A DNA stretch of 64,000 nucleotides from Amycolatopsis alkalitolerans (lineage in GTDB: Bacteria; Actinomycetota; Actinomycetes; Mycobacteriales; Pseudonocardiaceae): assembly GCF_006152065.1 (NCBI RefSeq), contig NZ_VDFW01000005.1, positions 124,001 through 188,000 of the forward strand, given 5' to 3'. Positions 1 through 64,000 of this stretch are shown piece after piece. A program made the position numbers and the translations under genes. The first letter of the stretch is position 1, and each line of letters opens with the position of its first letter. The notes under the pieces are model-generated. The model had not been told where the DNA came from, ran no database searches, and saw nothing but the letters and a program-made list of their open reading frames with translations.

Positions 1-694
1 GTCCTCGCCCGCCGAGCGAGCCGTGTTCAAGCGTCCCCGTTCCGTACCGGCCGGTGACACGCTGCTGACCTTCCTGATCGACTGCTCCGGATCGATGAAG
101 CAGCACCGGGACGCGGTGGCCGTGCTCGTCGACGTGTTCGCCCGCGCGCTCGAACTGGCCGGTTTCGCGTGCGAGATCCTGGGATTCACCACGGCGGCGT
201 GGAACGGGGGCCAGGCGCGCCGGGACTGGTTCCGCGCGGGGCGGCCGGCGAATCCGGGGCGGCTGAACGAAGTGCGCCATCTCGTGTACAAGGACGCGGC
301 CGCGACCTGGCGCCAGAGCCGCCGCGGCATCGCCGCGTTGCTCAGGACCGACGGGTACCGAGAGGGAATCGACGGCGAAGCCGTGGCGTGGGCGGCGAAT
401 CGGGCCCGGGCTCGCGACGAGCGCCGCAAGCTGCTGCTCGTCGTGTCGGACGGCAGCCCGATGGACACGGCGACCGCGCTCGCGAACGGCGAGGACTATC
501 TGGCGGCCGATCTCGCCGCCGTGGTCGACGAGATCGGCGAGCGTGGCGACATCGAGGTGTTCGGGCTGGGCGCGGGCCTCGACCTGAGCCCGTTCTACCG
601 CCGCTTCCACGCGCTCGGCGAACTCGACGCGGCAGGCTACCGCGTGTTCCGGGAGATCCTCGAGCTGATCGCGAAACGGCGGCGTCCTTTGTAG
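1..694 (+). CDS. CobT-like VWA-domain protein, 3' part (5' end outside window)
   Basis: The reading frame is open to the left edge, so only the C-terminal part is seen (about 230 residues). It carries the MIDAS-type metal site DCSGSM, a later VVSDGSPMD segment, and the stretch around IDGEAVAWAANR. All three resemble the C-terminal VWA domain of the CobT subunit of cobaltochelatase, which works with an AAA+ partner (CobS) to drive cobalt insertion into the corrin ring. The GTG at position 23 is probably internal, because the frame upstream reads on as ordinary coding sequence. The family assignment is from motifs. A cobalamin role is inference, since such VWA proteins also serve other MoxR-type ATPases. 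Confidence 0.8.
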   Translation, partial: SSPAERAVFKRPRSVPAGDTLLTFLIDCSGSMKQHRDAVAVLVDVFARALELAGFACEILGFTTAAWNGGQARRDWFRAGRPANPGRLNEVRHLVYKDAAATWRQSRRGIAALLRTDGYREGIDGEAVAWAANRARARDERRKLLLVVSDGSPMDTATALANGEDYLAADLAAVVDEIGERGDIEVFGLGAGLDLSPFYRRFHALGELDAAGYRVFREILELIAKRRRPL

Positions 695-740
695 ACACCG
701 TGCCGGGGTTGCCCTTCACAAAGTGGCCGGTGGCACCTAT

Positions 741-755
741 TGTCATATAGTGGGA
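741..755 (+). promoter_or_regulatory. Operator-like site A1 (IclR regulon motif)
   Basis: TGTCATATAGTGGGA lies about 37 bp before the iron alcohol dehydrogenase start. It matches the consensus TNYCATATNNTGGRA that I derive from the six sites around this gene cluster. With site A2 it forms a larger dyad, with ATAGTGGGA facing TCCCATAT across five bases. Binding by the neighbouring IclR protein is inference. Confidence 0.65.
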
Positions 756-760
756 GCTGA

Positions 761-775
761 TCCCATATATTGCCA
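761..775 (+). promoter_or_regulatory. Operator-like site A2 (IclR regulon motif)
   Basis: TCCCATATATTGCCA is the second copy in front of the iron alcohol dehydrogenase, 20 bp after site A1 on the same helix face. It keeps the YCATAT and TTG core but has CC where the other sites have GG. It ends just before the GAGGGGAG ribosome binding site, so binding here would be expected to block transcription. Confidence 0.5.
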
Positions 776-791
776 ACGAGGGGAGCCGTCG

Positions 792-2066
792 ATGCTGCCG
801 GATATCCACCGCAACGAAAGCGTCTTCACCTGGGCCGCCCCGCCGCTGAAGTTCGGTCACGGTGCGATCGACGAGATCGGCGCCGAGGTCGCCGCGATGG
901 GCGCGAAATCCGCGCTGGTGCTCACCGATCCCGGCGTGCGCGGCACCGGTTTCCCGGACCGGGTCCGGGAAGGACTGCTGGGGGCCGGCCTCAAGGCCGA
1001 GGTCTTCGACCGCGTGGCCGTCGAACCGACGGACCGCAGTATCGCCGAGGCGGTGGCCTTCGCGCGCGAACGGGAGTGGGACTGCTTCGTCGCCGTCGGC
1101 GGTGGTTCGGCGATCGACACGGCCAAAGCCGTGAACCTGCTGACCACGCATCCCGGTGACCTGCTGGACTTCGTGACGCCGCCGATCGGTGCGGGCAAGG
1201 CTCCGTGGCTCCCGCTGAAACCGCTCATCGCGGTTCCCACCACGGCGGGAACCGGCTCCGAGTCGACCACCATCTGCGTGGTGGACCTGCTGGACCTGCA
1301 CCTCAAGGCCGGGGTGAGCCATCCGAAGCTCAGGCCGTCGCTCGCGGTCGTCGACCCGGTGACCACGATGAGCCTTCCCCCGCAGGTCACCGCCGCGAGC
1401 GGGATGGACGTGCTGTGCCATGCGCTGGAAAGCTTCACCAGCCTCCGGTACGACGCGAAGCCCGCGCCGGAGGATCCGATGCGCCGCCCCGCGTTCTGTG
1501 GCGGGAACCCGATCAGCGACACCTGGTGTGAGGCCGCGCTCCGGCTGGTGGGCCAGAGCCTGCGCAAGGCCGTCTGCAGCGGGCGCGATCTGGGTGCGCG
1601 CAGTGCCATGGCCCTGGCCTCGACCTACGCGGGAACCGGGTTCGGCAACGCCGGCACGCATCTGCCGCATGCGAACGCGTATCCCATCGCCGGCGCGGTG
1701 CGCGGCTACCGGGCCGAGGGTTACCCGGAGATGCCGATGGTGCCGCATGGCCAGGCCGTGTCGGTCACGGCTCCGGCCGTGTTCCGATGGACCTATCCGG
1801 CGGACCCGGAGCGGCATCTGCGTGCCGCGGAAATCCTTTCCGGACAGCGGTTCACCGCGACCGACGGCGCGGAGGCCCTTCCGCAGGTGCTGACCGAGCT
1901 CATGCGGGACATCGAGATTCCGGCGGGGCTGCGCGGTTTCGGTTATACCGAGGACGACATCGACACGCTGACAGAGGGCACGCTCAAGCAGACCCGGCAG
2001 CTCGCCGTCGTGCCAAGGCCGCTCGACCGCCGCGCCGTGGCGGCCGTTTTCTCGGCTTCGCTGTGA
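792..2066 (+). CDS. Iron-containing alcohol dehydrogenase, hydroxyacid-oxoacid transhydrogenase (HOT/ADHFE1) type
   Basis: A 424-residue group III (iron) alcohol dehydrogenase. The cofactor loop GGGSAID, the metal-ligand region MDVLCHALESF, and the HOT-typical stretches NPISDTW, GFGNAGTHLPHANAYPI and PHGQAVSV match the ADHFE1 branch along the whole length. Characterised HOT enzymes oxidise 4-hydroxybutyrate to succinate semialdehyde while reducing 2-oxoglutarate. Other iron alcohol dehydrogenases interconvert isethionate and sulfoacetaldehyde. The ATG at 792 is chosen because GAGGGGAG lies 6 bp upstream; an in-frame ATG at 723 would put both operator sites inside the gene. The context says it supplies or removes the aldehyde handled by the acylating dehydrogenase at 4175-5587. 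The exact substrate cannot be told from sequence. Confidence 0.85.
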   Translation: MLPDIHRNESVFTWAAPPLKFGHGAIDEIGAEVAAMGAKSALVLTDPGVRGTGFPDRVREGLLGAGLKAEVFDRVAVEPTDRSIAEAVAFAREREWDCFVAVGGGSAIDTAKAVNLLTTHPGDLLDFVTPPIGAGKAPWLPLKPLIAVPTTAGTGSESTTICVVDLLDLHLKAGVSHPKLRPSLAVVDPVTTMSLPPQVTAASGMDVLCHALESFTSLRYDAKPAPEDPMRRPAFCGGNPISDTWCEAALRLVGQSLRKAVCSGRDLGARSAMALASTYAGTGFGNAGTHLPHANAYPIAGAVRGYRAEGYPEMPMVPHGQAVSVTAPAVFRWTYPADPERHLRAAEILSGQRFTATDGAEALPQVLTELMRDIEIPAGLRGFGYTEDDIDTLTEGTLKQTRQLAVVPRPLDRRAVAAVFSASL

Positions 2067-2091
2067 CCGGTCGCGTTCGTGCTTTCGGCGG

Positions 2092-2126
2092 CCGCCGCCG
2101 CGACGTGAAGTCCATCGCGGCGGCGG
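2092..2126. terminator. Bidirectional hairpin terminator
   Basis: A perfect 12-bp GC stem (CCGCCGCCGCGA pairing with TCGCGGCGGCGG) with an 11-nt loop lies in the 69 bp between the convergent iron alcohol dehydrogenase and sucD-like genes. There is no U-tract, as is common in actinomycetes. The position suits both strands. Confidence 0.75.
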
Positions 2127-2135
2127 ACCGGGAGA

Positions 2136-3023
2136 TCACTGGAGCGCGGCCGGCCGCACGCCGTGTGCCCGCAGCGCGGGACCGATCTCGCTCGGCAGGT
2201 CGACGACGGTGACGCCCGCCGACCGCAGTGCCTCCACTTTGGACTTCCCGCTACCGCGTCCGGCGCTCACGATCGCCCCTGCGTGCCCCATCCGGCGGTC
2301 CGGGGGAGCGCTGCGGCCGGCGATGAACGCCACCACGGGCTTGCTCATGGTCGCGATGTAGCCGGCAGCTTCTTCCTCCATCGTGCCGCCGATCTCCCCG
2401 ACGACGACCACGGCCTCCGTGCGGTCGTCTTCGTCGAGTTCGCGGACCGCGTCCAGCGTCGTGGTGCCCAGGATCGGGTCGCCGCCGATGCCGATGAACG
2501 CCGACTGGCCGTACCCCGCCTGCACCAGGTTCAGCGCGACGAGCGTGCCGAGGCTGCCGCTACGGGAGACCACGCCGACCGTGCCGGGGGCGAAGATGTT
2601 GCCGGCGAACCCCGGCATGATCCCGACCGACGCGGCGCCGGGCACCACCAGCCCGGCCGTGTTGGGACCGAGCACCCGCGCGCCGTGATCGCGCGCTTCG
2701 GCCAGCACGTGCATGACGTCCTGGTAGGGCACGTGCTCGGTCAGCACGACCACCTTGCCCACACCGGCCTCGATGGCGTCGGTCGCCGCGGCGCGGACCG
2801 CCAGGGGCGGCACGAACAGCACGCTGACATCGAGCGAATGCGTGCGCGCCGCCTCGGCGACGGAGTCGTACACCGGCACCCCGCCGATCTCCCTGCCTCC
2901 CTTGCCCGGGCTGGCACCGGCGACGATGCGGGTGCCGCATTCGGCCATCCGCTCCGCCCAGAACGAACCCTGGCGCCCGGTCAGCCCCTGGACGACGACG
3001 GACTCCTCCGACGAAACCAGCAT
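2136..3023 (-). CDS. SucD-like alpha subunit of an ADP-forming acyl-CoA ligase
   Basis: A 295-residue homologue of succinyl-CoA synthetase alpha. It has the N-terminal CoA-binding Rossmann fold (VVVQGLTGRQGSF) and the phosphohistidine motif GHAGAI with His247, so the catalytic residue is intact. The ATG at 3023 overlaps the stop of the SucC-like gene as ATGA, so the two are translationally coupled. The in-frame start 30 bp upstream would overlap the partner gene more deeply and lacks a reason. Placed after an acylating aldehyde dehydrogenase, the pair probably forms or breaks the thioester of the cluster's own acid (succinate, sulfoacetate or another short acid) rather than serving the TCA cycle. 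That is inference from context. Confidence 0.85.
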   Translation of the reverse strand: MLVSSEESVVVQGLTGRQGSFWAERMAECGTRIVAGASPGKGGREIGGVPVYDSVAEAARTHSLDVSVLFVPPLAVRAAATDAIEAGVGKVVVLTEHVPYQDVMHVLAEARDHGARVLGPNTAGLVVPGAASVGIMPGFAGNIFAPGTVGVVSRSGSLGTLVALNLVQAGYGQSAFIGIGGDPILGTTTLDAVRELDEDDRTEAVVVVGEIGGTMEEEAAGYIATMSKPVVAFIAGRSAPPDRRMGHAGAIVSAGRGSGKSKVEALRSAGVTVVDLPSEIGPALRAHGVRPAALQ

Positions 3024-4171
3024 CAGGACATCACCTTCTGAGTCGGCGCGCACGCGGCCACCGCGGCTCGCACTGCTTCATCCATCGTGTCGTAGGGTTC
3101 GACGCCGAGCCGTTCACGCACCAGCCCGACGGCCTTCTCCTCGCCGGTACCGTGGATGGAGAAGAAGATCGGCACCTCGGGCCGCAGTTGCTCGATCGCG
3201 TCGAGGACGCCTTCGGTCATCACGTCGGTGCGGGCGAACGCGCCGCAGAAGTTGACCACCAGGCTCCGCACCCGCGGGTTGTCGAGTACCAGTTGCAGCG
3301 CCGGAGTCGCCTTCGTGTAGGCGTCGCCGCCGATCTCCAGGAAGTTCGCCGGCCTGCCGCCGTAGTGGTTCACCGCGTCCAGCGTCGTCATCGTGAGCCC
3401 GGCACCGTTGGCGAGCACGCCGACTTCGCCGTCGAGTTCGAGGTACTGCAGACCGAGCGCGCGGCCGCGCTGTTCCAGCTCCGTTCCCTCCGGCCGCGGG
3501 GAAAGGTCCAGTTCGGACAGCAGCTCCTCGTGCCGTCCGAGCGCGCCGGGATCGAGCGAGATCTTGGCGTCGAGCGCGATCACCTCGCCCGCGGTGGTGA
3601 TCACGAGCGGGTTGATCTCGACCAGTTCGGCGTCCAGATCACGGTAGAGGCGGTACATCGCGAGCATCGTGGTGATCAGCTCCGCGGGTAGCTCCAGCCC
3701 GTCGAGCAGCGTGGTCACCGTTTCTGCGGTCAGCCCGGTGCGCACGTCGATCGCGGCGCGGCGGATCGCGGTGGCGTCCCGCGCGCTCACCTCCTCGATG
3801 TCCATGCCGCCGGAGGTGGAGAACAGCAGGAGCGGCCCCTTGGTGGCGGGATCGTTGAGGACGGCCGCGTACAGCTCCGTGCGGATGTCGGCGCACTCCT
3901 CGACCAGCAGCGTGTCCACAATGGATCCGCCCAGTCCGGTGCCGAGCAGGTAGCTGGCGGCCAGCCGGGCCTCCTGCGGTGTGGCGGCGAAGCGGATGCC
4001 ACCCGATTTCCCTCGTTTCCCCGCCGCGACCTGGCTTTTCAGCGCCACCCGGGTGCCGAGTGCCTCGGCGGCCTCGCGGACGCCGTCCGGTGTGGTCACC
4101 ACCCGGCCGAGAGGCACCCGGACACCGGCCTGCCCGAGGAGCCGCTTTCCCTGATGTTCCAGCAGTTTCAT
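3023..4171 (-). CDS. SucC-like beta subunit of an ADP-forming acyl-CoA ligase
   Basis: 382 residues, the usual length for SucC. The N-terminal ATP-grasp part opens with LLEHQGKRLLGQAGV, and the C-terminal ligase domain contains LANGAGLTMTTLDAV and the NFCGAFARTD region. It begins 3 bp after the acylating aldehyde dehydrogenase and its stop overlaps the SucD-like start, so the three form one operon transcribed leftwards. A SucCD-like pair with a SauS-type dehydrogenase recalls the ADP-forming sulfoacetate-CoA ligase arrangement known in some bacteria. A succinyl-CoA ligase acting on succinyl-CoA from succinate semialdehyde is the other good reading. Confidence 0.85.
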   Translation of the reverse strand: MKLLEHQGKRLLGQAGVRVPLGRVVTTPDGVREAAEALGTRVALKSQVAAGKRGKSGGIRFAATPQEARLAASYLLGTGLGGSIVDTLLVEECADIRTELYAAVLNDPATKGPLLLFSTSGGMDIEEVSARDATAIRRAAIDVRTGLTAETVTTLLDGLELPAELITTMLAMYRLYRDLDAELVEINPLVITTAGEVIALDAKISLDPGALGRHEELLSELDLSPRPEGTELEQRGRALGLQYLELDGEVGVLANGAGLTMTTLDAVNHYGGRPANFLEIGGDAYTKATPALQLVLDNPRVRSLVVNFCGAFARTDVMTEGVLDAIEQLRPEVPIFFSIHGTGEEKAVGLVRERLGVEPYDTMDEAVRAAVAACAPTQKVMS

Positions 4172-4174
4172 CGC

Positions 4175-5587
4175 TCACCGCCCGTATTTCTCGAAGTAGC
4201 GCCGCCAGAGGTCGTCCTCTCGCGGTATCCGCGGCGGGATGGTGCGCGCCAACCGCGTGATGTTCAGGAAATGCCGGTAGGACAGGTTCTCGCTGATGCT
4301 GTTACCGGCCCAGGTACCGGCACCCATCGTCAGCGTGAAGCCGAGCCCGTTGTCGAATCCGCCACCGGTGCCGAAACAGTGCGCCTGGTTCACCAGGACC
4401 CTGGCCACGCGCAGGCGTTCGGCCACCAGGCGTGCGTGGGCCTCGGTCCGGGTGTGGATCCCGCAGGAATGCCCGGCTCCCTGGTAGTCGAGCATTCGCT
4501 GGATCCGGTCGAGCGCGTGGGGCAGCGTGTCGAACCGGTACACCGTCAGGACCACGGAGAGCTTCTCCCCGCTGAAGGGATGATCCGGGCCGACCCCCTC
4601 CTCCTCGACGAGGAAGAAGCTCGCGTCGCGCGCCTCCGGCGAATCCAGGCCTGCCACCGCCGCGATCTTCTCGGGCGACTGTGCGGTGATGGCCGTGTTC
4701 AGCTTGCCCGCGGGCCACATCACGGTCTGCAGGCGACGCTTCTCACTTTCGGTGAGCAGGTAGCCGCCCTGTTCCCGGAGTGCGCGCAGCGTCGCGTCGT
4801 AGACGTCGGTGTGGATATGTACCGAGTTCTCCGAGGAACAGCTGGTGGCGTTGTCGAACGTCTTGCTGCGGCGGATCTTTTCGGCCGCGTCCGGGACGTC
4901 CGCGTCCGCGTCGACGATCACCGGCGCGTTTCCGGCCCCGACGCCGATAGCGGGCGTGCCGCTGCGATAGGCCTGCCGCACATTGCGCTGGGAGCCGGTG
5001 ACCACGACCAGATCGGCCTGCCGCATCAGCTCGTTCGTCAGTTCCTTCGTCGGCGAGGCCACGTACTGCACAAGATCCTTTGGGGCGCCTACCTTTTCCA
5101 GTTCCGCGTGCATGTAGCGGACGAGGAGCCGGCAGGTCGACTCGCCTTTCGGGGACGGCGACAGGATCACCGCGTTGCGGCCCTTGAGCGCCATCATCGT
5201 CTTGTTCGCCGGCGTGGCGGCCGGGTTGGTGGACGGGCAGACGGCGGCGACCACGCCCACCGGCTTGGCGTACTCGGTGATGCCGTTTTCGGGATCGTGG
5301 CAGATGATCCCCACTGATTTCGCGCCGATCAGGTCACGCAGGGTGCCCAGAGTCTTGCGCTGGTTCTTGACGATCTTGTCGGTGACGTTGCCCAGTCCGG
5401 TGTCCCGGACCGAGATCTCGGCGAGTTCCCGCGCCCGGTCGGACCGGTAGATCGCCCATGCGACGGCCGCGACCACGTCGTCGACACGATCTTGGTCGTA
5501 ACCGGCGATGACCGCCTGTGCCGCGCGGGCGTTGGCGACTAGCTGCTCGACTATCCCTGCGTCTTGCCTGTCCTGGACCGTGGGCAT
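4175..5587 (-). CDS. CoA-acylating aldehyde dehydrogenase, SauS-like (sulfoacetaldehyde or succinate-semialdehyde type)
   Basis: 470 residues of the aldehyde-alcohol dehydrogenase type of ALDH, which couples an aldehyde to its acyl-CoA with NAD(P). The catalytic cysteine is Cys250 in FDNATSCSSENS. The segments PVGVVAAVCPSTNPAATPAN and ALKGRNAVILSPSPKG bind cofactor. From memory, the overall pattern is closest to SauS, the acylating sulfoacetaldehyde dehydrogenase of sulfoacetate degraders, but acylating succinate-semialdehyde dehydrogenases are near relatives. It is the first gene of an operon with the SucCD-like ligase and has operator site B about 90 bp upstream. Acylating function is well supported. 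The substrate is not settled. Confidence 0.85.
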   Translation of the reverse strand: MPTVQDRQDAGIVEQLVANARAAQAVIAGYDQDRVDDVVAAVAWAIYRSDRARELAEISVRDTGLGNVTDKIVKNQRKTLGTLRDLIGAKSVGIICHDPENGITEYAKPVGVVAAVCPSTNPAATPANKTMMALKGRNAVILSPSPKGESTCRLLVRYMHAELEKVGAPKDLVQYVASPTKELTNELMRQADLVVVTGSQRNVRQAYRSGTPAIGVGAGNAPVIVDADADVPDAAEKIRRSKTFDNATSCSSENSVHIHTDVYDATLRALREQGGYLLTESEKRRLQTVMWPAGKLNTAITAQSPEKIAAVAGLDSPEARDASFFLVEEEGVGPDHPFSGEKLSVVLTVYRFDTLPHALDRIQRMLDYQGAGHSCGIHTRTEAHARLVAERLRVARVLVNQAHCFGTGGGFDNGLGFTLTMGAGTWAGNSISENLSYRHFLNITRLARTIPPRIPREDDLWRRYFEKYGR

Positions 5588-5676
5588 GGTTTGCGCCCTT
5601 TCACTGACATGGCCGCGCGTCGCCGCGACGCTGCGACAGACGGAAAAGTCGTCGCCGGCCAGGCTCGCCCGGCGAC

Positions 5677-5691
5677 TTTCATATTGTGGGA
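5677..5691 (-). promoter_or_regulatory. Operator-like site B (IclR regulon motif)
   Basis: TTTCATATTGTGGGA lies in the 280-bp divergent region between the acylating dehydrogenase operon and the MFS gene, on the side nearer the operon. It fits TNYCATATNNTGGRA at every defined position. Confidence 0.6.
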
Positions 5692-5829
5692 GGTCATCTC
5701 AAGGTAAGAGCCCAACCCCGGCCAGTCAATGTGGATCCGGCGCCCAGCTTTGTGCCCTGGGTCACCCTGCGAAGGGGGTGTGACTGTTGACACGCCACCG
5801 CGCGCTGTCTAACTTTCTTTGACATCGCG

Positions 5830-5844
5830 TTCCATAAATTGGAA
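5830..5844 (+). promoter_or_regulatory. Operator-like site C (IclR regulon motif)
   Basis: TTCCATAAATTGGAA, the most symmetrical copy (TTCCA, five bases, TGGAA), sits 23 bp before the MFS start and just upstream of its GGAGG ribosome binding site. It differs from the consensus at one position (A for T in the core). Confidence 0.65.
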
Positions 5845-5867
5845 TACCAGCCGGAGGCGGTGCAACG

Positions 5868-7193
5868 ATGCCCCACCCGACAAACACGACTTCTGCCAGC
5901 GCGCAAGCGACGACGCCCAACACCGGTTTCCTGCGGGCCTACCGGCGGCGGGTTCGTGGCTGGATCCTGCTGTTGCTGTGCGGGATGTACTTCATCACCT
6001 ACGTCGACCGCGTGAACATCTCGACCGCGGCCCCGTTCATCCGCCACGACCTGCACCTGTCCAATACGCAGCTCGGCCTGGTGCTGTCGGCGTTCGCGAT
6101 CCCGTACGCCTTCTTCCAGATCTTCGGCGGCCTGCTCGCGGACCGGTTCGGCCCGCGGAAGCTGCTGTTCATCGTCGGCATCGTCTGGGCGCTGGCCACG
6201 GCCTGTACCGGGTTCGCCACCGGCCTGGCCAGCCTGTTCGCGGCTCGCCTCGCGCTCGGTTTCGGCGAAGGGGCTTCCTTTCCCGGCGCCACGCAGGCGA
6301 TGTCGAGGTGGTTGCCGGCCGACCAGCGTGGTTTCGGGCAGGGCATCACGCATGCGTTCGCCAGGCTCGGCAACGCGGTCGCGCCGCTGGCGGTCGCCGC
6401 GATCATCGCCGCCTTCGACTGGCGGATGTCCTTCTGGCTGCTCGGCGCGGTCAGTCTGATCTGGGCGGTCGCCTGGATACTGAGCTACCGGGACCGCCCC
6501 GCGGACCACCCGCGTATCACCGAGGCCGAGCTGAGCGAGCTCGACGCGCGCCAGCGCGCCGACGAGCGCCCGCCCATCCCCTGGCCGGCGCTGCTGCGCC
6601 GCATCCTGCCGGTCACCGCCGTCGACTTCGCCTACGGCTGGATGCTGTGGGTGTACCTGACCTGGATCCCCTCGTTCTTCTCCGAGAGCTACGACCTGAA
6701 GCTGAAGACCTTCGCGTTGTTCAGCACGCTGGTCCTGCTCGCGGGCGTCGTCGGGGACACCGTCGGCGGACTCCTCTCGGACCATCTGCTTCGCCGGACC
6801 GGCAGCCTGCGGATCGCCCGGCGGCTGGTGCTCGTCGGCGGGCTGCTCGGCTCGTTCGTGTTCATCCTGCCGACGCTGTTCGTGCACCAGCTCGGGCTGG
6901 TGACCGTATGCCTGGCGCTGGCGTTCTTCTTCCTGGAGCTGACCAACCCGGTGCTGTGGTCGATTCCGATGGACATCGCGCCGGAGCACGCCGGCACCGC
7001 GGGCGGGCTGATGAACACCGGTTTCGGTCTGGCCGGCATCGCCTCACCGGCGATCTTCGGGCTGCTGGTCGACCAGACCCGCAGCTGGGTGGTGCCGTTC
7101 GCGGTTTCCGCGGGGCTGCTGCTGGTCGGCGGGATCATCGCGTCCCGGATCGACCCGGACAAGAAGCTGCCGGTACCGGCGGAAGCGGCCTGA
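5868..7193 (+). CDS. MFS transporter, anion:cation symporter (ACS) family
   Basis: 441 residues with about twelve hydrophobic segments. Helix 1 contains YFITYVDRVNIS, and the loop after helix 2 has the MFS signature GGLLADRFGPRK. Both are typical of the ACS family, which imports organic anions such as hexuronates, phthalate and, in the SauU branch, sulfoacetate. The start ATG has GGAGG 10 bp upstream. It is divergent from the acylating dehydrogenase operon and carries operator site C, so it most likely imports the substrate of the cluster, presumably a small acid or sulfonate. Confidence 0.85.
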   Translation: MPHPTNTTSASAQATTPNTGFLRAYRRRVRGWILLLLCGMYFITYVDRVNISTAAPFIRHDLHLSNTQLGLVLSAFAIPYAFFQIFGGLLADRFGPRKLLFIVGIVWALATACTGFATGLASLFAARLALGFGEGASFPGATQAMSRWLPADQRGFGQGITHAFARLGNAVAPLAVAAIIAAFDWRMSFWLLGAVSLIWAVAWILSYRDRPADHPRITEAELSELDARQRADERPPIPWPALLRRILPVTAVDFAYGWMLWVYLTWIPSFFSESYDLKLKTFALFSTLVLLAGVVGDTVGGLLSDHLLRRTGSLRIARRLVLVGGLLGSFVFILPTLFVHQLGLVTVCLALAFFFLELTNPVLWSIPMDIAPEHAGTAGGLMNTGFGLAGIASPAIFGLLVDQTRSWVVPFAVSAGLLLVGGIIASRIDPDKKLPVPAEAA

Positions 7194-7202
7194 GGGATGC
7201 GG

Positions 7203-8003
7203 TCAGAAACTGTGCCCGGGCGGCAGGAGGGACGAGATTTCCTTGGCCGCCCTGGTCACTTCCGGCCCGAGCTCGTCGAACCGCCCGTCGGGCACCCGGA
7301 CGGCGGGGGCCTGCACCGCGATCGCGGCCCGCGCCACACCGGCACCGTCCCGGATGGGCGCCCCGACGCAACGGACGCCGACGTTGGACTCCTCGTCGTC
7401 GGTGCTCCAGCCGCGGACCCGGATCTGCTGCAGTTCGGAGCGCAGCTGCCGGGGCGAGACCTGGGTCTTCGCGCTGATCCGGGGCAATCGGCGGAGCCCT
7501 TTGAGGGTGCGCTCCTCCGCCTCGGGGTTGAAGGCGAGCAGCACCTTGCCCATCGAGGAGGCGTGCAGGGGCACGCGCGTGCCGGGCGGCTGGGTGAATC
7601 GCAGTGGCTTGGCGGATTCGATGCGTTCGACCACGACGGCGGCGTCGGCGGCGAGCACGCCGAGATTGACCGATTCCCCGGTGGCGGCGGCGAGTTGCTG
7701 GAGCACGGGGTAGACGACGTCGAGCCCGAAGTTGCGATGCGCGGCCTGACCGAGCAGGAGCGCGCCGGTGCCGAGGTAGTAGCGCTCGCTGTCGGTGTTC
7801 TGCGCGAGGTACCCCTCGGCGACCAGCGCGCGCACGATCCGGTGTGCGGTGCTCAGGTTGAGATCAAGCTCCTTGGCGACCGCGCCGACACCGAGATCGC
7901 CCCGGCGGTCGCGGAACAGGCGCAGCACCGCGAACGCGCGGGAGATCGTCTGCGCCCCCAGTACCGGGTTCCCGGCTCGCTCCGCCGCCTCGTCACTCGC
8001 CAT
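7203..8003 (-). CDS. IclR-family transcriptional regulator of the catabolic cluster
   Basis: 266 residues. The N-terminal winged helix-turn-helix runs from about 18 to 80 (AFAVLRLFRDRRGD, then LNLSTAHRIVRALVAEGYL), and the C-terminal IclR effector domain includes SVNLGVLAADAAVVVERIES and ASSMGKVLLAF. The gene lies between the MFS and pta genes and has operator site D 11 bp before its own start, so autoregulation is likely. IclR proteins sense small organic acids. The copies of one motif at every promoter of the cluster make this the probable cluster regulator, a role that is inferred. Confidence 0.88.
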   Translation of the reverse strand: MASDEAAERAGNPVLGAQTISRAFAVLRLFRDRRGDLGVGAVAKELDLNLSTAHRIVRALVAEGYLAQNTDSERYYLGTGALLLGQAAHRNFGLDVVYPVLQQLAAATGESVNLGVLAADAAVVVERIESAKPLRFTQPPGTRVPLHASSMGKVLLAFNPEAEERTLKGLRRLPRISAKTQVSPRQLRSELQQIRVRGWSTDDEESNVGVRCVGAPIRDGAGVARAAIAVQAPAVRVPDGRFDELGPEVTRAAKEISSLLPPGHSF

Positions 8004-8013
8004 GACACCTCCC

Positions 8014-8028
8014 TGTCATATGTTGGAA
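8014..8028 (+). promoter_or_regulatory. Operator-like site D (IclR regulon motif)
   Basis: TGTCATATGTTGGAA lies 11 bp upstream of the iclR start in the 94-bp iclR/pta divergent region and fits TNYCATATNNTGGRA at all defined positions. Confidence 0.6.
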
Positions 8029-8091
8029 GAAGTCTACTCCTGGCGCTGACACCGCCTCGTCCGCTGCGCTGACCATCGATCTGGAATCGAA

Positions 8092-8106
8092 TACCACATG
8101 ATGGAA
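8092..8106 (+). promoter_or_regulatory. Operator-like site E (IclR regulon motif) over the pta start
   Basis: TACCACATGATGGAA spans the first codons of the phosphotransacetylase gene. It keeps the YCA and TGGAA ends of the motif with a changed core. Just upstream, TGGAATCGAATACCA is itself a near-palindrome (TGGAAT, three bases, ATACCA). No ribosome binding site is visible, so a leaderless transcript with the operator across the start is plausible. Confidence 0.45.
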
Positions 8107-9153
8107 ACTGGTGAAGATGCCGGGGTGGATTCCCCGGATCTGCTCGGGCTCTGGCGCGACCGCCTGACGGGTGCGCCGCAAACGGTTCTGCTCGCCGACG
8201 GCGAGGACCCCCGCGCGATCGAGGCGGCGCTCGATCTGCGCGCCGCCGGGCTCGTGCGCCCTCGCCTGCTCGGCCGGCGCGAGCGCGTTCAGGCGGTCGC
8301 ACCCGTGCCGGGGGAGATGGTCGTCGAGCCGGGACGGCTGTCCGCCGAACCGGCCGTCCGCCGCGCCCTCGACGCGGCGTCCGCCGGCGACGAGGAGGAT
8401 CCGCTCTGGCTCGCGGCCGCCGCCCTGCGCGCCGGGATCGTCGACGGCTGTGTCGCGGGGGCCGCCCGCGCGACGGCGGACGTGCTGCGGGCCGGGATCA
8501 AGGTGATCGGCCCGGCGCCGGGCGTGCACCAGATCAGCAGCGTGTTCCTGATGATGCTCGCGGACGGCCGGGTGCTCGCGTTCGCCGACTGCGCCGTCGT
8601 GCCGGAACCGGACGCCCGGCAACTGGCGGATATCGCGGTCGCGGCGGCGCACAGCTACCGCTCGCTGACCGGTCGCGAGCCCGCGGTCGCCATGCTGTCC
8701 TTCAGCACCCAGGGCAGCGCCCGGCACCGCAGTGTGGACAAGGTCCGGACCACGACCGCGCTGGTTCGCGACCGGTTGCCCGGCGTTCCGGTCGACGGCG
8801 AGCTGCAACTGGACGCCGCGCTGGTGGCGGCGGTGGCGCGGACGAAGGCGCCCGGTTCGGCCGTCGCGGGTCAGGCGAACGTTCTCGTGTTCCCCAATCT
8901 CGACGCCGGCAACATCGGTTACAAGATCGCCGAACGGCTGGGCGGCGCGGTCGCGCTCGGGCCGATCCTGCAGGGGCTGAACGCGCCGCTCAACGACCTG
9001 TCGCGGGGTTGCAGCAGCCGTGACATCGAGGTGATGGCGATGATCAGTGCCGTGCAGGCGCTCGACGGCCGGGCGGGGCGCGTCAGGACAGCTGAGGCAG
9101 CACCTCGGCCGCAAGCCGTTCCATCTGCTCCGCCTGGTCCCCGACGGTCGTGA
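8098..9153 (+). CDS. Phosphate acetyl/acyltransferase (PTA/PTB family)
   Basis: 351 residues spanning the PTA_PTB domain, with the family segments [41 protein letters not shown] and [16 protein letters not shown]. The enzyme transfers the acyl group between acyl phosphate and CoA. In sulfonate degraders Pta turns the acetyl phosphate made by sulfoacetaldehyde acetyltransferase (Xsc) into acetyl-CoA, but no Xsc-type ThDP enzyme is in this window. The conserved domain ends near ISAVQAL. The last 30 residues are an unconserved tail read antisense to the next gene, giving a 71-bp convergent overlap. ATG at 8098 or 8101 may be the start. Confidence 0.85.
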
Positions 9154-9976
9154 ACAGGATCAGTTCCGCACCCGCGTCGGCGACCTCCTGAACACCGCGC
9201 ACGCATTCGGCCGGGGTACCGGCCACCGAGACGGCTTCCAGCCCGCGCGTGCCGTAGATCGCTTCGAGGCCGTCGGCGATCTGCTTGCGGGCCCGGTCGC
9301 CGTTGTCGTCCACCGCGAGGTAGATCCGCTTCGCGATGGGGAAGCCGGCGCGCTCGGCGCGGACGATCCGCACCTGCTCGGCGAACTTCTCCGTGGTGGT
9401 CGAACCCGCGCCGAAGAACCCGTCGCCGAGCCGCACCGCGCGCTTGAGCGCGTTCGGATGGCTGCCACCGAACCACACCGGCGGCCCCGGCTTCTGGAAC
9501 GGCCCCGGACTGATCGCCGCGCCGGTCAGCTGCCAGAACCGCCCGTCGAGGGTCGTCTCCCGCTGTGTCCACAGTGCACGCATCACCGACAGGCCCTCGG
9601 TGAACCGGGCGACCAGCGCGTCGCCCTCGTGCCCGAAGGCGGCGTACGGGCGCCGCCCGCCGACGCCGAGCCCGACCTCGAGCCGGCCGCGGCTGAGCTG
9701 GTCCAGCGTGGCCAGGCTCTTCGCCAGCTGGACCGGAATGTGCTGCGGGAACACGAAAACCGCGCAACCGAGCCGCAGACGCTCGGTGTACGCGGCCGCG
9801 TAGGTCATCGTCTCGATCGGGCTGAGCGTGGGAAGACCGCCGAGGGTCAGGGTCTGTTCCTGGGTCCAGGCGCTGTGGAAGCCGAGCGCCTCGGCACGCT
9901 GGACGTAGCTGCGGAAGGCCGCGGGGTCGAATTCACCGTCGGCGCTGTTCTGCGGAAGGGCGATGGCGTAGCGCAT
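9083..9976 (-). CDS. LLM-class F420-dependent oxidoreductase
   Basis: 297 residues of the luciferase-like (beta/alpha)8 family. It begins [11 protein letters not shown] and contains [50 protein letters not shown]-type sequence (residues about 70 to 105) and a central [20 protein letters not shown] segment. In actinomycetes such enzymes usually take hydride from F420H2. The substrate is unknown. It starts 4 bp after the GT87 gene, so it is probably co-transcribed with it, and its 3' end overlaps the tail of the phosphotransacetylase gene. Confidence 0.82.
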
Positions 9977-9980
9977 GGGT

Positions 9981-11276
9981 TCAAGCTAGCGGGGAATCCG
10001 CGGGCGGGCTCGGCTCGTGCGAACGGCTCTCCGTGAGCTTCTTCAACCGCAGCGCCACCACCGCGAACACCGCGACGGTCAGCCAGATGTAGGCGTTGTG
10101 GTACACGACGCCCAGATGCCCCCAGGACGGGAACGTCAGCACCGTGCTCTCGGTCGAGCCGAGCAGCGTGAGCACCCCGCCGGAGGTGACGAAGAACGTC
10201 AGCGCCAGCGCGAACCAGGTGCCGACGGCCCACCGCCGCCGTGCCGCGTCGAGCAGCCAGATCAGCAGCGCGCCCCACCACACCCAGTGGTGCACCCAGC
10301 TGTAGGGCGAGACGAGCGTCGTGGCCAGGCCGCACAGCGTCACGGCGAGGAGTTCCTGCCGGCCGGAGGAAAGCCGCCGCGCCAGGTACAGGCAGGCGAG
10401 CGCGAGCAGCGCGGCGGCGGCGAACCAGACGAGCGTCCAGCCGCTGTCGAGACCGACGCTGCGCGCGAACATCCCGCGCAGCGACTCGTTCGACGGGTTC
10501 TCCGGCACACCGACGCGGGTAGGGTCGGCGAAGGCGCCGGACCAGAAGGTCTTCGAATCGTGCGGCATGATCAGGAAACCGAGCGCGACCGTGCCCGCCA
10601 GCGAACCCGCGGACACCGCGGCCGCCCGGTACCGCCTGGTGACCAGGAAGTACACCAGGAACAGCGCGGGCGTCAGCTTGATCCCGGCGGCGATCCCGGT
10701 GAGCACCCCCTTGCCGCGGAACGAGTCGGGCAGGGTCATGTCGATCAGGACGATCGTCATCAGCAGGATGTTGACCTGCCCGAACGCCATCGTCTCGCGG
10801 ACCGGCTCGCACCACAGCAGCAGCGCGGCGACCGGCAGGCTGAAGATCACCAGCTTGACGTCGCGCCGGAAGTTCAGCAGGGCCAGCGCGGCCCACACCC
10901 CGGCCACGAGGATGACGAAGTCACCGACGCCGCCGACGTACTTGAACACGTCACCGTCGAGCTTCGCCAGCGGCACGAACAGCAGCGCGGCGAACGGCGT
11001 GTAGACGAACTCCCACACCCCGCGCGTATGGCCGAGCAGCGGTGTGTCGTAGATCGACGTGCCGTCGAGCACGCGTTCCCCGGCGATCTTGTACACGCCC
11101 AGGTCCAGCAGGTGCATCATCGAGCCGATATCGGCCAGCAGCTGCCTGAGGTACCAGCCGCCCGCCACGATCCCGAGCGCAAGCACGGTCCAGAACACGG
11201 GCGCGGGGATGGCTCGTCTCTCCGATGCCGAGGGCAGCGGCGCGGCAGCCGGGGCCTCGACGGCGGATGACGACAC
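9981..11276 (-). CDS. GT87-type polyprenyl-phosphate-mannose mannosyltransferase (DUF2029)
   Basis: 431 residues with about ten membrane helices. A short Pro/Ala-rich cytoplasmic N-terminus is followed by VFWTVLALGIVAGGWY. The GT87 signature parts are the acidic first loop (LDLGVYKIAGERVLDG), EFVYTPFAALLFVP, FGQVNILLM and AAGIKLTPALFL. The family, including PimE, moves mannose from polyprenyl-phosphate-mannose to lipids or glycans on the outer face of the membrane. Start is GTG. A second member lies at 28796-30028. The acceptor is unknown. Confidence 0.82.
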   Translation of the reverse strand: MSSSAVEAPAAAPLPSASERRAIPAPVFWTVLALGIVAGGWYLRQLLADIGSMMHLLDLGVYKIAGERVLDGTSIYDTPLLGHTRGVWEFVYTPFAALLFVPLAKLDGDVFKYVGGVGDFVILVAGVWAALALLNFRRDVKLVIFSLPVAALLLWCEPVRETMAFGQVNILLMTIVLIDMTLPDSFRGKGVLTGIAAGIKLTPALFLVYFLVTRRYRAAAVSAGSLAGTVALGFLIMPHDSKTFWSGAFADPTRVGVPENPSNESLRGMFARSVGLDSGWTLVWFAAAALLALACLYLARRLSSGRQELLAVTLCGLATTLVSPYSWVHHWVWWGALLIWLLDAARRRWAVGTWFALALTFFVTSGGVLTLLGSTESTVLTFPSWGHLGVVYHNAYIWLTVAVFAVVALRLKKLTESRSHEPSPPADSPLA

Positions 11277-11342
11277 GGTTACCCCCAGTGTGGGACTTGA
11301 CCAACGGCGACTGCCAAGCGTAACGGCCCCCGGCCGGGTCCC

Positions 11343-12905
11343 CTAAGCGGGGCAGAGGGTGCCGTCGGCCGGCACTTTCCCGTCGGCGAGGAACGCCCGC
11401 ACCGCTTCGCCGACGCAGTGCGACGACAGCGCCCCGTGCCCGGTGCCCTGCCACGAGATCTGCGCCGCGCTCGTCATCTGCTCCGCGGCCCGCGTGGTGC
11501 CGGTCCCGGGCGTGACCGGATCGGTCTTCGTGCTGACCACCAGGATGGGCGGCACACCGGGGAACCCGAGCGACGGCACCGTGTCCATGGGGCCCGGCCA
11601 CGGCAGGCACCACAGGAGCCGTTGCGTGATCAGGCCGCCGAACAGCGGGGACTGCTTGCGCAGCGTGTCGGTCAGCGTGCTGATCTGGTTGGCGGGCAGG
11701 CGGGTCGTGGTGTCGTTGCATTCGGTGGCCAGCGCCCCGTCGAGGCGTGACGGCGCGAGCTCCGAGCTGTTGAGCAGCGGCGCGGCGAACGCGGCGAGCT
11801 GGGTCGGGTTCCCGGCGCGGGCGGCCTGGATCGCGTCGGCGAGTTCCGGCCAGCGGGCGCGCTCCGCGAGACCGGCCACGACGGCGTTGAGCGCGACGCC
11901 CGGCGTGAACGTGACGCCACTGGGCAGCTTCGGCGGGGACGCCCGCAACTGGTCGAGCAGGCTCGACACGGCGCCGGCCGCGTCGCTTCCGAGCGCGCAG
12001 CCGCGGGCCACGCAGTCGGCGGCGAACGCGGCGAGCGTGTTCTGCTGGGCCGTGGCGAGGTCACCGAGCACGGTCGTCTGGTCGGAGGACGGGTCCGGGA
12101 TGCCGTCGAGCACGAACCGGCCGACCCGGCTGGGGAAGCGGTTGGCGTACGCGGTGAGCACGTCGGAGGCTTCGCCGCGGGCGATCGCGTTGAGTTTCGG
12201 TACGCCCAGCTCGTCGCGAACCTGGTCGAGGTCGCCCGCGGTGCGCCAGCTGTCCAGCGCCTGCCGGGCCGAGCCGAGCTCGATGGCGCATTGCTGCCCG
12301 GCGTCGCGTGCCGCGTCGAGCACGGTCTCGAGATCGCCGCCGGCCGGGTCCTGGCTCAGCAGCGCGCCACGGACGTCGTCCTGGATGCAGCCGATCGGAT
12401 CGGAGCCACCCGTGCCGCGGCGGTCCATGCCGATGAGCGAGAACCGTTGCAGCAGCGCGGGCGGCAGCATCGCGGCGAGATGCGCGGCGTAGAGGGTGCC
12501 GCTCTCGCCCTCGATGTCGTTGAGCACCACCAGCGGGATCGGTCCGTCGCCGGCCTTGAGCAGCGCGACGTGCGTCTGGACGCGACCGGGCAGATCGGGC
12601 GCGTCGAGTACGGACCGCACGTCCGCGCAGCTGAACTTGAGCGTGCCGGGGACCGGCGGCGGGTCGAGCTGGGCACGGGTCTGCTGGTCGCAGTCGGTCC
12701 AGTCGATCGACGGTGAGCGCGGTTCGGTCAGCGGGGGCAGGGGCACGGTGCTGGGGGCGCTCACCGCGCTCGGGGCGGACGGCTCGTCGTTCTCCACCAC
12801 CGCCGGGCGCTGCGAGGGCCCCGCCGTACAGCCGGCGGCCATGGCCGGCACCAGCACGGCGAGCAACAGCAAGGAATGCCGGCGGAGCAAGACGGTTCCC
12901 CTCAT
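11343..12905 (-). CDS. TAP-family alpha/beta-hydrolase-fold lipoprotein lacking the nucleophile serine
   Basis: 520 residues from ATG 12905. The signal peptide MRGTVLLRRHSLLLLAVLVP ends in a lipobox-like AAGC, so this is likely a lipoprotein. The alpha/beta-hydrolase core (FSLIGMDRRGTGGSDPI) and the C-terminal TAP-like domain (STKTDPVTPGTGTTRAAEQM, GTGHGAL, SSHCV) are clear. Relatives have a GGSYGT-type elbow before YAxxFPxRVGR. Here that place reads IARGEASDVL, so the catalytic serine appears to be glycine, while the Asp and His of the triad remain. It is probably a binding or scaffold protein, or has changed chemistry. The GTG 102 bp further upstream would put about 34 residues before the signal peptide and is rejected. 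Confidence 0.78.
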   Translation of the reverse strand: MRGTVLLRRHSLLLLAVLVPAMAAGCTAGPSQRPAVVENDEPSAPSAVSAPSTVPLPPLTEPRSPSIDWTDCDQQTRAQLDPPPVPGTLKFSCADVRSVLDAPDLPGRVQTHVALLKAGDGPIPLVVLNDIEGESGTLYAAHLAAMLPPALLQRFSLIGMDRRGTGGSDPIGCIQDDVRGALLSQDPAGGDLETVLDAARDAGQQCAIELGSARQALDSWRTAGDLDQVRDELGVPKLNAIARGEASDVLTAYANRFPSRVGRFVLDGIPDPSSDQTTVLGDLATAQQNTLAAFAADCVARGCALGSDAAGAVSSLLDQLRASPPKLPSGVTFTPGVALNAVVAGLAERARWPELADAIQAARAGNPTQLAAFAAPLLNSSELAPSRLDGALATECNDTTTRLPANQISTLTDTLRKQSPLFGGLITQRLLWCLPWPGPMDTVPSLGFPGVPPILVVSTKTDPVTPGTGTTRAAEQMTSAAQISWQGTGHGALSSHCVGEAVRAFLADGKVPADGTLCPA

Positions 12906-13068
12906 GTCGGTCCACGTTCCGTCCCGACCTTCGCACGCACCGGGTGAGCGGCCGGTAAGCGGGTCAGGGAAGCCGGACCTCTCCCTTGGCTGTGCCGTTG
13001 TTACCAAGCCGATCGGCAGTCACGGCGTTCAGCCGGACGCAGGCGGGCCGGCGGTTGGTCGGGTTGGC

Positions 13069-14127
13069 CTACTTTGGTCGCCTTGGTAAGAGCGCGTCCA
13101 GGTCGTAGCGGGCGGGTTCCTCCAGCTGCGCGTAACCGCATGACGCGGGCTCACGGTCCGGGCGCCACCGCACGAACTGGGCGGTATGCCGGAAACGCGC
13201 GGGATGCCCACCCTCGGTGTGCTCGTAGCCGACCTCGACGACCCGCTCGGGCCGCAGCGGCACCCACGGTTGTTCCGTGCTGCGCCAGCGCGTGATGCCG
13301 CCAGGCAGCCGCTGCCCGTCGACGACCGCGTCACCAAGCCATGGGTGCGCACCTTCGGTGATCAGCTCGGCCAGTTCCGTCGCCAGCTCGCGTCGCCGCG
13401 CGGCCTGGAACGAGCCGACGACCCCGACGTGGTGCAGGATCCCGTTGCCGTCGTAGAGGCCGAGCAGGAACGAGCCGACCGCTTCGCCCGGGGTGGAGTC
13501 GGCATGCCAGCGCAGGCCCGCGACCACACAGTCGGCGGTGCGGGCGTGCTTGTACTTGGCCATGATCCGCTTGCCCGGCTGGTACGGGGCGGCCAGTGGT
13601 TTGCCGATGACCCCGTCGAGCCCGGCGCCTTCGAACAGGGTGAACCATTCGCGGGCCGTCGCTGCGTCGCGCGTCGCCGGGGTGAGGTTGACGCCGGTCA
13701 CCTGTTCCAGCCGCTCGCGGCGCGCGCTCGTCGGCTCGTCCACTACGGACTCGGCGCCGAGGGCGAGCAGATCGAACGCGACGAACGTGGCGGGCGATTG
13801 CCCGGCGAGCAGCGTTATGCGGCTCTTGGCGGGGTGGATCCGTTCGGTGAGCGCGTCGAAGTCGAGACGTCCGCCGCGGGCGACGACGAGCTCACCGTCG
13901 AGCACGGCCTGCTCGGGCAGCGCGGCGGCCAGTTCGGCAAGGACCTCCGGGAAGTAGCGGTTGAGCGGCTTGCCCGCGCGCGATTGCAGCGTCAAGTCGT
14001 CTCCGTCCCGGAAGACCAGGCAGCGGAACCCGTCCCATTTCGGCTCGAACAGCATGTCGGCCGCGTCGGGGATGGTCTTCGCGGCGCGCGCCAGCATCGG
14101 CTGGATCGGCGGGCTCAGCGGCAGCAT
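13069..14127 (-). CDS. ligC: ATP-dependent DNA ligase, LigC type
   Basis: 352 residues, the length of actinobacterial LigC. The adenylation motif I is EPKWDGFR with Lys30 as the nucleotide-carrying residue. DGELVV, TFVAFDLLAL, DGVIGKPL and MAKYKHARTADCVV are the later nucleotidyltransferase motifs, followed by the OB-fold domain (VGSFLLGLYD, HHVGVVGSF). LigC seals nicks in repair of damaged DNA and is not the replicative ligase, which is NAD-dependent. It forms a same-strand run with the GNAT and reductase genes upstream, with gaps of 9 to 14 bp. Confidence 0.9.
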   Translation of the reverse strand: MLPLSPPIQPMLARAAKTIPDAADMLFEPKWDGFRCLVFRDGDDLTLQSRAGKPLNRYFPEVLAELAAALPEQAVLDGELVVARGGRLDFDALTERIHPAKSRITLLAGQSPATFVAFDLLALGAESVVDEPTSARRERLEQVTGVNLTPATRDAATAREWFTLFEGAGLDGVIGKPLAAPYQPGKRIMAKYKHARTADCVVAGLRWHADSTPGEAVGSFLLGLYDGNGILHHVGVVGSFQAARRRELATELAELITEGAHPWLGDAVVDGQRLPGGITRWRSTEQPWVPLRPERVVEVGYEHTEGGHPARFRHTAQFVRWRPDREPASCGYAQLEEPARYDLDALLPRRPK

Positions 14128-14141
14128 GGGTCCATCCTGCC

Positions 14142-14666
14142 TCAGCGCGGCAGTGGGAGCGTGCGTTCGTAGAAGACGACGTGCCCGTCCACCGGGTCGT
14201 GGTAGTCGTCTCCGAACGAGAAGCCGAGCGCCTGGACCAGCCCGATCGACGCGGCGTTGTGGTGCGCGATCGTCGCGTACACGGTCGAGGCTTCGCCGGT
14301 CGAGTACGCCCAGTCGGTGAGCGCCCGGATCGCTTCGGTGGCGATGCCCCGCCTGCGGAAACCGGCCAGCACCTCATACCCGAGTTCGACCACGGCGAGC
14401 TCGTCCGGCGGGTTGTGGAAGCCGACTTCGCCGACCATCGCCCCGGCCTCGCGCAGCAGGATCCCGCGTGAAAGCCACGGCTGGGGGGACGGCTCGTCGC
14501 GCAGCGACTTCAGGTTCTCCGCCGCCGGGATGATGTCCGCCCATTCCGGGCTCACCGCGGCACCAAGCCGCGACGACAACGCGTCGAGTTCGCCTTCCGC
14601 GATGAGCCGCAGGTGCTCTCCGGTCAGCTCCACCAGATCCAGGCGCGCGGACCGGATGGCGGGCAT
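14142..14666 (-). CDS. GNAT-family N-acetyltransferase (RimJ/RimL-like)
   Basis: 174 residues. The N-terminus TARLDLV-like (RSARLDLVELTGEHLRL) and the acetyl-CoA loop VLAGFRRRGIATEAIRAL identify the RimJ/RimL-like Acetyltransf_3 group. A second half HHNAASIGLVQALGF is also typical. The acetylated target cannot be predicted. It lies between the pyrimidine reductase and ligC in a tight same-strand run. Confidence 0.85.
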   Translation of the reverse strand: MPAIRSARLDLVELTGEHLRLIAEGELDALSSRLGAAVSPEWADIIPAAENLKSLRDEPSPQPWLSRGILLREAGAMVGEVGFHNPPDELAVVELGYEVLAGFRRRGIATEAIRALTDWAYSTGEASTVYATIAHHNAASIGLVQALGFSFGDDYHDPVDGHVVFYERTLPLPR

Positions 14667-14675
14667 ATCCCAAGA

Positions 14676-15419
14676 CTATTCGTGCTTGCGGTAGCGGAAC
14701 ATGGTGAAGCCGTTCTCGAGCAGGATCGACGCGAGCTGGAGGCGCCGCGCCTGACCGGTGCGGCCTTCGGCGATCCGGCCGGCACCCGGCCCGGTGAGCA
14801 CCGGGGCGACCGTCAGGCACAGCTGGTCCACCAGATCCTCGGCGATGAGCTCGCCGAACAGGTGCGGCCCGCCCTCGCAGTCGATCCGGCGCAGACCGCG
14901 GGCGGCCAGTTCCTTGAGCGCGGCGGTCAGATCGACCTTCTCCTCGCCGGCGACGAGAAGGTCGGCTCCGGCTTCGGCGAGCACGGCGCGCCGCTCCTCG
15001 GGGGCGCTTTCGGTGGTGATGACGATCGGCGGCACCCGGGTGTCGGTGAGCAGGGGCGAGGCCGGGTCGATGCGGGCGCTGCCGCTGACCACCGCGATCG
15101 GCGGCAGGGGCGCGAGCCCGAGCGCCTTTCGTCGTGCCTGTCGTTCCGGGTTGGTGCGCGCGCCGCGGTAGTTCTCCGCACGCGCGGTGCCGGCGCCGAC
15201 GAGCACGACGTCGGCGAGGTCGCGGCCGAGCAGGAAGATGCGCTTGTCCGCCGGATTGGACAGGCCGTCGGAGAGCCCTTCGAGGGTGGCGGCGCCGTCG
15301 GCCGAGCACACGAAGTTGACCTGCACCCACGGGCGGTCGAGATCCTCGGGGAAGCCGTAGATCCGCGCGAGGTCGTCGTCGGTGACGTCGTCGAGTGGGG
15401 TCGGCCACAGCATGCGCAT
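14676..15419 (-). CDS. Pyrimidine reductase family protein (RibD C-terminal domain)
   Basis: 247 residues covering one RibD_C (dihydrofolate-reductase-like) domain: VQVNFVCSADGAATLEG, DVVLVGAGTARAENYRG and the NADPH-binding IDCEGGPHLFGELI near the C-terminus. In RibD this domain reduces the ribosyl amino-pyrimidine in riboflavin synthesis. Free-standing actinobacterial copies are often near other genes and may act on other pyrimidines or on F420-pathway intermediates. No other riboflavin gene is nearby, so the role is open. Two in-frame ATGs (15419, 15413) are possible starts. Confidence 0.85.
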   Translation of the reverse strand: MRMLWPTPLDDVTDDDLARIYGFPEDLDRPWVQVNFVCSADGAATLEGLSDGLSNPADKRIFLLGRDLADVVLVGAGTARAENYRGARTNPERQARRKALGLAPLPPIAVVSGSARIDPASPLLTDTRVPPIVITTESAPEERRAVLAEAGADLLVAGEEKVDLTAALKELAARGLRRIDCEGGPHLFGELIAEDLVDQLCLTVAPVLTGPGAGRIAEGRTGQARRLQLASILLENGFTMFRYRKHE

Positions 15420-15460
15420 GCCGCGGATCGTACTGAGCCGTCCCGGATAACCTCGGCTTC

Positions 15461-16477
15461 ATGCACCTGACCGACCGCCGCCCGGAGATCGGGCCGGACG
15501 AGCTGATCTCCTCGCTCGTCCCGCCGCCGCGGTTCGACGCCGTCCGGTTCGACACGTACGTGCCCGATCCGGACGAGCTCTCGCAGGCGCAGGCGGTCGG
15601 GTCCTGCTCGGCGTTCGCGGCGCGGATTTCGGCGCCGGCGAAGAAGTCGCGGTTCCGCCTGTTCGGCACTGGCGAGCCCGCCGGGAAGCCGGGGCTGTAT
15701 CTCGACGGCGGGTTCGGCGTCGGCAAGACGCACCTGCTCGCCTCGACCTGGCACGAGGCGCCGTCGCCCAAGGCGTACGGCACGTTCGTCGAGCTGACGC
15801 ACCTGGTCGGCGCGCTCGGGTTCACCGAGGCGGTGCGGCGGCTTTCGGCGCACCGGTTGCTCGCGATCGACGAGTTCGAGCTCGACGACCCGGGCGACAC
15901 GATGCTGGTCAACCGGCTGCTGCGGGAGCTGACCGACGCCGGGGTGTATGTCGCGGCGACCTCGAACACGTTGCCGGACAAACTCGGCGAAGGCCGGTTC
16001 GCCGCGGACGACTTCCTGCGAGAGATCCAGTCGCTGTCCGCGCGGTTCTCGGTGACGCGCGTGGACGGCCCGGACTACCGGCACCGCGGGCTGCCCGAGC
16101 CGCCTCAGCCGATGGCTGACTCGGATCTTCTCGCGTCGGCCGCGTCGCGCGAGGGCTCCTCGCTGGACGACTTCGATGCCCTGTGCTCGCATCTCGCGAG
16201 CCTGCATCCGTCGAAGTACGGCCGGCTGGTGGACGGGGTGCCGCTGGTGCATCTGCGCGGGGTGCACGCGGCGCCCGATCAGAACGTCGCGCTGCGGCTG
16301 GTGGCCTTCGCGGACCGGCTCTACGACCGGGCGATTCCCGTGCTCTCGTCGGGCCAGCCGCTTTCGGCGGTGTTCACCGAGGAGATGCTGCAGGGGGGCT
16401 ACCGGAAGAAGTATCTGCGGGCGGTGAGCCGGCTGACGGCGCTCGCGCGAGACGCGTCGTCGCCAGCGACAGCGTGA
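15461..16477 (+). CDS. zapE: Cell division protein ZapE (AFG1-like ATPase)
   Basis: 338 residues of the AFG1/ZapE P-loop ATPase family. Walker A is GGFGVGKTHLL (residues 83 to 93), Walker B is RLLAIDEFELDD, and the C-terminal part contains FTEEMLQGGYRKKYLRAVSRL. ZapE acts on the Z ring in proteobacteria, and the actinobacterial role is less well known. It is divergent from the pyrimidine reductase with 41 bp between starts. Its 3' end overlaps the convergent PAP2 gene by 104 bp. Confidence 0.88.
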   Translation: MHLTDRRPEIGPDELISSLVPPPRFDAVRFDTYVPDPDELSQAQAVGSCSAFAARISAPAKKSRFRLFGTGEPAGKPGLYLDGGFGVGKTHLLASTWHEAPSPKAYGTFVELTHLVGALGFTEAVRRLSAHRLLAIDEFELDDPGDTMLVNRLLRELTDAGVYVAATSNTLPDKLGEGRFAADDFLREIQSLSARFSVTRVDGPDYRHRGLPEPPQPMADSDLLASAASREGSSLDDFDALCSHLASLHPSKYGRLVDGVPLVHLRGVHAAPDQNVALRLVAFADRLYDRAIPVLSSGQPLSAVFTEEMLQGGYRKKYLRAVSRLTALARDASSPATA

Positions 16478-16955
16478 GCACGGCGGCGACCGCGAAGCAC
16501 GCGCCGCCGACGACGTCGACGGGGTAGTGGTAGCCGGCCTCGACGAGCCCGATGCCCGCGGCCGTGGTGATCGCCGCCGCGGCCGCGATCGCCACGATTT
16601 GGTGCCGCGCCAGGAGGACCAGCACGGTGAGGGTTGCGACGAGGCTCACGGTGTGGCCGCTGGGGTAGGCGAGGTAGCCGCTGAGGTGGTGATCGAACAG
16701 CGGCTTGAGCACCCAGGAGTTGAGCACGACGGGCACGACCGTCCCGGCGGCGCAGAGCACGGCCCCCGCCCGGCGGCGCTTGACCAGGCAGAACGCGGTG
16801 GCGAGCGCGATGACCGGGATGAGCACGTACGGCTCGGTCGGCAGCAGCAGGACTTCGGGGCTCCCGTGGCCAAGCCCGCGCCGGAGGAAGCCGGGCGCCC
16901 ACACCCCCAGCACGACGGTGACCAGCACCCCACCCGCCGCGATCCCCGCCCTCAC
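16374..16955 (-). CDS. PAP2-family membrane phosphatase
   Basis: 193 residues from GTG 16955, with about five membrane helices. The acid-phosphatase motifs are present as KPLFDHHLSGYLAYPSGHT and GYHYPVDVVGG (catalytic His in HYPVD). Such proteins dephosphorylate lipid or polyprenyl phosphates at the membrane. The frame remains open for another 76 codons upstream, but that part is an Arg/Pro-rich read-through of the 21-bp repeat region, so the GTG at VRAGIAAGG is preferred. The 3' part overlaps the end of zapE. Confidence 0.78.
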   Translation of the reverse strand: MRAGIAAGGVLVTVVLGVWAPGFLRRGLGHGSPEVLLLPTEPYVLIPVIALATAFCLVKRRRAGAVLCAAGTVVPVVLNSWVLKPLFDHHLSGYLAYPSGHTVSLVATLTVLVLLARHQIVAIAAAAAITTAAGIGLVEAGYHYPVDVVGGACFAVAAVLTLSLATTRLARAPSAGSPPADTSSGSPPAASPR

Positions 16956-17007
16956 ACCCCCGACCCTAAGCCGTACCCCAGCCCCGTCCCCCACACCACC
17001 CACCCCC

Positions 17008-17120
17008 GCGGGTCCGGCTTCCACCGCCGGTGAGTCCGGCTTTCGCTGCGGGTGAGTCGGAATTCGCCGCGGGTGAGTTGGGCTTCCGCGGCCCGCGAGT
17101 GACCCTCGCCGCCCGCGAGT
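17008..17120. repeat. 21/22-bp-period repeat after rocD
   Basis: GTGAGT-starting units recur at 17030, 17052 and 17073 (for example GTGAGTCCGGCTTTCGCTGC), flanked by related GGTCCGGCTTCC and CCGCGAGT pieces. The array fills the gap directly after the rocD stop at 17128. It shares period and unit start with arrays at 21495 and 48393. A 3'-end or terminator role is inference. Confidence 0.7.
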
Positions 17121-17127
17121 CCCGCGC

Positions 17128-18336
17128 TCAGCGCTTGACCACCTCCGCGATGGCATCGATCCCGCGGTCCAGATCCTCCTCACTGATCACCAGCGGCGGC
17201 GCGATACGCAGGGTATTGCCGTGCGTTTCCTTGCACAGCACGCCTTTCCCGGCGAGCGCCTCTGACGCCTCCCGGCCCGAGAGGCCGCCGGGCGTGATGT
17301 CGACGCCCGCCCACAGGCCGCGGCCGCGGACCTCGGCCAGCCCGTGCCCGATCAGCTCCGCCAACCGCGTGTGCAGGTGCGCGCCCAGCCTGGTCGAGCG
17401 CTGCTGGAACTCGCCCGTCGCCAGCAACTCGATCACCGCGCGCCCGACCGCGCACGCCAGCGGGTTGCCGCCGAAGGTCGACCCGTGCTCGCCCGGCTTC
17501 AGCACACCCAGCACGTCTCGCCGCCCGACCACCGCCGACAGCGGCACGATCCCGCCGCCCAGCGCCTTACCCAGGGTGTACAGGTCGGCGCGAACGTGCT
17601 CGTGGTCGAGCGCCAGCAGCGTGCCGGTGCGCGCCAGCCCCGACTGGATCTCGTCGGCGATCAGCAGCACGCCGTGCTCGTCGCACAGCCGCCGCGCTTC
17701 CGCGAGGTAGCCGTCCGGCGGTACGATCACCCCGGCCTCGCCCTGTACCGGTTCCAGCAGGACCGCCGCCGTCCGGTCGGTGATCGCGTCGCGCAGCGCG
17801 ACCGCGTCCCCGTACTTCACCACGACGAACCCCGGGGTGAACGGCCCGAAGTGCGTACGCGCGGTCTCATCGGTCGAGAACGAGATGATCGTCGTGGTGC
17901 GGCCGTGGAAGTTGGATCCGGCGACGATGATCTCGGCCGTGCCGTCCGGGATGCCCTTCACCTCGTACGCCCACTTGCGCGCGACCTTCAACGCCGACTC
18001 GACGGCCTCCGCGCCCGAGTTCATCGGCAGCACCATCTCGGTCCCGGTGAGCCGGGTCAGCTCCGCGCAGAACAAGCCCAGCTGGTCGTGGTGGAACGCG
18101 CGCGAGGTCAGCGTCACCCGGTCCAGCTGCCGGATCGCCGCCTCGACCAGCGCCGGATGGCGGTGCCCGAAGTTCAGTGCCGAGTACGCCGACAGGAAGT
18201 CCAGGTAACGCCTGCCCTCGATGTCGGTGACCCAGGCACCCTCACCCTCGGCGATGACCACCGGCAGCGGGTGGTAGTTGTGCGTGCTCCAGCGTTCGTC
18301 GAGCGCGATGAACTCTGCGGTGGTCGTCATATCCAC
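17128..18336 (-). CDS. rocD: Ornithine--oxo-acid transaminase
   Basis: 402 residues of the class III aminotransferases. YLDFLSAYSALNFGHRHP and AFHHDQLGLFC near the N-terminus are ornithine aminotransferase signatures. LLIADEIQSGLARTG binds PLP through Asp, and YTLGKALGGG holds the PLP lysine. It converts ornithine and 2-oxoglutarate to glutamate semialdehyde in arginine catabolism. The divergent S9 peptidase gene starts 122 bp away, with a pair of direct repeats in between. Confidence 0.92.
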   Translation of the reverse strand: MDMTTTAEFIALDERWSTHNYHPLPVVIAEGEGAWVTDIEGRRYLDFLSAYSALNFGHRHPALVEAAIRQLDRVTLTSRAFHHDQLGLFCAELTRLTGTEMVLPMNSGAEAVESALKVARKWAYEVKGIPDGTAEIIVAGSNFHGRTTTIISFSTDETARTHFGPFTPGFVVVKYGDAVALRDAITDRTAAVLLEPVQGEAGVIVPPDGYLAEARRLCDEHGVLLIADEIQSGLARTGTLLALDHEHVRADLYTLGKALGGGIVPLSAVVGRRDVLGVLKPGEHGSTFGGNPLACAVGRAVIELLATGEFQQRSTRLGAHLHTRLAELIGHGLAEVRGRGLWAGVDITPGGLSGREASEALAGKGVLCKETHGNTLRIAPPLVISEEDLDRGIDAIAEVVKR

Positions 18337-18373
18337 AGATTAGGGCCGGAGACCGCACTGATCAGGACGGCTT

Positions 18374-18414
18374 CGTTGCGTACTTCCTGCTCTGGACAGT
18401 CGATCGTTGCGTAC
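18374..18414. promoter_or_regulatory. Direct repeat pair CGTTGCGTAC before rocD
   Basis: Two identical copies of CGTTGCGTAC begin at 18374 and 18405, 31 bp apart (about three helical turns), upstream of rocD and the divergent peptidase. Spacing on one helix face suits a multimeric activator. Lrp/AsnC-type proteins often control rocD, but none is encoded here, so the binder is unknown. Confidence 0.5.
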
Positions 18415-18458
18415 GGGTTGGCTCGCCAACATACCGGGCGGTCTGACAGAGTGCGGAC

Positions 18459-20528
18459 GTGACCGACGAGCTCTCCTTCCTCCGTAAGCAGGCCCGCACA
18501 CAGCGCTTCACCCTCGGCACGCCCCGCGAGTTCCGGGTGGCGCCCGACGGCTCCCGGCTGCTGTTCCTGCGATCGGAGTCGGGGGTGGACCGCCGCAACA
18601 GCCTGTGGGAACTGGATCTGAGCTCCGGCACCGAGACGAAGATCGTCGACGCCGTCGAGTTGCTGCCCGGCGAAGAGAACCTGCCGCCCGAGGAGCGGGC
18701 GCGCCGTGAACGGACCCGGGAGCGCGCGGGCGGCGTGGTCGGCTACGCGACCGACGCCGAGCTGCGTATCGCGGCTTTTTCCTTGTCCGGCAAGCTCTAC
18801 ACGGTCGATCTCGCCACCAAGGAGGTCGCCGAACTGGTCGAGGGCTCCGTCGTCGACCCGCGACCCAACCCGGCCGGCACGCATGTCGCCTACGTCCGTG
18901 ACCGGCGGCTGCGCGTGATCGAACTGGCGACCGGGCAGGACCGGCCGCTGGTCGACGAAGAGGGCGAGGACATCGCGTGGGGGCTCGCGGAGTTCATCGC
19001 GGGCGAGGAGATGGGGCGCACCCGCGGTTTCTGGTGGTCGCCGGACGGCACGAGCCTGCTCGTCGAGCGCAGCGACCGGGCGGGTGTCCCGCGCTGGACC
19101 ATCGCGGACCCGGCGAACCCCGGCGACTCTGTCAACACGGTCGCGTACCCGGCCGCCGGCGAGCAGAACGTCGGAGTGTCGCTGGCAATCCTCGGTCTCG
19201 ACGGCGCGCGCGTGGACGTGGAGAGCGGCGACTGGGAGTACCTGGCCGCGGTGCACTGGTCGGCCGGCGGGCCGCCGGTGCTCGCCGTGCAGAGCCGTGA
19301 CCAGCGGACGTTCGAGATCCACTCGGTGGATCCGGCCACCGGCGCCACGAAACTGCTGCACAGCGAAACCGATCCGCGGTGGGTCGAGCTGGTGCCCGGC
19401 GCACCCGCGTGGACGAGCGACGGGCGTCTCGTGCGTGTCAGCGCCGCGGATGGGAGCTACCGGTTGCTCATCGACGGGGTGCCGGTGACGGGGCCGGAGT
19501 TGCAGGTGCGCTCGGTGCTCGACGTCGGTGACGAGGTCCTTTTCAGCGCCTCCGGCGCGGATCCGACACAGATCCACGTCTACCGCACCGGCCCCGGTGG
19601 GGTCACGCGTCTGTCTGCTTCGGACGGTGTTCATGTCGGTGCCGGCACGGCGGAGGTGGCGGTGCTGTCGTCGTGGAGCCTGGCGCACAGCGGGCCGAAG
19701 GTCTCGGTGCTGCGTGACGGCTCGGTGCTGGAAATCCGGTCGTATCCCGAGGATCCGGGGATCGAACCGCGGCCGATCTGGCTCACCGTCGGCGAGCGTG
19801 GGCTGCGGGCGGCGTTGCTGCTGCCGAGCGGGTACGAACCGGGCACGAGCCTGCCGGTCTTGCTCGACCCCTACGGCGGGCCACATGCCCAGCGAGTGAT
19901 CCAGAGCCGCAACTCGTTCCTGACCTCGCAGTGGTTCGCCGACCAGGGTTTCGCGGTGCTCGTCACCGACGGCCGCGGCACGCCGGGGCGTGGGCCCGCG
20001 TGGGAGCGGGAGGTCTCGCGCGAACTGGCGAGTGTCACCTTGACCGACCAGGTGGACGCGCTGCACGCGGTCGCCGCCGAACATCCCGAGCTCGACCTGT
20101 CGCGGGTGGCGATCCGCGGCTGGTCCTACGGCGGGTACCTGTCCGCGCTGGCTGTGCTGCGGCGGCCGGACGTGATCCGGGCGGCGGTCGCGGGCGCTCC
20201 GGTCACCGATTGGACGCTGTACGACACCCACTACACCGAGCGCTATCTGGGCACACCGCAGGACGATCCGGCGGCCTACGAGCGGAATTCGCTGCTCGCC
20301 GACGCGGCGAACCTGGAGCGGTCGCTGCTGATCGTGCACGGCCTCGCGGACGACAACGTGTTCGTCGCGCATTCGCTGCGGCTGTCGTCGGCGCTGCTCG
20401 CGGCCGGGCGGGCGCATACGTTCCTGCCGCTGGTCGGGACGACGCATATGACCCCGCAGGATGAGGATCTCGCGGAGAACCTCATGAGGATGCAGGCGGA
20501 GTGGTTGCGGAAGGAGTTGGACGCGTGA
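18459..20528 (+). CDS. S9-family serine peptidase (dipeptidyl-peptidase IV-like)
   Basis: 689 residues without a signal peptide, so probably cytoplasmic. A DPP-IV-type beta-propeller occupies the first 450 or so residues (PDGSRLLFLRSESGVD, GFWWSPDGTSLL), followed by the peptidase S9 catalytic domain. The nucleophile is in IRGWSYGGYLSAL, the Asp in HGLADDNVF and the His in GTTHMTPQ. Starts with GTG. Its stop overlaps the start of the next gene as GTGA, so the two are co-translated. Confidence 0.9.
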   Translation: MTDELSFLRKQARTQRFTLGTPREFRVAPDGSRLLFLRSESGVDRRNSLWELDLSSGTETKIVDAVELLPGEENLPPEERARRERTRERAGGVVGYATDAELRIAAFSLSGKLYTVDLATKEVAELVEGSVVDPRPNPAGTHVAYVRDRRLRVIELATGQDRPLVDEEGEDIAWGLAEFIAGEEMGRTRGFWWSPDGTSLLVERSDRAGVPRWTIADPANPGDSVNTVAYPAAGEQNVGVSLAILGLDGARVDVESGDWEYLAAVHWSAGGPPVLAVQSRDQRTFEIHSVDPATGATKLLHSETDPRWVELVPGAPAWTSDGRLVRVSAADGSYRLLIDGVPVTGPELQVRSVLDVGDEVLFSASGADPTQIHVYRTGPGGVTRLSASDGVHVGAGTAEVAVLSSWSLAHSGPKVSVLRDGSVLEIRSYPEDPGIEPRPIWLTVGERGLRAALLLPSGYEPGTSLPVLLDPYGGPHAQRVIQSRNSFLTSQWFADQGFAVLVTDGRGTPGRGPAWEREVSRELASVTLTDQVDALHAVAAEHPELDLSRVAIRGWSYGGYLSALAVLRRPDVIRAAVAGAPVTDWTLYDTHYTERYLGTPQDDPAAYERNSLLADAANLERSLLIVHGLADDNVFVAHSLRLSSALLAAGRAHTFLPLVGTTHMTPQDEDLAENLMRMQAEWLRKELDA

Positions 20529-21475
20529 AGCGGTGGGGTATCACGATCCCGCTGGGCGAGGTACCGCTGACGGCGCACCGGGAGCTGATCGAGCGGCTGC
20601 CCGATCTCGGTTACACCGACGCGTGGACCGCGGAAACGGCCGGCACGGACGCGTTCTCGCCGCTGGTACTCGCGTCGCAGTGGGCGCCGCAACTGCGGCT
20701 GGGCACGGCGATCGTGCCGGTTTACACCCGCGGTCCGGGCCTGCTCGCGATGAGTGCGGCGACGCTCGCAGAGCTCGCGCCGGAACGGTTCGTCCTGGGG
20801 ATCGGGGCTTCGTCGCCGGTGATCGTATCGAACTGGAACGCGGCGGAGTTCACCGAGCCGTACCGCCGGAACCGGGACACGCTGCGGTTTCTGCGCTCGG
20901 CGCTGGCGGGGGAGAAGGTCACGCAGGAGTATTCGACGTTCTCCGTGAACCGCTTCAAGCTGGAGCGCGTGCCGCCGGTACCGCCGTCGATCATGCTCGC
21001 GGCGCTGCGGCCGGGGATGCTGAGGCTGGCCGCGAAGGAGGCGGACGGCGCGATCACGAACTGGCTCGCCCCGTCGGATGTACCGAAGGTGCGCGGCGAG
21101 ATCGGGCCGGACGTGGAGCTGGTGGCGCGGATCTTCGTGGCGCCGACCGAGGATGTGGACGCGGCGCGGGCGCTCGGGCGGATGCTGATCAGCAGCTATC
21201 TGACCGTGCCGGTGTACGCGGCCTTCCACGAGTGGCTCGGCCGGGGCGACGCCCTGGCCGAGATGAACGAGCTGTGGGCGGCAGGCGACCGCAAGGGCGC
21301 GAACGCCGCGATCCCCGACGAGGTGGTGGACGAGCTGATCGTGCACGGCAGCCCGGCCGAATGCCGCGAACGCCTGGAGTCCTATGTGGAGAACGGGCTG
21401 ACCACCCCGGTGATCTCGGTCCTCCCCACCGGCGGCGACCCCCTGGACCACGCCACGTCCCTCGCCCCCCGGTAG
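20525..21475 (+). CDS. LLM-class F420-dependent oxidoreductase
   Basis: 316 residues from GTG 20525, overlapping the peptidase stop. The luciferase-like fold is shown by KRWGITIPLGEVPL, LGTAIVPVYTRGPGLLAMSA and the cofactor-side ERFVLGIGASSPVIV. A late ELIVHGSPAECRERLESY helix is typical of the F420-using subgroup. Substrate unknown. An in-frame ATG 24 bp upstream lies inside the peptidase gene and is less likely. Confidence 0.85.
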   Translation: MKRWGITIPLGEVPLTAHRELIERLPDLGYTDAWTAETAGTDAFSPLVLASQWAPQLRLGTAIVPVYTRGPGLLAMSAATLAELAPERFVLGIGASSPVIVSNWNAAEFTEPYRRNRDTLRFLRSALAGEKVTQEYSTFSVNRFKLERVPPVPPSIMLAALRPGMLRLAAKEADGAITNWLAPSDVPKVRGEIGPDVELVARIFVAPTEDVDAARALGRMLISSYLTVPVYAAFHEWLGRGDALAEMNELWAAGDRKGANAAIPDEVVDELIVHGSPAECRERLESYVENGLTTPVISVLPTGGDPLDHATSLAPR

Positions 21476-21482
21476 CCCGCCG

Positions 21483-21700
21483 CTCCGCGCCGGCGTGTTG
21501 GCTGCCCGCGCCGGCGTGTTGGCCGCTCGGGTCGGCGTGTTGGCCGCGTGTGCGGGTGTGTTGGCCGCTCGGGTCGGCGTGTTGGCCGCTCGGTCGGTGT
21601 TGGCTGCGTGTGCGGGTGTGTTGGTTCTTGCCCGGCCCCGTCGCAGCGGGCCAGCTCACTGCCGTCGCGGGCCAACACGCCCGCGTGGCGGACCAACACG
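21483..21700. repeat. 21-bp-period repeat array with inverted copies
   Basis: GTGTTGG begins units at 21495, 21516, 21537, 21558, 21579, 21597 and 21618, a strict 21-bp step with one 18-bp step. CCAACAC then appears in reverse at 21672 and 21693, again 21 bp apart. Units alternate between GTGTTGGCCGCTCGGGTCGGC and GTGTTGGCCGCGTGTGCGGGT types. The inverted copies let the transcript fold into long hairpins. The array begins 8 bp after the stop of the oxidoreductase gene and leaves the next promoter free. The remaining 100 bp up to the iron box hold nothing else I recognise. Confidence 0.85.
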
Positions 21701-21800
21701 GCGGGCGCACGCCACTCGATCGGAGCCGTTCACGACGGCACTTTTGTGGGAAAGTGCGCCGGAGGTGGTGCGAGCGGAGCCGCGGTATCCGTATGGTTGC

Positions 21801-21819
21801 TTAGCGTAGGCTTACCTAA
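21801..21819 (+). promoter_or_regulatory. Iron box (IdeR/DmdR1-type)
   Basis: TTAGCGTAGGCTTACCTAA closely matches the DtxR/IdeR/DmdR1 consensus TTAGGTTAGGCTAACCTAA. It lies 12 bp before the first gene of the siderophore operon. In the presence of iron the regulator is expected to block the operon. Confidence 0.88.
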
Positions 21820-21830
21820 GGGAGTGATCA

Positions 21831-23210
21831 ATGGGCGACTCGACGGCGCTGGCCGGTGGGCGGCAGGGGCACGAGCGGCTCGCGGAGCTGATTCCGTTGG
21901 TGCTACAAGGGTTGGCCGCGGGCACCGCCGAGCGCGCGGCGCCGGGACCGGCCGGTGGCCCCGCCCCGGTCGCGGCAAGCGTGGCCGCACTCGAACCCCT
22001 CGTCCCGGCGCGCGGCGTCGGCGCCGAGAAAGCGCTTTCAGAGCTGACCGCACTGCTGGCCGCCGGCTCGGTCGACCCCGCCGATCCGTGGTGTGCCGCC
22101 CACCTGCACTGCCCGCCGCTGGCCGTCGGGGTCGCGGCGGACGTGGCGGCCGGCGCCCTCAACCCGTCGATGGATTCCTGGGACCAGGCCCCGGTCGCGA
22201 GCGAACTGGAACGCGCCTTCCTCGCCGCGATCGCCCGCCAGTGCTACCCCGGCGCGTCCGAGCCCGACGCCGTCGTCACCACCGGCGGCACCGAGTCGAA
22301 CCTGCTCGCCCTCCTGCTGGCCCGCGAGCATCAACGCCAACCGGTCTGCGGTCGCAACGCCCATCACAGCGTTGCCCGTGCGGCGTGGGTGCTCGGACTG
22401 CGCACGCCGTTGCTCGTCGAGTGCGATGGCGAGCGCATGATCCCGGCGTCCCTCGACGCGGTACTGCGCGAAACCGGACCGGCGGTGGTGGTCGCGACCG
22501 CCGGTACCACCAACGCCGGCGAAATCGATCCACTCCGCGAGCTCGCGCGGATCTGTCGCCGACACGGTGCACGGTTGCATGTGGACGCAGCGTACGGCGG
22601 TTTGGCCTTGTGCAGCGAAACACTGCGCCCGCTGCTCGACGGGATCGACCAGGCCGACACGATCGCGCTCGACATGCACAAGTTCGGCTGGCAGTCCGTC
22701 GCCGCCGGTCTGTTCGCTGTCAGGGAAGCCGCGGACCTGAAAGCGCTTACCGTCCGCGCCGAGTATCTCAACGCGGATGACGACACCGAAGCGGGACTGC
22801 CGGACCTGCTCGGCCGTTCGATCCGCACTTCGCGCCGCCCCGACGCATTCCGGATGGCGGTGACCATGCGGGCCCTGGGCATCGACGGCGTGGGCGAACT
22901 GGTGGAACGCTGCTGCGCCACCGCGCGTGAGGTCGCTGACGCCGTCCGGCGGCACCCGGCCTTGGAGCTGTGGGGTGAGCCCACACTGTCCACTGTGCTC
23001 TTCCGGCCGCGGTTCGGCGACGTTGCGCGAGTCCGGCGTGCGCTCCTGGAGACCGGCACGGCGATCGTCGGGCGCGCGACGATGGCCCCAGGTGAGGTGT
23101 GGCTCAAGCTGACGCTGCTGCACCCGCACGCCAGCGCGGCAGACTACCTGGGCTTGCTGGACGCGGTCGCCGCCCGCGCACAGGCACCCGAAGGTGCGGT
23201 CGCGTCATGA
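21831..23210 (+). CDS. PLP-dependent diamino-acid decarboxylase (DesA-like) of siderophore operon
   Basis: 459 residues of the group II PLP decarboxylases. TGGTESNLLALLLARE, HHSVARAAWVLGL, HVDAAYGGLALCS and the PLP lysine Lys284 in DMHKFGWQSVA are the family marks. In siderophore loci (DesA, RhbB type) it makes cadaverine from lysine, or diaminopropane or putrescine from shorter diamino acids. ATG 21831 follows AAGGGAG. It heads a four-gene operon in which every junction overlaps by 4 bp. The exact amino acid is not predictable by eye; lysine or ornithine/diaminobutyrate are the candidates. Confidence 0.87.
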   Translation: MGDSTALAGGRQGHERLAELIPLVLQGLAAGTAERAAPGPAGGPAPVAASVAALEPLVPARGVGAEKALSELTALLAAGSVDPADPWCAAHLHCPPLAVGVAADVAAGALNPSMDSWDQAPVASELERAFLAAIARQCYPGASEPDAVVTTGGTESNLLALLLAREHQRQPVCGRNAHHSVARAAWVLGLRTPLLVECDGERMIPASLDAVLRETGPAVVVATAGTTNAGEIDPLRELARICRRHGARLHVDAAYGGLALCSETLRPLLDGIDQADTIALDMHKFGWQSVAAGLFAVREAADLKALTVRAEYLNADDDTEAGLPDLLGRSIRTSRRPDAFRMAVTMRALGIDGVGELVERCCATAREVADAVRRHPALELWGEPTLSTVLFRPRFGDVARVRRALLETGTAIVGRATMAPGEVWLKLTLLHPHASAADYLGLLDAVAARAQAPEGAVAS

Positions 23211-24487
23211 GGCTGGATCTCGCGGGAGCCGGGATCGGCCCGTTCAACCTGTCGCTCGCCGCGCTCGCCGAACCAGTGGCGGAGCTGAACGTCGCAATGT
23301 TCGAGCGTCGCAAGGAGTTCCGCTGGCATTCCGGCCTGCTCATCGAGGGCGCGACGATCCAGGTGCCCTTCCTCGCCGATCTCGTCACCCTCGCCGACCC
23401 CACCAGTCGATTGTCCTTTTTGAACTATCTCCGGGAGCATGGCCGGCTCTTTCCGTTCTACTTCGCCGAAAAGTTCCATCTCGAACGCACCGAGTACGAC
23501 GACTACTGCCGCTGGGTCGCCGAACGACTGCCAGGTTGCCATTTCGGGGTCGAGATCACCGGGATCGAGTGGCGAGAAAGCGCTTTCTGCCTGTCCACGA
23601 GCGAAGGCGCACCGGTCGTCGCCCGCAACGTCGTGCTCGGCATTGGCACGTCGCCCTGGGTGCCAAAACCCTTGCGCCCCTTGATATCCGATCCGGAGCT
23701 CCCGGTCGTGCACTCCGCGGACTACCTTGCCGAGCGGGAACGGCTGCTCACCGTGCCGAGCGTGACGGTCGTCGGCTCGGGGCAGTCGGGTGCGGAGGTC
23801 TTTCTCGATCTGCTGCGGCACCGCGACCACCCAAGCGGGCTGCGGTGGGTCGCGCGTACGTCCTCGTTCACCCCGATGGAGTACTCGAAGCTTGGGCTGG
23901 AACAGTTCACGCCGGACTACACATCGTTCTTTCACGGCCTCGATGAGTCCATACGCGACAGTCTGATTCCCGCGCAATGGCAGCTGTACAAGGGGATCGA
24001 CAGTGGCACGATCGCGGAGATCCACGAAGATCTGTACCGGAAGAGCATCGGCGGAACCTGGCCCGACGTCACCATGACGCCCGGGGTCGAGGTGGTCTCG
24101 GCAAGCGCCGAGAACGGCCGCATCGCGCTCGGCCTGCATCACCGCCAGCAGGGCACGAGCGCCGTTTGGCGCACCGATGCCGTCGTTTCCGCCACCGGCT
24201 ACACCGAGACCTCCCTCGAAGGGCTGCTCGGCCCGCTCGCCGACAGGCTGGTCACCGACGGGCAGGGGCGTCCGGTCGTTGAGCGGGATTACCGGCTGCG
24301 GCTCGACGGCGTGGCCGGGGCGATCTATGTGCAGAACGCCGAACGGCACACGCACGGGGTGGGCGCGCCGGACCTCGGGCTCGCGGCCTGGCGGGCGGCG
24401 TCGATCATCAACTCGGTCTGTGGTCGCGAGGTCTACCGCCTGCCCTCCCGCACCGCGTTCACCAGGTTCGGACTGGAGGAATCATGA
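23207..24487 (+). CDS. Diamine/lysine N-monooxygenase (SidA/IucD/PvdA family)
   Basis: 426 residues. The FAD motif GAGIGPFNLSLAAL is at the N-terminus, FRWHSGLLIEGATIQVPFLADLVTLADP is the family's signature region (residues about 40 to 67), the NADPH motif is VVGSGQSGAEVFLDLL, and ATGYTETS is the C-terminal D/ATGY motif. Such enzymes hydroxylate the terminal amine of lysine, ornithine or a diamine, giving the N-OH needed for a hydroxamate iron ligand. The ATG overlaps the decarboxylase stop (ATGA). The frame is open further upstream, but only inside the previous gene. Confidence 0.92.
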   Translation: MRLDLAGAGIGPFNLSLAALAEPVAELNVAMFERRKEFRWHSGLLIEGATIQVPFLADLVTLADPTSRLSFLNYLREHGRLFPFYFAEKFHLERTEYDDYCRWVAERLPGCHFGVEITGIEWRESAFCLSTSEGAPVVARNVVLGIGTSPWVPKPLRPLISDPELPVVHSADYLAERERLLTVPSVTVVGSGQSGAEVFLDLLRHRDHPSGLRWVARTSSFTPMEYSKLGLEQFTPDYTSFFHGLDESIRDSLIPAQWQLYKGIDSGTIAEIHEDLYRKSIGGTWPDVTMTPGVEVVSASAENGRIALGLHHRQQGTSAVWRTDAVVSATGYTETSLEGLLGPLADRLVTDGQGRPVVERDYRLRLDGVAGAIYVQNAERHTHGVGAPDLGLAAWRAASIINSVCGREVYRLPSRTAFTRFGLEES

Positions 24488-26220
24488 ACGAGCGTTCGTG
24501 GCGGCAGGCCGGCTCTTTCATCGTGCACAAGATGCTCGGCGAACTCTCCTACGAGGGGTTGTTCGAACCCGAGCCGGTCGAGGGCGGCTGGCGCCTGCGC
24601 CTGCCCGGCGACGTCACCTACGAATTCGAGGCGCGTCGGGGCGCGTTCGACTCATGGACCGTTGTCACAGGAACGGCTACACGGCAAGGCGTTCCCGCCG
24701 ATGATCCGCGGATGCTCGTCGTGGATGCGCGGACCGTCCTCGGACTTTCGGGCCTGCGGCTGGCGGACGTGCTGTCGGAGCTCACCGCGACCGTCGCGAA
24801 CGAGGCTGCGCGCCTCGCGCACGCGCCGAGCGCCGCCGAACTGTCCATGATGGACTACAACCTTGCCGATGGACGGCTGACCGGGCATCCGCGCATCGTC
24901 GTCAACAAGGGCCGGGTCGGTTTCTCGATGCGGGACAGGCAGAAGTACGCGCCCGAATCGGGCAAGCCGTTCCGGCTGCGCTGGTTCGGCGTGCATCGCG
25001 AGTACGCCCAGTACCGGTCCATCGCGGACCTGGACGAGCAGACCTTGCTGCGGCAGGAGCTCGACCCCGATCAGGTGGCGGAGTTCCAGGCGAAGGCGGA
25101 TCCGGCGGAGTATGTCTTCGTTCCGGTGCATCCGTGGCAGGCCGACGAGATCGTCGGCACCCTCTATGCCGGGGAACTCGCGACGGGCGCGTTGATCGAC
25201 CTCGGTGAAGGCCGCGACGAGTACAGTCCACATCAGACGGTGCGAACGCTGGCGAACATGAGCACGCCAAACCGGCGAGACGTGAAGACGGCTGTCTCGG
25301 TTCGCAACACGCTCGTCTACCGTGGTCTGGACTCGGCGGCAACGCTTGCCGGGCCCGCGGTCACCGCCTGGCTGAAGCGGATCAATGCCGCGGATCCCTT
25401 GCTGTCGGGAGAATATCGGTTCGAACTGCTCGGCGAGGTGGCGAGCGTGTCCGTGCGGCATCCGCTGTTCGGCGCGCTCGAAGAACTCCCGTACCGGTTC
25501 CACGAAACGCTGGGCGCGTTGTGGCGAGAACCCTTGACGCAGCGGCTGGCCGAGGGTGAGCAAGCGCTTTCCTTCGCCGCGCTGCCCTATCGCGATCTCC
25601 AGGGCCAAACCGTGATCACCGGGCTCATCCAGCGCAGCGGCCTCGGCACCGAAGGGTGGTGTGCACGGATTTTCGACCTCCTGCTTACTCCGTTGCTGCA
25701 ATGGTTGCTGCGCTACGGAGTCGGATTCTGCCCGCACGGCCAGAACCTGGTCCTCATCGTCGATCGAACCGGTCGCCCTGTGCGCGTCGCGATCAAGGAT
25801 TTCGCGCAGGGCGTGGATCTGCTCGACGAAGACCTCGAATGCTACGGCCTGCTCGATCCGGACGCGGAAATGCTGCGCTGGCCGGCGCACCTGCTCGCCC
25901 AGTCGCTGTTCAGTTCGGTGTTTTCGGGGCAGTTCCGGTTCTGGGCCGAGATCATCTCCGATGATCTGGCGTTCCCCCGCGCTCGCTTCTGGGCCCTGGT
26001 GCGCGACGTCGTCGGCGGGTACCGCAAGGACAATCCCGATGTGGCCGCCCGCTTCGACGCGTGCCGCCTGTTCGCGCCGGACGTCGAGCGCGTCACGCTG
26101 AACCGCGAACACCTGGCGGGCGGCGGGTTCGACAAGGTCGAGCGCGACGACGAGTTCGACGTTCGCTGGGGGCGGGTGCCGAATCCGTTGCATGCTCCCG
26201 ATCCGGACGGTGCGTGGTGA
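24484..26220 (+). CDS. NRPS-independent siderophore synthetase, IucA/IucC family (DesD-like)
   Basis: 578 residues, the usual length. The family motifs are HPRIVVNKGRVGFS, FVPVHPWQADEIV, SPHQTVRTLANM, KTAVSVRNTLVYRG and, in the C-terminal FhuF-like part, CPHGQNLVLIVDR and VAIKDFAQGVDLLDED. The enzyme adenylates a carboxylate and joins it to an amine or hydroxylamine. In desferrioxamine synthesis DesD links and cyclises N-hydroxy-N-succinyl-cadaverine units. Coupled by ATGA to the monooxygenase and by GTGA to the next gene. Confidence 0.93.
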   Translation: MNERSWRQAGSFIVHKMLGELSYEGLFEPEPVEGGWRLRLPGDVTYEFEARRGAFDSWTVVTGTATRQGVPADDPRMLVVDARTVLGLSGLRLADVLSELTATVANEAARLAHAPSAAELSMMDYNLADGRLTGHPRIVVNKGRVGFSMRDRQKYAPESGKPFRLRWFGVHREYAQYRSIADLDEQTLLRQELDPDQVAEFQAKADPAEYVFVPVHPWQADEIVGTLYAGELATGALIDLGEGRDEYSPHQTVRTLANMSTPNRRDVKTAVSVRNTLVYRGLDSAATLAGPAVTAWLKRINAADPLLSGEYRFELLGEVASVSVRHPLFGALEELPYRFHETLGALWREPLTQRLAEGEQALSFAALPYRDLQGQTVITGLIQRSGLGTEGWCARIFDLLLTPLLQWLLRYGVGFCPHGQNLVLIVDRTGRPVRVAIKDFAQGVDLLDEDLECYGLLDPDAEMLRWPAHLLAQSLFSSVFSGQFRFWAEIISDDLAFPRARFWALVRDVVGGYRKDNPDVAARFDACRLFAPDVERVTLNREHLAGGGFDKVERDDEFDVRWGRVPNPLHAPDPDGAW

Positions 26221-27410
26221 AAGCGCTTCCAGCGGACGTTTCGCGCGTGCTGTTGCTGGTGCCGGACCCGCACGCGCGGTTCGCGGCAGTCGAACTGTCA
26301 CGCGAGTTCGTCGAGGACGAGGTGCGAGGCGCAGATTACGGCTTGTGCACGTACGTTTTCGCCTGGGATCCCGAGCGAGAGCCTGTCTCGTCGTTGTCAC
26401 GCTATCTCGGCGGTTACGGGGACTTACGAATGCGGCCGGATTTCGCGAGCGTGACGCCGATCGAGAACGGGGTGTACGCGGTCGTCTGCGATGTCGAATG
26501 GCCGAGCGGTGAACCTGTCCGCGTCGCACCCCGGCAGGTGCTGGCCGACGAGCTGGATGCCTTGGGGAAGCTGGGTTTCACCCCGTCGATCGGGATCGAG
26601 CACGAGGTCACGTTCCTCGACCCGGACGGCGAGCCGCTGACTGGACACGGCGTCGACTACGCGGTCGGCGGCACCGAGCGCTTGCGGCCGCTGTTGCGGG
26701 ATCTGCGAACGAAGCTGGCTCCCCTCGGCGTCGAATCCGCGCGAGGGGAGTGCCACCCCGGGCAGTACGAGATCGTGCTGCGCCACCGCGAAGCCGTCGC
26801 GGCCTGCGACGATGCCATGCTGCAGCAGTTGATCGTGCGTGCCGCGGCAGCCGAACACGGTGTGACCGCGAACTATCTCGCCGCGCCGCGGACCGGTCAG
26901 GGCAATTCGTGTCATGTGCACCTGTCACTGTCGCCGCCCGCGCCGGAGGCGTTTCTGGCCGGGGTACTGGCCGAGGCGCGGGCGCTCACGGCGATCTGGG
27001 CTCCGACCTGGAACAGCTACGTGCGGCTGCGCACCGGACCGTTCTCGCCGCGCTCGATCCGCTGGGGCACCGACGACCGGACGTCAGCGGTGCGGATCGC
27101 GGGGCGCGGGGCCGGGAGGCGGCTGGAGTTCCGGTTCGCGGGCGCGGACGCGCAGGTGCACCTCGTGGTGGCGGCACTGCTCGCGGCCGGCAGGGCCGGG
27201 ATCGAGGCGGGACTGACGCCGCCGCTGGAAGGCGAGGAAGTGGGCACGCTGTGCCTCACGCCCTGGGAGGCGCTCGCCGCGTTGCGCGAAAGCAGGGTGT
27301 TGAGCGCGGAGTTGGTGGAGCATCAGTCGGCGCTGCTGCGAGCCGAGATCGACGCGGGCTGCGACGCGGTCACGGACTGGCAGCGGCGGCGCGGGGCGCT
27401 GCGGGCCTGA
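26217..27410 (+). CDS. Glutamine-synthetase-like gamma-glutamyl ligase of siderophore operon
   Basis: 397 residues from GTG 26217, which overlaps the synthetase stop. It has a GS beta-grasp N-terminus (RPDFASVTPIENGVYAVVCDVEWPSGEPVRVAP lies at about 70 to 102) and a GS catalytic domain: GIEHEVTFLD, ESARGECHPGQYEIVLRH, GQGNSCHVHLSLS and RRLEFRFAGADAQVHL. It is shorter than true glutamine synthetase (about 440 to 470) and closer to the GS-like enzymes that attach glutamate to amines (PuuA type). Its place in the operon suggests gamma-glutamylation of the diamine or N-hydroxydiamine, perhaps replacing the missing acyltransferase. That function is inference. Confidence 0.83.
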   Translation: MKALPADVSRVLLLVPDPHARFAAVELSREFVEDEVRGADYGLCTYVFAWDPEREPVSSLSRYLGGYGDLRMRPDFASVTPIENGVYAVVCDVEWPSGEPVRVAPRQVLADELDALGKLGFTPSIGIEHEVTFLDPDGEPLTGHGVDYAVGGTERLRPLLRDLRTKLAPLGVESARGECHPGQYEIVLRHREAVAACDDAMLQQLIVRAAAAEHGVTANYLAAPRTGQGNSCHVHLSLSPPAPEAFLAGVLAEARALTAIWAPTWNSYVRLRTGPFSPRSIRWGTDDRTSAVRIAGRGAGRRLEFRFAGADAQVHLVVAALLAAGRAGIEAGLTPPLEGEEVGTLCLTPWEALAALRESRVLSAELVEHQSALLRAEIDAGCDAVTDWQRRRGALRA

Positions 27411-27447
27411 ATGTAGATCTCGGGGGGCGGGCTGGGGCGGAGTGGGG

Positions 27448-27888
27448 TTAGGGAGGGGTGACGGGGTGGCCCAGTAGGGCGGTGGCGGTGTGGTGGATCT
27501 TCGCGAGCGCGCGGAGGAGATGGGTGCGCTCGGCGTCGGTGAGGCCCGCGGTCAGCTTCTCGTCCAGCGCGCGCCGGTCCGCCTCGACCGGTCGCTGCAG
27601 GGCACGTCCGGCGTCGGTGAGCCAGAGCCGGACTAGGCGGCTGTCCCGATCGTCACGACGGCGCGTCAGCAGCCCCGCCGCGGCCATCCGGGTCGCCATC
27701 TTGACGACGGTGGGCGTCGTGACGCTCACCGCCGCGGCGATCTCGCCGGGGGTGCGGCCGTCCTCCTCCCACAGCGCCGCGAGCAGGTGGTTCTGACCCA
27801 GGTGCAGGCCGTGCCGCCGCAGGTCCGCGTCCGCGAGCGCGCGGACCACCTTCGACGTGGCGCCGTGCAGGTCGAGGAACTCGGTCAC
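27448..27888 (-). CDS. MarR-family transcriptional regulator
   Basis: 146 residues. The winged helix-turn-helix covers about 35 to 105 (GRTPGEIAAAVSVTTPTVVKMATRMAAAGLL, then RRRDDRDSRLVRLWLTDAGRAL). It is divergent from the NmrA-like gene, with 78 bp between the starts holding an inverted repeat, so it most likely represses that gene and itself. The ligand is unknown. Confidence 0.9.
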   Translation of the reverse strand: MTEFLDLHGATSKVVRALADADLRRHGLHLGQNHLLAALWEEDGRTPGEIAAAVSVTTPTVVKMATRMAAAGLLTRRRDDRDSRLVRLWLTDAGRALQRPVEADRRALDEKLTAGLTDAERTHLLRALAKIHHTATALLGHPVTPP

Positions 27889-27914
27889 GGTGACCTCCCG
27901 GCAATCGATTGACG

Positions 27915-27944
27915 GCTAATCATTAACCGGCTAACGTTAGTCGG
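27915..27944. promoter_or_regulatory. MarR operator candidate with CTAACGTTAG palindrome
   Basis: CTAACGTTAG at 27931-27940 is a perfect 10-bp palindrome. GGCTAATCATTAACC just before it (27914-27928) repeats the GGCTAA start of the second half (GGCTAACGTTAG). The site lies between marR and the NmrA-like gene, about 25 bp before the latter's start. Confidence 0.6.
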
Positions 27945-27966
27945 CAAATGAACCCGAGGGGTTGCG

Positions 27967-28803
27967 ATGATACTGGTCACAGGAGCCACCGGGCATATCG
28001 GCCGTGCGCTCGTCGGCGAACTGGACGAGCGGGGCGTGAAGTTCCGTTCGCTCGTTCGCGATCCCGCGGCCGCCTTGCCCGGCAGCGTCGTCGTGGGCGA
28101 CCTGGGCGAGCCCGCGACGCTCTTGCCCGCGTTCGACGGCGTGGACCGGCTGTTCCTGCTGACGCAGGGCATCGGTCTCGAGTTCGCCACCAACGCCGTC
28201 GCCGCCGCGAAGGACGCCGGAGTGCGGCAGATCGTCTTCCTGTCCTCGGCGCACGTCGTGTTCGACCCGATGCCCGCGATGGCGCGGTGGCACCACGAAC
28301 GCGAGGAGCTCATCCGGGCGTCCGGGATCCCGGCGACGTTCCTGCGCCCCGGCGGCTTCATGACCAACGCCCTCGACTGGCTGCCCACGATCCGCGAAAG
28401 CGGTTTCGTCCTCGATCCGGCCGGCCCGGGCCGGTTCGCGCCCATCGATCCGGCCGATATCGCGGCGGTGGCCGCACTCGTCCTCACCGAGCGCGGCCAT
28501 GACGGCGAGGCGTACGTGCTCACCGGTGAGGAAACGTTCACCGTCGCCGAGCAGGTCCGTGTCCTCGCCGCGGCGATCGGGCGCGATCTCGAGGTCCGGG
28601 AGGTGGCCACTCCCGAAGAGGCCGTCCGGTCGCGCTTCCCCGCCGGGGCGCCCAGGGCCCTCGCCGACGCGATCGTCGAGGGGTTCCGGCTCATGCGGGC
28701 CGACACCGAGGGCTTCCGGACCGACACCGTCGAGCGGCTGCTCGGCCGCAAGCCCCGGACGTTCGCGGACTGGTGCGCGCGCAACGCCGGCGCGTTCAGC
28801 TGA
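27967..28803 (+). CDS. NAD(P)H-binding NmrA/TMR-like oxidoreductase
   Basis: 278 residues of the atypical short-chain dehydrogenases. It begins MILVTGATGHIGRALVGEL, the NAD(P)-binding glycine loop, and continues with RPGGFMTNALDWLPTIRESG and the GEAYVLTGEETFTVAEQV substrate region. Many relatives are quinone- or azo-reductase-like, and others are regulators without activity. Control by the divergent MarR gene suggests a response to small electrophiles or quinones. Its stop overlaps the convergent GT87 gene by 8 bp. Confidence 0.85.
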   Translation: MILVTGATGHIGRALVGELDERGVKFRSLVRDPAAALPGSVVVGDLGEPATLLPAFDGVDRLFLLTQGIGLEFATNAVAAAKDAGVRQIVFLSSAHVVFDPMPAMARWHHEREELIRASGIPATFLRPGGFMTNALDWLPTIRESGFVLDPAGPGRFAPIDPADIAAVAALVLTERGHDGEAYVLTGEETFTVAEQVRVLAAAIGRDLEVREVATPEEAVRSRFPAGAPRALADAIVEGFRLMRADTEGFRTDTVERLLGRKPRTFADWCARNAGAFS

Positions 28804-30028
28804 CCCTGGCCGGTTCCTTCACCGGCAGCGACGGCAGCGGCTCCGGCTTGGGCCGGCGCAGGCGCGGGATCGCGAACGCGAGCAGCAGACCTATCCCGAC
28901 CAGGGGATACGTCGCCGCGGACAGCTGCTGGGGCCAGTTCCAGTGCATGTGAACGACGGGGAAGTCCGTATCCGGCAGGTGGTGGAACGGGGCGAGGTAG
29001 AACAGCGTCGCGGTCAGCACGGCCCACGCGAACCACGCCGCCGCGAGCCAGGACCGGTCATACGCGCGCCGCGCGCCGTAGGCGAGCACGACCAGCAGGG
29101 CCGGCGCGACCCACACGTAGTAGTGCGACCACGAGGTCGGCGAGACCAGCAGGGCCAGCCCGGCGTTCGCCATCAGCGCGAGCGCCGGTTCGGCCCGGCG
29201 CATGGCCAGTGCGACCAGCGCGACCAGTGCCGCGATCACGACGATCCACACCGCCTTCTCCGGCACGCCGGACAGTCCGGTGCGCACCAGCGCGGCCTCG
29301 ATGGTCTGGTTCGTCTTGAACGCGGTGCCGCTGACCCCGCCGCCGGACAGGCCGCCGGAAAACCAGTACTGGACCGACGCGCGGAGGTCGGTGACGAACC
29401 CGACGACCGCGGCCACGGCGAACGTGATGCCCGCCCGTGCGGCGGACCGGTAGTCCTTGCGGATCAGGAAGAACAGGATGAACGCGGCGGGGGTGAGCTT
29501 GAGCGCGGCGGCCAGTCCGATGCCGAACCCGCGCGGCCACAGCGTCTTCCCGGCCAGGCAGTCGATCGCCACGAGCGCCATCATCACCAGGCTGACCTGG
29601 CCGAACTGGTAGGTCTGGCTGACCGGTTCGAGGAACACCGTCAGCGGCAGGGCGAGCGAAGTCACCACGATGCCGCCGCTGCGCCCGAGCGGCGGCCAGG
29701 CGACGCGCGAGACCAGGTACAGCGTCAACGCGAGGCAGATCGTGCTCAGGACGTACAGCGTGACGACCGCGGCGTCCCACGGCAGCAGGACCAGCGGGCT
29801 GAGGATGAGCACCGCGAACGGCGGGTACACGAACGGCAGTTCGGCGCCGTTCGCGACCGGCGGGAGCGCGCCGTAGAGGCTGTGGCCGTCCCACCAGGCC
29901 TGGACGCCGTAGCGGTAGACCTCCAAGTCGATCTGCGGCCGTGTCGGCATGGCCGTGAACATCCCGCGAAACGCGAAGAACAGCCAGACCGCGCACAGCA
30001 CAGGGATGACCCAGAGGTGTTTACGCAT
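28796..30028 (-). CDS. GT87-type mannosyltransferase (DUF2029), second copy
   Basis: 410 residues from ATG 30028, with about ten membrane helices. IDLEVYRYGVQAWWDG is the acidic first loop, ELPFVYPPFAVLILSP the second, and FGQVSLVMM and GLAAALKLTPAAFILFF follow in the same order as in the gene at 9981-11276. They are paralogues. The late segment SPTSWSHYYVWVAPAL is also shared in type. The longer frame upstream is Arg/Pro/His-rich and lacks a first helix, so the internal ATG before KHLWVIPVLCAVWLFF is chosen. Acceptor unknown. Confidence 0.83.
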   Translation of the reverse strand: MRKHLWVIPVLCAVWLFFAFRGMFTAMPTRPQIDLEVYRYGVQAWWDGHSLYGALPPVANGAELPFVYPPFAVLILSPLVLLPWDAAVVTLYVLSTICLALTLYLVSRVAWPPLGRSGGIVVTSLALPLTVFLEPVSQTYQFGQVSLVMMALVAIDCLAGKTLWPRGFGIGLAAALKLTPAAFILFFLIRKDYRSAARAGITFAVAAVVGFVTDLRASVQYWFSGGLSGGGVSGTAFKTNQTIEAALVRTGLSGVPEKAVWIVVIAALVALVALAMRRAEPALALMANAGLALLVSPTSWSHYYVWVAPALLVVLAYGARRAYDRSWLAAAWFAWAVLTATLFYLAPFHHLPDTDFPVVHMHWNWPQQLSAATYPLVGIGLLLAFAIPRLRRPKPEPLPSLPVKEPARVS

Positions 30029-30148
30029 CGCCGGACACTTTAGGTGGTGGTGTCCGCGGCGCGGCGGTCGGTGCCAGCGCGGCGGCGCCGGATGCGCACG
30101 AGCTGTGGGCACCGCGAGCAGCAAGGAGCGGCGGACCAAGCCACCCCG

Positions 30149-30574
30149 TCAGGCCCGGGGGGCCCACAGCCGGTCGGCGTCACCCGCGACGAGGCGGCCA
30201 CGGTAGACGTCGATCTTGTGGTCGATCAGCTCGAGATTCTCCTGGAGTTCGGCGAGCTTCGCGAGCACGTCGGCGCGGTGGGCCTCCATCAGGGCGAGCC
30301 GTTCCTTCTCGTTGCCCCGCCCCGCCGCGACGAGTTCGGCGTAGTGCCGGATGGTCCTGATCGGCATCCCGGTGGCCCGCAGCCTGGTGCAGACCGTGAT
30401 CCAGTCGAGGTCGAGCTTGTGATAGCGCCGCCGCCCGCCCGAAGTGCGGCCGACCGGGCTCACGACCAGGCCGGCACGCTCGTAATAGCGCAGGGTGTGC
30501 ACGCTGACGCCGGTGCGGTCCGCGGCCTCGGCGATGCTCAAGCCCGCGTCGGGTACTGGTTTGACTTCGAGCAC
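30149..30574 (-). CDS. MerR-family transcriptional regulator
   Basis: 141 residues from a GTG start. The MerR helix-turn-helix is at the N-terminus (LSIAEAADRTGVSVHTLRYYERAGLV), followed by the long dimerisation helix (NEKERLALMEAHRADVLAKL). No metal-binding cysteines are present, so it probably senses an organic compound. It is divergent from an MFS drug-efflux gene with only 24 bp between the two start codons. Confidence 0.9.
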   Translation of the reverse strand: MLEVKPVPDAGLSIAEAADRTGVSVHTLRYYERAGLVVSPVGRTSGGRRRYHKLDLDWITVCTRLRATGMPIRTIRHYAELVAAGRGNEKERLALMEAHRADVLAKLAELQENLELIDHKIDVYRGRLVAGDADRLWAPRA

Positions 30575-30598
30575 ACTCTAAATCCTAACGTCGTTCCC

Positions 30599-31996
30599 GT
30601 GAACGCCTCAACGCCCGCCCGCCGCCACCTGGTGCTCGCGATCTGCGCCGCCAGCATGGTCCTGGTGATCATGGACATCTCCATCGTCAACGTCGCGCTG
30701 CCGGCGATCCGCCGCGATCTGCACGCCCCGGTTTCCGGTCTACAATGGACAATCGACGCGTATACCCTGGTGCTGGCCGGTTTCCTGGTTCTCGCGGGGT
30801 CCACCGCGGACCGGTTCGGCCGCCGTCGCGTGTTCCTGACCGGTCTGTCCGTCTTCGGGCTCGGCTCGCTGCTGTGCGCGCTGGCACCGGGCATCGGCTG
30901 GCTGATCGCGGCGCGGGCAGTGCAGGCCGTGGGCGGCACGATGCTGAACCCCGTGGCGCTGGCCATCGTCGTCAACACGTTCGCCGAACCGTCGGAGCGG
31001 GCCAGGGCGATCGGCGTCTTCGGCTCGGTGTCCGGGCTTTCGCTGGCGCTGGGGCCGATCCTGGGCGGCGCGCTCGTGGACGGGTTCGGCTGGCACGCCG
31101 TGTTCTGGGTCAACGTGCCGGTCGCGGCGCTGGCGATCGTGGGTACCGCGCTGTTCGTGCCCGAATCGCGCGCCGGCCGGGCACGAAGGTTCGACCCGGC
31201 CGGGCAGCTGCTGACGATCCTCGCGCTCGGCGGTCTCATCTACGCGATCATCGAATCCCGTTCGCTGGGCTGGACCTCGCCGGTCATCCTCGGCTGTCTC
31301 GGCGTCGCGGTAGTCGCCGTGCTCGCACTCGCCCGGTACGAACCGCGCCGCGCCGACCCGTTGCTGGAGCTGCGCCTGTTCCGGAGCGTGCCGTTCAGTT
31401 CGGCCATCCTGATGGCGCTGTTCGCCCTGTGCGGGTTCGGCGCCTTCCTGTTCGTGACGACCCAGTACCTGCAGGACGTGCGCGGGATGCCGGCGCTCGC
31501 CACCGGGCTGAGCCTGCTCCCGGTCGGGGGCCTGGTCCTCGTGCTTTCGCCGGTCGCCGGCCGATGGGTAGGCACGCGCGGCCCCCGGCTGCCACTGGTG
31601 GTGTCCGGCGCCGCGCTGGCATTGGGCGGGGCCGCGCAGCTCTGGCTCGGACCGGCGACCCCGCTGCCGGCCGTGCTCGCGACGTACCTGCTGTTCGGTG
31701 TCTTCTTGGGCGCCGTCAACCCGCCGATCACCAACGCCGCGGTCGCCGGAATGCCCCGGTCGATGGCCGGGGTCGCCGGTTCGCTGGCCTCCACCGGCCG
31801 CCAGACCGGTACCACGCTGGGCGTCGCGCTCGCCGGGACGATCGGGGGCGACAGCGTGTGGTGGCTGATCTGCGGGCTGGGCGCCGGTGTGCTGATCCTG
31901 GCGGTGCTCAGCACGGGACGCCGGGCGCTGGGCACCGCGGCGCGGGCGGCGGCGCTGTTCGAGGACGTCGAACGCGACCCTGCCGCGATTCGTTAG
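30599..31996 (+). CDS. MFS efflux transporter, DHA2 (EmrB/QacA) family
   Basis: 465 residues from GTG 30599. Fourteen membrane helices are expected from the family. ISIVNVALPAIRRDL in helix 1, ADRFGRRRVFLTG in the loop after helix 2, and GPILGGALVDGFGWHAVFWVN (motif C, helices 5 to 6) are DHA2 marks. It probably exports a toxic compound under control of the divergent MerR protein. The frame stays open far upstream through merR on the other strand, but the GTG next to NASTPARRHLVLAIC fits the family's usual N-terminus. Confidence 0.88.
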   Translation: MNASTPARRHLVLAICAASMVLVIMDISIVNVALPAIRRDLHAPVSGLQWTIDAYTLVLAGFLVLAGSTADRFGRRRVFLTGLSVFGLGSLLCALAPGIGWLIAARAVQAVGGTMLNPVALAIVVNTFAEPSERARAIGVFGSVSGLSLALGPILGGALVDGFGWHAVFWVNVPVAALAIVGTALFVPESRAGRARRFDPAGQLLTILALGGLIYAIIESRSLGWTSPVILGCLGVAVVAVLALARYEPRRADPLLELRLFRSVPFSSAILMALFALCGFGAFLFVTTQYLQDVRGMPALATGLSLLPVGGLVLVLSPVAGRWVGTRGPRLPLVVSGAALALGGAAQLWLGPATPLPAVLATYLLFGVFLGAVNPPITNAAVAGMPRSMAGVAGSLASTGRQTGTTLGVALAGTIGGDSVWWLICGLGAGVLILAVLSTGRRALGTAARAAALFEDVERDPAAIR

Positions 31997-32005
31997 CGTG
32001 GGCCC

Positions 32006-33940
32006 GTGCAGATCTCCGCATTCGGGTCCTGGACCACTCCGGTCACCGCTGACCTCGTCGTCGACGCGGCCGTGCGCATCTCCGACGTCCAGGTCGACCG
32101 GGAAACCGTCATCTGGTCCGAGCGCCGCCCCGGCGAGGGCGGCCGCAACCGGATCGTCCGCCGCGAGGCGGACGGTACGACGACCGAACTCCTGCCGGAC
32201 GGCTTCGACGCCCGCACCGCCGTGCACGAGTACGGCGGCGGCGACTGGTGGGCCCGCGATGGCGTCGTCTGGTTCGCGAACTGGCGCGATCAGCGGCTCT
32301 ACCGTGTGGCTTCCGGCGTGCCCGAACCGCTCACGCCCGAGCCCGCGGCGCCTCGGGCCGACCGGTTCGCCGACGGAGACGTCAGCCCGGACGGCGCCTT
32401 CCTCGTCGCCGTGCGGGAGCGCCACGGCGATGGTGTCCGCAACGAGATCGTGCGCCTGCCCGCGGATCGGCCCGGCGAGCCCCAAGTGCTCGTCACCGGT
32501 CCCGATTTCGTCGCCGGCCCGAGGTTCTCACCGGACGGGCGGTCGCTCGCGTGGATCTCGTGGAACCACCCGTCGATGCCGTGGGACGACACCGTGCTCA
32601 CCGTGCGGAACCTCGACACGGGCGAGGAGACGGTAGTCGCGGGCGGGGCGGGGGAGTCGGTCTCGGAACCGCGCTGGCAGGCCGATGGCAGCCTTTTCTT
32701 CCTGTCCGACCGCACCGGCTGGTGGAACCTCTACCGCTGGTCGCCCGCCGGGGTCGAACCGGTGATCGTGCTGGACGCCGAGATCGGGGTGCCGGGCTGG
32801 CGGCTGGGCGGCCGGCGCTACGCGACCCTGCCCGACGGGCGGATCGTGTTCGCGCGATGGTCGCAGGGGTACGACGGGCTCGCGGTCGCGGAGGACGGCA
32901 AGGTGACCGACCTGGCGGTGCCGTTCTCCGCGATCGACGCGGTATGCGAGGCCGGGCCGGACGGATTCGTCGTGGTCGCGGGCTCACCCACCGAGGAACC
33001 GGCCGTGCACCTGGTCTCCGCTTCCGGCGCCGTGCGCACGCTTTGCCGGCCGCGCGAACTGAACCTGGACCCGGCCTGGATTTCCGTGCCGGAAGCGATC
33101 TCGTTCCCCTCGGCCGGCCGGACCGCGCACGCCCTGTTCTACCCGCCCGCGAACCCGGAGTTCACCGCTCCGGAGGGCACGCGCCCGCCGCTGATCGTGA
33201 TGATCCACGGCGGGCCCACGTCGAACGCGGTGCCGGTGCTGTCGCTCGCCGTGCAGTTCTGGACCAGCCGAGGGTTCGCTGTCGTCGACGTGAACTACGG
33301 CGGCTCCACCGGATTCGGCCGCGCGTACCGCGAGCAGTTGCTGGGCGCCTGGGGCGTGGTCGATGTCGACGACTGCGTCTCGGTGGCGCGGTGGCTCGCC
33401 GGACAGGGCCGGGTGGACGGCGAGAAGCTGTTGATCCGCGGCGGTTCCGCCGGCGGCTACACGACGCTCGCCGCGCTCGCGCGGGAGGACACGCCGTTCG
33501 CGGGCGGCACGGACCTGTTCGGGGTGGCCGACCTGGAGGTGCTGGCCGGTGACACGCACAAGTTCGAAAGCCGCTATCTGGACCGGCTGGTCGGCCCGTA
33601 CCCCGAAGAGCGGGCGACGTATGTGGAGCGCTCACCGATCCACCGCGCGGACCGGTTCACACGGCCGCTGCTGGTGCTGCAGGGCGCGGACGATCCGGTG
33701 GTGCCGCCCAACCAGTCGGAGCTGATCGTCGAAGCCCTGCGCGCACGGGAACTCCCGGTGGCGTACCTGCTGTTCGCCGGTGAGCAACACGGGTTCCGGC
33801 GCGCGGAGAACATCCGCCGCGCGCTGGAGGCGGAGCTGAGCTTCTACAGCCAGATCCTCGGTTTCCCGGCTCCCGGCGGGGTGGAACCGGTGCAGGTGGA
33901 GAACCTTCAGCCGTCCAACGCGGCTACTCCTGCAGATTGA
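32006..33940 (+). CDS. S9-family peptidase (prolyl oligopeptidase-like)
   Basis: 644 residues starting at GTG, 9 bp after the MFS gene. There is no signal peptide. The propeller domain contains VHEYGGGDWWARDGVVWFAN and FSPDGRSLAWISWNHPSMPW. The catalytic domain has IMIHGGPTSNAVP-like sequence, the nucleophile in RGGSAGGYTTLAAL, Asp in QGADDPVVPPNQ and His in EQHGFR. This acyl-peptide-hydrolase-like group trims peptides or hydrolyses small amides in the cytoplasm. Its last 17 bp overlap the convergent flavoenzyme gene. Confidence 0.9.
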   Translation: MQISAFGSWTTPVTADLVVDAAVRISDVQVDRETVIWSERRPGEGGRNRIVRREADGTTTELLPDGFDARTAVHEYGGGDWWARDGVVWFANWRDQRLYRVASGVPEPLTPEPAAPRADRFADGDVSPDGAFLVAVRERHGDGVRNEIVRLPADRPGEPQVLVTGPDFVAGPRFSPDGRSLAWISWNHPSMPWDDTVLTVRNLDTGEETVVAGGAGESVSEPRWQADGSLFFLSDRTGWWNLYRWSPAGVEPVIVLDAEIGVPGWRLGGRRYATLPDGRIVFARWSQGYDGLAVAEDGKVTDLAVPFSAIDAVCEAGPDGFVVVAGSPTEEPAVHLVSASGAVRTLCRPRELNLDPAWISVPEAISFPSAGRTAHALFYPPANPEFTAPEGTRPPLIVMIHGGPTSNAVPVLSLAVQFWTSRGFAVVDVNYGGSTGFGRAYREQLLGAWGVVDVDDCVSVARWLAGQGRVDGEKLLIRGGSAGGYTTLAALAREDTPFAGGTDLFGVADLEVLAGDTHKFESRYLDRLVGPYPEERATYVERSPIHRADRFTRPLLVLQGADDPVVPPNQSELIVEALRARELPVAYLLFAGEQHGFRRAENIRRALEAELSFYSQILGFPAPGGVEPVQVENLQPSNAATPAD

Positions 33941-35096
33941 GGAAGACCCAGCGAGCACCCGGCGCGAGCCCGGCGAGCCACTTGCCGCAGTTCTGCAGCG
34001 CGAACGGCCCGGACGTGACGTGCTGGGTGCCGGCGTTGAGGTCCCGGAAGAACCGCTGCAGATCGCCGCGGCGCAACGCCGCCGTGCCGCCCCATTTGTA
34101 CGCCGTCTCGCCGACGGACTGGACCGACCAGGTGGTGTGGTTGAGCGCGAGGCGGCTGAGCGTTTCCTCCTCCGTCGACAGGAGCCCTCCGCGGTCGAGG
34201 GTTTCCTGGTTGCCCGCCCACACTTCCATCGACCACGCGGCCGCGGCGCGCAGCTTCGGCTCGGCGTGGGCGTACTCGGCGTAGAACTGCCCGGTGTCCA
34301 CTGTGGCGCCCGGTGTGCCGGTCTTCTTGGATACCAGTACCTTCAGCTCGTCGAGCAGCCGCCGCCCGACGCCGAGCGCCCAGCCCGTATGGCACATGCC
34401 GGCCATGTTCGCCAGGCCGAGCCGGTAGATCGCCCCGCCGTGTTTGGCCTCCATTGTGGACACTTCGTACACGTGGGTGGACGGGACGAACACGTCGTCG
34501 CACCGGTAGTCGATGCTGCCGGTGGCCCGCAGACCCAGCACGTCCCAGTTGCCCTGCAGCGTCGCCTGTTCCTTGGGCAGCGTGAACACCAGTGCCTGCC
34601 CGGTCTCCTCGCAGAACGCGGCGGTGTGGATATGGCTGGCCATCGAGATCCCGGAGGCGAAGCCCCACTGCCCGCTGATCCGGTAGCCGCCCTCGGCCGG
34701 CACCGCCGTGCCCATGCGCGTGCCCTGGCCGGCGATCAGCGGGTACCGCCCGCCCGGGACGTCGGGGTACAGCTCCGCCACTCCCTCGGGTCCCAGGTAG
34801 GCGGCCGTGGTGCCGCTGACCAGTTGCACCGCCATGACCGACCAGCCCGCCGGCGCGTCCGCGTAGCTGATCTTCGCGATCGTCTCGACGATCTGGCGCG
34901 GTGAGAACTCGTACCCGCCCAGCTCGTGCGGGAGGCCGACCTTGAACACGCCGCTTCCGGACAGGGCATCGACGACGGCGTCGGTGAGCCGGCCCAGTTC
35001 CTCGCCCTTTTCGGCGTCCTCACGCAGCACCGGGGTGATCTCGTCCAGCCGGGCGAGGACGCTGTCGAACTCGTCGCTGATGTGCAGTTCGCTCAC
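33924..35096 (-). CDS. Acyl-CoA-dehydrogenase-like flavin monooxygenase/oxidase (HsaA-like group)
   Basis: 390 residues with the acyl-CoA dehydrogenase fold: N-terminal helical part (FKVGLPHELGGYEF), the mid beta domain (ISGQWGFASGISMASHI, VLGLRATGSIDY) and a C-terminal helical domain of the Acyl-CoA_dh_2 type. That C-terminal type is found in two-component flavin hydroxylases such as HsaA and in sulfur or nitroalkane oxidases. It lacks the usual acyl-CoA dehydrogenase catalytic Glu context, as far as can be judged by eye. The GTG start overlaps the stop of a hydrolase remnant as GTGA, so an upstream partner gene has been lost. Confidence 0.78.
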   Translation of the reverse strand: MSELHISDEFDSVLARLDEITPVLREDAEKGEELGRLTDAVVDALSGSGVFKVGLPHELGGYEFSPRQIVETIAKISYADAPAGWSVMAVQLVSGTTAAYLGPEGVAELYPDVPGGRYPLIAGQGTRMGTAVPAEGGYRISGQWGFASGISMASHIHTAAFCEETGQALVFTLPKEQATLQGNWDVLGLRATGSIDYRCDDVFVPSTHVYEVSTMEAKHGGAIYRLGLANMAGMCHTGWALGVGRRLLDELKVLVSKKTGTPGATVDTGQFYAEYAHAEPKLRAAAAWSMEVWAGNQETLDRGGLLSTEEETLSRLALNHTTWSVQSVGETAYKWGGTAALRRGDLQRFFRDLNAGTQHVTSGPFALQNCGKWLAGLAPGARWVFLNLQE

Positions 35097-35290
35097 GACG
35101 TCTCCTCGAGGATCCAGTCGATGACGGGTTTCACGGTCTCGTCCGAGTTGGTTTCGAAGGTCAGCCCGTGGCCGTTGCCGGTGACGCCGTAGTCGGCAGA
35201 TGCAGCTGGCGCGCCCGCGCGCCCGCGGCGTTCAGGAACTCGACGACCTGCGGGGCGAATCCGGCGAACCGGGGCAGCCGGCCGCGGTCT
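35093..35290 (-). pseudogene. C-terminal remnant of an alpha/beta hydrolase, frameshifted
   Basis: The minus strand reads LPRFAGFAPQVVEFLNAAG and RARQLHLP in one frame (35290 to about 35198), then YGVTGNGHGL and FETNSDETVKPVIDWI in another up to a stop at 35093. A single missing base near 35195 (CTGCCGACTACG) explains the switch. The end resembles the last 65 residues of an alpha/beta hydrolase with its catalytic His in GNGHGL. Everything upstream is missing. The stop overlaps the flavoenzyme start, so this was once its operon partner. Confidence 0.75.
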
Positions 35291-35297
35291 GGGGCAT

Positions 35298-35562
35298 GCC
35301 GATCAGCCTCAACCGGAACCTGGAGTCGCTCGGCGGGTACGGGCGGGCCGCGGTGCGGAACGTGATGGACCTCGTGGTGACCATGTTGCGGACCGACCTC
35401 GGGCACCGGCTGCCCGGGCGCCGCGAGGTGCTGCTCGGGGAGATTCAGGCCTATATCGAGGAAAACCTCGGCGATCCCGCGCTGGGCCCGGTGCGGATCG
35501 CGGCCGCGCACTACATCTCGCCGCGGCAGCTGCACCTGCTGTTCGAACGGCTCGCTGCGAGT
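35298..35562 (+). pseudogene. Internal fragment of an AraC-family regulator
   Basis: The plus strand reads MPISLNRNLESLGGYG, AVRNVMDLVVTMLRTDLG and then LLGEIQAYIEENLGDPALGP and YISPRQLHLLFERLA. The last two are the first helix-turn-helix of an AraC/XylS DNA-binding domain. The frame breaks at about 35560 inside that domain, where antisense oxidoreductase sequence begins, so the second helix-turn-helix and most of the sensing domain are absent. It is not a working gene. Confidence 0.72.
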
Positions 35563-35843
35563 CCCGGTCGAGGGGGAACCAGTTGTAGGCGGCGATCGCG
35601 TGTTCCGGCCCGACGATTTCCCGTGTGGCGCCGACATACTCGGCCGCCGCGGGCTCGGCGAGCAGTGTCCCGTCGGCGTGCTTTCCGCCCACGGCAAGGG
35701 ATTTCGGCCCGCGGACACCGGCGTAGAGAGCAGTCCTCGACCACCCACACCTCATCGAGCCCGGCCCGCTCGGCACGGCGGGCGAGATCGACCAGGCGGG
35801 CGGCGGGTACGTCGTGGGAGATGCGGATACCGAGCCGGGGCAT
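35560..35843 (-). pseudogene. Deleted LLM-class oxidoreductase remnant
   Basis: The minus strand starts MPRLGIRISHDV and ARRAERAGLDEVWVVEDCS (35843 to about 35729), a normal luciferase-like N-terminus. It jumps, in another frame, to YAGVRGPKSLAVGGKHADG and TLLAEPAAAEYVGATREIVG followed by AIAAYNWFPLDRDSQ (about 35731 to 35560), which belongs to the middle of such a protein. The intervening part and the C-terminus are gone. This is a deletion product. Confidence 0.75.
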
Positions 35844-35864
35844 GCCCCAACCTTGGCACGGCGC

Positions 35865-36944
35865 TCATTTCGTGGCTAGCTGGCCGAGGAACTCGGCGTT
35901 GGTCTGGGTGCGGCGAAGGCCGTCGAGCAGGACGTCGATCGCCTGCGGGCCTTCCCGGTTGTCGAGGGCGCGGCGCAGGCCCCGCGTCGCCGCCAGCTCG
36001 GCCGGGCTCAGCAGCAGCTCCTCCTTGCGGGTGCCCGATTTCCGGATGTCGACGGCCGGATACGTCCGCCGGGCCGCGATCGCCCGATCGAGACGCAGTT
36101 CGGCGTTGCTGGTTCCCTTGTATTCCTCGAAGATCACCGTGTCACCGACCGAGCCGGTCTCGACCAGTGCCGTCGCGAAGATCGTGAGCGAGCCGCCGTC
36201 CTCGATGTTGCGGGCGGCGCCGAGGAATCGTTTGGGCGGGATCAGCGCGGTCGAATCGACGCCGCCGGACAGGATCCGGCCGGTCGCGGGCGCGGCGAGG
36301 TTGTACGCGCGGCCCAGCCGCGTCAGCGAATCGAGCAGCACCACCACGTCCCGCCCCATTTCGACAAGCCGCTTGGCGCGTTCGATGGCCAGTTCGGCGA
36401 GCGCGATGTGCTCGCGGGGCGGGCGGTCGAAGGTGGCCGCGACGACCTCGCCGGGCACCGCGCGCGCCAGGTCGGTCACCTCCTCGGGACGCTCGCCGAC
36501 CAGGACGAGCATCAGGTGGCATTCGGCGTGGTTCTTGCTGATCCCGTGCGCGATCGCCTGCAGCACGGAGGTTTTGCCGGCCTTAGGCGGCGCGACGACC
36601 AGCGCGCGCTGCCCCTTGCCGACCGGCATGACGAGATCCGTCACCCGGGCCGTCAGCTGGTGTGGCTCTGTTTCCAGGCGCAACCTTTCGTTGGGGTACA
36701 AGGGAATGAGGTCGGCGAACGCGGGCCTCGGGTAGTTCGGGCGCTGCCCGTTCACGGCGGCGACCTCGTGGCCGCGCATCGTGACGGTGTCCCCGCGGCG
36801 CAGATCGAGCGCGCGCACTTGCTTCCAGGGAACCGGAACGTCGCCCGGCCCGGGCACGTAGCCCTCGGCGCGGATCCGGGCGCTGGTGCCCGTGACGTCG
36901 AGGATTCCAGTGATGTCCACAGAGGACTGATCGGAGTTGGTCAT
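35865..36944 (-). CDS. rho: Short second transcription termination factor Rho
   Basis: 359 residues from ATG 36944. It lacks the N-terminal helix bundle and the long Arg/Gly/Asp-rich insert of the main actinobacterial Rho, which is 600 to 700 residues. The RNA-binding cold-shock domain (ARIRAEGYVPGPGDVPVPW) is followed by the RecA-like motor: Walker A VAPPKAGKTSVLQ, catalytic Glu and arginine valve in VGERPEEVTDL, LLDSLTRLGRAYN, Q-loop region GRILSGGVDSTAL and the arginine finger in SGTRKEELL. By alignment from memory, the Asp before the catalytic Glu (Asp210 of E. coli) is Gly here. A main rho is presumably elsewhere. Confidence 0.88.
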   Translation of the reverse strand: MTNSDQSSVDITGILDVTGTSARIRAEGYVPGPGDVPVPWKQVRALDLRRGDTVTMRGHEVAAVNGQRPNYPRPAFADLIPLYPNERLRLETEPHQLTARVTDLVMPVGKGQRALVVAPPKAGKTSVLQAIAHGISKNHAECHLMLVLVGERPEEVTDLARAVPGEVVAATFDRPPREHIALAELAIERAKRLVEMGRDVVVLLDSLTRLGRAYNLAAPATGRILSGGVDSTALIPPKRFLGAARNIEDGGSLTIFATALVETGSVGDTVIFEEYKGTSNAELRLDRAIAARRTYPAVDIRKSGTRKEELLLSPAELAATRGLRRALDNREGPQAIDVLLDGLRRTQTNAEFLGQLATK

Positions 36945-36993
36945 ATGCGTTTGTCTTTCTGGGAAAATGAGTGAAGAGCCGCGAACGGCACGA

Positions 36994-37049
36994 GGAATTA
37001 CGAAGAATTCCGGGAAGGTCCTCGTGGGGGAGAGTCCCGCGACCACGAG
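36994..37049. promoter_or_regulatory. Inverted repeats in the rho2 leader
   Basis: In the 260-bp gap before the short rho gene there are GGAATT-ACGAAG-AATTCC (36994-37011) and CTCGTGG with CCACGAG 15 bases apart (37021-37049). Either could be an operator or a leader hairpin. Rho genes are often controlled through their leader, but nothing here proves that. The rest of the gap, to 37204, shows no other feature. Confidence 0.4.
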
Positions 37050-37204
37050 AAGCAGACGCCGTGAACGGTACCCGGCGCCGCAGCCTCGCGCAAGCACCGG
37101 CCGCCACCCGGCGGGTGACTCCCGCCGCCTGGCGCGCCGCGATCGGGCGAGAATAGCGGCTATTCGGCCACGCCGCGGTGGCCCCGGACGAGGGGAGAGG
37201 CCCG

Positions 37205-37797
37205 ATGACGAGCACCGTTCCCAGCGACGAGCAGCTGGGCTCGCCGCCCCCGTTCGATCCCGAACTGGCGGCCGCGCTGACCGTACTGCGGCAGCGGATC
37301 CCGGCGAGCTTCACCGCGGACATGATCGGCGAGCGCCGGGCGGGTGCCGCCGAAATGCGGGTCGATCCGGCAGAGCTGCGGATAGGCGGGCGGTTCGAGA
37401 TCGAGGAGCAGGCCGTCCCGGCGCGCCGGACGTGACGCTGCTGATCTGCCGCCCCACCGCCGCGGTGCTCCCGACCGGGCTGGTGTACTTCATCCACGGC
37501 GCCGGCATGATCCTCGGCGATCATCTGGGCCCCGGGATCACCGAGGCGGTCGAATGGGCCGCGGAGCTCGAGCTCGCCGTGGTGTCGGTGGACTACCGGC
37601 TCGCACCGGAAAACCCCCATCCCGCACCGGTCGAGGACTGTTACGCGGGTCTGGTGTGGACGGTCGAGCACGCGGACGAACTCGGTGCCGACGTGGACAG
37701 GGTGGTGGTCGCCGGAAGCAGGGCTGGTGGCGGGCTGGCCGCCGCGGCCGCGCGCGGGGTGCTGGACCGGACGCGTGGCCTGGCCGGGCACGATCCG
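37205..37797 (+). pseudogene. Broken HSL-type esterase without catalytic serine
   Basis: ATG 37205 opens a frame (DPELAAALTVLRQRIPASF) that hits TGA at 37433. The continuation lies in the next frame: VTLLICRPTAAVLPTGLVYF, IHGAGMILGDHLGPG, VSVDYRLAPENPHPAPVEDC and RVVVAGSRAGGGLAAAAA. This is the hormone-sensitive-lipase family with its oxyanion HGAG motif. The GxSxG elbow reads GSRAG, so the serine is replaced by Arg. The C-terminal third, with Asp and His, is missing. Confidence 0.78.
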
Positions 37798-38268
37798 GCG
37801 ACGCGGACGAGCCGACCGAGTCCCGGCTGCACGCGGCGCGGCGGATGGGCTTGCCGGGTAACGGTTTGCGGGCCGTGGCGCGGCAAGACGGGGGAGCCAT
37901 GGTGCGGCGGTACGCCGAGGCGCTGCCGTCGAGGGGGCGGCTCGGCGTGGGCCCGGCGGTGGAGGTCCTCGGCCTGCCGGAGTCGTGGGCGGCGGCGAAG
38001 ACCGCGTTGCGGTTCGCGGCCGAGGGCACCGAATAGGATCCGGGGCCGCGTGTCGTGCACGCCGACGAGCTGGGCGGGCTGGCCATGCTGGCCGCGGCGG
38101 TCGGGCCGGACACCGAACCGGTGCCCGACGTGCGGGCGCTGGAACGGGCGGCCACTGCCGGGCCGTGGGTGCTCACGACGCTCGTCACCGTCGCGGGCGC
38201 GGCGAGCCTGCGGGCGGCGGCCACTGCAGGTGGCGCTCGCGCTGCGGCGGCTGCACCGGCACCTGTGA
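37797..38268 (+). pseudogene. Decayed PucR/CdaR-like regulator fragment
   Basis: DEPTESRLHAARRMGLPG, RLGVGPAVEVLGLPESWAAA and KTALRFAAEGTE run to an in-frame TAG at 38034-38036. The same frame then continues DPGPRVVHADELGGLAMLAA and ALERAATAGPWVLTTLVTVA. Near 38222 a deletion removes the helix-turn-helix, and a new frame ends LQVALALRRLHRHL with a stop at 38268. This is the C-terminal half of a PucR-type regulator with one stop, one deletion and no N-terminus, fused to the esterase remnant. Confidence 0.72.
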
Positions 38269-38284
38269 GTCTTTGCGAAAACAG

Positions 38285-38296
38285 CAAACTTGTTTG
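38285..38296. promoter_or_regulatory. Inverted repeat before the FAD oxidoreductase
   Basis: CAAACTTGTTTG (arms CAAAC and GTTTG) stands in a locally AT-richer stretch 65 bp before the oxidoreductase start. It may be part of a promoter or a repressor site. No adjacent intact regulator exists. Confidence 0.35.
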
Positions 38297-38360
38297 TCAG
38301 ATTCATTGAGCGTGCGGATAGTCGGCCGCAGAGCAGGCGGACTGACGGGAGGCACGCAAG

Positions 38361-39368
38361 GTGAAGGCGAAATACGACGTGGTCGTCGTGGGCGGGGGCG
38401 CGGCCGGGCTCTCGGGAGCGCTGGCCCTTTCGCGGGCGCGGAGATCGGTTCTGGTGATCGACGCGGGCTCGCCGCGCAACGCACCGGCCGAGGGAGTGCA
38501 CAACTACCTCGGCCGCGAAGGCACCCCGCCGCTCGAACTGGTCGCGGCCGGGCGCGCGGAGGTCGCCGGCTACGGCGGCGAGTTCGCGGACGGCACGGTG
38601 ACCTCGGCGAAACCCCTCGACAGCGGCGGTTTCCTGGTGACCCTCGCCGACGGGCGGGAGGTGCGGGCGCGGCGGTTGCTGGTCACCACCGGTCTCGTCG
38701 ACGAGCTACCCGACCTGCCCGGCGTTGCCGAGCGCTGGGGGCGGGAGGTGCTGCACTGCCCGTACTGCCACGGCTGGGAGGTGCGTGACCGGCCCGTCGG
38801 GATCCTCGGTACGGGACCGATGGCGGCGCATGCGGCGCTGCTGTGGCGGCAGTGGACCGAGGACGTGATCCTGTTCCGCCACACCGCTCCCGAGCCGAGC
38901 GAGGAGGAGCGGGCACAGTTCGCAGCACGCGGGATCCGGATCGTCGAAGGCGAGGTCGCCGGGCTGGACGTGACCGGCGACCGGCTGACCGGCGTGCTGC
39001 TGGCCTCGGGCGAGGTCGTGCCCCGCGCGGCGGTCGTCGTCGAGCCGAAGTTCACCGCGCGGGCCGACGTGCTGGTGTCCCTGGGCCTGGAGACCACGGA
39101 ACTGGAGATGGGCGGGCAAGTCCTGGGCCGCTATGTCGCGGCCGACCCGGCCGGCGCGACCGCGGTGCCCGGGGTGTGGGTGGCCGGGAACGTCGCGAAC
39201 CTGATGGCGCAGGTGATCGTCGCGGCCGGCAGCGGGATGACCGCCGGCGCGGCGATCAACGCGGACCTGCTCGGCGAGGACGCCCGCGAGACCGGGTTCA
39301 CCGCGCCCGCCGAGCGCGCGGTGGCCGAACGGGTTCTCGGTGACCGCAGGCACGGGGTGGAGGCGTGA
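38361..39368 (+). CDS. Thioredoxin-reductase-like FAD/NAD(P) oxidoreductase
   Basis: 335 residues starting at GTG. FAD loop YDVVVVGGGAAGLSGALALS, redox pair in HCPYCHGWEVRD, NAD(P) loop GILGTGPMAAHAALL and a C-terminal VWVAGNVANLMAQVI match the thioredoxin-reductase fold. CPYCHGWE, rather than the CATCDG of true thioredoxin reductase, is seen in dithiol oxidases such as HlmI and GliT and in relatives of unknown function. It is coupled to a methyltransferase gene by a stop/start overlap, which suggests shared thiol chemistry. Confidence 0.85.
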   Translation: MKAKYDVVVVGGGAAGLSGALALSRARRSVLVIDAGSPRNAPAEGVHNYLGREGTPPLELVAAGRAEVAGYGGEFADGTVTSAKPLDSGGFLVTLADGREVRARRLLVTTGLVDELPDLPGVAERWGREVLHCPYCHGWEVRDRPVGILGTGPMAAHAALLWRQWTEDVILFRHTAPEPSEEERAQFAARGIRIVEGEVAGLDVTGDRLTGVLLASGEVVPRAAVVVEPKFTARADVLVSLGLETTELEMGGQVLGRYVAADPAGATAVPGVWVAGNVANLMAQVIVAAGSGMTAGAAINADLLGEDARETGFTAPAERAVAERVLGDRRHGVEA

Positions 39369-39967
39369 TGTACGACGAGAAGTCCTGGGAAGAGCGGTAC
39401 CGCAGCACGGAGTTGTGGAGCGGGCAGCCGAACGCGCAGCTTGTCGCGGAGGTCGCGGATCTGCCGCCCGGCACCGCGCTCGACGCGGGCTGCGGTGAAG
39501 GCGGTGACGCGCTGTGGCTCGCGGCGCGCGGCTGGACGGTGACGGGTGCGGACTTCGCGACCATCGCGCTGAAGCGGGCGGCAGAGCATGCCGAAGCCGC
39601 CGGGGTCCAGGTCGAATGGGTGCACGCGGATCTCACCTCGTGGACGCCGCCGAAGCGGTTCAACCTGGTGACCGGGCATTTCCTGCAGTTGCCGCCCGAA
39701 GACAGGGCGGCCGCGTTCGCCCGGCTCGCGGACGCCGTCGCGCCTGGCGGGACACTGCTGATCGTCGGCCACGCCGGGCCCGCCATGCGCCATCACGAGC
39801 ACCATCCGCCGGAAATGTTCTTCACCGCCAAGGTGATCGGGGCGTCACTCGGCGAGGGATGGGCCATCGAGGTGGCCGAGGAACGCCCGCGGATCGTGCA
39901 CGGTCAGCCGGGTGAGGACACCGTGCTCCGGGCCGTCAGGCGCGGGCGGCCGTCGCCGGAGACGTAG
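39365..39967 (+). CDS. Class I SAM-dependent methyltransferase
   Basis: 200 residues. The SAM motif I is ALDAGCGEGGDALWLAARGW, motif II TGADFATIALKRAAEHA, and LVTGHFLQLPPEDRAAAF is the later substrate region. It resembles thiopurine- and tellurite-type (TehB-like) methyltransferases. GTG 39365 overlaps the oxidoreductase stop, and an ATG follows at once, so the start may be 39365 or 39368. The partner context suggests S-methylation of a thiol or detoxification. That is inference. Confidence 0.83.
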   Translation: MMYDEKSWEERYRSTELWSGQPNAQLVAEVADLPPGTALDAGCGEGGDALWLAARGWTVTGADFATIALKRAAEHAEAAGVQVEWVHADLTSWTPPKRFNLVTGHFLQLPPEDRAAAFARLADAVAPGGTLLIVGHAGPAMRHHEHHPPEMFFTAKVIGASLGEGWAIEVAEERPRIVHGQPGEDTVLRAVRRGRPSPET

Positions 39968-39983
39968 CAGGCATAATTGAACA

Positions 39984-40448
39984 ATGACCGAACGGAAGCC
40001 GGCCGGGGTCAGCTTCGAGTCGTGGGTCGACAAGCAGATCCGTGAGGCGCAGGAGCGAGGCGAGTTCGACAACCTGCCGGGAGCAGGAAAACCCTTGCCA
40101 GGGCTGCACAAGCCGTACGACGAGCTGTGGTGGGTCCGGCAGAAGATGGCCACGGAAGGGCTCTCGGCGGACGCGATGTTGCCGGAGTCGATAAGGCTGC
40201 GCAAGGAGATCGGCGAGCTGCCGGACAAGGTTCGCGCGCTGCCTGCCGAACGCCTGGTGCGTGAGGCGGTCAGCGAACTGAACCGGCGGATCGCCGAGTG
40301 GCTCCGCGCCCCGTCGGGTCCGCATGTCCCGGTGGCGCCGGTCGACGCCGACGAGGTGGTGGCGCGGTGGCGGGAATCGCGGCGGAGGCCGCCGGCTCCC
40401 GAACCGGCGCCGGAACCGGCGAAGCGGCGTCGCTGGTGGCGTCGCTGA
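39984..40448 (+). CDS. DUF1992 domain protein (DnaJ-like family, J domain absent)
   Basis: 154 residues. The DUF1992 core WVDKQIREAQERGEFDNLPG and GKPLPGLHKPYDELWWVRQK is unmistakable, and the C-terminus is Pro/Arg-rich (PAPEPAPEPAKRRRWWRR). The family relates to human DNAJC28, but bacterial members lack the J domain. No function is known. Confidence 0.88.
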   Translation: MTERKPAGVSFESWVDKQIREAQERGEFDNLPGAGKPLPGLHKPYDELWWVRQKMATEGLSADAMLPESIRLRKEIGELPDKVRALPAERLVREAVSELNRRIAEWLRAPSGPHVPVAPVDADEVVARWRESRRRPPAPEPAPEPAKRRRWWRR

Positions 40449-40502
40449 CCGGCGGGCTCGAGGTGTGTTGACGGTCGGCCGCCGGGTGGAGAAGCTCGCA
40501 CG

Positions 40503-41078
40503 ATGAGAAACGCGTTGATCGTCGGCGAGCTTCAGGCCGGGATCCTGGAGAACTACCCGTTCGCGCGGACGCTGGTGCCGCCGCTGACCGGCCTGCTGCC
40601 CCGGGCCCGCGCGGCCGGGGTGCTCGTGGTGTTCGTGCACACCGCGCTGCGGTCCAACGGGGCGGACCTGACCCCCGTCTCCCAGCCCGCGTTCGACCAG
40701 CCCGGCGGCATCTTCCACGAGGGCTCGCCAGGCACGGAGATCGCGCTGGAGGTCGCCGAAGGGGACGTCGTCGTGCTCAAACGGCGCACGAGCGCGTTCG
40801 CGGGCACGGATCTCGACCTGGTGCTCCGCGCCAACGGGGTGGGCTCGCTCGCGCTCACCGGCCTCGCGACGAGCGCCATGGTCGCGGCCACACTGTACGA
40901 CGCGTCGGACCGGGGCTACGAGCTGACCGTGCTCCGCGACGGGTGCGCCGACCCGGATCCCAAGGTGCACGGACTCCTCGTCGAGACCGTCTTTCCCAGC
41001 AGGGGAGCGGAAATCCTCACGTGCGCGGAGTGGCCAGCTCCTTCTCGAACCAGTGGTGGGCGTACGGCTCCCCGTTGA
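40503..41078 (+). CDS. Isochorismatase-family cysteine hydrolase
   Basis: 191 residues with the isochorismatase-like alpha/beta fold: NALIVGELQAGILENYPF (where an Asp is more usual than Glu), VVFVHTALRSNGADL, LKRRTSAFAGTDLDLVLRANG and a GLATSAMVAATLYDASDRGY segment. The usual nucleophile Cys in the V(S/C)TExCV-type segment is Ser/Met here (TSAMVA), so activity is doubtful. The last 62 bp run antisense into the MarR-GNAT gene. Confidence 0.8.
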   Translation: MRNALIVGELQAGILENYPFARTLVPPLTGLLPRARAAGVLVVFVHTALRSNGADLTPVSQPAFDQPGGIFHEGSPGTEIALEVAEGDVVVLKRRTSAFAGTDLDLVLRANGVGSLALTGLATSAMVAATLYDASDRGYELTVLRDGCADPDPKVHGLLVETVFPSRGAEILTCAEWPAPSRTSGGRTAPR

Positions 41079-41907
41079 ACGGCTCGACCTCGCGGTAGCC
41101 CGCCGCCCGGTACAGCCCGATCGCCTCGTTCAGCACGCGATTGGTCTCCAGCCGTGCCCTGCGGGCGCCGCCCGCGACGGCGTGGCGCTCCAGTTCCGTG
41201 AGCAGCCGCCGCCCCAGCCCGAGGCCGCGGACCGTGCCGGCGACCCACATCCGCTTGAGATACGCGGAATCGTTGTCCTGGAACAAGAATCCGCCACAGC
41301 CGACGGGTTCGCCGTGCAGGGTGGCGACCAGGAAAGCGCCCGCGGGCGGGGTCATCACGGCCTCGTCGGGGGTCAGTGACCGCCCGTGCTCGAACCCGTT
41401 TTCGAAGCGTTCGCCGATCTCGTCGAAGTACGCCCGCAGGCACGTCCGCGCCGCCGGGCTCCGCGGATCGGTCACCGCGACCTCGACCGTCGACGCGACC
41501 AGCAGCCGCTCGACCTCCGCCATCGCGGTGACCAGCCGGGCGCGCTGCGCTTCGCTGAGCGGGGCGAGGATCGACGTGGCCAGTTCGTCGGAGCGGCTGT
41601 TGAGGTTGTCCCGCTCGGCGAGACCGTCGCCGGTCAGCCGCGCGGTGCGGACGCGGCCGTCGCCGCCGCTGCGCTCGACCACGACGAGCCCGTCGCTTTC
41701 CAGCGCGCGCAACAGGCGGCTGAGATACCCCGAGTCGACGTCCAGCCTTGCCCGCAGCGCCCGCACGTCGCATCCGTCCGGGCCGATCTCCCACAGCACA
41801 CGCGCCTGCCCGAGCGGCCGGCGCTGGGACAGGTACGCGTCGTTGAGCGCCCCGATGCGCTGGGTGACGGTCCGGTTGAACCGGCGGACCTGCTCGATCC
41901 TCGTCAT
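41017..41907 (-). CDS. MarR-GNAT fusion protein
   Basis: 296 residues: a MarR winged helix-turn-helix (about 20 to 140: GCDVRALRARLDVDSGYLSRLLRALESDGL at about 48 to 77, then RTARLTGDGLAERDNLN) joined to a GNAT acetyltransferase domain (about 155 to 296: LKRMWVAGTVRGLGLGRRLLTELE is the acetyl-CoA site). Such fusions are frequent in actinomycetes. The regulator half probably senses the acetylase substrate. A perfect inverted repeat lies 4 bp before its start, so autoregulation is likely. Confidence 0.9.
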   Translation of the reverse strand: MTRIEQVRRFNRTVTQRIGALNDAYLSQRRPLGQARVLWEIGPDGCDVRALRARLDVDSGYLSRLLRALESDGLVVVERSGGDGRVRTARLTGDGLAERDNLNSRSDELATSILAPLSEAQRARLVTAMAEVERLLVASTVEVAVTDPRSPAARTCLRAYFDEIGERFENGFEHGRSLTPDEAVMTPPAGAFLVATLHGEPVGCGGFLFQDNDSAYLKRMWVAGTVRGLGLGRRLLTELERHAVAGGARRARLETNRVLNEAIGLYRAAGYREVEPFNGEPYAHHWFEKELATPRT

Positions 41908-41910
41908 TCC

Positions 41911-41924
41911 CTGACTTTAGTCAG
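41911..41924. promoter_or_regulatory. Operator of the MarR-GNAT gene
   Basis: CTGACTTTAGTCAG is a perfect dyad (CTGACT, two bases, AGTCAG) lying 4 bp before the marR-gnat start. It is of the size bound by MarR dimers. Confidence 0.7.
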
Positions 41925-42026
41925 AGAATTGGTCCCAAATCCAGTCACGCCCCGTCGTGGGCGGGTTCGCTGCCGCTCGCCAGCGACGAGGTGGACCCGG
42001 AGGCCATATCCTGCGGTCAGGCTGTG

Positions 42027-42038
42027 GTGGCCGGCCAC
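42027..42038. promoter_or_regulatory. Palindrome upstream of the 3-hydroxybutyrate operon
   Basis: GTGGCCGGCCAC is a 12-bp perfect palindrome 38 bp before the dehydrogenase start. It may be the site of the PucR-type regulator of this operon or of another factor. GC-rich palindromes occur by chance in this genome, so confidence is low. Confidence 0.35.
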
Positions 42039-42076
42039 ATGGTCCCAGCGCGAACCGCCGCTTACCGTCGGTCGCT

Positions 42077-42835
42077 ATGAGTTCCTCCGAAAGCCGGCTC
42101 GACGGGCGGATCGCCCTGGTCACCGGCGCCGGCGGCGGGATCGGCCGTGCGTGCGTGCGCGCGCTCGCCGCCACCGGCGCGAAGGTGCACGCCGTGGACA
42201 TCGACGGCGCGGCCGTGGAAAGCGTCGCCGCCGAGTACGGCGGCTGGGCGCATACGACCGACCTCGCCGACCCGGACGCGGTGGACGCGCTGCCCGCCGA
42301 GATCGACATCCTCGTGAACAACGCGGGCTTCCAGCATGTCGCGCCGCTGCCCGAGTTCCCGCCCGAGGTCTTCACTCGCGTGCAGCAGGTCATGGTTACC
42401 GCACCGTTCCTGCTCATCCGCAAGGTCCTGCCGCATATGTACGAGCGCGGCCACGGGCGGATCGTCAACGTCTCCAGCGTGCACGGCCTGCGCGCGAGCC
42501 CGTTCAAATCCGCTTACGTGGCGGCGAAGCACGCGCTCGAAGGACTGTCCAAAGTGGCCGCGCTGGAGGGCGCCGCGCACGGGGTGACCAGCAACTGCGT
42601 CAATCCCGGCTACGTCGACACCCCGCTGGTCCGCGACCAGATCCGTGACCAGGCCGCCGTGCACGGGCTGCCCGAGTCCGAAGTGGTCGGTCAGGTGCTG
42701 CTGCAGCGCGCGGCGATCAAGCGCCTGATCGGCCCGGACGAGGTCGCCGATGTCGTCCGGTGGCTCGCCGGGGACCACGCGCGCCATGTCACCGGCGTGT
42801 CCCTGCCCCTCGACGGCGGCTGGACCGCCGCCTGA
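42077..42835 (+). CDS. 3-hydroxybutyrate dehydrogenase (SDR family)
   Basis: 252 residues. Short-chain dehydrogenase marks are VTGAGGGIGRACVRAL, DILVNNAGFQHVAPLPEF, the catalytic Ser in VNVSSVHGLRAS and the YVAAK pair, followed by NCVNPGYVDTPLV. NNAGFQHVAP and SSVHGLRASPFKSAYVAAKH are typical of bacterial D-3-hydroxybutyrate dehydrogenases, which make acetoacetate with NAD. The ATG at 42077 is chosen because SDR homology starts right after it. It is first in an operon with the MHS transporter and regulator. Confidence 0.9.
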   Translation: MSSSESRLDGRIALVTGAGGGIGRACVRALAATGAKVHAVDIDGAAVESVAAEYGGWAHTTDLADPDAVDALPAEIDILVNNAGFQHVAPLPEFPPEVFTRVQQVMVTAPFLLIRKVLPHMYERGHGRIVNVSSVHGLRASPFKSAYVAAKHALEGLSKVAALEGAAHGVTSNCVNPGYVDTPLVRDQIRDQAAVHGLPESEVVGQVLLQRAAIKRLIGPDEVADVVRWLAGDHARHVTGVSLPLDGGWTAA

Positions 42836-42865
42836 AAACCCCTGCGACACAAAGGAGTGTTGATC

Positions 42866-44185
42866 TTGTCCAGTCCCCACGCGCGGCGGCCGATCGCGAA
42901 GGTCGTCGCCGCGAGCCTCATCGGCACCACCATCGAGTGGTATGACTTCTTCCTCTACGGGTCCGCCGCAGCACTCGTGTTCAACAAACTGTTCTTCCCC
43001 GGCGAGGACCCGCTGACCGGAACCCTGCTTTCCTTTGCTACGTATGCGATCGGCTTCCTCGCCCGGCCCCTGGGCGGGCTGGTGTTCGGGCACTTCGGCG
43101 ACAAGGTCGGCCGCAAGAAGCTGCTCGTGCTCAGCCTGCTGCTGATGGGCGGCTCGACCGTGGCGATGGGTTTCCTGCCGACCTACGCCACGGTCGGCGC
43201 GGCGGCACCGGTGCTGCTCACCCTGCTGCGGCTGATCCAGGGCTTCGCGCTCGGCGGCGAATGGGGCGGCGCGGTGCTCATCGTGTCCGAGCACGGCGAC
43301 GACCGGCGGCGCGGGTTCTGGGCTTCCTGGCCCCAGTGCGGCGCGCCGGGCGGGAACCTGCTGGCCACCGCGGTGCTCGCGATCCTGGCGGCCGTGCAGT
43401 CCGACGCCGCCTTCGCGTCGTGGGGCTGGCGCATCCCGTTCCTGCTGTCGGGGGTGCTGGTGATCATCGGGCTGTGGATCCGGCTGACGGTCACCGAGTC
43501 GCCGGTCTTCCTCGCCGCGCAGAAGAAGGCGGAGAACCGCGAGCACGTCCCGGTGCTCGAGGTGTTCCGCGACAACTGGCGGCAGGTGCTGGTCACGATC
43601 GGCGCCCGGATGGCGGAGAACGTGTCCTACTACGTCGTCACCGCGTTCATCCTGGTCTACGTGACCACGGGGCTCGGGCTGAGCAAGTCCACCGGGCTCA
43701 ACGCGGTGCTCATCGCCTCGGCCGTGCATTTCGTGACGATCCCGATGTGGGGCGCCCTGTCCGACCGGATCGGCCGCAAACCGGTGTACTTGCTCGGCGC
43801 GGTCGGCATGGCGGGCTGGGCCTTCGGGTTCTTCGCCCTGCTGAACACGCGGTCGCCCGCCCTGATCGTGCTTTCGGTGACGATCGGTCTGGTCCTGCAC
43901 GGGGCGATGTACGCCCCGCAGGCCGCCTTCTTCGCCGAGCAGTTCAGGACACGTGTCCGCTATACCGGACTCTCCGTGGGAGGACAGCTGTCCTCCATAG
44001 CGGCCGGCGCGATCGCGCCCATCGTCGCGGTGGCGCTGTTCAAGGGCACCGGCGGCACGGTGGCGGTCTCGCTGTACGTGGTCGCGATGTGCGTGCTGAC
44101 GGTGATCGCGGTGGTCAGTGCCAGGGAGACCACCCGGACGTCACTCCACGACGACGCGGCCGCCGAGGCACTGGTGCGAAACTAG
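42866..44185 (+). CDS. MFS metabolite:H+ symporter (MHS family), probable 3-hydroxybutyrate importer
   Basis: 439 residues with twelve membrane helices expected. GTTIEWYDFFLYGSAAALVF in helix 1, FGHFGDKVGRKKLLV in the loop after helix 2 and LRLIQGFALGGEWGGAVLIV are MHS-family marks (relatives carry citrate, proline, shikimate and ketoglutarate). AAAGGAG at 42851-42857 is 8 bp before the TTG at 42866, which is therefore the likely start. The GTG at 42857 is part of the ribosome binding site. The position after the dehydrogenase suggests 3-hydroxybutyrate or acetoacetate uptake. Confidence 0.86.
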   Translation: MSSPHARRPIAKVVAASLIGTTIEWYDFFLYGSAAALVFNKLFFPGEDPLTGTLLSFATYAIGFLARPLGGLVFGHFGDKVGRKKLLVLSLLLMGGSTVAMGFLPTYATVGAAAPVLLTLLRLIQGFALGGEWGGAVLIVSEHGDDRRRGFWASWPQCGAPGGNLLATAVLAILAAVQSDAAFASWGWRIPFLLSGVLVIIGLWIRLTVTESPVFLAAQKKAENREHVPVLEVFRDNWRQVLVTIGARMAENVSYYVVTAFILVYVTTGLGLSKSTGLNAVLIASAVHFVTIPMWGALSDRIGRKPVYLLGAVGMAGWAFGFFALLNTRSPALIVLSVTIGLVLHGAMYAPQAAFFAEQFRTRVRYTGLSVGGQLSSIAAGAIAPIVAVALFKGTGGTVAVSLYVVAMCVLTVIAVVSARETTRTSLHDDAAAEALVRN

Positions 44186-44189
44186 GCGC

Positions 44190-45983
44190 GTGGATGACGC
44201 ACTGCGGCTGCTCGACCTGCTGGCCGGCGGTGCCAGCGGCGAGCAGCTTGCCGAGGCCGGGGCCGCGAACCCCGACCTCGGCAAGGCCACCGAACTGGCG
44301 CTGCGGATCTCCGCGACGCTGAGCGCGCACCGCCGCCGGGAGGCCGAGCTGACCGCGCTGTTCGACACGGCCAGCGACCTCGCGCGGCTGCACGATCCGG
44401 ACGCGGTGCTGCGCTCGATCGTGCGCCGCGCCCGGACCCTGCTCGGCGCGGACGTGTCGTACCTGAGCATGAACGACGAGGCCGCCGGGCGGACCTACAT
44501 GCGGGTTACCGACGGCTGCGTTTCGCAGCTGTTCAAGGAAGTCGTGCTCGGGATGGGCGAGGGGATCGGCGGTCTGGTCGCGCAGACCGCCCGTCCCTAC
44601 GCGAGCCCGGACTACTTCCGCGACCACCGCTTCCGCCATACGAAACCGATCGACGACGCGGTGCGCGACGAAGGGCTGGCCGCGATCCTCGGCGTGCCCC
44701 TGTCGCTGGGCGGCGGCGAGGTCATCGGCGTGCTGTACGCCTCGGACCGGACCGCGCGCGAGTTCACCCCCGACGAGGTCGCGCTCCTGTCCTCTCTGGC
44801 GGACCACGCGGCCATCGCACTGGACAACGCTCGCCTGCTCGACGAGATCAGCTCACACAGCGCCGCCATGCACCGCGCGGAAGAGGCGCACGACCTGCTG
44901 ATGGACCTGGTGCTGCGCGGTGGTGACGCCCCGGATGTCGCCGCGGCGGTGGCGGATGTCCTGCACGGCGCGATCGGCCTGTTCGACACGGACTCCGTCG
45001 AACTCGCCCGCGCGGGCGCTCCGGTTCCCGCGCCACCGGCCGACGCGGTCTCGGCTTCGCGCTCGACCGGACGGTCCGTGGCCCGCGAAGGCATGTGGGT
45101 GTGCGCGGTTCAGGCGGGCCCGGAACCACTCGGCAGCATCGTGCTCGCGGGACGGCCCGAGTTGCACGACGCGGACCGGCGCCTGTTCGAACGGGCCGCG
45201 GTCGTCACGGCGCTCCTGCTGATGCTGCGGCGTTCGGTCGCGAAGGCCGAGGACGAGGTGCGCGGCGAGCTGCTGACGGATCTGCTGACCGCACCCGAGC
45301 GGAACCCCGGCGCGTTGCTGGTGCGCGCTTCGAGGCTGGGCGTCGATCTCAACGAGCCGCACGTCGTGCTGGTCGCACATACGGAAACGGTGTCGCGCGG
45401 CCGGCTCGCGATGGCCGCCTCCCGGCACGCCGCACTCGCCGGGAGCCACGCCGACGAGGTCGTGCTGCTCGCGCCTTCGGACGACCCGGCGGCGCTGGCC
45501 GCACGGCTCGCGGCCGAGCTGCGGTCCGTTGTGGACGGTCCGGTGACGGTGGGCGGTGCCGGTCCGGCCCGCGGGCCGCAGGCGATCGCGGATGCCCACG
45601 GGGAAGCGGTGCGCTGCCTGCGTGCCCTGCTCGCGCTCGGCCGTGTCGGCGAGGGCGCTTCCGCCGACGGGCTCGGGTTCCTCGGCGTGCTCCTCGGCGA
45701 CCGCGCGGACCTCGACGGTTTCGTGCGGCGCGCGCTCGGCCCGGTCCTGGACTACGACGCGCGGCGCGGGACGGAACTGGTGCGCACGCTCGACGCGTAC
45801 TTCGCCGCCGGCGCGCAGCTCAACAAGGCCAAGGAAGCGCTGCATGTCCACGTGAACACCGTCGTGCAACGGCTCGAGAGAGTGGCGTCGCTGCTCGGGG
45901 AGGACTGGCAGTCTCCTCCCCGAGCCTTGGAGATCCAGCTGGCACTGCGGGTGCACCGGCTAGAGGGCGCAGGTGGCCGCTAG
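44190..45983 (+). CDS. GAF-domain PucR/CdaR-family regulator
   Basis: 598 residues from GTG. A GAF domain covers about 55 to 220 (ELTALFDTASDLARLHDPDA, LAAILGVPLSLGGGEVIGVL, EVALLSSLADHAAIALDNA). A middle GGDEF-like/CdaR region (VLVAHTETVSRGRL) follows, and the C-terminal PucR helix-turn-helix is at about 545 to 595 (LVRTLDAYFAAGAQLNKAKEAL, VHVNTVVQRLERV). It starts 4 bp after the transporter gene. The probable role is to activate the PHB/3-hydroxybutyrate genes on both sides. Its 3' end overlaps the convergent hydrolase by 24 bp. Confidence 0.86.
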   Translation: MDDALRLLDLLAGGASGEQLAEAGAANPDLGKATELALRISATLSAHRRREAELTALFDTASDLARLHDPDAVLRSIVRRARTLLGADVSYLSMNDEAAGRTYMRVTDGCVSQLFKEVVLGMGEGIGGLVAQTARPYASPDYFRDHRFRHTKPIDDAVRDEGLAAILGVPLSLGGGEVIGVLYASDRTAREFTPDEVALLSSLADHAAIALDNARLLDEISSHSAAMHRAEEAHDLLMDLVLRGGDAPDVAAAVADVLHGAIGLFDTDSVELARAGAPVPAPPADAVSASRSTGRSVAREGMWVCAVQAGPEPLGSIVLAGRPELHDADRRLFERAAVVTALLLMLRRSVAKAEDEVRGELLTDLLTAPERNPGALLVRASRLGVDLNEPHVVLVAHTETVSRGRLAMAASRHAALAGSHADEVVLLAPSDDPAALAARLAAELRSVVDGPVTVGGAGPARGPQAIADAHGEAVRCLRALLALGRVGEGASADGLGFLGVLLGDRADLDGFVRRALGPVLDYDARRGTELVRTLDAYFAAGAQLNKAKEALHVHVNTVVQRLERVASLLGEDWQSPPRALEIQLALRVHRLEGAGGR

Positions 45984-47180
45984 GTCGACACCCGCCGGCC
46001 GCGGGATCGTCGCCGACTGCGGTGGCTGGTTGCCGTCGAGCCATCCGGCCAGCGCGTCGAACGCCGTCCGGAAACACGGCGCGATCGGCCGCAACCGGTC
46101 GGGATACGTGTCATACAGGGAATCGATGTGGTTGCCGTCCACGATGCGGTAGTAGCGATGCAGCGGCCCCCGGCCGGCTGCGCTGATCATCCCGTCGTAC
46201 ACGTCCGAGTCGCGGCTGATCGGCAGGAGTGAGTCGAGCGTGCCCTGCAAGGTGATCAGCGGTTTGCCGATCCGCCCGGTGAGCGCGATCCGCTGCACCG
46301 CGCGGTGCACGGACGCGGGCCGGGAGGCGTAGTCGTAGTCGGCGGGCGCGCCGTCGTAGCCGGGGTCGAGTTCGGCGCTGTAGATGCGCTGCGTCAGCTC
46401 CCAGTAGACCTGCCGGTGGTACGGCCACAGGAAGGCGGACTCGGGCGCGAACCCGGCCTCCACGGCGGAGCCGCGCAGCGCGGGTGGCAGGAAGGCCAGC
46501 AGGTTGTCCCGCTGTGTCCACAATGTACCTTCCCAGTCCACCCCGCCGTCGTAGAGCCAGGGGCGGTTCTCCAGTTGCCAGCGCACGAGGTAGCCGCCGT
46601 TCGACAGCCCCGCCGCCAGGGTGCGCGAGGGCGGGCGCCCGTAGTAGCGCGCGGCCGTGGCCTTCGCGGCGATCGTCAGCTGGGTCAGGCGGAAGTTCCA
46701 CTCGGCGATCGCGTCGCCCGGTCGCACGCCGTCGGCGTAGAACTCCGTGCCGGTGTTCCCCTTGTCCGTCGCGGCGAACGCGTAGCCCTGCGCGAGCACC
46801 TGATCGCCGATCGCGCGGTCGTTCGCGTACTGCCTCCGGTTGCCCGGCGAGCCGCTGACCACCAGCCCGCCGTTCCAGTCCCGCGGGAGCCGCAGCACGA
46901 ACTGGGCGTCGTGGTTCCAGCCGTGGTTGGTGTTCGTGGTGGAGGTGTCGGGGAAGTACCCGTCGATCTGGACCCCGGGCACCGGCCCCGGCACGGGCAG
47001 CCCGGCGGAGGTGAGCCCCGCCCAGTCCGCCGGCACCGTGTGCCCGCCCGCGGTGGTCAGATCGGCCACGCACGCCGATTCGGTGTACGCGGCCCCGGGG
47101 ACCCGCACGTCACAACCCGGTGCCGCCGCCGTGACGGGCACCGCCATCGTCAGCACAGCGGCCATTACCAGTGCGAACAC
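45960..47180 (-). CDS. Secreted tannase/feruloyl-esterase-like hydrolase, possible 3HB-oligomer hydrolase
   Basis: 406 residues from GTG 47180, which has AAGGAGG 6 bp upstream. An upstream GTG at 47249 would add an ATRRLAVF segment resembling a Tat n-region, but it would need rare AGG AGG codons that look like the ribosome binding site. A hydrophobic signal sequence ends near PVTAAAP. LVVSGSPGNRRQYANDRAIG, the nucleophile in AAGLSNGGYLVRW, the Asp in QGTLDSLLPI and the His in VDGNHIDSL follow the tannase and 3HB-oligomer-hydrolase type of alpha/beta hydrolase. Neighbours favour ester cleavage of hydroxybutyrate oligomers. Aromatic esters remain possible. Confidence 0.75.
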   Translation of the reverse strand: MFALVMAAVLTMAVPVTAAAPGCDVRVPGAAYTESACVADLTTAGGHTVPADWAGLTSAGLPVPGPVPGVQIDGYFPDTSTTNTNHGWNHDAQFVLRLPRDWNGGLVVSGSPGNRRQYANDRAIGDQVLAQGYAFAATDKGNTGTEFYADGVRPGDAIAEWNFRLTQLTIAAKATAARYYGRPPSRTLAAGLSNGGYLVRWQLENRPWLYDGGVDWEGTLWTQRDNLLAFLPPALRGSAVEAGFAPESAFLWPYHRQVYWELTQRIYSAELDPGYDGAPADYDYASRPASVHRAVQRIALTGRIGKPLITLQGTLDSLLPISRDSDVYDGMISAAGRGPLHRYYRIVDGNHIDSLYDTYPDRLRPIAPCFRTAFDALAGWLDGNQPPQSATIPRPAGVDLAATCAL

Positions 47181-47346
47181 GGCCAACCTCCTTGTCGCCC
47201 CAAGGAAAGTTAGGCGACCGCCGCCGGGGCGGCCATAGGTCTGGTCCACACAAAGCCGGACCGGGATGTGGCGGCTCGCACCGTCGAACCGCCGTGAGAA
47301 CCGGTTCTACCCTCGGTACACACACGATCACAAGGAGGTGATCGGC

Positions 47347-48288
47347 TTGCGCCGGTTCCTGTTCCTGCTCCTGACGTGCGTTGCGGTGCTCGCGGCGGGT
47401 GTCGCGCCCGCTTCGGCCGCGACGATCGGCCAGGTCACCGGATTCGGCTCGAATCCCGGTGCCCTGCAGATGTTCGAGTACAAGCCGGACGGGCTCGCCG
47501 CCGGGCGCCCGGTCGTGGTCGCGCTGCATGGTTGTACCCAGAACGCGACCGGGTACGGCCAGGGCTCCGGCTGGGTGGAACTCGCCCAGCGCGCGGGGTT
47601 CACGCTCGTCCTGCCGCAACAGCAGCAGGCGAACAACATCAGCGGATGCTTCAACTGGTTCCAGGCGGGTGATATCACGCGGGGTCAGGGCGAAGTGGAG
47701 TCGATCGCGCAGATGACCCGGTGGGCCATCGCCGATTCCGGCGCCGACCCGGCGCGGGTGTACGTCACCGGGCTGTCGGCCGGCGGCGGGATGACCGCGG
47801 CCATGCTCGCCACCTACCCGGATCTGTTCGCCGGTGGCGGTGTCGTCGCCGGGCTGCCTTACGGGTGCGCGACGAGCGTTGCCGACGCGTACAGCTGCAT
47901 GTATCCGGGGAAGGATCTGACGCCCGCGCAGTGGGCGGCCAAGGTTCCCTCGTACTCGGGTCCGTGGCCGACGGTGAGCATCTGGCAGGGGAGCGCGGAC
48001 TACACGGTCGCGCCGGCGAACGAGCGTGAGCTGATGGAGCAGTGGACCGCGGTGCACGGCATCTCGACCACCCCGTCGGCGACGGACACCGTCGCGGGGT
48101 ATCCGCACGCCCAGTACCGCGACGCCTCGGGCCGGACGGTGGTCGAGACCTACACGATCACCGGTATGGGCCACGGGCAGCCGATCGACCCGGGCACCGG
48201 CCCCGGCCAATGCGGACAGGCAGGCGCCTACCTCCTCGACGTCAACCTGTGCGCCGCGGCCCAGATGACCAGCGCCTGGGCCCTCTGA
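47347..48288 (+). CDS. Secreted short-chain PHA (PHB) depolymerase, catalytic domain type 1
   Basis: 313 residues. The signal peptide RRFLFLLLTCVAVLAAGVAP is cut near ASA. VVVALHGCTQNATGYGQGSG is the oxyanion region. The nucleophile is in VYVTGLSAGGGMTAAMLATY, Asp in WQGSADYTVAP and His in ITGMGHGQPID. These are the marks of the LpqC/PHB-depolymerase esterase family. There is no substrate-binding or linker domain. AAGGAGG at 47332-47338 lies 8 bp before TTG 47347, which is chosen as start. It would release hydroxybutyrate oligomers outside the cell for the genes at 42077-47180. Confidence 0.87.
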   Translation: MRRFLFLLLTCVAVLAAGVAPASAATIGQVTGFGSNPGALQMFEYKPDGLAAGRPVVVALHGCTQNATGYGQGSGWVELAQRAGFTLVLPQQQQANNISGCFNWFQAGDITRGQGEVESIAQMTRWAIADSGADPARVYVTGLSAGGGMTAAMLATYPDLFAGGGVVAGLPYGCATSVADAYSCMYPGKDLTPAQWAAKVPSYSGPWPTVSIWQGSADYTVAPANERELMEQWTAVHGISTTPSATDTVAGYPHAQYRDASGRTVVETYTITGMGHGQPIDPGTGPGQCGQAGAYLLDVNLCAAAQMTSAWAL

Positions 48289-48341
48289 CCACCACCCGCC
48301 TCGCGCTCCTCACCCGGCCCACCTCGCCCACCCCGAAACCG

Positions 48342-48441
48342 AACTCACCCTCCGCGGGTGCCCAACTCGCGGCCCGAACGTCGAACTCCCCCGTGAGTTC
48401 GGCGTTCAGGACGGTGAGTTCGGCGTTCGGGGCGGTGGGTT
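48342..48441. repeat. 21-bp-period dyad repeat between convergent genes
   Basis: GTGAGTTCGGCGTTC units start at 48393 and 48414, with a GTGGGTT variant at 48435, a 21-bp step. Before them AACTCAC, AACTCGC and AACTCCC appear in reverse at 48342, 48364 and 48384. The whole is a dyad 54 bp after the depolymerase stop and touching the stop of the PPOX gene. It is the same design as the arrays at 17008 and 21483. Confidence 0.75.
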
Positions 48442-48850
48442 AGACGTTTCGGTTGTTGGGCACCTGCTCGAGGGGCGGGTGGTCCGGGTCCTCGATGCCG
48501 AAGCTGATGATCCGCTCCGGGTGGATGCGGATCACGGCGTCGTCGAGATGACCGTCGGGAACCGCGGTACCGGTGAGCGCCTCGGCGGTGCCACGGATCT
48601 CCAGGCAGCGCACCCGCATCGGCTCGAGTGACGGGCGGTCGTCGATCACGAACGCGACCTTGCTGTTCGCCGCGATATTGCGGAACTTGCGGCTGCGGCT
48701 CATGTTGTACCCGCGGATGTCGATGGCCTTCTCATCCGGGTTGTAGGTGAACCCGACCGGGCTCACCTGCAAGGTCCCGTTCGGCTGCTGGGTCGCGAGA
48801 CGCCCGAGGCCCTGGGCGGTCAGGTAGTCGATCTCGGCTTCGGTGAACAT
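48440..48850 (-). CDS. PPOX-class F420-dependent oxidoreductase
   Basis: 136 residues of the split-barrel flavin/deazaflavin fold: FTEAEIDYLTAQGLGRLATQ, LQVSPVGFTYNPDEKAID, MSRSRKFRNIAANSKVAFV and RCLEIRGTAEAL. This pattern is typical of the actinobacterial PPOX F420-binding subgroup. The ATG at 48850 is preferred over an in-frame start 21 bp upstream. Substrate unknown. Confidence 0.83.
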   Translation of the reverse strand: MFTEAEIDYLTAQGLGRLATQQPNGTLQVSPVGFTYNPDEKAIDIRGYNMSRSRKFRNIAANSKVAFVIDDRPSLEPMRVRCLEIRGTAEALTGTAVPDGHLDDAVIRIHPERIISFGIEDPDHPPLEQVPNNRNV

Positions 48851-48883
48851 GTGGCCAGGATGAAACCTCAAGTTAGGTAGAAG

Positions 48884-49252
48884 TCAAGTCCCGCGGACAT
48901 ACCGCCACTGCCCGTCCTCACGACAGAACACGCTGTTCTCGTGCATGGAGCCCGGCTTGCCGTCCTGACGGTAGTGGGCACGGAACTCGACCGTGCCCTC
49001 CTGGTGGAACGGGCCGCCGCCGGTGGTGGCGAGGGCGTCGAGTCTCCTCCACTGGACGGCCTCGTCCAGCTCCAGGACAGCCGGGCGCGTGCTGGAATGC
49101 CAGGTTTCGAGCAGGTACGCGCGGTCTCCCACCGCGAACGCGCTGAACCGGGACCGCATCAGTTGCTCCGCGGTCGCGGCCGTGCGCTCGGCACGGTGCA
49201 GCGGACCGCAACAGTTCCCGTACTTCTCGCCCGATCCACATGGGCAGCGCAT
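48884..49252 (-). CDS. YchJ family protein with SEC-C zinc motif
   Basis: 122 residues. The N-terminal SEC-C motif is MRCPCGSGEKYGNCCGPLHR (four metal-binding Cys), followed by LMRSRFSAFAVGDRAYLLET and FRAHYRQDGKPGSMHENSVF. The YchJ family is widespread and its function is not known. A GTG four codons earlier (49264) is an alternative start. Confidence 0.85.
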   Translation of the reverse strand: MRCPCGSGEKYGNCCGPLHRAERTAATAEQLMRSRFSAFAVGDRAYLLETWHSSTRPAVLELDEAVQWRRLDALATTGGGPFHQEGTVEFRAHYRQDGKPGSMHENSVFCREDGQWRYVRGT

Positions 49253-49319
49253 CTCGTCGGCCACGTGGCGGATTCTATTGTGGTGCGCCTCGGCCGGCCT
49301 TCGCGTTACGGTGCCGGGC

Positions 49320-49829
49320 ATGGCGCCTCCCCGTGTCCGGCCCGGATACACCGCCGGCGAGCGAGACCAGCTACTCGGCTGGCTCGACCTGCAGCGTTCG
49401 ATCGTGCGCTGGAAATGCGAAGGCCTCGCGGAGGATGACACGCATCGGGCCGTGCTGCCCTCGTCGCCGAACCTGTCGATGGCCGGCCTGGTCTCACATC
49501 TGCGCTGGACCGAGCACCTGTGGTTCGAAGTGCTCTTCCTGGGCCGCCGCGCCGAGGGCCCGCAGTTCGAAGAGTCCGACGACGCGGACATGCGTGTCGA
49601 GGGCGTTCCGCTGGCGCGACTGCTGGCCGAGTACGATCGGCAGTGCGCCGTCTCGGACGAGATCATCGCCGCGCATTCGCTCGACGAGACCGGCAAGCAC
49701 CCCGACTTTCCCAGCGCGGCGGCGAGCCTGCGCTGGATGCTGCTCCACATGATCGAGGAGACCGCCCGGCACGCGGGCCACGCGGACGCGATACGCGAAC
49801 TGCTAGACGGCCGGACAGGGTATTACTGA
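49320..49829 (+). CDS. DinB-family (DUF664) protein, probable mycothiol-dependent enzyme
   Basis: 169 residues of the four-helix DinB/YfiT fold: LLGWLDLQRSIVRWKCEGL, SMAGLVSHLRWTEHLWFEVL and LRWMLLHMIEETARHAGHAD. The three metal-site histidines are at HLRWTEH and TARHAGHAD. Actinobacterial members use mycothiol as co-substrate or act in thiol transfer. The convergent-side neighbour starts 3 bp after its stop, so it is probably co-transcribed with the hydrolase downstream. Confidence 0.87.
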   Translation: MAPPRVRPGYTAGERDQLLGWLDLQRSIVRWKCEGLAEDDTHRAVLPSSPNLSMAGLVSHLRWTEHLWFEVLFLGRRAEGPQFEESDDADMRVEGVPLARLLAEYDRQCAVSDEIIAAHSLDETGKHPDFPSAAASLRWMLLHMIEETARHAGHADAIRELLDGRTGYY

Positions 49830-49832
49830 CAT

Positions 49833-50564
49833 GTGACGGATCGATCGATTCTGAGCCGCCCCGGCCCGGAGCCGGACCAGATGCCGCGGTACGGGCCGCA
49901 TCCTGACCAGGTCGCCGACCGGTGGCTGGCCCCGGAAACCGGGCGGCCACTCGTCTTCCTGATTCACGGCGGCTTCTGGCGGCCCAGATACGACCGCACC
50001 CACACGCGCCTGATGGCCGCCGCGCTGCGCGAGCGGGGCTGGCCGGTCGTGTCGGCGGAGTATCGGCGCGAGCCGGGCAACCCGGACGTGTCCACCAGCG
50101 ACATCCGCCAAGCACTGGACGCCCTGCGCGGCGAGGAGCCCGGGATCGTCCTCGCCGGGCACTCGGCGGGCGGGCACCTCGCCCTTTTGGCCGCTTCGAC
50201 GTGCCCACCGCCGGACCTGCTCGGCACCGTCGCGCTGGCGCCCGTCGCCGATCTCGTGGCGGCGGCCGAAGCGAACCTCGGCAATGGCGCGGTCGCGGAG
50301 TTCCTCGGCGGCGCGCCCCGCGCAGACCTTGACCCGGTCCGCCTGCCGGACCCGGTGGGCGCCACCATCCTCGTGCACGGCACCGAGGACACCAGTGTCC
50401 CGCCGGCGCAGAGCCGGTCCTATGTGGACGCTCACCCCGCCGCGGACCTCGCGCTGCTGCCGGATATGGCGCATTTCGAGCTCATCGACCCAGACAGCGC
50501 CGCGTGGCCGGACGTGCTCGCGGCGCTCACCCGTGCCGGAACGCCGGCGCCGCGCCCGGACTGA
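49833..50564 (+). CDS. Alpha/beta hydrolase, kynurenine-formamidase-like
   Basis: 243 residues starting at GTG. LVFLIHGGFWRPRYDRTH is the oxyanion motif (HGGFW is frequent in kynurenine formamidases), the nucleophile is in VLAGHSAGGHLALLAA, Asp in HGTEDTSVPPAQSR and His in MAHFELIDP. No other kynurenine gene is nearby, so other esters or amides are possible. Confidence 0.82.
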   Translation: MTDRSILSRPGPEPDQMPRYGPHPDQVADRWLAPETGRPLVFLIHGGFWRPRYDRTHTRLMAAALRERGWPVVSAEYRREPGNPDVSTSDIRQALDALRGEEPGIVLAGHSAGGHLALLAASTCPPPDLLGTVALAPVADLVAAAEANLGNGAVAEFLGGAPRADLDPVRLPDPVGATILVHGTEDTSVPPAQSRSYVDAHPAADLALLPDMAHFELIDPDSAAWPDVLAALTRAGTPAPRPD

Positions 50565-50579
50565 GCAACCCGACCGCGA

Positions 50580-50998
50580 CCGGTGGCGCGAGCCGAGCTG
50601 CCAGGGTTGCCGCGTGTCGACGAGCCGGAAGAACCGGACCGACCACACCACGAGCAGGGTCGAGCCCGGCAGGTGCACCGTCTTGGCGCCCGACGTGACC
50701 CGACCACACCGCCGAGCGACGGTGCCCACCAGCCAGGTGACGCTGCCGACGATCACCGCAACCGGCATCGTCGCCTTACCGATCTTGAGCACCGAAGTGC
50801 CCTACGACAGCAGGTATGCCACGATCAGCCCGGCCGGCACGCCGATCTGGGAGAACGAACCGTACCGCCGCCCGCCGAGATCCCCTGCGACAGCCGCACC
50901 GCGACGCCGGCGAACGTGAGCAGCGGGCCGACCCCGGCCGTCGCGATTCCCATCAGGACCGGCGGCAGCACCAGCATCGCCGTCGCCACAGGAGTACG
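50580..50998 (-). pseudogene. Decayed MFS (MHS-like) transporter remnant
   Basis: On the minus strand, AMLVLPPVLMGIATAGVGPL and TFAGVAVRLSQGISAGG resemble helices 3 to 4 of MHS transporters. The frame then shifts to RYGSFSQIGVPAGLIVAYLL and stops. After that, TMPVAVIVGSVTWLVGTVAR and STLLVVWSVRFFRL are isolated hydrophobic pieces. At least one frameshift, one stop and large deletions are present, so there is no working gene in 50565-51108. Confidence 0.65.
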
Positions 50999-51108
50999 TC
51001 AAGCGGTCGTACCTCGATCGTCGTGCCGGTCGCGCTCGCCACCGCCACGCGCCGCGACTGGCCGGGCGCCCAACCGCCGAAGGCGCGGATCATCCACTGT
51101 GGACGGAG

Positions 51109-51621
51109 TCAGTGGTGCCATGGCAACGTGACCGGGGAGGCCGGAACGCGCCCGTCCGCCAGCTGGCGGACGAGTTCCGCCAGGCCGAACGGGTAAACCG
51201 TCTCCGCCGTGCCCGCCAGTTCGGCGACCGGCCACCAGCGATGGCCGACCACATGCGTGCGTTCGACCTCCTGGAACCCGCTGGTGTCGACCTCGTGCCG
51301 CTGGACGCGGTGGAAGAAGAAGTCGTCGCGGAAGACGCCGCGTGCCCACGGGAATTCCGCGTACCCGGACGTTTCCGCTACGCGCCGCCCGAGTTGATCG
51401 GGGGCGAGTGCCAGGCCGGTCTCCTCCCGCAGTTCGCGCGCCGCGGCTTCCGCCAGGGTTTCGCCCCGGTGCACGCCTCCGCCCGGGGTGAGCCAGCAGT
51501 ACCCCTTGGCGAGGTCGTGGACGTCCTGGTGGCTGCGGAACAGCAAGAGCCGGTCCGCTTCGTCGAGCAGGAGCACGCGCGCGGAGCGCCGCCGGTAGCG
51601 TTCGATCATCCGCCGAGTCAA
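51109..51621 (-). CDS. NUDIX hydrolase
   Basis: 170 residues. The Nudix box is GGGVHRGETLAEAAARELRE followed by ETG, with all metal-binding Glu present. It hydrolyses a nucleoside diphosphate linked to another group; the substrate is unknown. Start ATG 51621, or an in-frame ATG 12 bp later. It is divergent from a MarR gene, 35 bp apart. Confidence 0.9.
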   Translation of the reverse strand: MTRRMIERYRRRSARVLLLDEADRLLLFRSHQDVHDLAKGYCWLTPGGGVHRGETLAEAAARELREETGLALAPDQLGRRVAETSGYAEFPWARGVFRDDFFFHRVQRHEVDTSGFQEVERTHVVGHRWWPVAELAGTAETVYPFGLAELVRQLADGRVPASPVTLPWHH

Positions 51622-51656
51622 TCACGGTGCTTCGAATCCGCAGTTACGATGGCGGG

Positions 51657-52145
51657 ATGACCGGTCTCGGCGCGGATCAGCTTGCCGCCTACTTCACAGT
51701 GACGGAGGTCAGCAGCCTGTTGCAGCAGGCCGTCGCCGAGCAGTTGCGCGACGCGGGCGACCTCAGCCCGATCCAGTTCGAGATCCTCGCCGGCCTGTCC
51801 GCGGCGTCGGACGGTGCGCGGCGGATGACCGATATCGCCGACCGGATCGTCTACAGCCGCAGCGGGTTCACCTACCAGGCGGGCCAGCTTGAACAGCGCG
51901 GCCTCATCGTCAGGGCGCCCGCGAAGGACGACGAGCGCAGCACGGTGGTGAGCCTGACCGCGGCGGGCCGGGCGGTACTGGACAAGGTCATGGCCGGTCA
52001 TCAGGAGCTGGTCCGGCGCCTGATGTTCGAGTCGATGACGGATGCCGATCTGGCGGCCCTGCTCCGCGTGCTCGGGCCGGTGCGCGACAGGCTCCGCCAG
52101 GAGCCTCCACGGTCGGCGAAGCCGCGCCGCTCCCACCGGAAATGA
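51657..52145 (+). CDS. MarR-family transcriptional regulator
   Basis: 162 residues from ATG 51657. The winged helix-turn-helix runs through LSPIQFEILAGLSAASDGAR, MTDIADRIVYSRSGFTYQAG, QLEQRGLIVRAPAKDDERST. The C-terminus is basic (PPRSAKPRRSHRK). Target and ligand are unknown, and no clear operator is visible next to it. Confidence 0.88.
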   Translation: MTGLGADQLAAYFTVTEVSSLLQQAVAEQLRDAGDLSPIQFEILAGLSAASDGARRMTDIADRIVYSRSGFTYQAGQLEQRGLIVRAPAKDDERSTVVSLTAAGRAVLDKVMAGHQELVRRLMFESMTDADLAALLRVLGPVRDRLRQEPPRSAKPRRSHRK

Positions 52146-52267
52146 GACCGGGCCCCGACGGCAGGGGAGACGGCGGGGCCCGGGCCCGGACAGGAAGAGT
52201 GGAAGGTCACCCGTCCCGGGCAGCGAAGACACTACTAGTAGAGACTTTAATCGCCACCCCCACCTTC

Positions 52268-52296
52268 GGGTGATCGATGTGGAGCGAAGATCACCC
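52268..52296. terminator. Hairpin between convergent marR and scoB
   Basis: GGGTGATC pairs with GATCACCC across 13 bases, and CACC-TTCG-GGTG (52261-52272) is a smaller overlapping tetraloop hairpin. The site lies in the 198-bp gap between the two convergent genes, which also contains an ACTAGTAG motif near 52232. A termination role is likely from position. Confidence 0.5.
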
Positions 52297-52343
52297 AATC
52301 TCACGTTGCGTAACTGATCGTGACATCTCCGCTGGTGGCGGGC

Positions 52344-52988
52344 TCAGCCGGCGACCGGCACCGCGATCTCCGCTCCCGTCTTTTCCCGGATTTCCGCGAC
52401 CGTGACTCCTGGTGCCGCCTCGACGAGCCGCAGCCCGTCCGGGGTCACGTCGAGCACCGCGAGATCCGTGATGATCCGGTCGACCACGCGCGTCCCGGTG
52501 AGCGGCAGCGTGCACTCTTCGACGATCTTGGGGCGGCCGTCCTTCGCGACGTGGTCGGTGAGCACCACGATCCGTTTCGTGCCCGCGACCAGATCCATCG
52601 CGCCGCCCATGCCCTTCACCAGAGCGCCCGGCACGGTCCAGTTCGCGAGGTCGCCGTTCGCCGCGACCTGCAGCGCACCGAGGATCGCGATATCGACATG
52701 CCCGCCGCGGATCATCGCGAACGACGTGGCCGAATCGAAGAAGCTCGCGCCCAGCACCACGGTGACCGTCTGCTTGCCGGCGTTGATGAGGTCCGCGTCT
52801 TCCTCGCCTTCGAACGGGAACGGGCCGGTGCCGAGGATCCCGTTCTCGCTCTGCAAGGTCACTTCGACGCCCTCGGGGAGGTGGTTCGCGACCAGCGTCG
52901 GGATCCCGATACCGAGGTTGACGTAGTCGCCGTCGGACAGTTCCAGCGCGGCCCGTGCCGCCATCTCGTCCCGCGTCCAGCCCGTCAT
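52344..52988 (-). CDS. scoB: 3-oxoacid CoA-transferase subunit B
   Basis: 214 residues. [20 protein letters not shown], the catalytic Glu in [34 protein letters not shown] and [20 protein letters not shown] are the marks of SCOT/AtoA-type beta subunits. The ATG overlaps the scoA stop (ATGA). With ScoA it exchanges CoA between succinyl-CoA and acetoacetate, or 3-oxoadipate in the closely related PcaIJ. The acetoacetate role fits the 3-hydroxybutyrate genes 5 to 10 kb away. Confidence 0.9.
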
Positions 52989-53704
52989 CGCGCACGCACC
53001 GTCAGCTTCTCGATGTCCTTGGCGCGCTCGCGCGCCACGACGAGCCGGTCGACGAACACGCCCGGCGTGATGACCAGGTCGGGGTCCACGAAATCCTCCC
53101 GCAGTATCTCGGTTTCTGCGACGCTCACCCGGCCGCAGGTGGCGGCGAGCGGGTTGAAGTTGCGCGACGTGCGGCGGTAGACGAGGTTCCCGGCGCGGTC
53201 CGCGGTGTAGGCGTGCACCAGCGCCAGGTCGGCCACGATCCCGCGTTCGCGCACGTAGGTCCGCCCCTCGAACTCCGCGTGCGGCTTGCCTTCCGCGACG
53301 GGTGTGCCGACTCCGGTCGCGGTGTAGAACGCGGGGATCCCGGCGCCCCCGGCGCGCATCCGCTCGGCGAGCGTGCCCTGTGGTGCGAACTCGACTTCCA
53401 GCTCACCGTCGAGGTACTGCTGGGCGAACAGCTTGTTCTCCCCGACGTACGACGCGATCACCTTCCGCACCTGCCGGTTCTCCAGCAGCAGCCCGAGCCC
53501 CTTGCCGTCGACGCCCATGTTGTTCGACACGATGGTCAGCCCGCGTACGCCGGAGTCGCGGACGGCCTCGATCAGGTCGTGCGGATTGCCGCTCAGCCCG
53601 AAACCGCCGACGGCGATCGTGATCCCGTCCGCGAGCACATCGGCGAGCGCGTCCGCGGCGGACGCGTACAGCTGGGGCACGGAAACCTCCCTGCGTTCGG
53701 TCAT
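52985..53704 (-). CDS. scoA: 3-oxoacid CoA-transferase subunit A
   Basis: 239 residues. [60 protein letters not shown] and [16 protein letters not shown] are typical of the alpha subunits. It is divergent from an IclR regulator 105 bp away, with two inverted repeats in between, one covering its own start codon. IclR control is also seen with the 3-oxoadipate enzymes (PcaIJ), so that substrate is the main alternative. Confidence 0.9.
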
Positions 53705-53723
53705 TGAACACCCGGAAGTTCAA
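53704..53723. promoter_or_regulatory. Inverted repeat over the scoA start
   Basis: TTGAAC and GTTCAA, 8 bases apart, overlap the scoA start codon region. This is a second likely binding site of the divergent IclR protein: its half GTTCAA differs from the half GTTCAC of the upstream palindrome by one base. Confidence 0.5.
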
Positions 53724-53780
53724 CGCAGCGGCCGCATTCCGTCAAAACTTCTCTCGTCAGGCGAACGTTCTCGGTCGAGG

Positions 53781-53797
53781 CGTTCACTGAGTGAACG
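53781..53797. promoter_or_regulatory. Perfect 17-bp IclR operator
   Basis: CGTTCACTGAGTGAACG is a perfect palindrome (8 + 1 + 8) 12 bp before the iclR start and 76 bp before scoA. Position and size suit an IclR dimer or tetramer controlling both directions. Confidence 0.75.
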
Positions 53798-53809
53798 TAT
53801 AGTCAGGAC

Positions 53810-54559
53810 ATGGCGGAGCATCTGATCGGGCGGGTCGGTGCTGTGCTGCGGGCGTTGTCCGCGGTCGACGAGCAGGGCGCGTCGACCTCCGACCTCTCGC
53901 GCGCGACCGGGCTCGCGCGCCCCACCGTGCACCGGCTGCTCACCGGGCTCGCGGATGAGGGTTACGTCGACCGCGACCGGCGGACCGGTCGCTGGTACCT
54001 CGGCCCGGAGCTGTACCTGCTCGGCGAGGTGGCGGCTCGCCGCTATGACATCACGCAGCACGCCAGGACGAGCGTGCACCGGCTGGCGGTGGCGACCGGT
54101 GAAAGCGCTTTCTTCTCCGCGCGCCGGGGTGAGGAGACGGTGTGCCTGGTGCGGGAGGACGGCGATTTCCCGATCCGTTCCTTCGTGCTGTACGAGGGCG
54201 CGCGCTTCCCGCTGGGCGTCGTGTCGGCCGGGATCGTGGTGCTGGCGATGCTGCCCGACCGGGAGGTGGACGAGTACCTCGGCCGGGTCGACCTCACCGC
54301 GCGTTGGGGCCGGTCTCATTCGCGCGCCGCGGTGCGCGAACGGATCGCGCAGACGCGCGAACTCGGGTACTCGGTGAACCCCGGGCTCGTGGTCGAGGGC
54401 AGCTGGGGGATGGCGGCCGCGGTCTTCGGCCGGTCCGGTGAACCGGACTGGGCGCTCACGCTGACCGGCGTCGAGTCCCGCTTCCGCGCCGACCGCCGCC
54501 CGGAGCTGGGCGCGTTGCTGCTGAAGGAAGCGCACGCGCTCACGAACCGGGTGGCCTAG
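53810..54559 (+). CDS. IclR-family regulator of scoAB
   Basis: 249 residues. The winged helix-turn-helix is at about 5 to 65 (GRVGAVLRALSAVDEQGAST, LARPTVHRLLTGLADEGYV) and the effector domain contains TGESAFFSARRGEETVCLVR and FPLGVVSAGIVVLAM. It is divergent from scoAB, with a perfect operator between them, and probably senses an oxoacid. It is not closely similar to the IclR protein at 7203-8003. Its stop overlaps the convergent EamA gene by 4 bp. Confidence 0.9.
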   Translation: MAEHLIGRVGAVLRALSAVDEQGASTSDLSRATGLARPTVHRLLTGLADEGYVDRDRRTGRWYLGPELYLLGEVAARRYDITQHARTSVHRLAVATGESAFFSARRGEETVCLVREDGDFPIRSFVLYEGARFPLGVVSAGIVVLAMLPDREVDEYLGRVDLTARWGRSHSRAAVRERIAQTRELGYSVNPGLVVEGSWGMAAAVFGRSGEPDWALTLTGVESRFRADRRPELGALLLKEAHALTNRVA

Positions 54560-55377
54560 CCGAGCGCGAGCAGGACGACGGCGGCCGCCGCGGCGAGCAG
54601 GCCGGTGACCTGGCGGCTGGACAGCCGTTCGCGCAAAACGGTGATGCCGAGCAGGACAGGGATCGCCGGATACAGCGAGGAGAGCACGACGGCGATCACG
54701 ACCAGTTGCTGCCGCGTGGCCAGCAGGTAGCAGGCCAGGGCGAGCGCCGCCAGAGCACCGGCCGCCGCGGCGGCGGGGGCGAGCCGTGCGGGTAACCGTG
54801 GGTGCGTGGCGAGCACGAGCGGCAGGAGGATGAGGATCGCCGCGACCCGCCCGCTCACGACAGGCCACAACCCGGCGCCCGGCCTCGCCTGGGCGAGCGC
54901 GAGGTACTGCGTCGCGATGCCCGCGCCGGCGATGAGCGCGTCCACCGCGCCGTTGCTACCCCCGCCGCCGCGGGTTCTGCCGACGAGCCACAGCGCCGGC
55001 AGCGCGAGCACGACACCGGCCCAGGCGAGCACGGCCGGTCGCTCGCCCAGGAACGCGACGCCGACGACGACGGGAAGCGCGACGCCGCCCACGGCGCTCA
55101 GCGGCACGACGACGCTCATCGAACCGTTGGTCAAGCCACGGAACAGGAACAGCATGCCGATGCCGGTACCCACGCCGGACAGCGCGCCCCAGCCGAGGTC
55201 GGCGGCGGTGGTGGCGGGGGCGGCCACGAAGATCCCGAGCAGTGCCGCGAGGGCGAGCCCGCCCAGTTGCCCGGCGAGCGCGGTCGCCATGAAGGACGCG
55301 CGCCGGGACACCAGCCCGCCTGCGAAATCGGAGAGCCCGTAGAGGACTGCCGACGCGAGGGCGAGCAGGGCACCCAT
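54556..55377 (-). CDS. EamA/DMT-family membrane transporter
   Basis: 273 residues from ATG 55377, ten membrane helices in two EamA repeats (GALLALASAVLYGLSDFAGG at the start of the first, ALAQARPGAGLWPVVSGRVA in the second, ending LLAAAAAVVLLALG). DMT proteins export metabolites or amino acids. The start lies 1 bp after the stop of the MarR gene, so the two form an operon. Confidence 0.85.
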   Translation of the reverse strand: MGALLALASAVLYGLSDFAGGLVSRRASFMATALAGQLGGLALAALLGIFVAAPATTAADLGWGALSGVGTGIGMLFLFRGLTNGSMSVVVPLSAVGGVALPVVVGVAFLGERPAVLAWAGVVLALPALWLVGRTRGGGGSNGAVDALIAGAGIATQYLALAQARPGAGLWPVVSGRVAAILILLPLVLATHPRLPARLAPAAAAAGALAALALACYLLATRQQLVVIAVVLSSLYPAIPVLLGITVLRERLSSRQVTGLLAAAAAVVLLALG

Positions 55378-55378
55378 G

Positions 55379-55894
55379 TCAGGTCTGGCCCCGTTCCGCC
55401 TGCCCGACGGGGCAGGGCGCGCCGCGGACACAGCTCTCGCGGTCGCACAGGCGGCACAACTGGTGCGCGTTCCGGTTCCTGGCGTAGAGCCCGGTCAGCA
55501 GCTTGCCGAGCAGCCCCGCAAGCGCTTCCTGCTCGCCCGCGTCCAGCGTTTCGAGGACCTCGCCCAGCCCGGCGCCGCGCGTCGCCAGTAGCTTGCGGCT
55601 GGTGGCGCGCCCGCCCGGCGTCAGGTGCACGGCGACCTCCCGGCCCTGACCGGGGCGCCGCCGCACCAGGCCGGAGCCTTCGAGCGAGTCCACCATGCGC
55701 GCCGCGGCCGGCTGGGAAAGCCCGATGCGCCTGCCCAGTTCGGTCACGCTCACCCCGGGCGCCGTGGACAGGATCACCAGCGCGGCCGCGCCGCTCGCGC
55801 TCACTCCGACCCGTTGCCGCGTCCCCTCGAGCACGAGGTCGGCCACCGCGAGCGCGGTCGCGCCGAGGAGGTTGGCGGCCCGCTCATCATGCAT
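55379..55894 (-). CDS. MarR-family regulator with C-terminal cysteine cluster
   Basis: 171 residues. The winged helix-turn-helix is SVTELGRRIGLSQPAAARMV and DSLEGSGLVRRRPGQGREVA. The C-terminus adds CRLCDRESCVRGAPCPV, four cysteines in C-x2-C-x4-C-x5-C spacing, which could bind zinc or an iron-sulfur cluster, or act as a thiol switch. It is coupled to the EamA gene. An inverted repeat covers its start codon, so it probably represses its own operon and perhaps the ABC genes beyond. Confidence 0.88.
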   Translation of the reverse strand: MHDERAANLLGATALAVADLVLEGTRQRVGVSASGAAALVILSTAPGVSVTELGRRIGLSQPAAARMVDSLEGSGLVRRRPGQGREVAVHLTPGGRATSRKLLATRGAGLGEVLETLDAGEQEALAGLLGKLLTGLYARNRNAHQLCRLCDRESCVRGAPCPVGQAERGQT

Positions 55895-55910
55895 AACTCA
55901 TGCATGTTAT
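55893..55910. promoter_or_regulatory. Operator candidate over the marR start
   Basis: ATAAC and GTTAT flank TCATGCAT, covering the marR start codon (55892-55894) and reaching the stop of the ABC permease gene. It is a compact AT-rich dyad in a GC-rich setting, typical of a MarR site. Confidence 0.6.
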
Positions 55911-56680
55911 CACTCCCACCGGAAGAACCGCACGGCGAGAAAACCGCACAGCACGGTGTAGCCGCCGAGCACGAGAAGTGGTTGCGGCGCAGGAAAAGTG
56001 CCGAACATGGCGTCCTTCAGTGCCGAGGCGGCGGCGCCCGTCGGGGTCCAGTCCCCGATGCGCTGCAGCACCGGGGCCATGACCTCGCGGGGAACGTAGA
56101 GACCCGAGAAGAACAGGACCGGATACAGGATTATCTGGCCCAGGATGGTCGCGGCGTTCGCGGTGCGGGCGACCGCCGAAATCCACAGCCCGATCGCGAA
56201 CATCGCGGCCACGCCAAGCACGATCACGAGCGTGAACCCGCCCGCGGCCTGCGGGGCGTGGAGGGAGAACCCGAGTACGCCGACGACGACGAGGACCGCG
56301 AGAGCCACCACCGCCAGCACGAGGTTGACGACGACCTGCGCCGCGAGCATCCAGGCCGGGGGCACCGGGGTCGTCGACAACCTCCGCAGGATGCCCTGTT
56401 CCCGGTAGGTCGCCAGATGCGCGGGCAGGCTGATCAGCGCGAGCGCGGCGGCCACGAACGAGATCAGGACCGGGAAGTACACCGTGAACGGGGTCAGGTT
56501 GCCCAGGCGCGCCTCCGGTTTGTTCATCGCCGGGATCAACGCGAAGATGATCAGCAGCAGCACCGGCAGCGCGACGCCGAAGATCAGCCCGATCGGTTGC
56601 CGCCAGGCGACTTTCGCTTCGCACCGCAGCAGTTCGCCGAAGGCCGCGCGTGGGGTCCGGGCGGGAAGCAGCGCGCTCAC
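55910..56680 (-). CDS. ABC-2 type exporter permease
   Basis: 256 residues with six membrane helices. LRCEAKVAWRQPIGLIFGVA near the N-terminus, PAHLATYREQGILRRLSTTP and FFSGLYVPREVMAPVLQRIG are typical of DrrB-like ABC-2 permeases. It overlaps the ATP-binding gene by 4 bp. The pair would export a drug or lipid-like compound. Confidence 0.88.
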   Translation of the reverse strand: MSALLPARTPRAAFGELLRCEAKVAWRQPIGLIFGVALPVLLLIIFALIPAMNKPEARLGNLTPFTVYFPVLISFVAAALALISLPAHLATYREQGILRRLSTTPVPPAWMLAAQVVVNLVLAVVALAVLVVVGVLGFSLHAPQAAGGFTLVIVLGVAAMFAIGLWISAVARTANAATILGQIILYPVLFFSGLYVPREVMAPVLQRIGDWTPTGAAASALKDAMFGTFPAPQPLLVLGGYTVLCGFLAVRFFRWE

Positions 56681-57609
56681 CGGCGCCCCTTCCCGGCGGG
56701 TTCACGCAGGTGGCGGCCGGTGAACTCGACGAAGGCATCCTCGAGGTTCGCCGAATCCAGCCGCAGGTCCCGTGCTTGTATCCCGGCCGCGGCCAGTGCG
56801 AGGATGACCGCGTTCGCCAGCTCACCGCTTCCCGTCACGACGACGTGCTCGCCGTCGTGTTCGACGCTGTGCACGCCCGGCAACCCGGTCAGCAGGTGGT
56901 CGTCGAAACGCGTGGACGGCACGAACCGCACCTGCTTGTCCACGCCGGCCCGGTCCGCGAGCCCTTCGGGGGTGTCGATCGCCACGACCCGCCCGCGGTC
57001 GACGAGCGCGACCCGGTCGCACAGCCGCTCCGCCTCGTCCATGTAGTGGGTCACCAGCACGATCGTGACCCCGCGGTCGCGCACGCCGTCGATGAGATCC
57101 CAGGTGTCGCGGCGGGCCTGCGGATCGAGGCCGGTCGTCATCTCGTCGAGCACCGCCACGCGGGGATTGCCAACCAGGGCCAGTGCGACCGACAATCGCT
57201 GTTTCAGGCCACCGGAAAGGGATTTGTAGTAGACGTCTCGATGATCCGCGAGACCGAGCGTGCCCATCAGTTCGCCGAGATCGGCGGGCTCGCGGTAGAA
57301 GGACCGGAACAGCCGCAGGATCTCGCCGACCCGGAGCGGGCCCGGCAGCGTGCTCGCCTGCAACTGGACGCCCACGATCGCGTGCAGCTGTTCCCGGTCC
57401 GCGCGGGGATCCAGGCCCAGCACCCGGATCCGGCCCCGGTCCGGGATCCGCAGGCCGACGGCGCATTCCACCGTGGTGGTCTTGCCGGCCCCGTTCGGGC
57501 CCAGGATGCCGAAGATCTCGCCCTCGGTCACGGTGAACGAGACGTCGTCGACCGCGATCGTGGACCCATAGGTTTTGCGCAGGTGGGAAACCTCGATGGC
57601 AGCTGGCAT
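56677..57609 (-). CDS. ABC transporter ATP-binding protein (DrrA-like)
   Basis: 310 residues from ATG 57609. Walker A is GILGPNGAGKTTTVE, the signature YYKSLSGGLKQRLSVALALV, Walker B VAVLDEMTTGLDPQARRDTW and the H-loop VTHYMDEAERL. The C-terminal third is the DrrA-type extra domain. A longer frame upstream has no similarity, so the internal ATG is used. It is an operon with the permease downstream. Confidence 0.92.
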   Translation of the reverse strand: MPAAIEVSHLRKTYGSTIAVDDVSFTVTEGEIFGILGPNGAGKTTTVECAVGLRIPDRGRIRVLGLDPRADREQLHAIVGVQLQASTLPGPLRVGEILRLFRSFYREPADLGELMGTLGLADHRDVYYKSLSGGLKQRLSVALALVGNPRVAVLDEMTTGLDPQARRDTWDLIDGVRDRGVTIVLVTHYMDEAERLCDRVALVDRGRVVAIDTPEGLADRAGVDKQVRFVPSTRFDDHLLTGLPGVHSVEHDGEHVVVTGSGELANAVILALAAAGIQARDLRLDSANLEDAFVEFTGRHLREPAGKGRR

Positions 57610-57704
57610 GGCTGCCAGGGTTCTGCGCCCCGCGCGGACGCCGGTAGGGGAGAAGGTCACCGCGGCCGGGGAACAGATCGGCACGGAGACGGTTGGAGAC
57701 GGAT

Positions 57705-58727
57705 ATGAAGACGATCAGCTACACGCGAACGGGTGGACCCGAGGTGCTCCAGCCGGCCGAGCGGCCGGTGCCGGAGCCCGGGGCCGGTGAAGTCCGGGTC
57801 CGGGTGATGGTGTCCGGGGTCAACCCGACCGACTGGAAGTCGCGGCAGGGGGCGACGACCGGCGGGCGGATGCCGTTCCCCGAGGTCGTGCCCAACCAGG
57901 ACGGCGCCGGGATCGTCGACGCCGTGGGCGAGGACGTGACCGGGCTCGAGACCGGGCAGCGTGTCTGGCTGTGGGAGGCAGCGTGGCAGCGGCCCACCGG
58001 TACCGCGCAGGAGTACGTCACGTTGCCCGTGCGCAACGTTGTCCCGCTGCCCGATGACGCGTCGTTCGACCTCGGCGCGACGCTGGGCGTGCCGGCACTC
58101 ACGGCGCACCGCGCGCTCACCGTCGCCGAGGGCGGGCCTTCGCGCCTCGCGCCGGGGATGCTCGACGGCCGGACCGTGCTGGTGGCCGGGGGAGCGGGCG
58201 CGGTCGGCCATGCCGCGATCGAACTGGCCCGCTGGGCCGGTGCCGAGGTGGTCACCACGGTCAGCAGCGACGAGAAGGCCGCGCTCGCGCGGGCGGCGGG
58301 CGCGCATCACATCGTCAACTACCGCACGGAAAACGCCGCCGAAGCGATCCGCAAGATCTTCCCCGACGGCGTCGACGTGATCGTGGAGGTCGCACCCGCC
58401 GCGAACGCCGGGCTGGACGAGGCCGTCCTCGCCCCGAGCGGCACGATCGCGGTCTACGCGAACAACGGCGGCGAGGAGCTGACGGTGACCATCCGCCCGC
58501 TGATGACCGCGAACGCCCGCTACCAGTTCCTGTTGCTGTACACGGTGCCTGAGGCCGCGAAGGCGCAGGCGATCGAGGACGTCAACGTCGCTGTCGCGGC
58601 CGGTGCGCTGCGCGTCGGCGAGGAAGCGGGCCTGCCGCTGCACCGTTTCCCGCTGGCGCGCACCGCCGACGCGCACGCCGCTGTCGAGTCCGGCGCGGTC
58701 GGCAAGGTGCTGATCGACGTCGGCTGA
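57705..58727 (+). CDS. Zinc-independent quinone oxidoreductase-like MDR protein
   Basis: 340 residues of the medium-chain dehydrogenase/reductase family: MKTISYTRTGGPEVLQPAER, RVMVSGVNPTDWKSRQGATT and the NADPH loop VLVAGGAGAVGHAAIELARW (residues about 163 to 182). No zinc-binding Cys set is present, as in quinone reductases. ATG 57705 follows GGAGAC closely. It is convergent with another member of the family 6 bp away. Confidence 0.87.
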   Translation: MKTISYTRTGGPEVLQPAERPVPEPGAGEVRVRVMVSGVNPTDWKSRQGATTGGRMPFPEVVPNQDGAGIVDAVGEDVTGLETGQRVWLWEAAWQRPTGTAQEYVTLPVRNVVPLPDDASFDLGATLGVPALTAHRALTVAEGGPSRLAPGMLDGRTVLVAGGAGAVGHAAIELARWAGAEVVTTVSSDEKAALARAAGAHHIVNYRTENAAEAIRKIFPDGVDVIVEVAPAANAGLDEAVLAPSGTIAVYANNGGEELTVTIRPLMTANARYQFLLLYTVPEAAKAQAIEDVNVAVAAGALRVGEEAGLPLHRFPLARTADAHAAVESGAVGKVLIDVG

Positions 58728-58733
58728 GAGCCG

Positions 58734-59654
58734 TCAGGGGACCAGCACCACCTTGCCGCGGAACTTCCCGGCCGCGCCCTGCTCGTGCACCAGCGCGAGT
58801 TCGGAAAGCGGATGCCGTTCGCTGACGTCGACGCGCAGCTCGCCGGAATCGACCCGCCGGGCGATCTCCGCGAGCTGCGCCGCGTCGCTGCGGACGTACA
58901 TGCTGACCGCTCGCACATCACGGGCCGGGTCGCCCTCGCCGGGTGTGGTCGTGGTGACCACCGCGCCGCCGTCCGCGACCAGCGCGGCGAGGCCGGTTTC
59001 GTTGTCCCGCACCAGGTTCACCACCAGATCGACCGGTTCGGCGACCGCCTCGGCCAGTGCGCCGGTGGTGTAGTCGACGATCTGGTCCGCGCCCTGTGCC
59101 CGCACCGTCGCGGCGCTGCGCGCGCTCGCGGTGGCGATCACGAACGCACCGGCCCGCTTCGCGAACTGGACCGCGTACCCGCCGACGCCACCGCCCGCGC
59201 CCCTGATCAGCACCCGCCGGCCGGCCTCGAGACCACCGTGCTCGAACAGCGCCTGCCACGCGGTGAGCGCGGTCGCCGGCATCGCCGCCGCGTCGGCCAG
59301 CGGGATCGTGGACGGCGCCGCGGCGAGAATGTCCGCGGGCGCCACGACGAACTCGGCCGCCGAGCCGTCCTCATTCGCCGGCAGGAAGCCGATCACGGCG
59401 TCGCCGGCCGACCAGGCCGCGACCCCCTCGCCCGGCTCCTCGACCGTGCCCGCGACGTCGACGCCGGGGGTGTGCGGGAACGCGACTGGGAAGGCCTCCT
59501 GCAGGAAACCGGCCCGGATGCTCGCGTCGAGCGGGTTGAACGACGTGCCGGCGACGCGGATGAGCACCTGCCCGGCGCCCGGCCGTGGGCGCTCGGCCTC
59601 CTCGTAGCGCAGGACTTCCGGACCGCCGTACTGGTGATAGCGCACTGCCTTCAT
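58734..59654 (-). CDS. Quinone oxidoreductase-like MDR protein, second member
   Basis: 306 residues from ATG 59654: MKAVRYHQYGGPEVLRYEEA, VAGTSFNPLDASIRAGFLQE, HTPGVDVAGTVEEPGEGVAA and NADPH loop VLIRGAGGGVGGYAVQFAKR. It lacks zinc ligands. Two TTCGAATTCGAA-type palindromes lie 23 to 74 bp upstream of the start, so it is under tight control of a regulator not encoded beside it. The longer upstream frame reads through these palindromes and is rejected. Confidence 0.88.
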   Translation of the reverse strand: MKAVRYHQYGGPEVLRYEEAERPRPGAGQVLIRVAGTSFNPLDASIRAGFLQEAFPVAFPHTPGVDVAGTVEEPGEGVAAWSAGDAVIGFLPANEDGSAAEFVVAPADILAAAPSTIPLADAAAMPATALTAWQALFEHGGLEAGRRVLIRGAGGGVGGYAVQFAKRAGAFVIATASARSAATVRAQGADQIVDYTTGALAEAVAEPVDLVVNLVRDNETGLAALVADGGAVVTTTTPGEGDPARDVRAVSMYVRSDAAQLAEIARRVDSGELRVDVSERHPLSELALVHEQGAAGKFRGKVVLVP

Positions 59655-59676
59655 GGCTCCCACTCCTCGCGTAGTT

Positions 59677-59728
59677 GCTCCGAATTCGAAGCATAATCCG
59701 ACGGTAGCACGCGCTTCGAATTCGAAGC
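59677..59728. promoter_or_regulatory. Twin TTCGAATTCGAA palindromes
   Basis: GCTCCGAATTCGAAGC (59677-59692, one mismatch in the dyad) and GCTTCGAATTCGAAGC (59713-59728, perfect) are 36 bp apart centre to centre. Both are upstream of the MDR gene at 58734-59654. They would bind a dimeric repressor of TetR, MarR or HxlR type. The 480 bp from here to the haemoglobin gene contain no intact gene. Confidence 0.75.
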
Positions 59729-60073
59729 AACAAGCGCTCAGGCGAGAGTGGTACGTCAGCGGCCTGCGTTCGGGATACGGCGTCTTGCGGCCGGAACCGC
59801 TGCCGAGGCCCTCGTGGTCCTGCCGCCACTGCCCGAACTCCGGACATTCGGCGAGCAACCGCGCGGACAGTCCGCCCTGCCCTGCGCGAGGCGCACCTAT
59901 CAGTCGATGCCGATCCCGGGGAGCCCCGCTGCTTCCGGGCTCAACCGTTCACGCTGCGACCGGAGGAACCGCGCACGGTCGTGGTATGAGAGCAGCAGAG
60001 CGGGAAGACCGGTTCGGCGGCCGGGTGCGGACGCTGCGGCTTTCCGGGGCGGAGGACAGTGACCGGATGAAGC

Positions 60074-60180
60074 CTGCTGGATCTCGCCCAGTTCGAGATC
60101 ACCGAGTTCCCCCTGAACGAGGCTGTCGCGCGCGCCGCGGCCACCGGCGGGCGGTTCGCGCTCACCGTCGTGCGGCCCCA
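60074..60180 (+). pseudogene. C-terminal fragment of an MDR oxidoreductase
   Basis: The plus strand reads LLDLAQFEITEFPLNEAVAR and TGGRFALTVVRP, which looks like the last 35 residues of a zinc-type alcohol dehydrogenase or quinone reductase. Nothing before it in any frame (59740-60070) is recognisable. It is a small relic, judged by eye. Confidence 0.5.
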
Positions 60181-60219
60181 GCGATTGAGCCCGGCGCGCG
60201 GATGTGTGAGGCTTCCCGC

Positions 60220-60675
60220 ATGCGCCCTTCGCTGTTCGAGTTCGCCGGGGGCGAGCCCGCGTTCCTGGCGCTCGCCCGGGCGCATCACGAGCGCTGTCTC
60301 GCCGACCCGGAGCTGAACCATCCTTTCTCCCATCCGGATCAGCATCCGCAGCACGTCGAGCGGCTCGCGGCGTACTGGGCCGAGGTCATGGGCGGGCCGC
60401 CGCGCTACTCACAGTCGTGCGGCGACCACACCGGGATGCTGGTGATGCACGCGGGCAACGGCGACATGAGCGACCTCGGCCGCCGGTTCGTCGACTGTTT
60501 CGTGCGCGCGGCCGACGACGCGGACCTGCCCGCCGATCCCGGCTTCCGGGCCGCGCTCCGGGCATACATGGAGTGGGCCGTCGGGCAGGTTCTGTCGTAC
60601 CCGGGGGCCGAGCCGGTGCCCGCCGGGCTGCCGATGCCGCACTGGTCCTGGGAAGGGTTGCGGACCGAGGTGTGA
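60220..60675 (+). CDS. Group II truncated haemoglobin-like protein
   Basis: 151 residues of the globin-like truncated haemoglobin fold: PSLFEFAGGEPAFLALARAH at the N-terminus, NHPFSHPDQHPQHVERLAAY with the region before the haem pocket, and HTGMLVMHAGNGDMSDLGRR around the F helix. The Trp near YMEWAV fits helix G/H of group II proteins. Such proteins bind O2 or NO. ATG 60220 is chosen because the family N-terminus begins there; the open frame upstream has no similarity. Confidence 0.8.
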   Translation: MRPSLFEFAGGEPAFLALARAHHERCLADPELNHPFSHPDQHPQHVERLAAYWAEVMGGPPRYSQSCGDHTGMLVMHAGNGDMSDLGRRFVDCFVRAADDADLPADPGFRAALRAYMEWAVGQVLSYPGAEPVPAGLPMPHWSWEGLRTEV

Positions 60676-60679
60676 CCCG

Positions 60680-61924
60680 TCAGACCAGGAAGCGGAACAT
60701 CGGATCGTCCGGGGAAAGCTTCCTCGCCGTCAGCGGCGAAGCCTCGAGGCGCGCGAGCAGGGGCGCCAGGTCTTCCGGGGCGCCGAGTTCGAGGCCGACG
60801 AGCGCGGGGCCGAACTCGCGGTTGGTGCGCTTGACGTACTCGAACAGCGCGATGTCGTCGTCGGGGCCGAGGATCTGGTCCAGGAACCGGCGCAGCGCAC
60901 CGGGCTCCTGCGGGAACTCGACGAGGAAGTAGTGCTTGACCCCGCGCGAGACGAGCGCGCGCTCCATCACCTCGGCGTAGCGGCTGACGTCGTGGTTGCC
61001 GCCCGAGACCACGGCGATCACCGTTTCGCCCTGCCGCGCGACGCCTTCGGCCCGCAACGCGGCCGGGGCGAGTGCGCCGGCGGGCTCGGCGATCACACCG
61101 TCCACGTCGAACAGATCGAGCATCTCCTCGCACAGCACGCCCGGATCGACCTCGCGCAGCTCGACCGGATGCTCCTCGAGCACGCCGTAGGTGTGCGTGC
61201 CGGCCTTCCGCACCGCGGCACCGTCGACGAACCCGTCCAGCTCCGCGAGCTCGATCGGACCGCCGGCCGCGACGGCCGCGGCCATACTCGCCGCACCCGC
61301 CGGTTCGACACCGATGACCCGGGTCGCGGGATGGTGCTTCGCGAACCATGCGGTGATGCCCGCGACGAGCCCGCCACCGCCGATGGGCACTACCACGGCG
61401 TCCGGCGCGCGGCCCAGTTGCTCGACGATCTCCCTCGCGACGGTACCCTGCCCGGCGATGATGTCCGGATGATCGAACGCGGGCACCATCACCGCGCCGG
61501 AACGCTCGGCCTGCTCGCACGCGGCGGCGAACGCGGCGTCGTACGTGTCACCGCCGACGATGATCTCCACCCGGTCGCCGCCGAGTAGCGCGATCCGGGC
61601 GCGCTTCTGGCGCGGCGTGGTGCGCGGGATGAAGATCTTGGCGCGCAGGTCCAGCTCCCTGCAGGCGAACGCGACGCCCTGCGCGTGGTTGCCCGCGCTG
61701 GCGCAGACCACCATGCGGTCACGCTGCTCCTCGTCGAGTTGGGCGAGCAGGTTGTACGCGCCGCGGAGCTTGTAGGACCGGACGAGCTGCAGATCTTCGC
61801 GTTTGAGCCATACCTCGGCCCCGGTGCGGGTGCTGGCCCGCTGGTGCGGCTGCAGCGGCGTGCGCGCCACCACCCCGCTCAGCCGCTCGTACGCCGCGTC
61901 CACCGCGGCGGCCTCGACACCCAT
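60680..61924 (-). CDS. ilvA: Threonine ammonia-lyase (threonine deaminase)
   Basis: 414 residues. The PLP lysine is in VRSYKLRGAYNLLAQL, the glycine loop is VVPIGGGGLVAGITAW, and CASAGNHAQGVAFACREL binds the substrate. A single C-terminal ACT-like regulatory domain (KHYFLVEFPQEPGALRRFLD) follows, matching the shorter IlvA form. The enzyme makes 2-oxobutyrate for isoleucine synthesis. It ends 4 bp after the convergent haemoglobin gene. Confidence 0.93.
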   Translation of the reverse strand: MGVEAAAVDAAYERLSGVVARTPLQPHQRASTRTGAEVWLKREDLQLVRSYKLRGAYNLLAQLDEEQRDRMVVCASAGNHAQGVAFACRELDLRAKIFIPRTTPRQKRARIALLGGDRVEIIVGGDTYDAAFAAACEQAERSGAVMVPAFDHPDIIAGQGTVAREIVEQLGRAPDAVVVPIGGGGLVAGITAWFAKHHPATRVIGVEPAGAASMAAAVAAGGPIELAELDGFVDGAAVRKAGTHTYGVLEEHPVELREVDPGVLCEEMLDLFDVDGVIAEPAGALAPAALRAEGVARQGETVIAVVSGGNHDVSRYAEVMERALVSRGVKHYFLVEFPQEPGALRRFLDQILGPDDDIALFEYVKRTNREFGPALVGLELGAPEDLAPLLARLEASPLTARKLSPDDPMFRFLV

Positions 61925-61999
61925 TCCCGCTCCTCACCCACTGTCACTGTGCTCGATCCAGCGTAATGATCGCCGTTCATCGACGACCGGCGGCCCAGG

Positions 62000-63088
62000 T
62001 CAGACCGGTGAGCGCATCGGGACGACGAGGTGGGTCAGCTCCACCTGACCCGCTTCGCCGGTGAACACCGTGGGGCGCAGGCTCTCCTGCTGTTCCATGA
62101 GCACTGTGCGGTCCGCGAACGGGCGGAGGGCGTCGAGCAGGTAACGGGCCTGGTAACTGGCCGTGTGGTGCTGCCCGGAGACGCCGGCCTTGACTGATTC
62201 CTCCGATTCGCCGCTGCCCGGATCACTGCTGTGGACACGCACCTCGCCGTCCCAGGCGGTGAGCGTCACCGTGCCGCGCGGCCCGGCGTACGGCGTGGCC
62301 CGGCGGACCGCGGCCGCCAGGGTGTCGGCCGCCAGTTCGACGGTGCCGGAGACCTCGGTGCGCAGCAGCCCGCGGACCCGGTCGTCCGGGAACGGCGCCG
62401 CAAGCAAGGCCGTGCTGAACGCGTCGCCGGCCCAGCTGAGGCCGAACCGGTCGGCGTCGGTGTGGACCGTCACCGGGCCGTCCAGCCGGCGGGCCAGATC
62501 GACGAGGGCGCTCGCCGGGACCAGCACGTCCAGCGCCGCGCCGGGCCACGGCAGCACGCACCGCGCCATCCGGTAGCGGTCGGTGGTCAGCAGCGTCAGG
62601 CGGCCGCCGTCCGTCCACATGCGAATGCCGGTGAAGATCGGCAGCGCGTCCTCCCGGGACACCGCGCCGGCCACGGCGGCGAGCGCCGTCCGCAGCTCCT
62701 CGCCGGGCACGGTCCCCGCCGCCGGGGGCGGTTCCGGTACACCCGGATGGAGCTCGATGTCCAGTAACGGCAAGGCGAATCGCGCGCCCGGGGCGCGGAT
62801 CGCCAGCCGCGGTCCCTCGACGACCAGCCGCACCTGTTCGGCCTCGAGCGCGCGCAGCGTCTCGGCCAGCGGGCGCGCGGCGACGAGCGCGGCACCCTCG
62901 GAATGCACGATCGCCTGCCGGGCGAGGCGAAGGCCGTGCTCGCGGTCGCTCGCGGCGAGTACGAGGCCGGGCGCGGTGGCGGTGAGCAGCACGCCGCTCA
63001 GCACCGGGTCGAGCGTGCGGCCGGGCAGGAGGCGGGTCAGCTCGGCGGCCGCGCTCGCCAGGCCGGCCGTGGTGGCGGTCAGGTCCAT
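62000..63088 (-). CDS. DNA polymerase III beta-clamp paralogue (DnaN-like)
   Basis: 362 residues from ATG 63088, slightly short of the usual 375 to 400. Three clamp repeats are visible: domain 1 to about 115, domain 2 with EELRTALAAVAGAVSREDAL and FTGIRMWTDGGRLTLLTTDR followed by YRMARC, and domain 3 ending ELTHLVVPMRSPV. The residues TTDRYRMA stand where dnaN has TDGYRLA. No replication genes (dnaA, recF, gyrB) are nearby, so this is not the chromosomal dnaN locus. It may be a repair clamp or a clamp-like regulator. The frame open upstream of 63088 lacks similarity. Confidence 0.85.
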   Translation of the reverse strand: MDLTATTAGLASAAAELTRLLPGRTLDPVLSGVLLTATAPGLVLAASDREHGLRLARQAIVHSEGAALVAARPLAETLRALEAEQVRLVVEGPRLAIRAPGARFALPLLDIELHPGVPEPPPAAGTVPGEELRTALAAVAGAVSREDALPIFTGIRMWTDGGRLTLLTTDRYRMARCVLPWPGAALDVLVPASALVDLARRLDGPVTVHTDADRFGLSWAGDAFSTALLAAPFPDDRVRGLLRTEVSGTVELAADTLAAAVRRATPYAGPRGTVTLTAWDGEVRVHSSDPGSGESEESVKAGVSGQHHTASYQARYLLDALRPFADRTVLMEQQESLRPTVFTGEAGQVELTHLVVPMRSPV

Positions 63089-63227
63089 GGGCCGGAAGGT
63101 ACCGAAGGGGTACGACAAAACGGGGTCAACGTCCCACCGGCCCAGGTCTTCCGGCCCTGCTGCCCCGGCGAGGGCGCCACGCACACTGGCCATGTTGGTT
63201 CCCCACCCGCCGATTGAAGGAGCGGTT

Positions 63228-63650
63228 ATGAGCGACATCCGGCCGCTGACCCCACGGGAATGCCTCGATCTGCTGGCGTCCCAGTCGATCGGCAGGCTCG
63301 CGTACTCCGAAAGCGCGTTGCCCGCGATCCGGCCCGTGAACTACTTCCTGCACAACGGCGACGTGATCGTGCGGACCAGCCGCGGCGGCTCGCTGGCGAA
63401 ACTGACCAAGGAAGTGGTCGCCTTCGAGGTGGACAGCGTCGATCCGGACACGCGCACCGGATGGAGCGTCGTGGTGGTCGGGAAGGTGCGCCCGGTGAGC
63501 GACATCGAGGAGCTCGTCGCCCTCGCCGACCCGTTACGCCGACCGTGGGCGGATGGCGAGCGCGCGCATTTCCTGCGCGTCCCGATCGAGATCATCAGCG
63601 GGCGGCGGCTCGAGCTGTCCGCGGACCCGAAACTGTCCGTCGCGACCTGA
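63228..63650 (+). CDS. Pyridoxamine-phosphate-oxidase-like flavin-binding protein
   Basis: 140 residues of the split-barrel fold: LTPRECLDLLASQSIGRLAY, PAIRPVNYFLHNGDVIVRTS and TGWSVVVVGKVRPVSDIEEL. This is the actinobacterial PPOX group that binds FMN, F420 or haem. GAAGGAG lies 5 bp before ATG 63228. It is divergent from the clamp gene, with 139 bp between that contain no clear operator. Confidence 0.87.
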   Translation: MSDIRPLTPRECLDLLASQSIGRLAYSESALPAIRPVNYFLHNGDVIVRTSRGGSLAKLTKEVVAFEVDSVDPDTRTGWSVVVVGKVRPVSDIEELVALADPLRRPWADGERAHFLRVPIEIISGRRLELSADPKLSVAT

Positions 63651-63667
63651 CGCCCCCGCCGTCCCAT

Positions 63668-64000
63668 TCAGGAGGCGGCGGCCTGGGCTAGACGTTCGCC
63701 GATTTCCCTCGTGCCGCCCGGGTTCTCAGGATCGCGAGAGGCCAGGTCCGCGCGCACGGCCGCTTCGATCTTCGCGGCCGCCTGCCGCTCACCGAGATGG
63801 TCCAGCATCAGGGCCGCCGACAGCACCGCCGCCGTCGGGTCGGCCTTGTCCTGACCGGCGATGTCCGGCGCCGAACCGTGCACCGGTTCGAACATCGACG
63901 GCGTGGTGCGGTCGGGGTTGATGTTGCCGCTCGCGGCCAGCCCGATCCCGCCGCAGATCGCCCCGGCGAGGTCGGTGACGATGTCGCCGAACAGGTTGTC
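63668..64000 (-). CDS. leuB: 3-isopropylmalate dehydrogenase, C-terminal part (5' end outside window)
   Basis: The last 110 residues of an isocitrate/isopropylmalate dehydrogenase. [20 protein letters not shown] at the window edge, [20 protein letters not shown] and [20 protein letters not shown] are LeuB marks; the usual GSAPDIAG nucleotide loop is intact. It makes leucine precursors. Tartrate and malate dehydrogenases of the same family are less likely. Confidence 0.85.

Follow-up and report, generated by a model that had tools for sequence, protein, structure and literature searches.

A predicted iron-responsive siderophore operon of Amycolatopsis alkalitolerans that encodes a glutamine synthetase-like ligase

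Operon organization and predicted iron control

The stretch of DNA analyzed here (the window) comprises 64,000 nt of Amycolatopsis alkalitolerans (GCF_006152065.1, NZ_VDFW01000005.1, positions 124,001 to 188,000, forward strand) and contains a compact set of four genes preceded by a putative iron box:

21801-21819, + strand: iron box, a putative operator of the IdeR/DmdR1 type, 11 bp upstream of the decarboxylase start
21831-23210, + strand: PLP decarboxylase ORF, 459 aa; Pfam Pyridoxal_deC, 161.7 bits, above cut-off
23207-24487, + strand: flavin-dependent amine N-hydroxylase ORF, 426 aa; Pfam Lys_Orn_oxgnase, 357 bits, above cut-off
24484-26220, + strand: NIS synthetase ORF, type C by similarity, 578 aa; Pfam IucA_IucC (PF04183), 239.2 bits, and FhuF (PF06276), 98.8 bits, above cut-off
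26217-27410, + strand: glutamine synthetase (GS)-like ligase ORF, 397 aa, GTG start; Pfam Gln-synt_C, 166.6 bits, above cut-off

For all four genes, the Pfam matches agree with an earlier note on this DNA that had recognized a decarboxylase, an N-hydroxylase, an IucA/IucC synthetase and a 397-aa GS-like protein. The genes overlap by 4 bp at each of the three junctions, and the coordinates and the box bear out the reading of the four as a single iron-controlled operon. Among the relatives, for which start codons were chosen automatically, NIS and GS overlap by 4 bp in just 4 of 42 (L035 was excluded from the junction counts).

The box, TTAGCGTAGGCTTACCTAA, differs at 3 positions from the 19-base iron-box consensus and is the sole match in the window at up to 3 mismatches; no such match occurred in any of 100 shuffles. 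When 410 bases around the decarboxylase start were searched with up to 6 mismatches allowed, a box was found in 38 of the 43 orthologous loci (clade A, see below) versus 3 of 215 random stretches of equal length, and hence the box in the window is not a chance match; in the more distant clade B, boxes were found in 26 of 35 loci versus none in the controls. By this operator, the operon is predicted to be an iron-responsive NIS operon. Five further sites in the genome match the consensus at up to 3 mismatches, and the genes adjoining them match VIT1, FhuF_C, ABC_tran, DUF2470 and, at one site, Acetyltransf_2.

Conservation of the gene set and distribution of acyltransferases

In a scan with GS peptides alone, the best 80 of 85 relatives fell into 78 distinct loci, 43 in the close clade A and 35 in clade B, and an NIS gene is present in all 78. 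The comparison with other loci that the earlier note had proposed shows the complete set of GS, NIS, hydroxylase and decarboxylase genes in all 43 clade A loci; the 35 clade B loci likewise pair GS with NIS genes. The same 29 of 200 genomes of the family carry both a GS and an NIS of the window type, and the two genes are adjacent in all 29 (coordinates compared by eye). The 78 loci and the 29 genomes rule out a chance neighborhood of the GS gene. Clade A extends over Amycolatopsis, Actinokineospora, Actinophytocola and some Streptomyces, and clade B over Nocardiopsis, Nonomuraea, Micromonospora and others. A prolyl-oligopeptidase-like gene (in 33 loci) and one resembling LLM-type oxidoreductases (in 17 loci) lead the families seen in the flanks of 44 loci, as judged by eye.

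In the clade B loci L050, L052, L054, L060 and L063, an aminotransferase, a decarboxylase, an NIS(A), a hydroxylase and an NIS gene are followed by GS at the end, which is the rhizobactin gene order without an RhbD-like gene; as L057, L058 and L065 are short contigs, the gene counts for clade B are minimum values. The GS tree was built from the window, 10 of the 43 loci of clade A, 12 of the 35 of clade B, six GS rows that are references or come from the window genome, and 17 additional GS genes; of the latter, L181 and L182 were assigned to clade B on account of a nearby NIS gene. In this tree, a common origin of the clade A and clade B GS is rejected (AU p 0.016, with long branches), so that clade B may be only analogous and the two GS may represent separate recruitments.

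The absence of a DesC acyl-CoA transferase, which the earlier note had pointed out, was confirmed: the DesC family (Acetyltransf_8, PF13523) has no match above cut-off in the whole window genome (best 25.3 bits, cut-off 27), and a DesC- or RhbD-type gene was found in none of the 43 clade A loci. In desferrioxamine (DesD) loci, taken as a control from the 30 best among 47 sites in 45 genomes with matches, a DesC-type gene is present in 29 of 29 and GS in 0 of 29. Across the DesD and clade A loci, the acyltransferase and GS are mutually exclusive; in clade B, two Crossiella loci contain both GS and an RhbD-like gene. The genome searches with PF13523 and PF04183 covered 23 of the 43 clade A genomes. 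A weak Acetyltransf_8 match above the low cut-off occurs in 20 of these 23. In 18 of the 23 genomes no match reaches 60 bits, for which reason we discounted the weak matches as general GNATs.

The possibility, also raised earlier, that a desC-like gene stands under iron control elsewhere in the genome received a divided answer. No such gene of the DesC family was found, but one of the further iron boxes (G000:C34:222412) adjoins the sole Acetyltransf_2 gene of the genome (PF00797, arylamine N-acetyltransferase family; 209.8 bits), which is not DesC-like, yet is an acyltransferase. Relative to the PF00797 gene, this box is on the 3' side, 87 bp from the gene's end, and it directly precedes another gene. 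Inspection by eye of the 14 most frequent ORF families in the 5-kb flanks of the 44 loci did not reveal an acyltransferase.

Predicted activities of the encoded enzymes

The top NCBIfam model for the GS-like protein is gamma-glutamylputrescine synthetase (NF045547), at 140.1 bits and below the cut-off of 650. With the exception of N264, all 44 clade A rows retain the GS residues for metals, ATP and glutamate, R339 among them; among the glutamate ligands, E131, G265, R321 and R359 (GS numbering) are thus invariant, and N264 is changed in GlnA4 and PuuA too. Of the ammonium site, the flap residue E327 is replaced by F and Y179 is lost in all 44 rows, and the D50 column, where the alignment is not reliable, has D in 13 of 44. 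The flap residue is also F in GlnA4, and it is Y in PuuA. L079, which has no readable frame, was left out of the GS counts, so that clade B residue counts are out of 34. Retention of the tested catalytic residues, N264 excepted, rules out a degenerate GS. The window protein is 41% identical to a paralogue in its own genome, which we label GlnA4-like on account of the F in the flap and an E in the place of N264. The residue roles follow the available parts of PMC6529630 and PMC5403932; the former describes gamma-glutamylation of ethanolamine by GlnA4 in vitro. The accessible accounts of GlnA3 and GlnA4 have them glutamylate polyamines and ethanolamine, in the catabolism of these compounds in Streptomyces, and E. 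coli PuuA is annotated as glutamate-putrescine ligase. The active-site signature, in a protein found in the expected place of an acyltransferase, agrees with the earlier proposal of a PuuA-type gamma-glutamyl ligase; most likely, the GS-like enzyme is a gamma-glutamyl-amine ligase that acts on an N-hydroxydiamine in the acyltransferase's stead.

The NIS synthetase is of type C, as judged by its matches to proteins in the PDB: DfoC (291 bits), DesD (270-287), AlcC (287), IucC (276), AsbB (173), IucA (38) and AcsD (23). It accounts for the only PF04183 match in the window genome; exactly one NIS gene is present in 19 of the 23 clade A genomes searched, and 20 of 24, the window genome included, lack a second one, so that one enzyme must perform the assembly. 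The trees of the NIS, the decarboxylase and the hydroxylase were built by a quick method from the window, reference sequences, 11 of the 43 loci of clade A and 11 of the 35 of clade B. In the NIS tree, the window enzyme sits with rhizobactin-type enzymes, and the 20 desferrioxamine-type rows are split from the window group by a branch with support 100. This separate lineage and the lack of the DesC family rule out a plain desferrioxamine pathway. The available part of a paper on DesD (PMC9571020) yielded no usable pocket residues.

Nor do the phylogenies support the desferrioxamine logic that the earlier note had seen in the gene set, with cadaverine as the diamine: in addition to the NIS tree, the decarboxylase tree places the window group apart from 17 of 18 desferrioxamine rows, and the hydroxylase tree separates the two weakly (support 78). 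The top NCBIfam model of the decarboxylase is DABADecarRhbB (252.8 bits, far under the cut-off of 900), and that of the hydroxylase is a putative histamine N-monooxygenase (418.7 bits, cut-off 700); among PDB entries, the hydroxylase matches 6xbb (346.5 bits), the putrescine N-hydroxylase 7us3 (300.2) and the desferrioxamine-pathway hydroxylase 5o8p (298.8). An aminotransferase gene is not part of the window operon, and EctB is present in the window genome. Diaminobutyrate-type aminotransferases occur in the Streptomyces loci L036 and L042 (2 of 43 in clade A), where the called decarboxylase ORF overlaps the upstream aminotransferase ORF by 4 bp, and in 14 of 35 clade B loci. Because the NIS and the hydroxylase group with rhizobactin-like clusters, in which the nearest relatives are found, and because of these aminotransferases, we infer that 1,3-diaminopropane is a likelier diamine than cadaverine, and that the decarboxylase probably converts 2,4-diaminobutyrate to 1,3-diaminopropane. 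Since the RhbB decarboxylase of S. meliloti clusters with the desferrioxamine decarboxylases, the diaminobutyrate assignment rests on the linkage in the 2 clade A and 14 clade B loci.

A putative pathway, its alternatives and known systems

We lean slightly toward the view that the operon makes a hydroxamate siderophore NRPS-independently, with a GS-family ligase replacing the acyl-CoA transferase and the NIS synthetase joining the units. The PLP decarboxylase would provide the diamine, most likely 1,3-diaminopropane from 2,4-diaminobutyrate, which EctB could supply here, and the flavoenzyme would N-hydroxylate one of its amines. The GS-like enzyme would then activate glutamate as gamma-glutamyl phosphate and transfer the glutamyl group to the hydroxylamine nitrogen, yielding N-hydroxy-N-(gamma-glutamyl)diamine, a hydroxamate whose alpha-carboxylate, alpha-amine and primary amine remain free; the gamma-glutamyl hydroxamate suggested earlier is upheld as the simplest predicted product. 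Finally, the single type-C NIS synthetase would adenylate the alpha-carboxylate and join the units head to tail, in a DesD-like manner, into an oligomer, linear or cyclic, such as a trimer. More tentatively, ATP- and glutamate-dependent acylation by the GS family could constitute a second actinobacterial route to hydroxamates, perhaps recruited twice, with an oligomer of N-hydroxy-N-(gamma-glutamyl)-1,3-diaminopropane, perhaps a macrocyclic trimer, as the clade A product. Such a macrocycle would bear free amines along the ring, and by our count its 10-atom repeat would be that of putrebactin, the longer diacid offsetting the short diamine.

Head-to-tail joining is weakened by the grouping of the window NIS with citrate-using rhizobactin-type enzymes rather than with DesD. 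This grouping and the rhizobactin-like organization of the clade B clusters would fit a rather unlikely scheme in which the synthetase joins two gamma-glutamyl hydroxamate arms to citrate, producing a glutamyl analogue of schizokinen. Free citrate is normally activated by type A enzymes, whereas the window enzyme is of type C by similarity (38 and 23 bits with IucA and AcsD versus 270-291 with DesD, AlcC, DfoC and IucC), and a second NIS is lacking in 20 of 24 genomes, its own included. One enzyme would have to carry out both condensations, as in single-synthetase rhizoferrin; according to the available part of PMC7857480, the single NIS synthetase of Ralstonia pickettii is sufficient for rhizoferrin, as confirmed by expression. 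A different distribution of labor is also conceivable. The characterized relatives PuuA, GlnA3 and GlnA4 act, in the accessible descriptions, on primary amines, and it may thus be the amine, not the hydroxylamine, that the GS-like enzyme acylates; the NIS synthetase would then form the hydroxamate, the hydroxylamine of the next unit attacking the activated glutamyl alpha-carboxylate. Although NIS enzymes accept hydroxylamine in assays, we deem this improbable, given that DesC of desferrioxamine and RhbD of rhizobactin acylate the hydroxylamine and that GS occurs where DesC and RhbD are absent.

A ligase that forms the hydroxamate with another acid, such as succinate, would yield DesD-like substrates without CoA and, eventually, an ordinary succinyl or related hydroxamate, but retention of the glutamate ligands E131, G265, R321 and R359 (not N264) in all 44 clade A rows renders this highly improbable. 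The GS might also be an accessory enzyme of polyamine disposal or nitrogen supply, with an acyltransferase encoded elsewhere, for example, the arylamine-type one next to the iron box, making an ordinary hydroxamate. The catabolic roles of GS-like enzymes in Streptomyces and the position of the PF00797 gene are compatible with such a role, and the genome-wide absence of acyltransferases holds for the DesC family; however, the strict linkage in 43 of 43 loci and 29 of 29 genomes, the shared iron box, an operon that includes no catabolic gene, the location of the C34:222412 box behind the PF00797 gene and the failure to recognize an acyltransferase among the common flank families make it quite improbable.

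If the pathway with the GS-family ligase is correct, hydroxamate formation in NIS siderophores does not depend on acyl-CoA, and a family of ligases from central nitrogen metabolism has turned into a siderophore enzyme. The pathway would further predict siderophore chemistry across the clade A genera and the analogous clade B clusters, and the free amines would be handles for conjugates. If annotated from similarity alone, these clusters would pass for "desferrioxamine-like" or "rhizobactin-like", and the predicted GS chemistry would be missed. In the literature searched (titles and abstract openings, with few subscription journals), no description links a GS-like gene to NIS siderophore biosynthesis; in the available parts of PMC8869415 and PMC11767460, mentions of GS concern nitrogen assimilation or a reference. 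As far as the accessible portions of the respective articles go, triabactin involves an NIS gene with MFS and receptor genes, glutamine synthetase not being mentioned (PMC10080011), fradiamine is a citrate siderophore whose gene cluster was not found (PMC6836290), and albisporachelin is built from ornithine hydroxamates (PMC6024995).

The operon resembles the desferrioxamine systems DesABCD and DfoJAC in the decarboxylase, the amine N-hydroxylase and the type-C NIS synthetase, the only NIS of the cluster, but has a GS-like ligase for the DesC acyl-CoA transferase and an NIS of a separate lineage. With RhbABCDEF of rhizobactin 1021 and schizokinen, it shares the NIS grouping and, in some clade A and B loci, the aminotransferase and decarboxylase; in contrast, the window genome lacks the RhbD acetyltransferase and a type-A NIS like RhbC, and GS is present. 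GlnA4 and PuuA belong to the same family as the ligase, with the metal, ATP and glutamate residues kept, the ammonium site lost and E327 replaced, but these enzymes are catabolic, whereas the window GS is shorter (397 aa) and is encoded in an iron-box siderophore operon. In a side reaction with hydroxylamine, GS forms gamma-glutamyl hydroxamate, which binds iron(III) and is measured as the ferric complex; what serves there as an assay is proposed here as a biological step on an N-alkyl hydroxylamine.

The operon and its predicted ligase

The four-gene set with 4-bp overlaps at every junction, on which the earlier note was built, was confirmed in the window, together with the following features:

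18459-20528: prolyl-oligopeptidase-like gene (assigned by eye)
21479-21624: 21-base unit repeated in a tandem array (5.4 copies, 79% matches), directly ahead of the operon
21649-21704: imperfect inverted copies of the 21-base unit
21801-21819: predicted iron box
21831-27410, + strand: operon encoding a PLP decarboxylase, an amine N-hydroxylase, an IucA/IucC (NIS) synthetase and a 397-residue glutamine synthetase (GS)-like protein with a GTG start codon

The iron box is the single match within the window, and 0 of 100 shuffles contain one. A 30-base core of the tandem array has two sites inside the array; a further one, with 3 mismatches, lies at another place in the genome.

A scan of the contigs of 84,980 species with GS peptides alone yielded 85 relatives, of which 78 distinct loci were kept: 43 close to the window operon (clade A; scan identity 54-87%), each with all four genes, and 35 distant ones (clade B; GS 35-40% identical). 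Near the decarboxylase start, an iron box with at most 6 mismatches occurs in 38 of the 43 orthologous loci versus 3 of 215 stretches drawn at random from the same loci. In the 42 clade A loci with readable frames, and with automatically chosen start codons, the 4-bp overlap recurs at the decarboxylase-hydroxylase (36/42) and hydroxylase-NIS (32/42) junctions and in only 4/42 cases at NIS-GS. The prolyl-oligopeptidase-like gene is found upstream in 33 of the 44 clade A loci (window included), so the position of the operon on the chromosome is conserved. The family of the window was sampled with 200 genomes: such a GS (at least 58% identity) is present in 29, the same 29 that encode the matching NIS (at least 67% identity); judged by coordinates, the two genes are adjacent in all 29.

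Residue roles were taken from passages of the GlnA4 and GlnA3 papers (PMC6529630, PMC5403932), which assign E129, E131, E212, E220, H269 and E357 to metal, G265, R321 and R359 to glutamate and R344 to phosphate, and E327 to the flap, as a residue required for glutamine synthesis. The E327 position is occupied by F in 44/44 clade A rows and by F or Y in 34/34 clade B rows; Y179 is lost in all rows of both clades, N264 is not retained, and the D50 column is unreliably aligned. The metal, glutamate and phosphate residues, including R339, a further phosphate residue, are kept in 44/44 clade A and 34/34 clade B rows. In the passages on GlnA4 (PMC6529630), this enzyme, which gamma-glutamylates ethanolamine in vitro, has F in the flap, E at N264 and, depending on the model, V or D at Y179. 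The best reading of the window ligase is therefore that it adds gamma-glutamyl to a substrate larger than ammonia.

Ligase and acyltransferase as alternatives

As a control, 148 genomes of the class were queried with DesD; 45 of them matched, at 47 places, and the best 30 places were analyzed. A DesC-type acyltransferase adjoins the NIS gene in all 29 DesD-like loci, the thirtieth being rhizobactin-like, and GS is absent from all 30; in the 20 loci fetched with longer flanks, the acyltransferase is found in 20/20 and GS in 0/20. None of the 43 clade A loci contains a DesC- or RhbD-type match. GS and the acyltransferase thus stand in for one another, except in two Crossiella loci of clade B (L046, L047). 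These two have the only RhbD-like acetyltransferases of that clade (2/35), encoded together with NIS genes on the other strand; given the presence of both enzymes, the Crossiella product may carry two different arms.

In a search of 23 clade A genomes, a single NIS gene was found in 19 and some Acetyltransf_8 match over a low cut-off in 20, but only 5 genomes, three of them Streptomyces, reach at least 60 bits. Five of the seven strong places fetched adjoin separate NIS genes, one of these a full DesABCD set; near the other two (L103, L106) no NIS gene is found. The Streptomyces of L042 carries both this desferrioxamine cluster and the GS operon, which are thus different systems in this strain.

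The window genome comprises 84 contigs and 6.78 Mb (stated completeness 100). It contains one IucA/IucC match in a whole-genome search and no Acetyltransf_8 match above cut-off (best 25.3 bits against 27). Five other iron-box sites with at most 3 mismatches were detected, beside genes of the VIT1, FhuF_C, ABC_tran (short frame) and DUF2470 families and, at C34:222412, directly ahead of an unrelated gene without any Pfam match. This last box lies 87 bp behind the 3' end of the sole arylamine-type N-acetyltransferase gene of the genome (L087, 4001-4870; Acetyltransf_2, PF00797, 209.8 bits). Thus, the desC-like gene under the same iron control that the earlier note named as contrary evidence was not found as far as the DesC family is concerned, but an acyltransferase of another family lies near an iron box and may take that role. 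The GlnA4-like paralogue (C30:39435-40718, L095) is about 8 kb from the site at C30:31279, next to genes that by eye are glycine cleavage T-protein-like and serine dehydratase-like.

Phylogeny and the predicted chemistry

Trees built by a quick method from subsets of clade A and B loci relate the operon of the window to clade B and not to desferrioxamine loci, contrary to the desferrioxamine logic originally proposed. In the NIS tree, 20 desferrioxamine-type rows fall on one side (support 100), and both clades with rhizobactin-type enzymes on the other; the decarboxylases of the two clades are joined, and 17 of the 18 desferrioxamine rows are split off from them (100); the hydroxylases are joined as well (99), with a weakly supported desferrioxamine split (78). 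In the GS tree, clade B joins the GlnA4-like paralogue (100/99), which is present in many of these genomes including that of the window, whereas clade A forms a deep separate branch. Constraining the clades together was rejected (p 0.016), a result that long branches make unsure; two recruitments of GS are possible.

We favour 1,3-diaminopropane as the probable diamine. In two Streptomyces loci (L036, L042), the ORF upstream of the decarboxylase, overlapping it by 4 bp and preceded by FecCD-type transporter genes, is a diaminobutyrate-2-oxoglutarate transaminase (TIGR00709, 512.2 and 506.5 bits, cut-off 401.6); the remaining 13 clade A matches to the transaminase query are about 30% identical or below and located apart. 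The window genome encodes EctB (636.8 bits, cut-off 552.2) next to ectoine synthase (198.9 bits), so that diaminobutyrate supply is possible. The top NCBIfam model for the window decarboxylase is the diaminobutyrate decarboxylase RhbB, far under cut-off. It speaks against this diamine that the S. meliloti RhbB itself, on a long branch, is placed among the decarboxylases of desferrioxamine loci.

GS enzymes classically accept hydroxylamine as a substrate, yielding an iron-binding hydroxamate. From its position, the GS-like enzyme would acylate the N-hydroxydiamine with gamma-glutamyl phosphate where DesC or RhbD would use acyl-CoA, and the glutamylated unit would retain the carboxylate and amine that a DesD-like enzyme requires. 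With 1,3-diaminopropane, the repeat would have 10 backbone atoms by our count, compared with 10 in putrebactin and 11 in desferrioxamine. NIS enzymes are classified into types, and that of the window is type C by similarity. Self-condensation of glutamyl hydroxamate units by this enzyme is a first guess because 20 of 24 genomes checked, the window genome included, have no other NIS gene; the main rival is a citrate-linked product.

Likeness to rhizobactin

Clade B loci look like the S. meliloti rhizobactin cluster. The genes of that cluster, in a record without annotation there, were located by tblastn in the order aminotransferase, decarboxylase, type-A NIS, acetyltransferase, hydroxylase, NIS. 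Five clade B loci (L050, L052, L054, L060, L063) follow this order minus the acetyltransferase, with GS added at the end. NIS genes are present in 35/35 clade B loci, the hydroxylase in 33, the decarboxylase in 32, a diaminobutyrate-type aminotransferase in 14 and an iron box with at most 4 mismatches in 26 (shuffled and reversed controls, 0). In 31/35 there is an additional PLP decarboxylase, ornithine/diaminopimelate-type, which might act on a glutamyl or citryl intermediate, as SbnH acts on an intermediate in staphyloferrin B. A short GNAT-like protein (L069, 1455-2045; Acetyltransf_6, 23.3 bits, cut-off 22) is encoded ahead of the decarboxylase in 13/35 loci, mostly Nocardiopsis.

Such a pathway was not found in the titles and abstract openings of the literature searched, a coverage outside which most subscription papers fall. 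Its chemistry may well be new.
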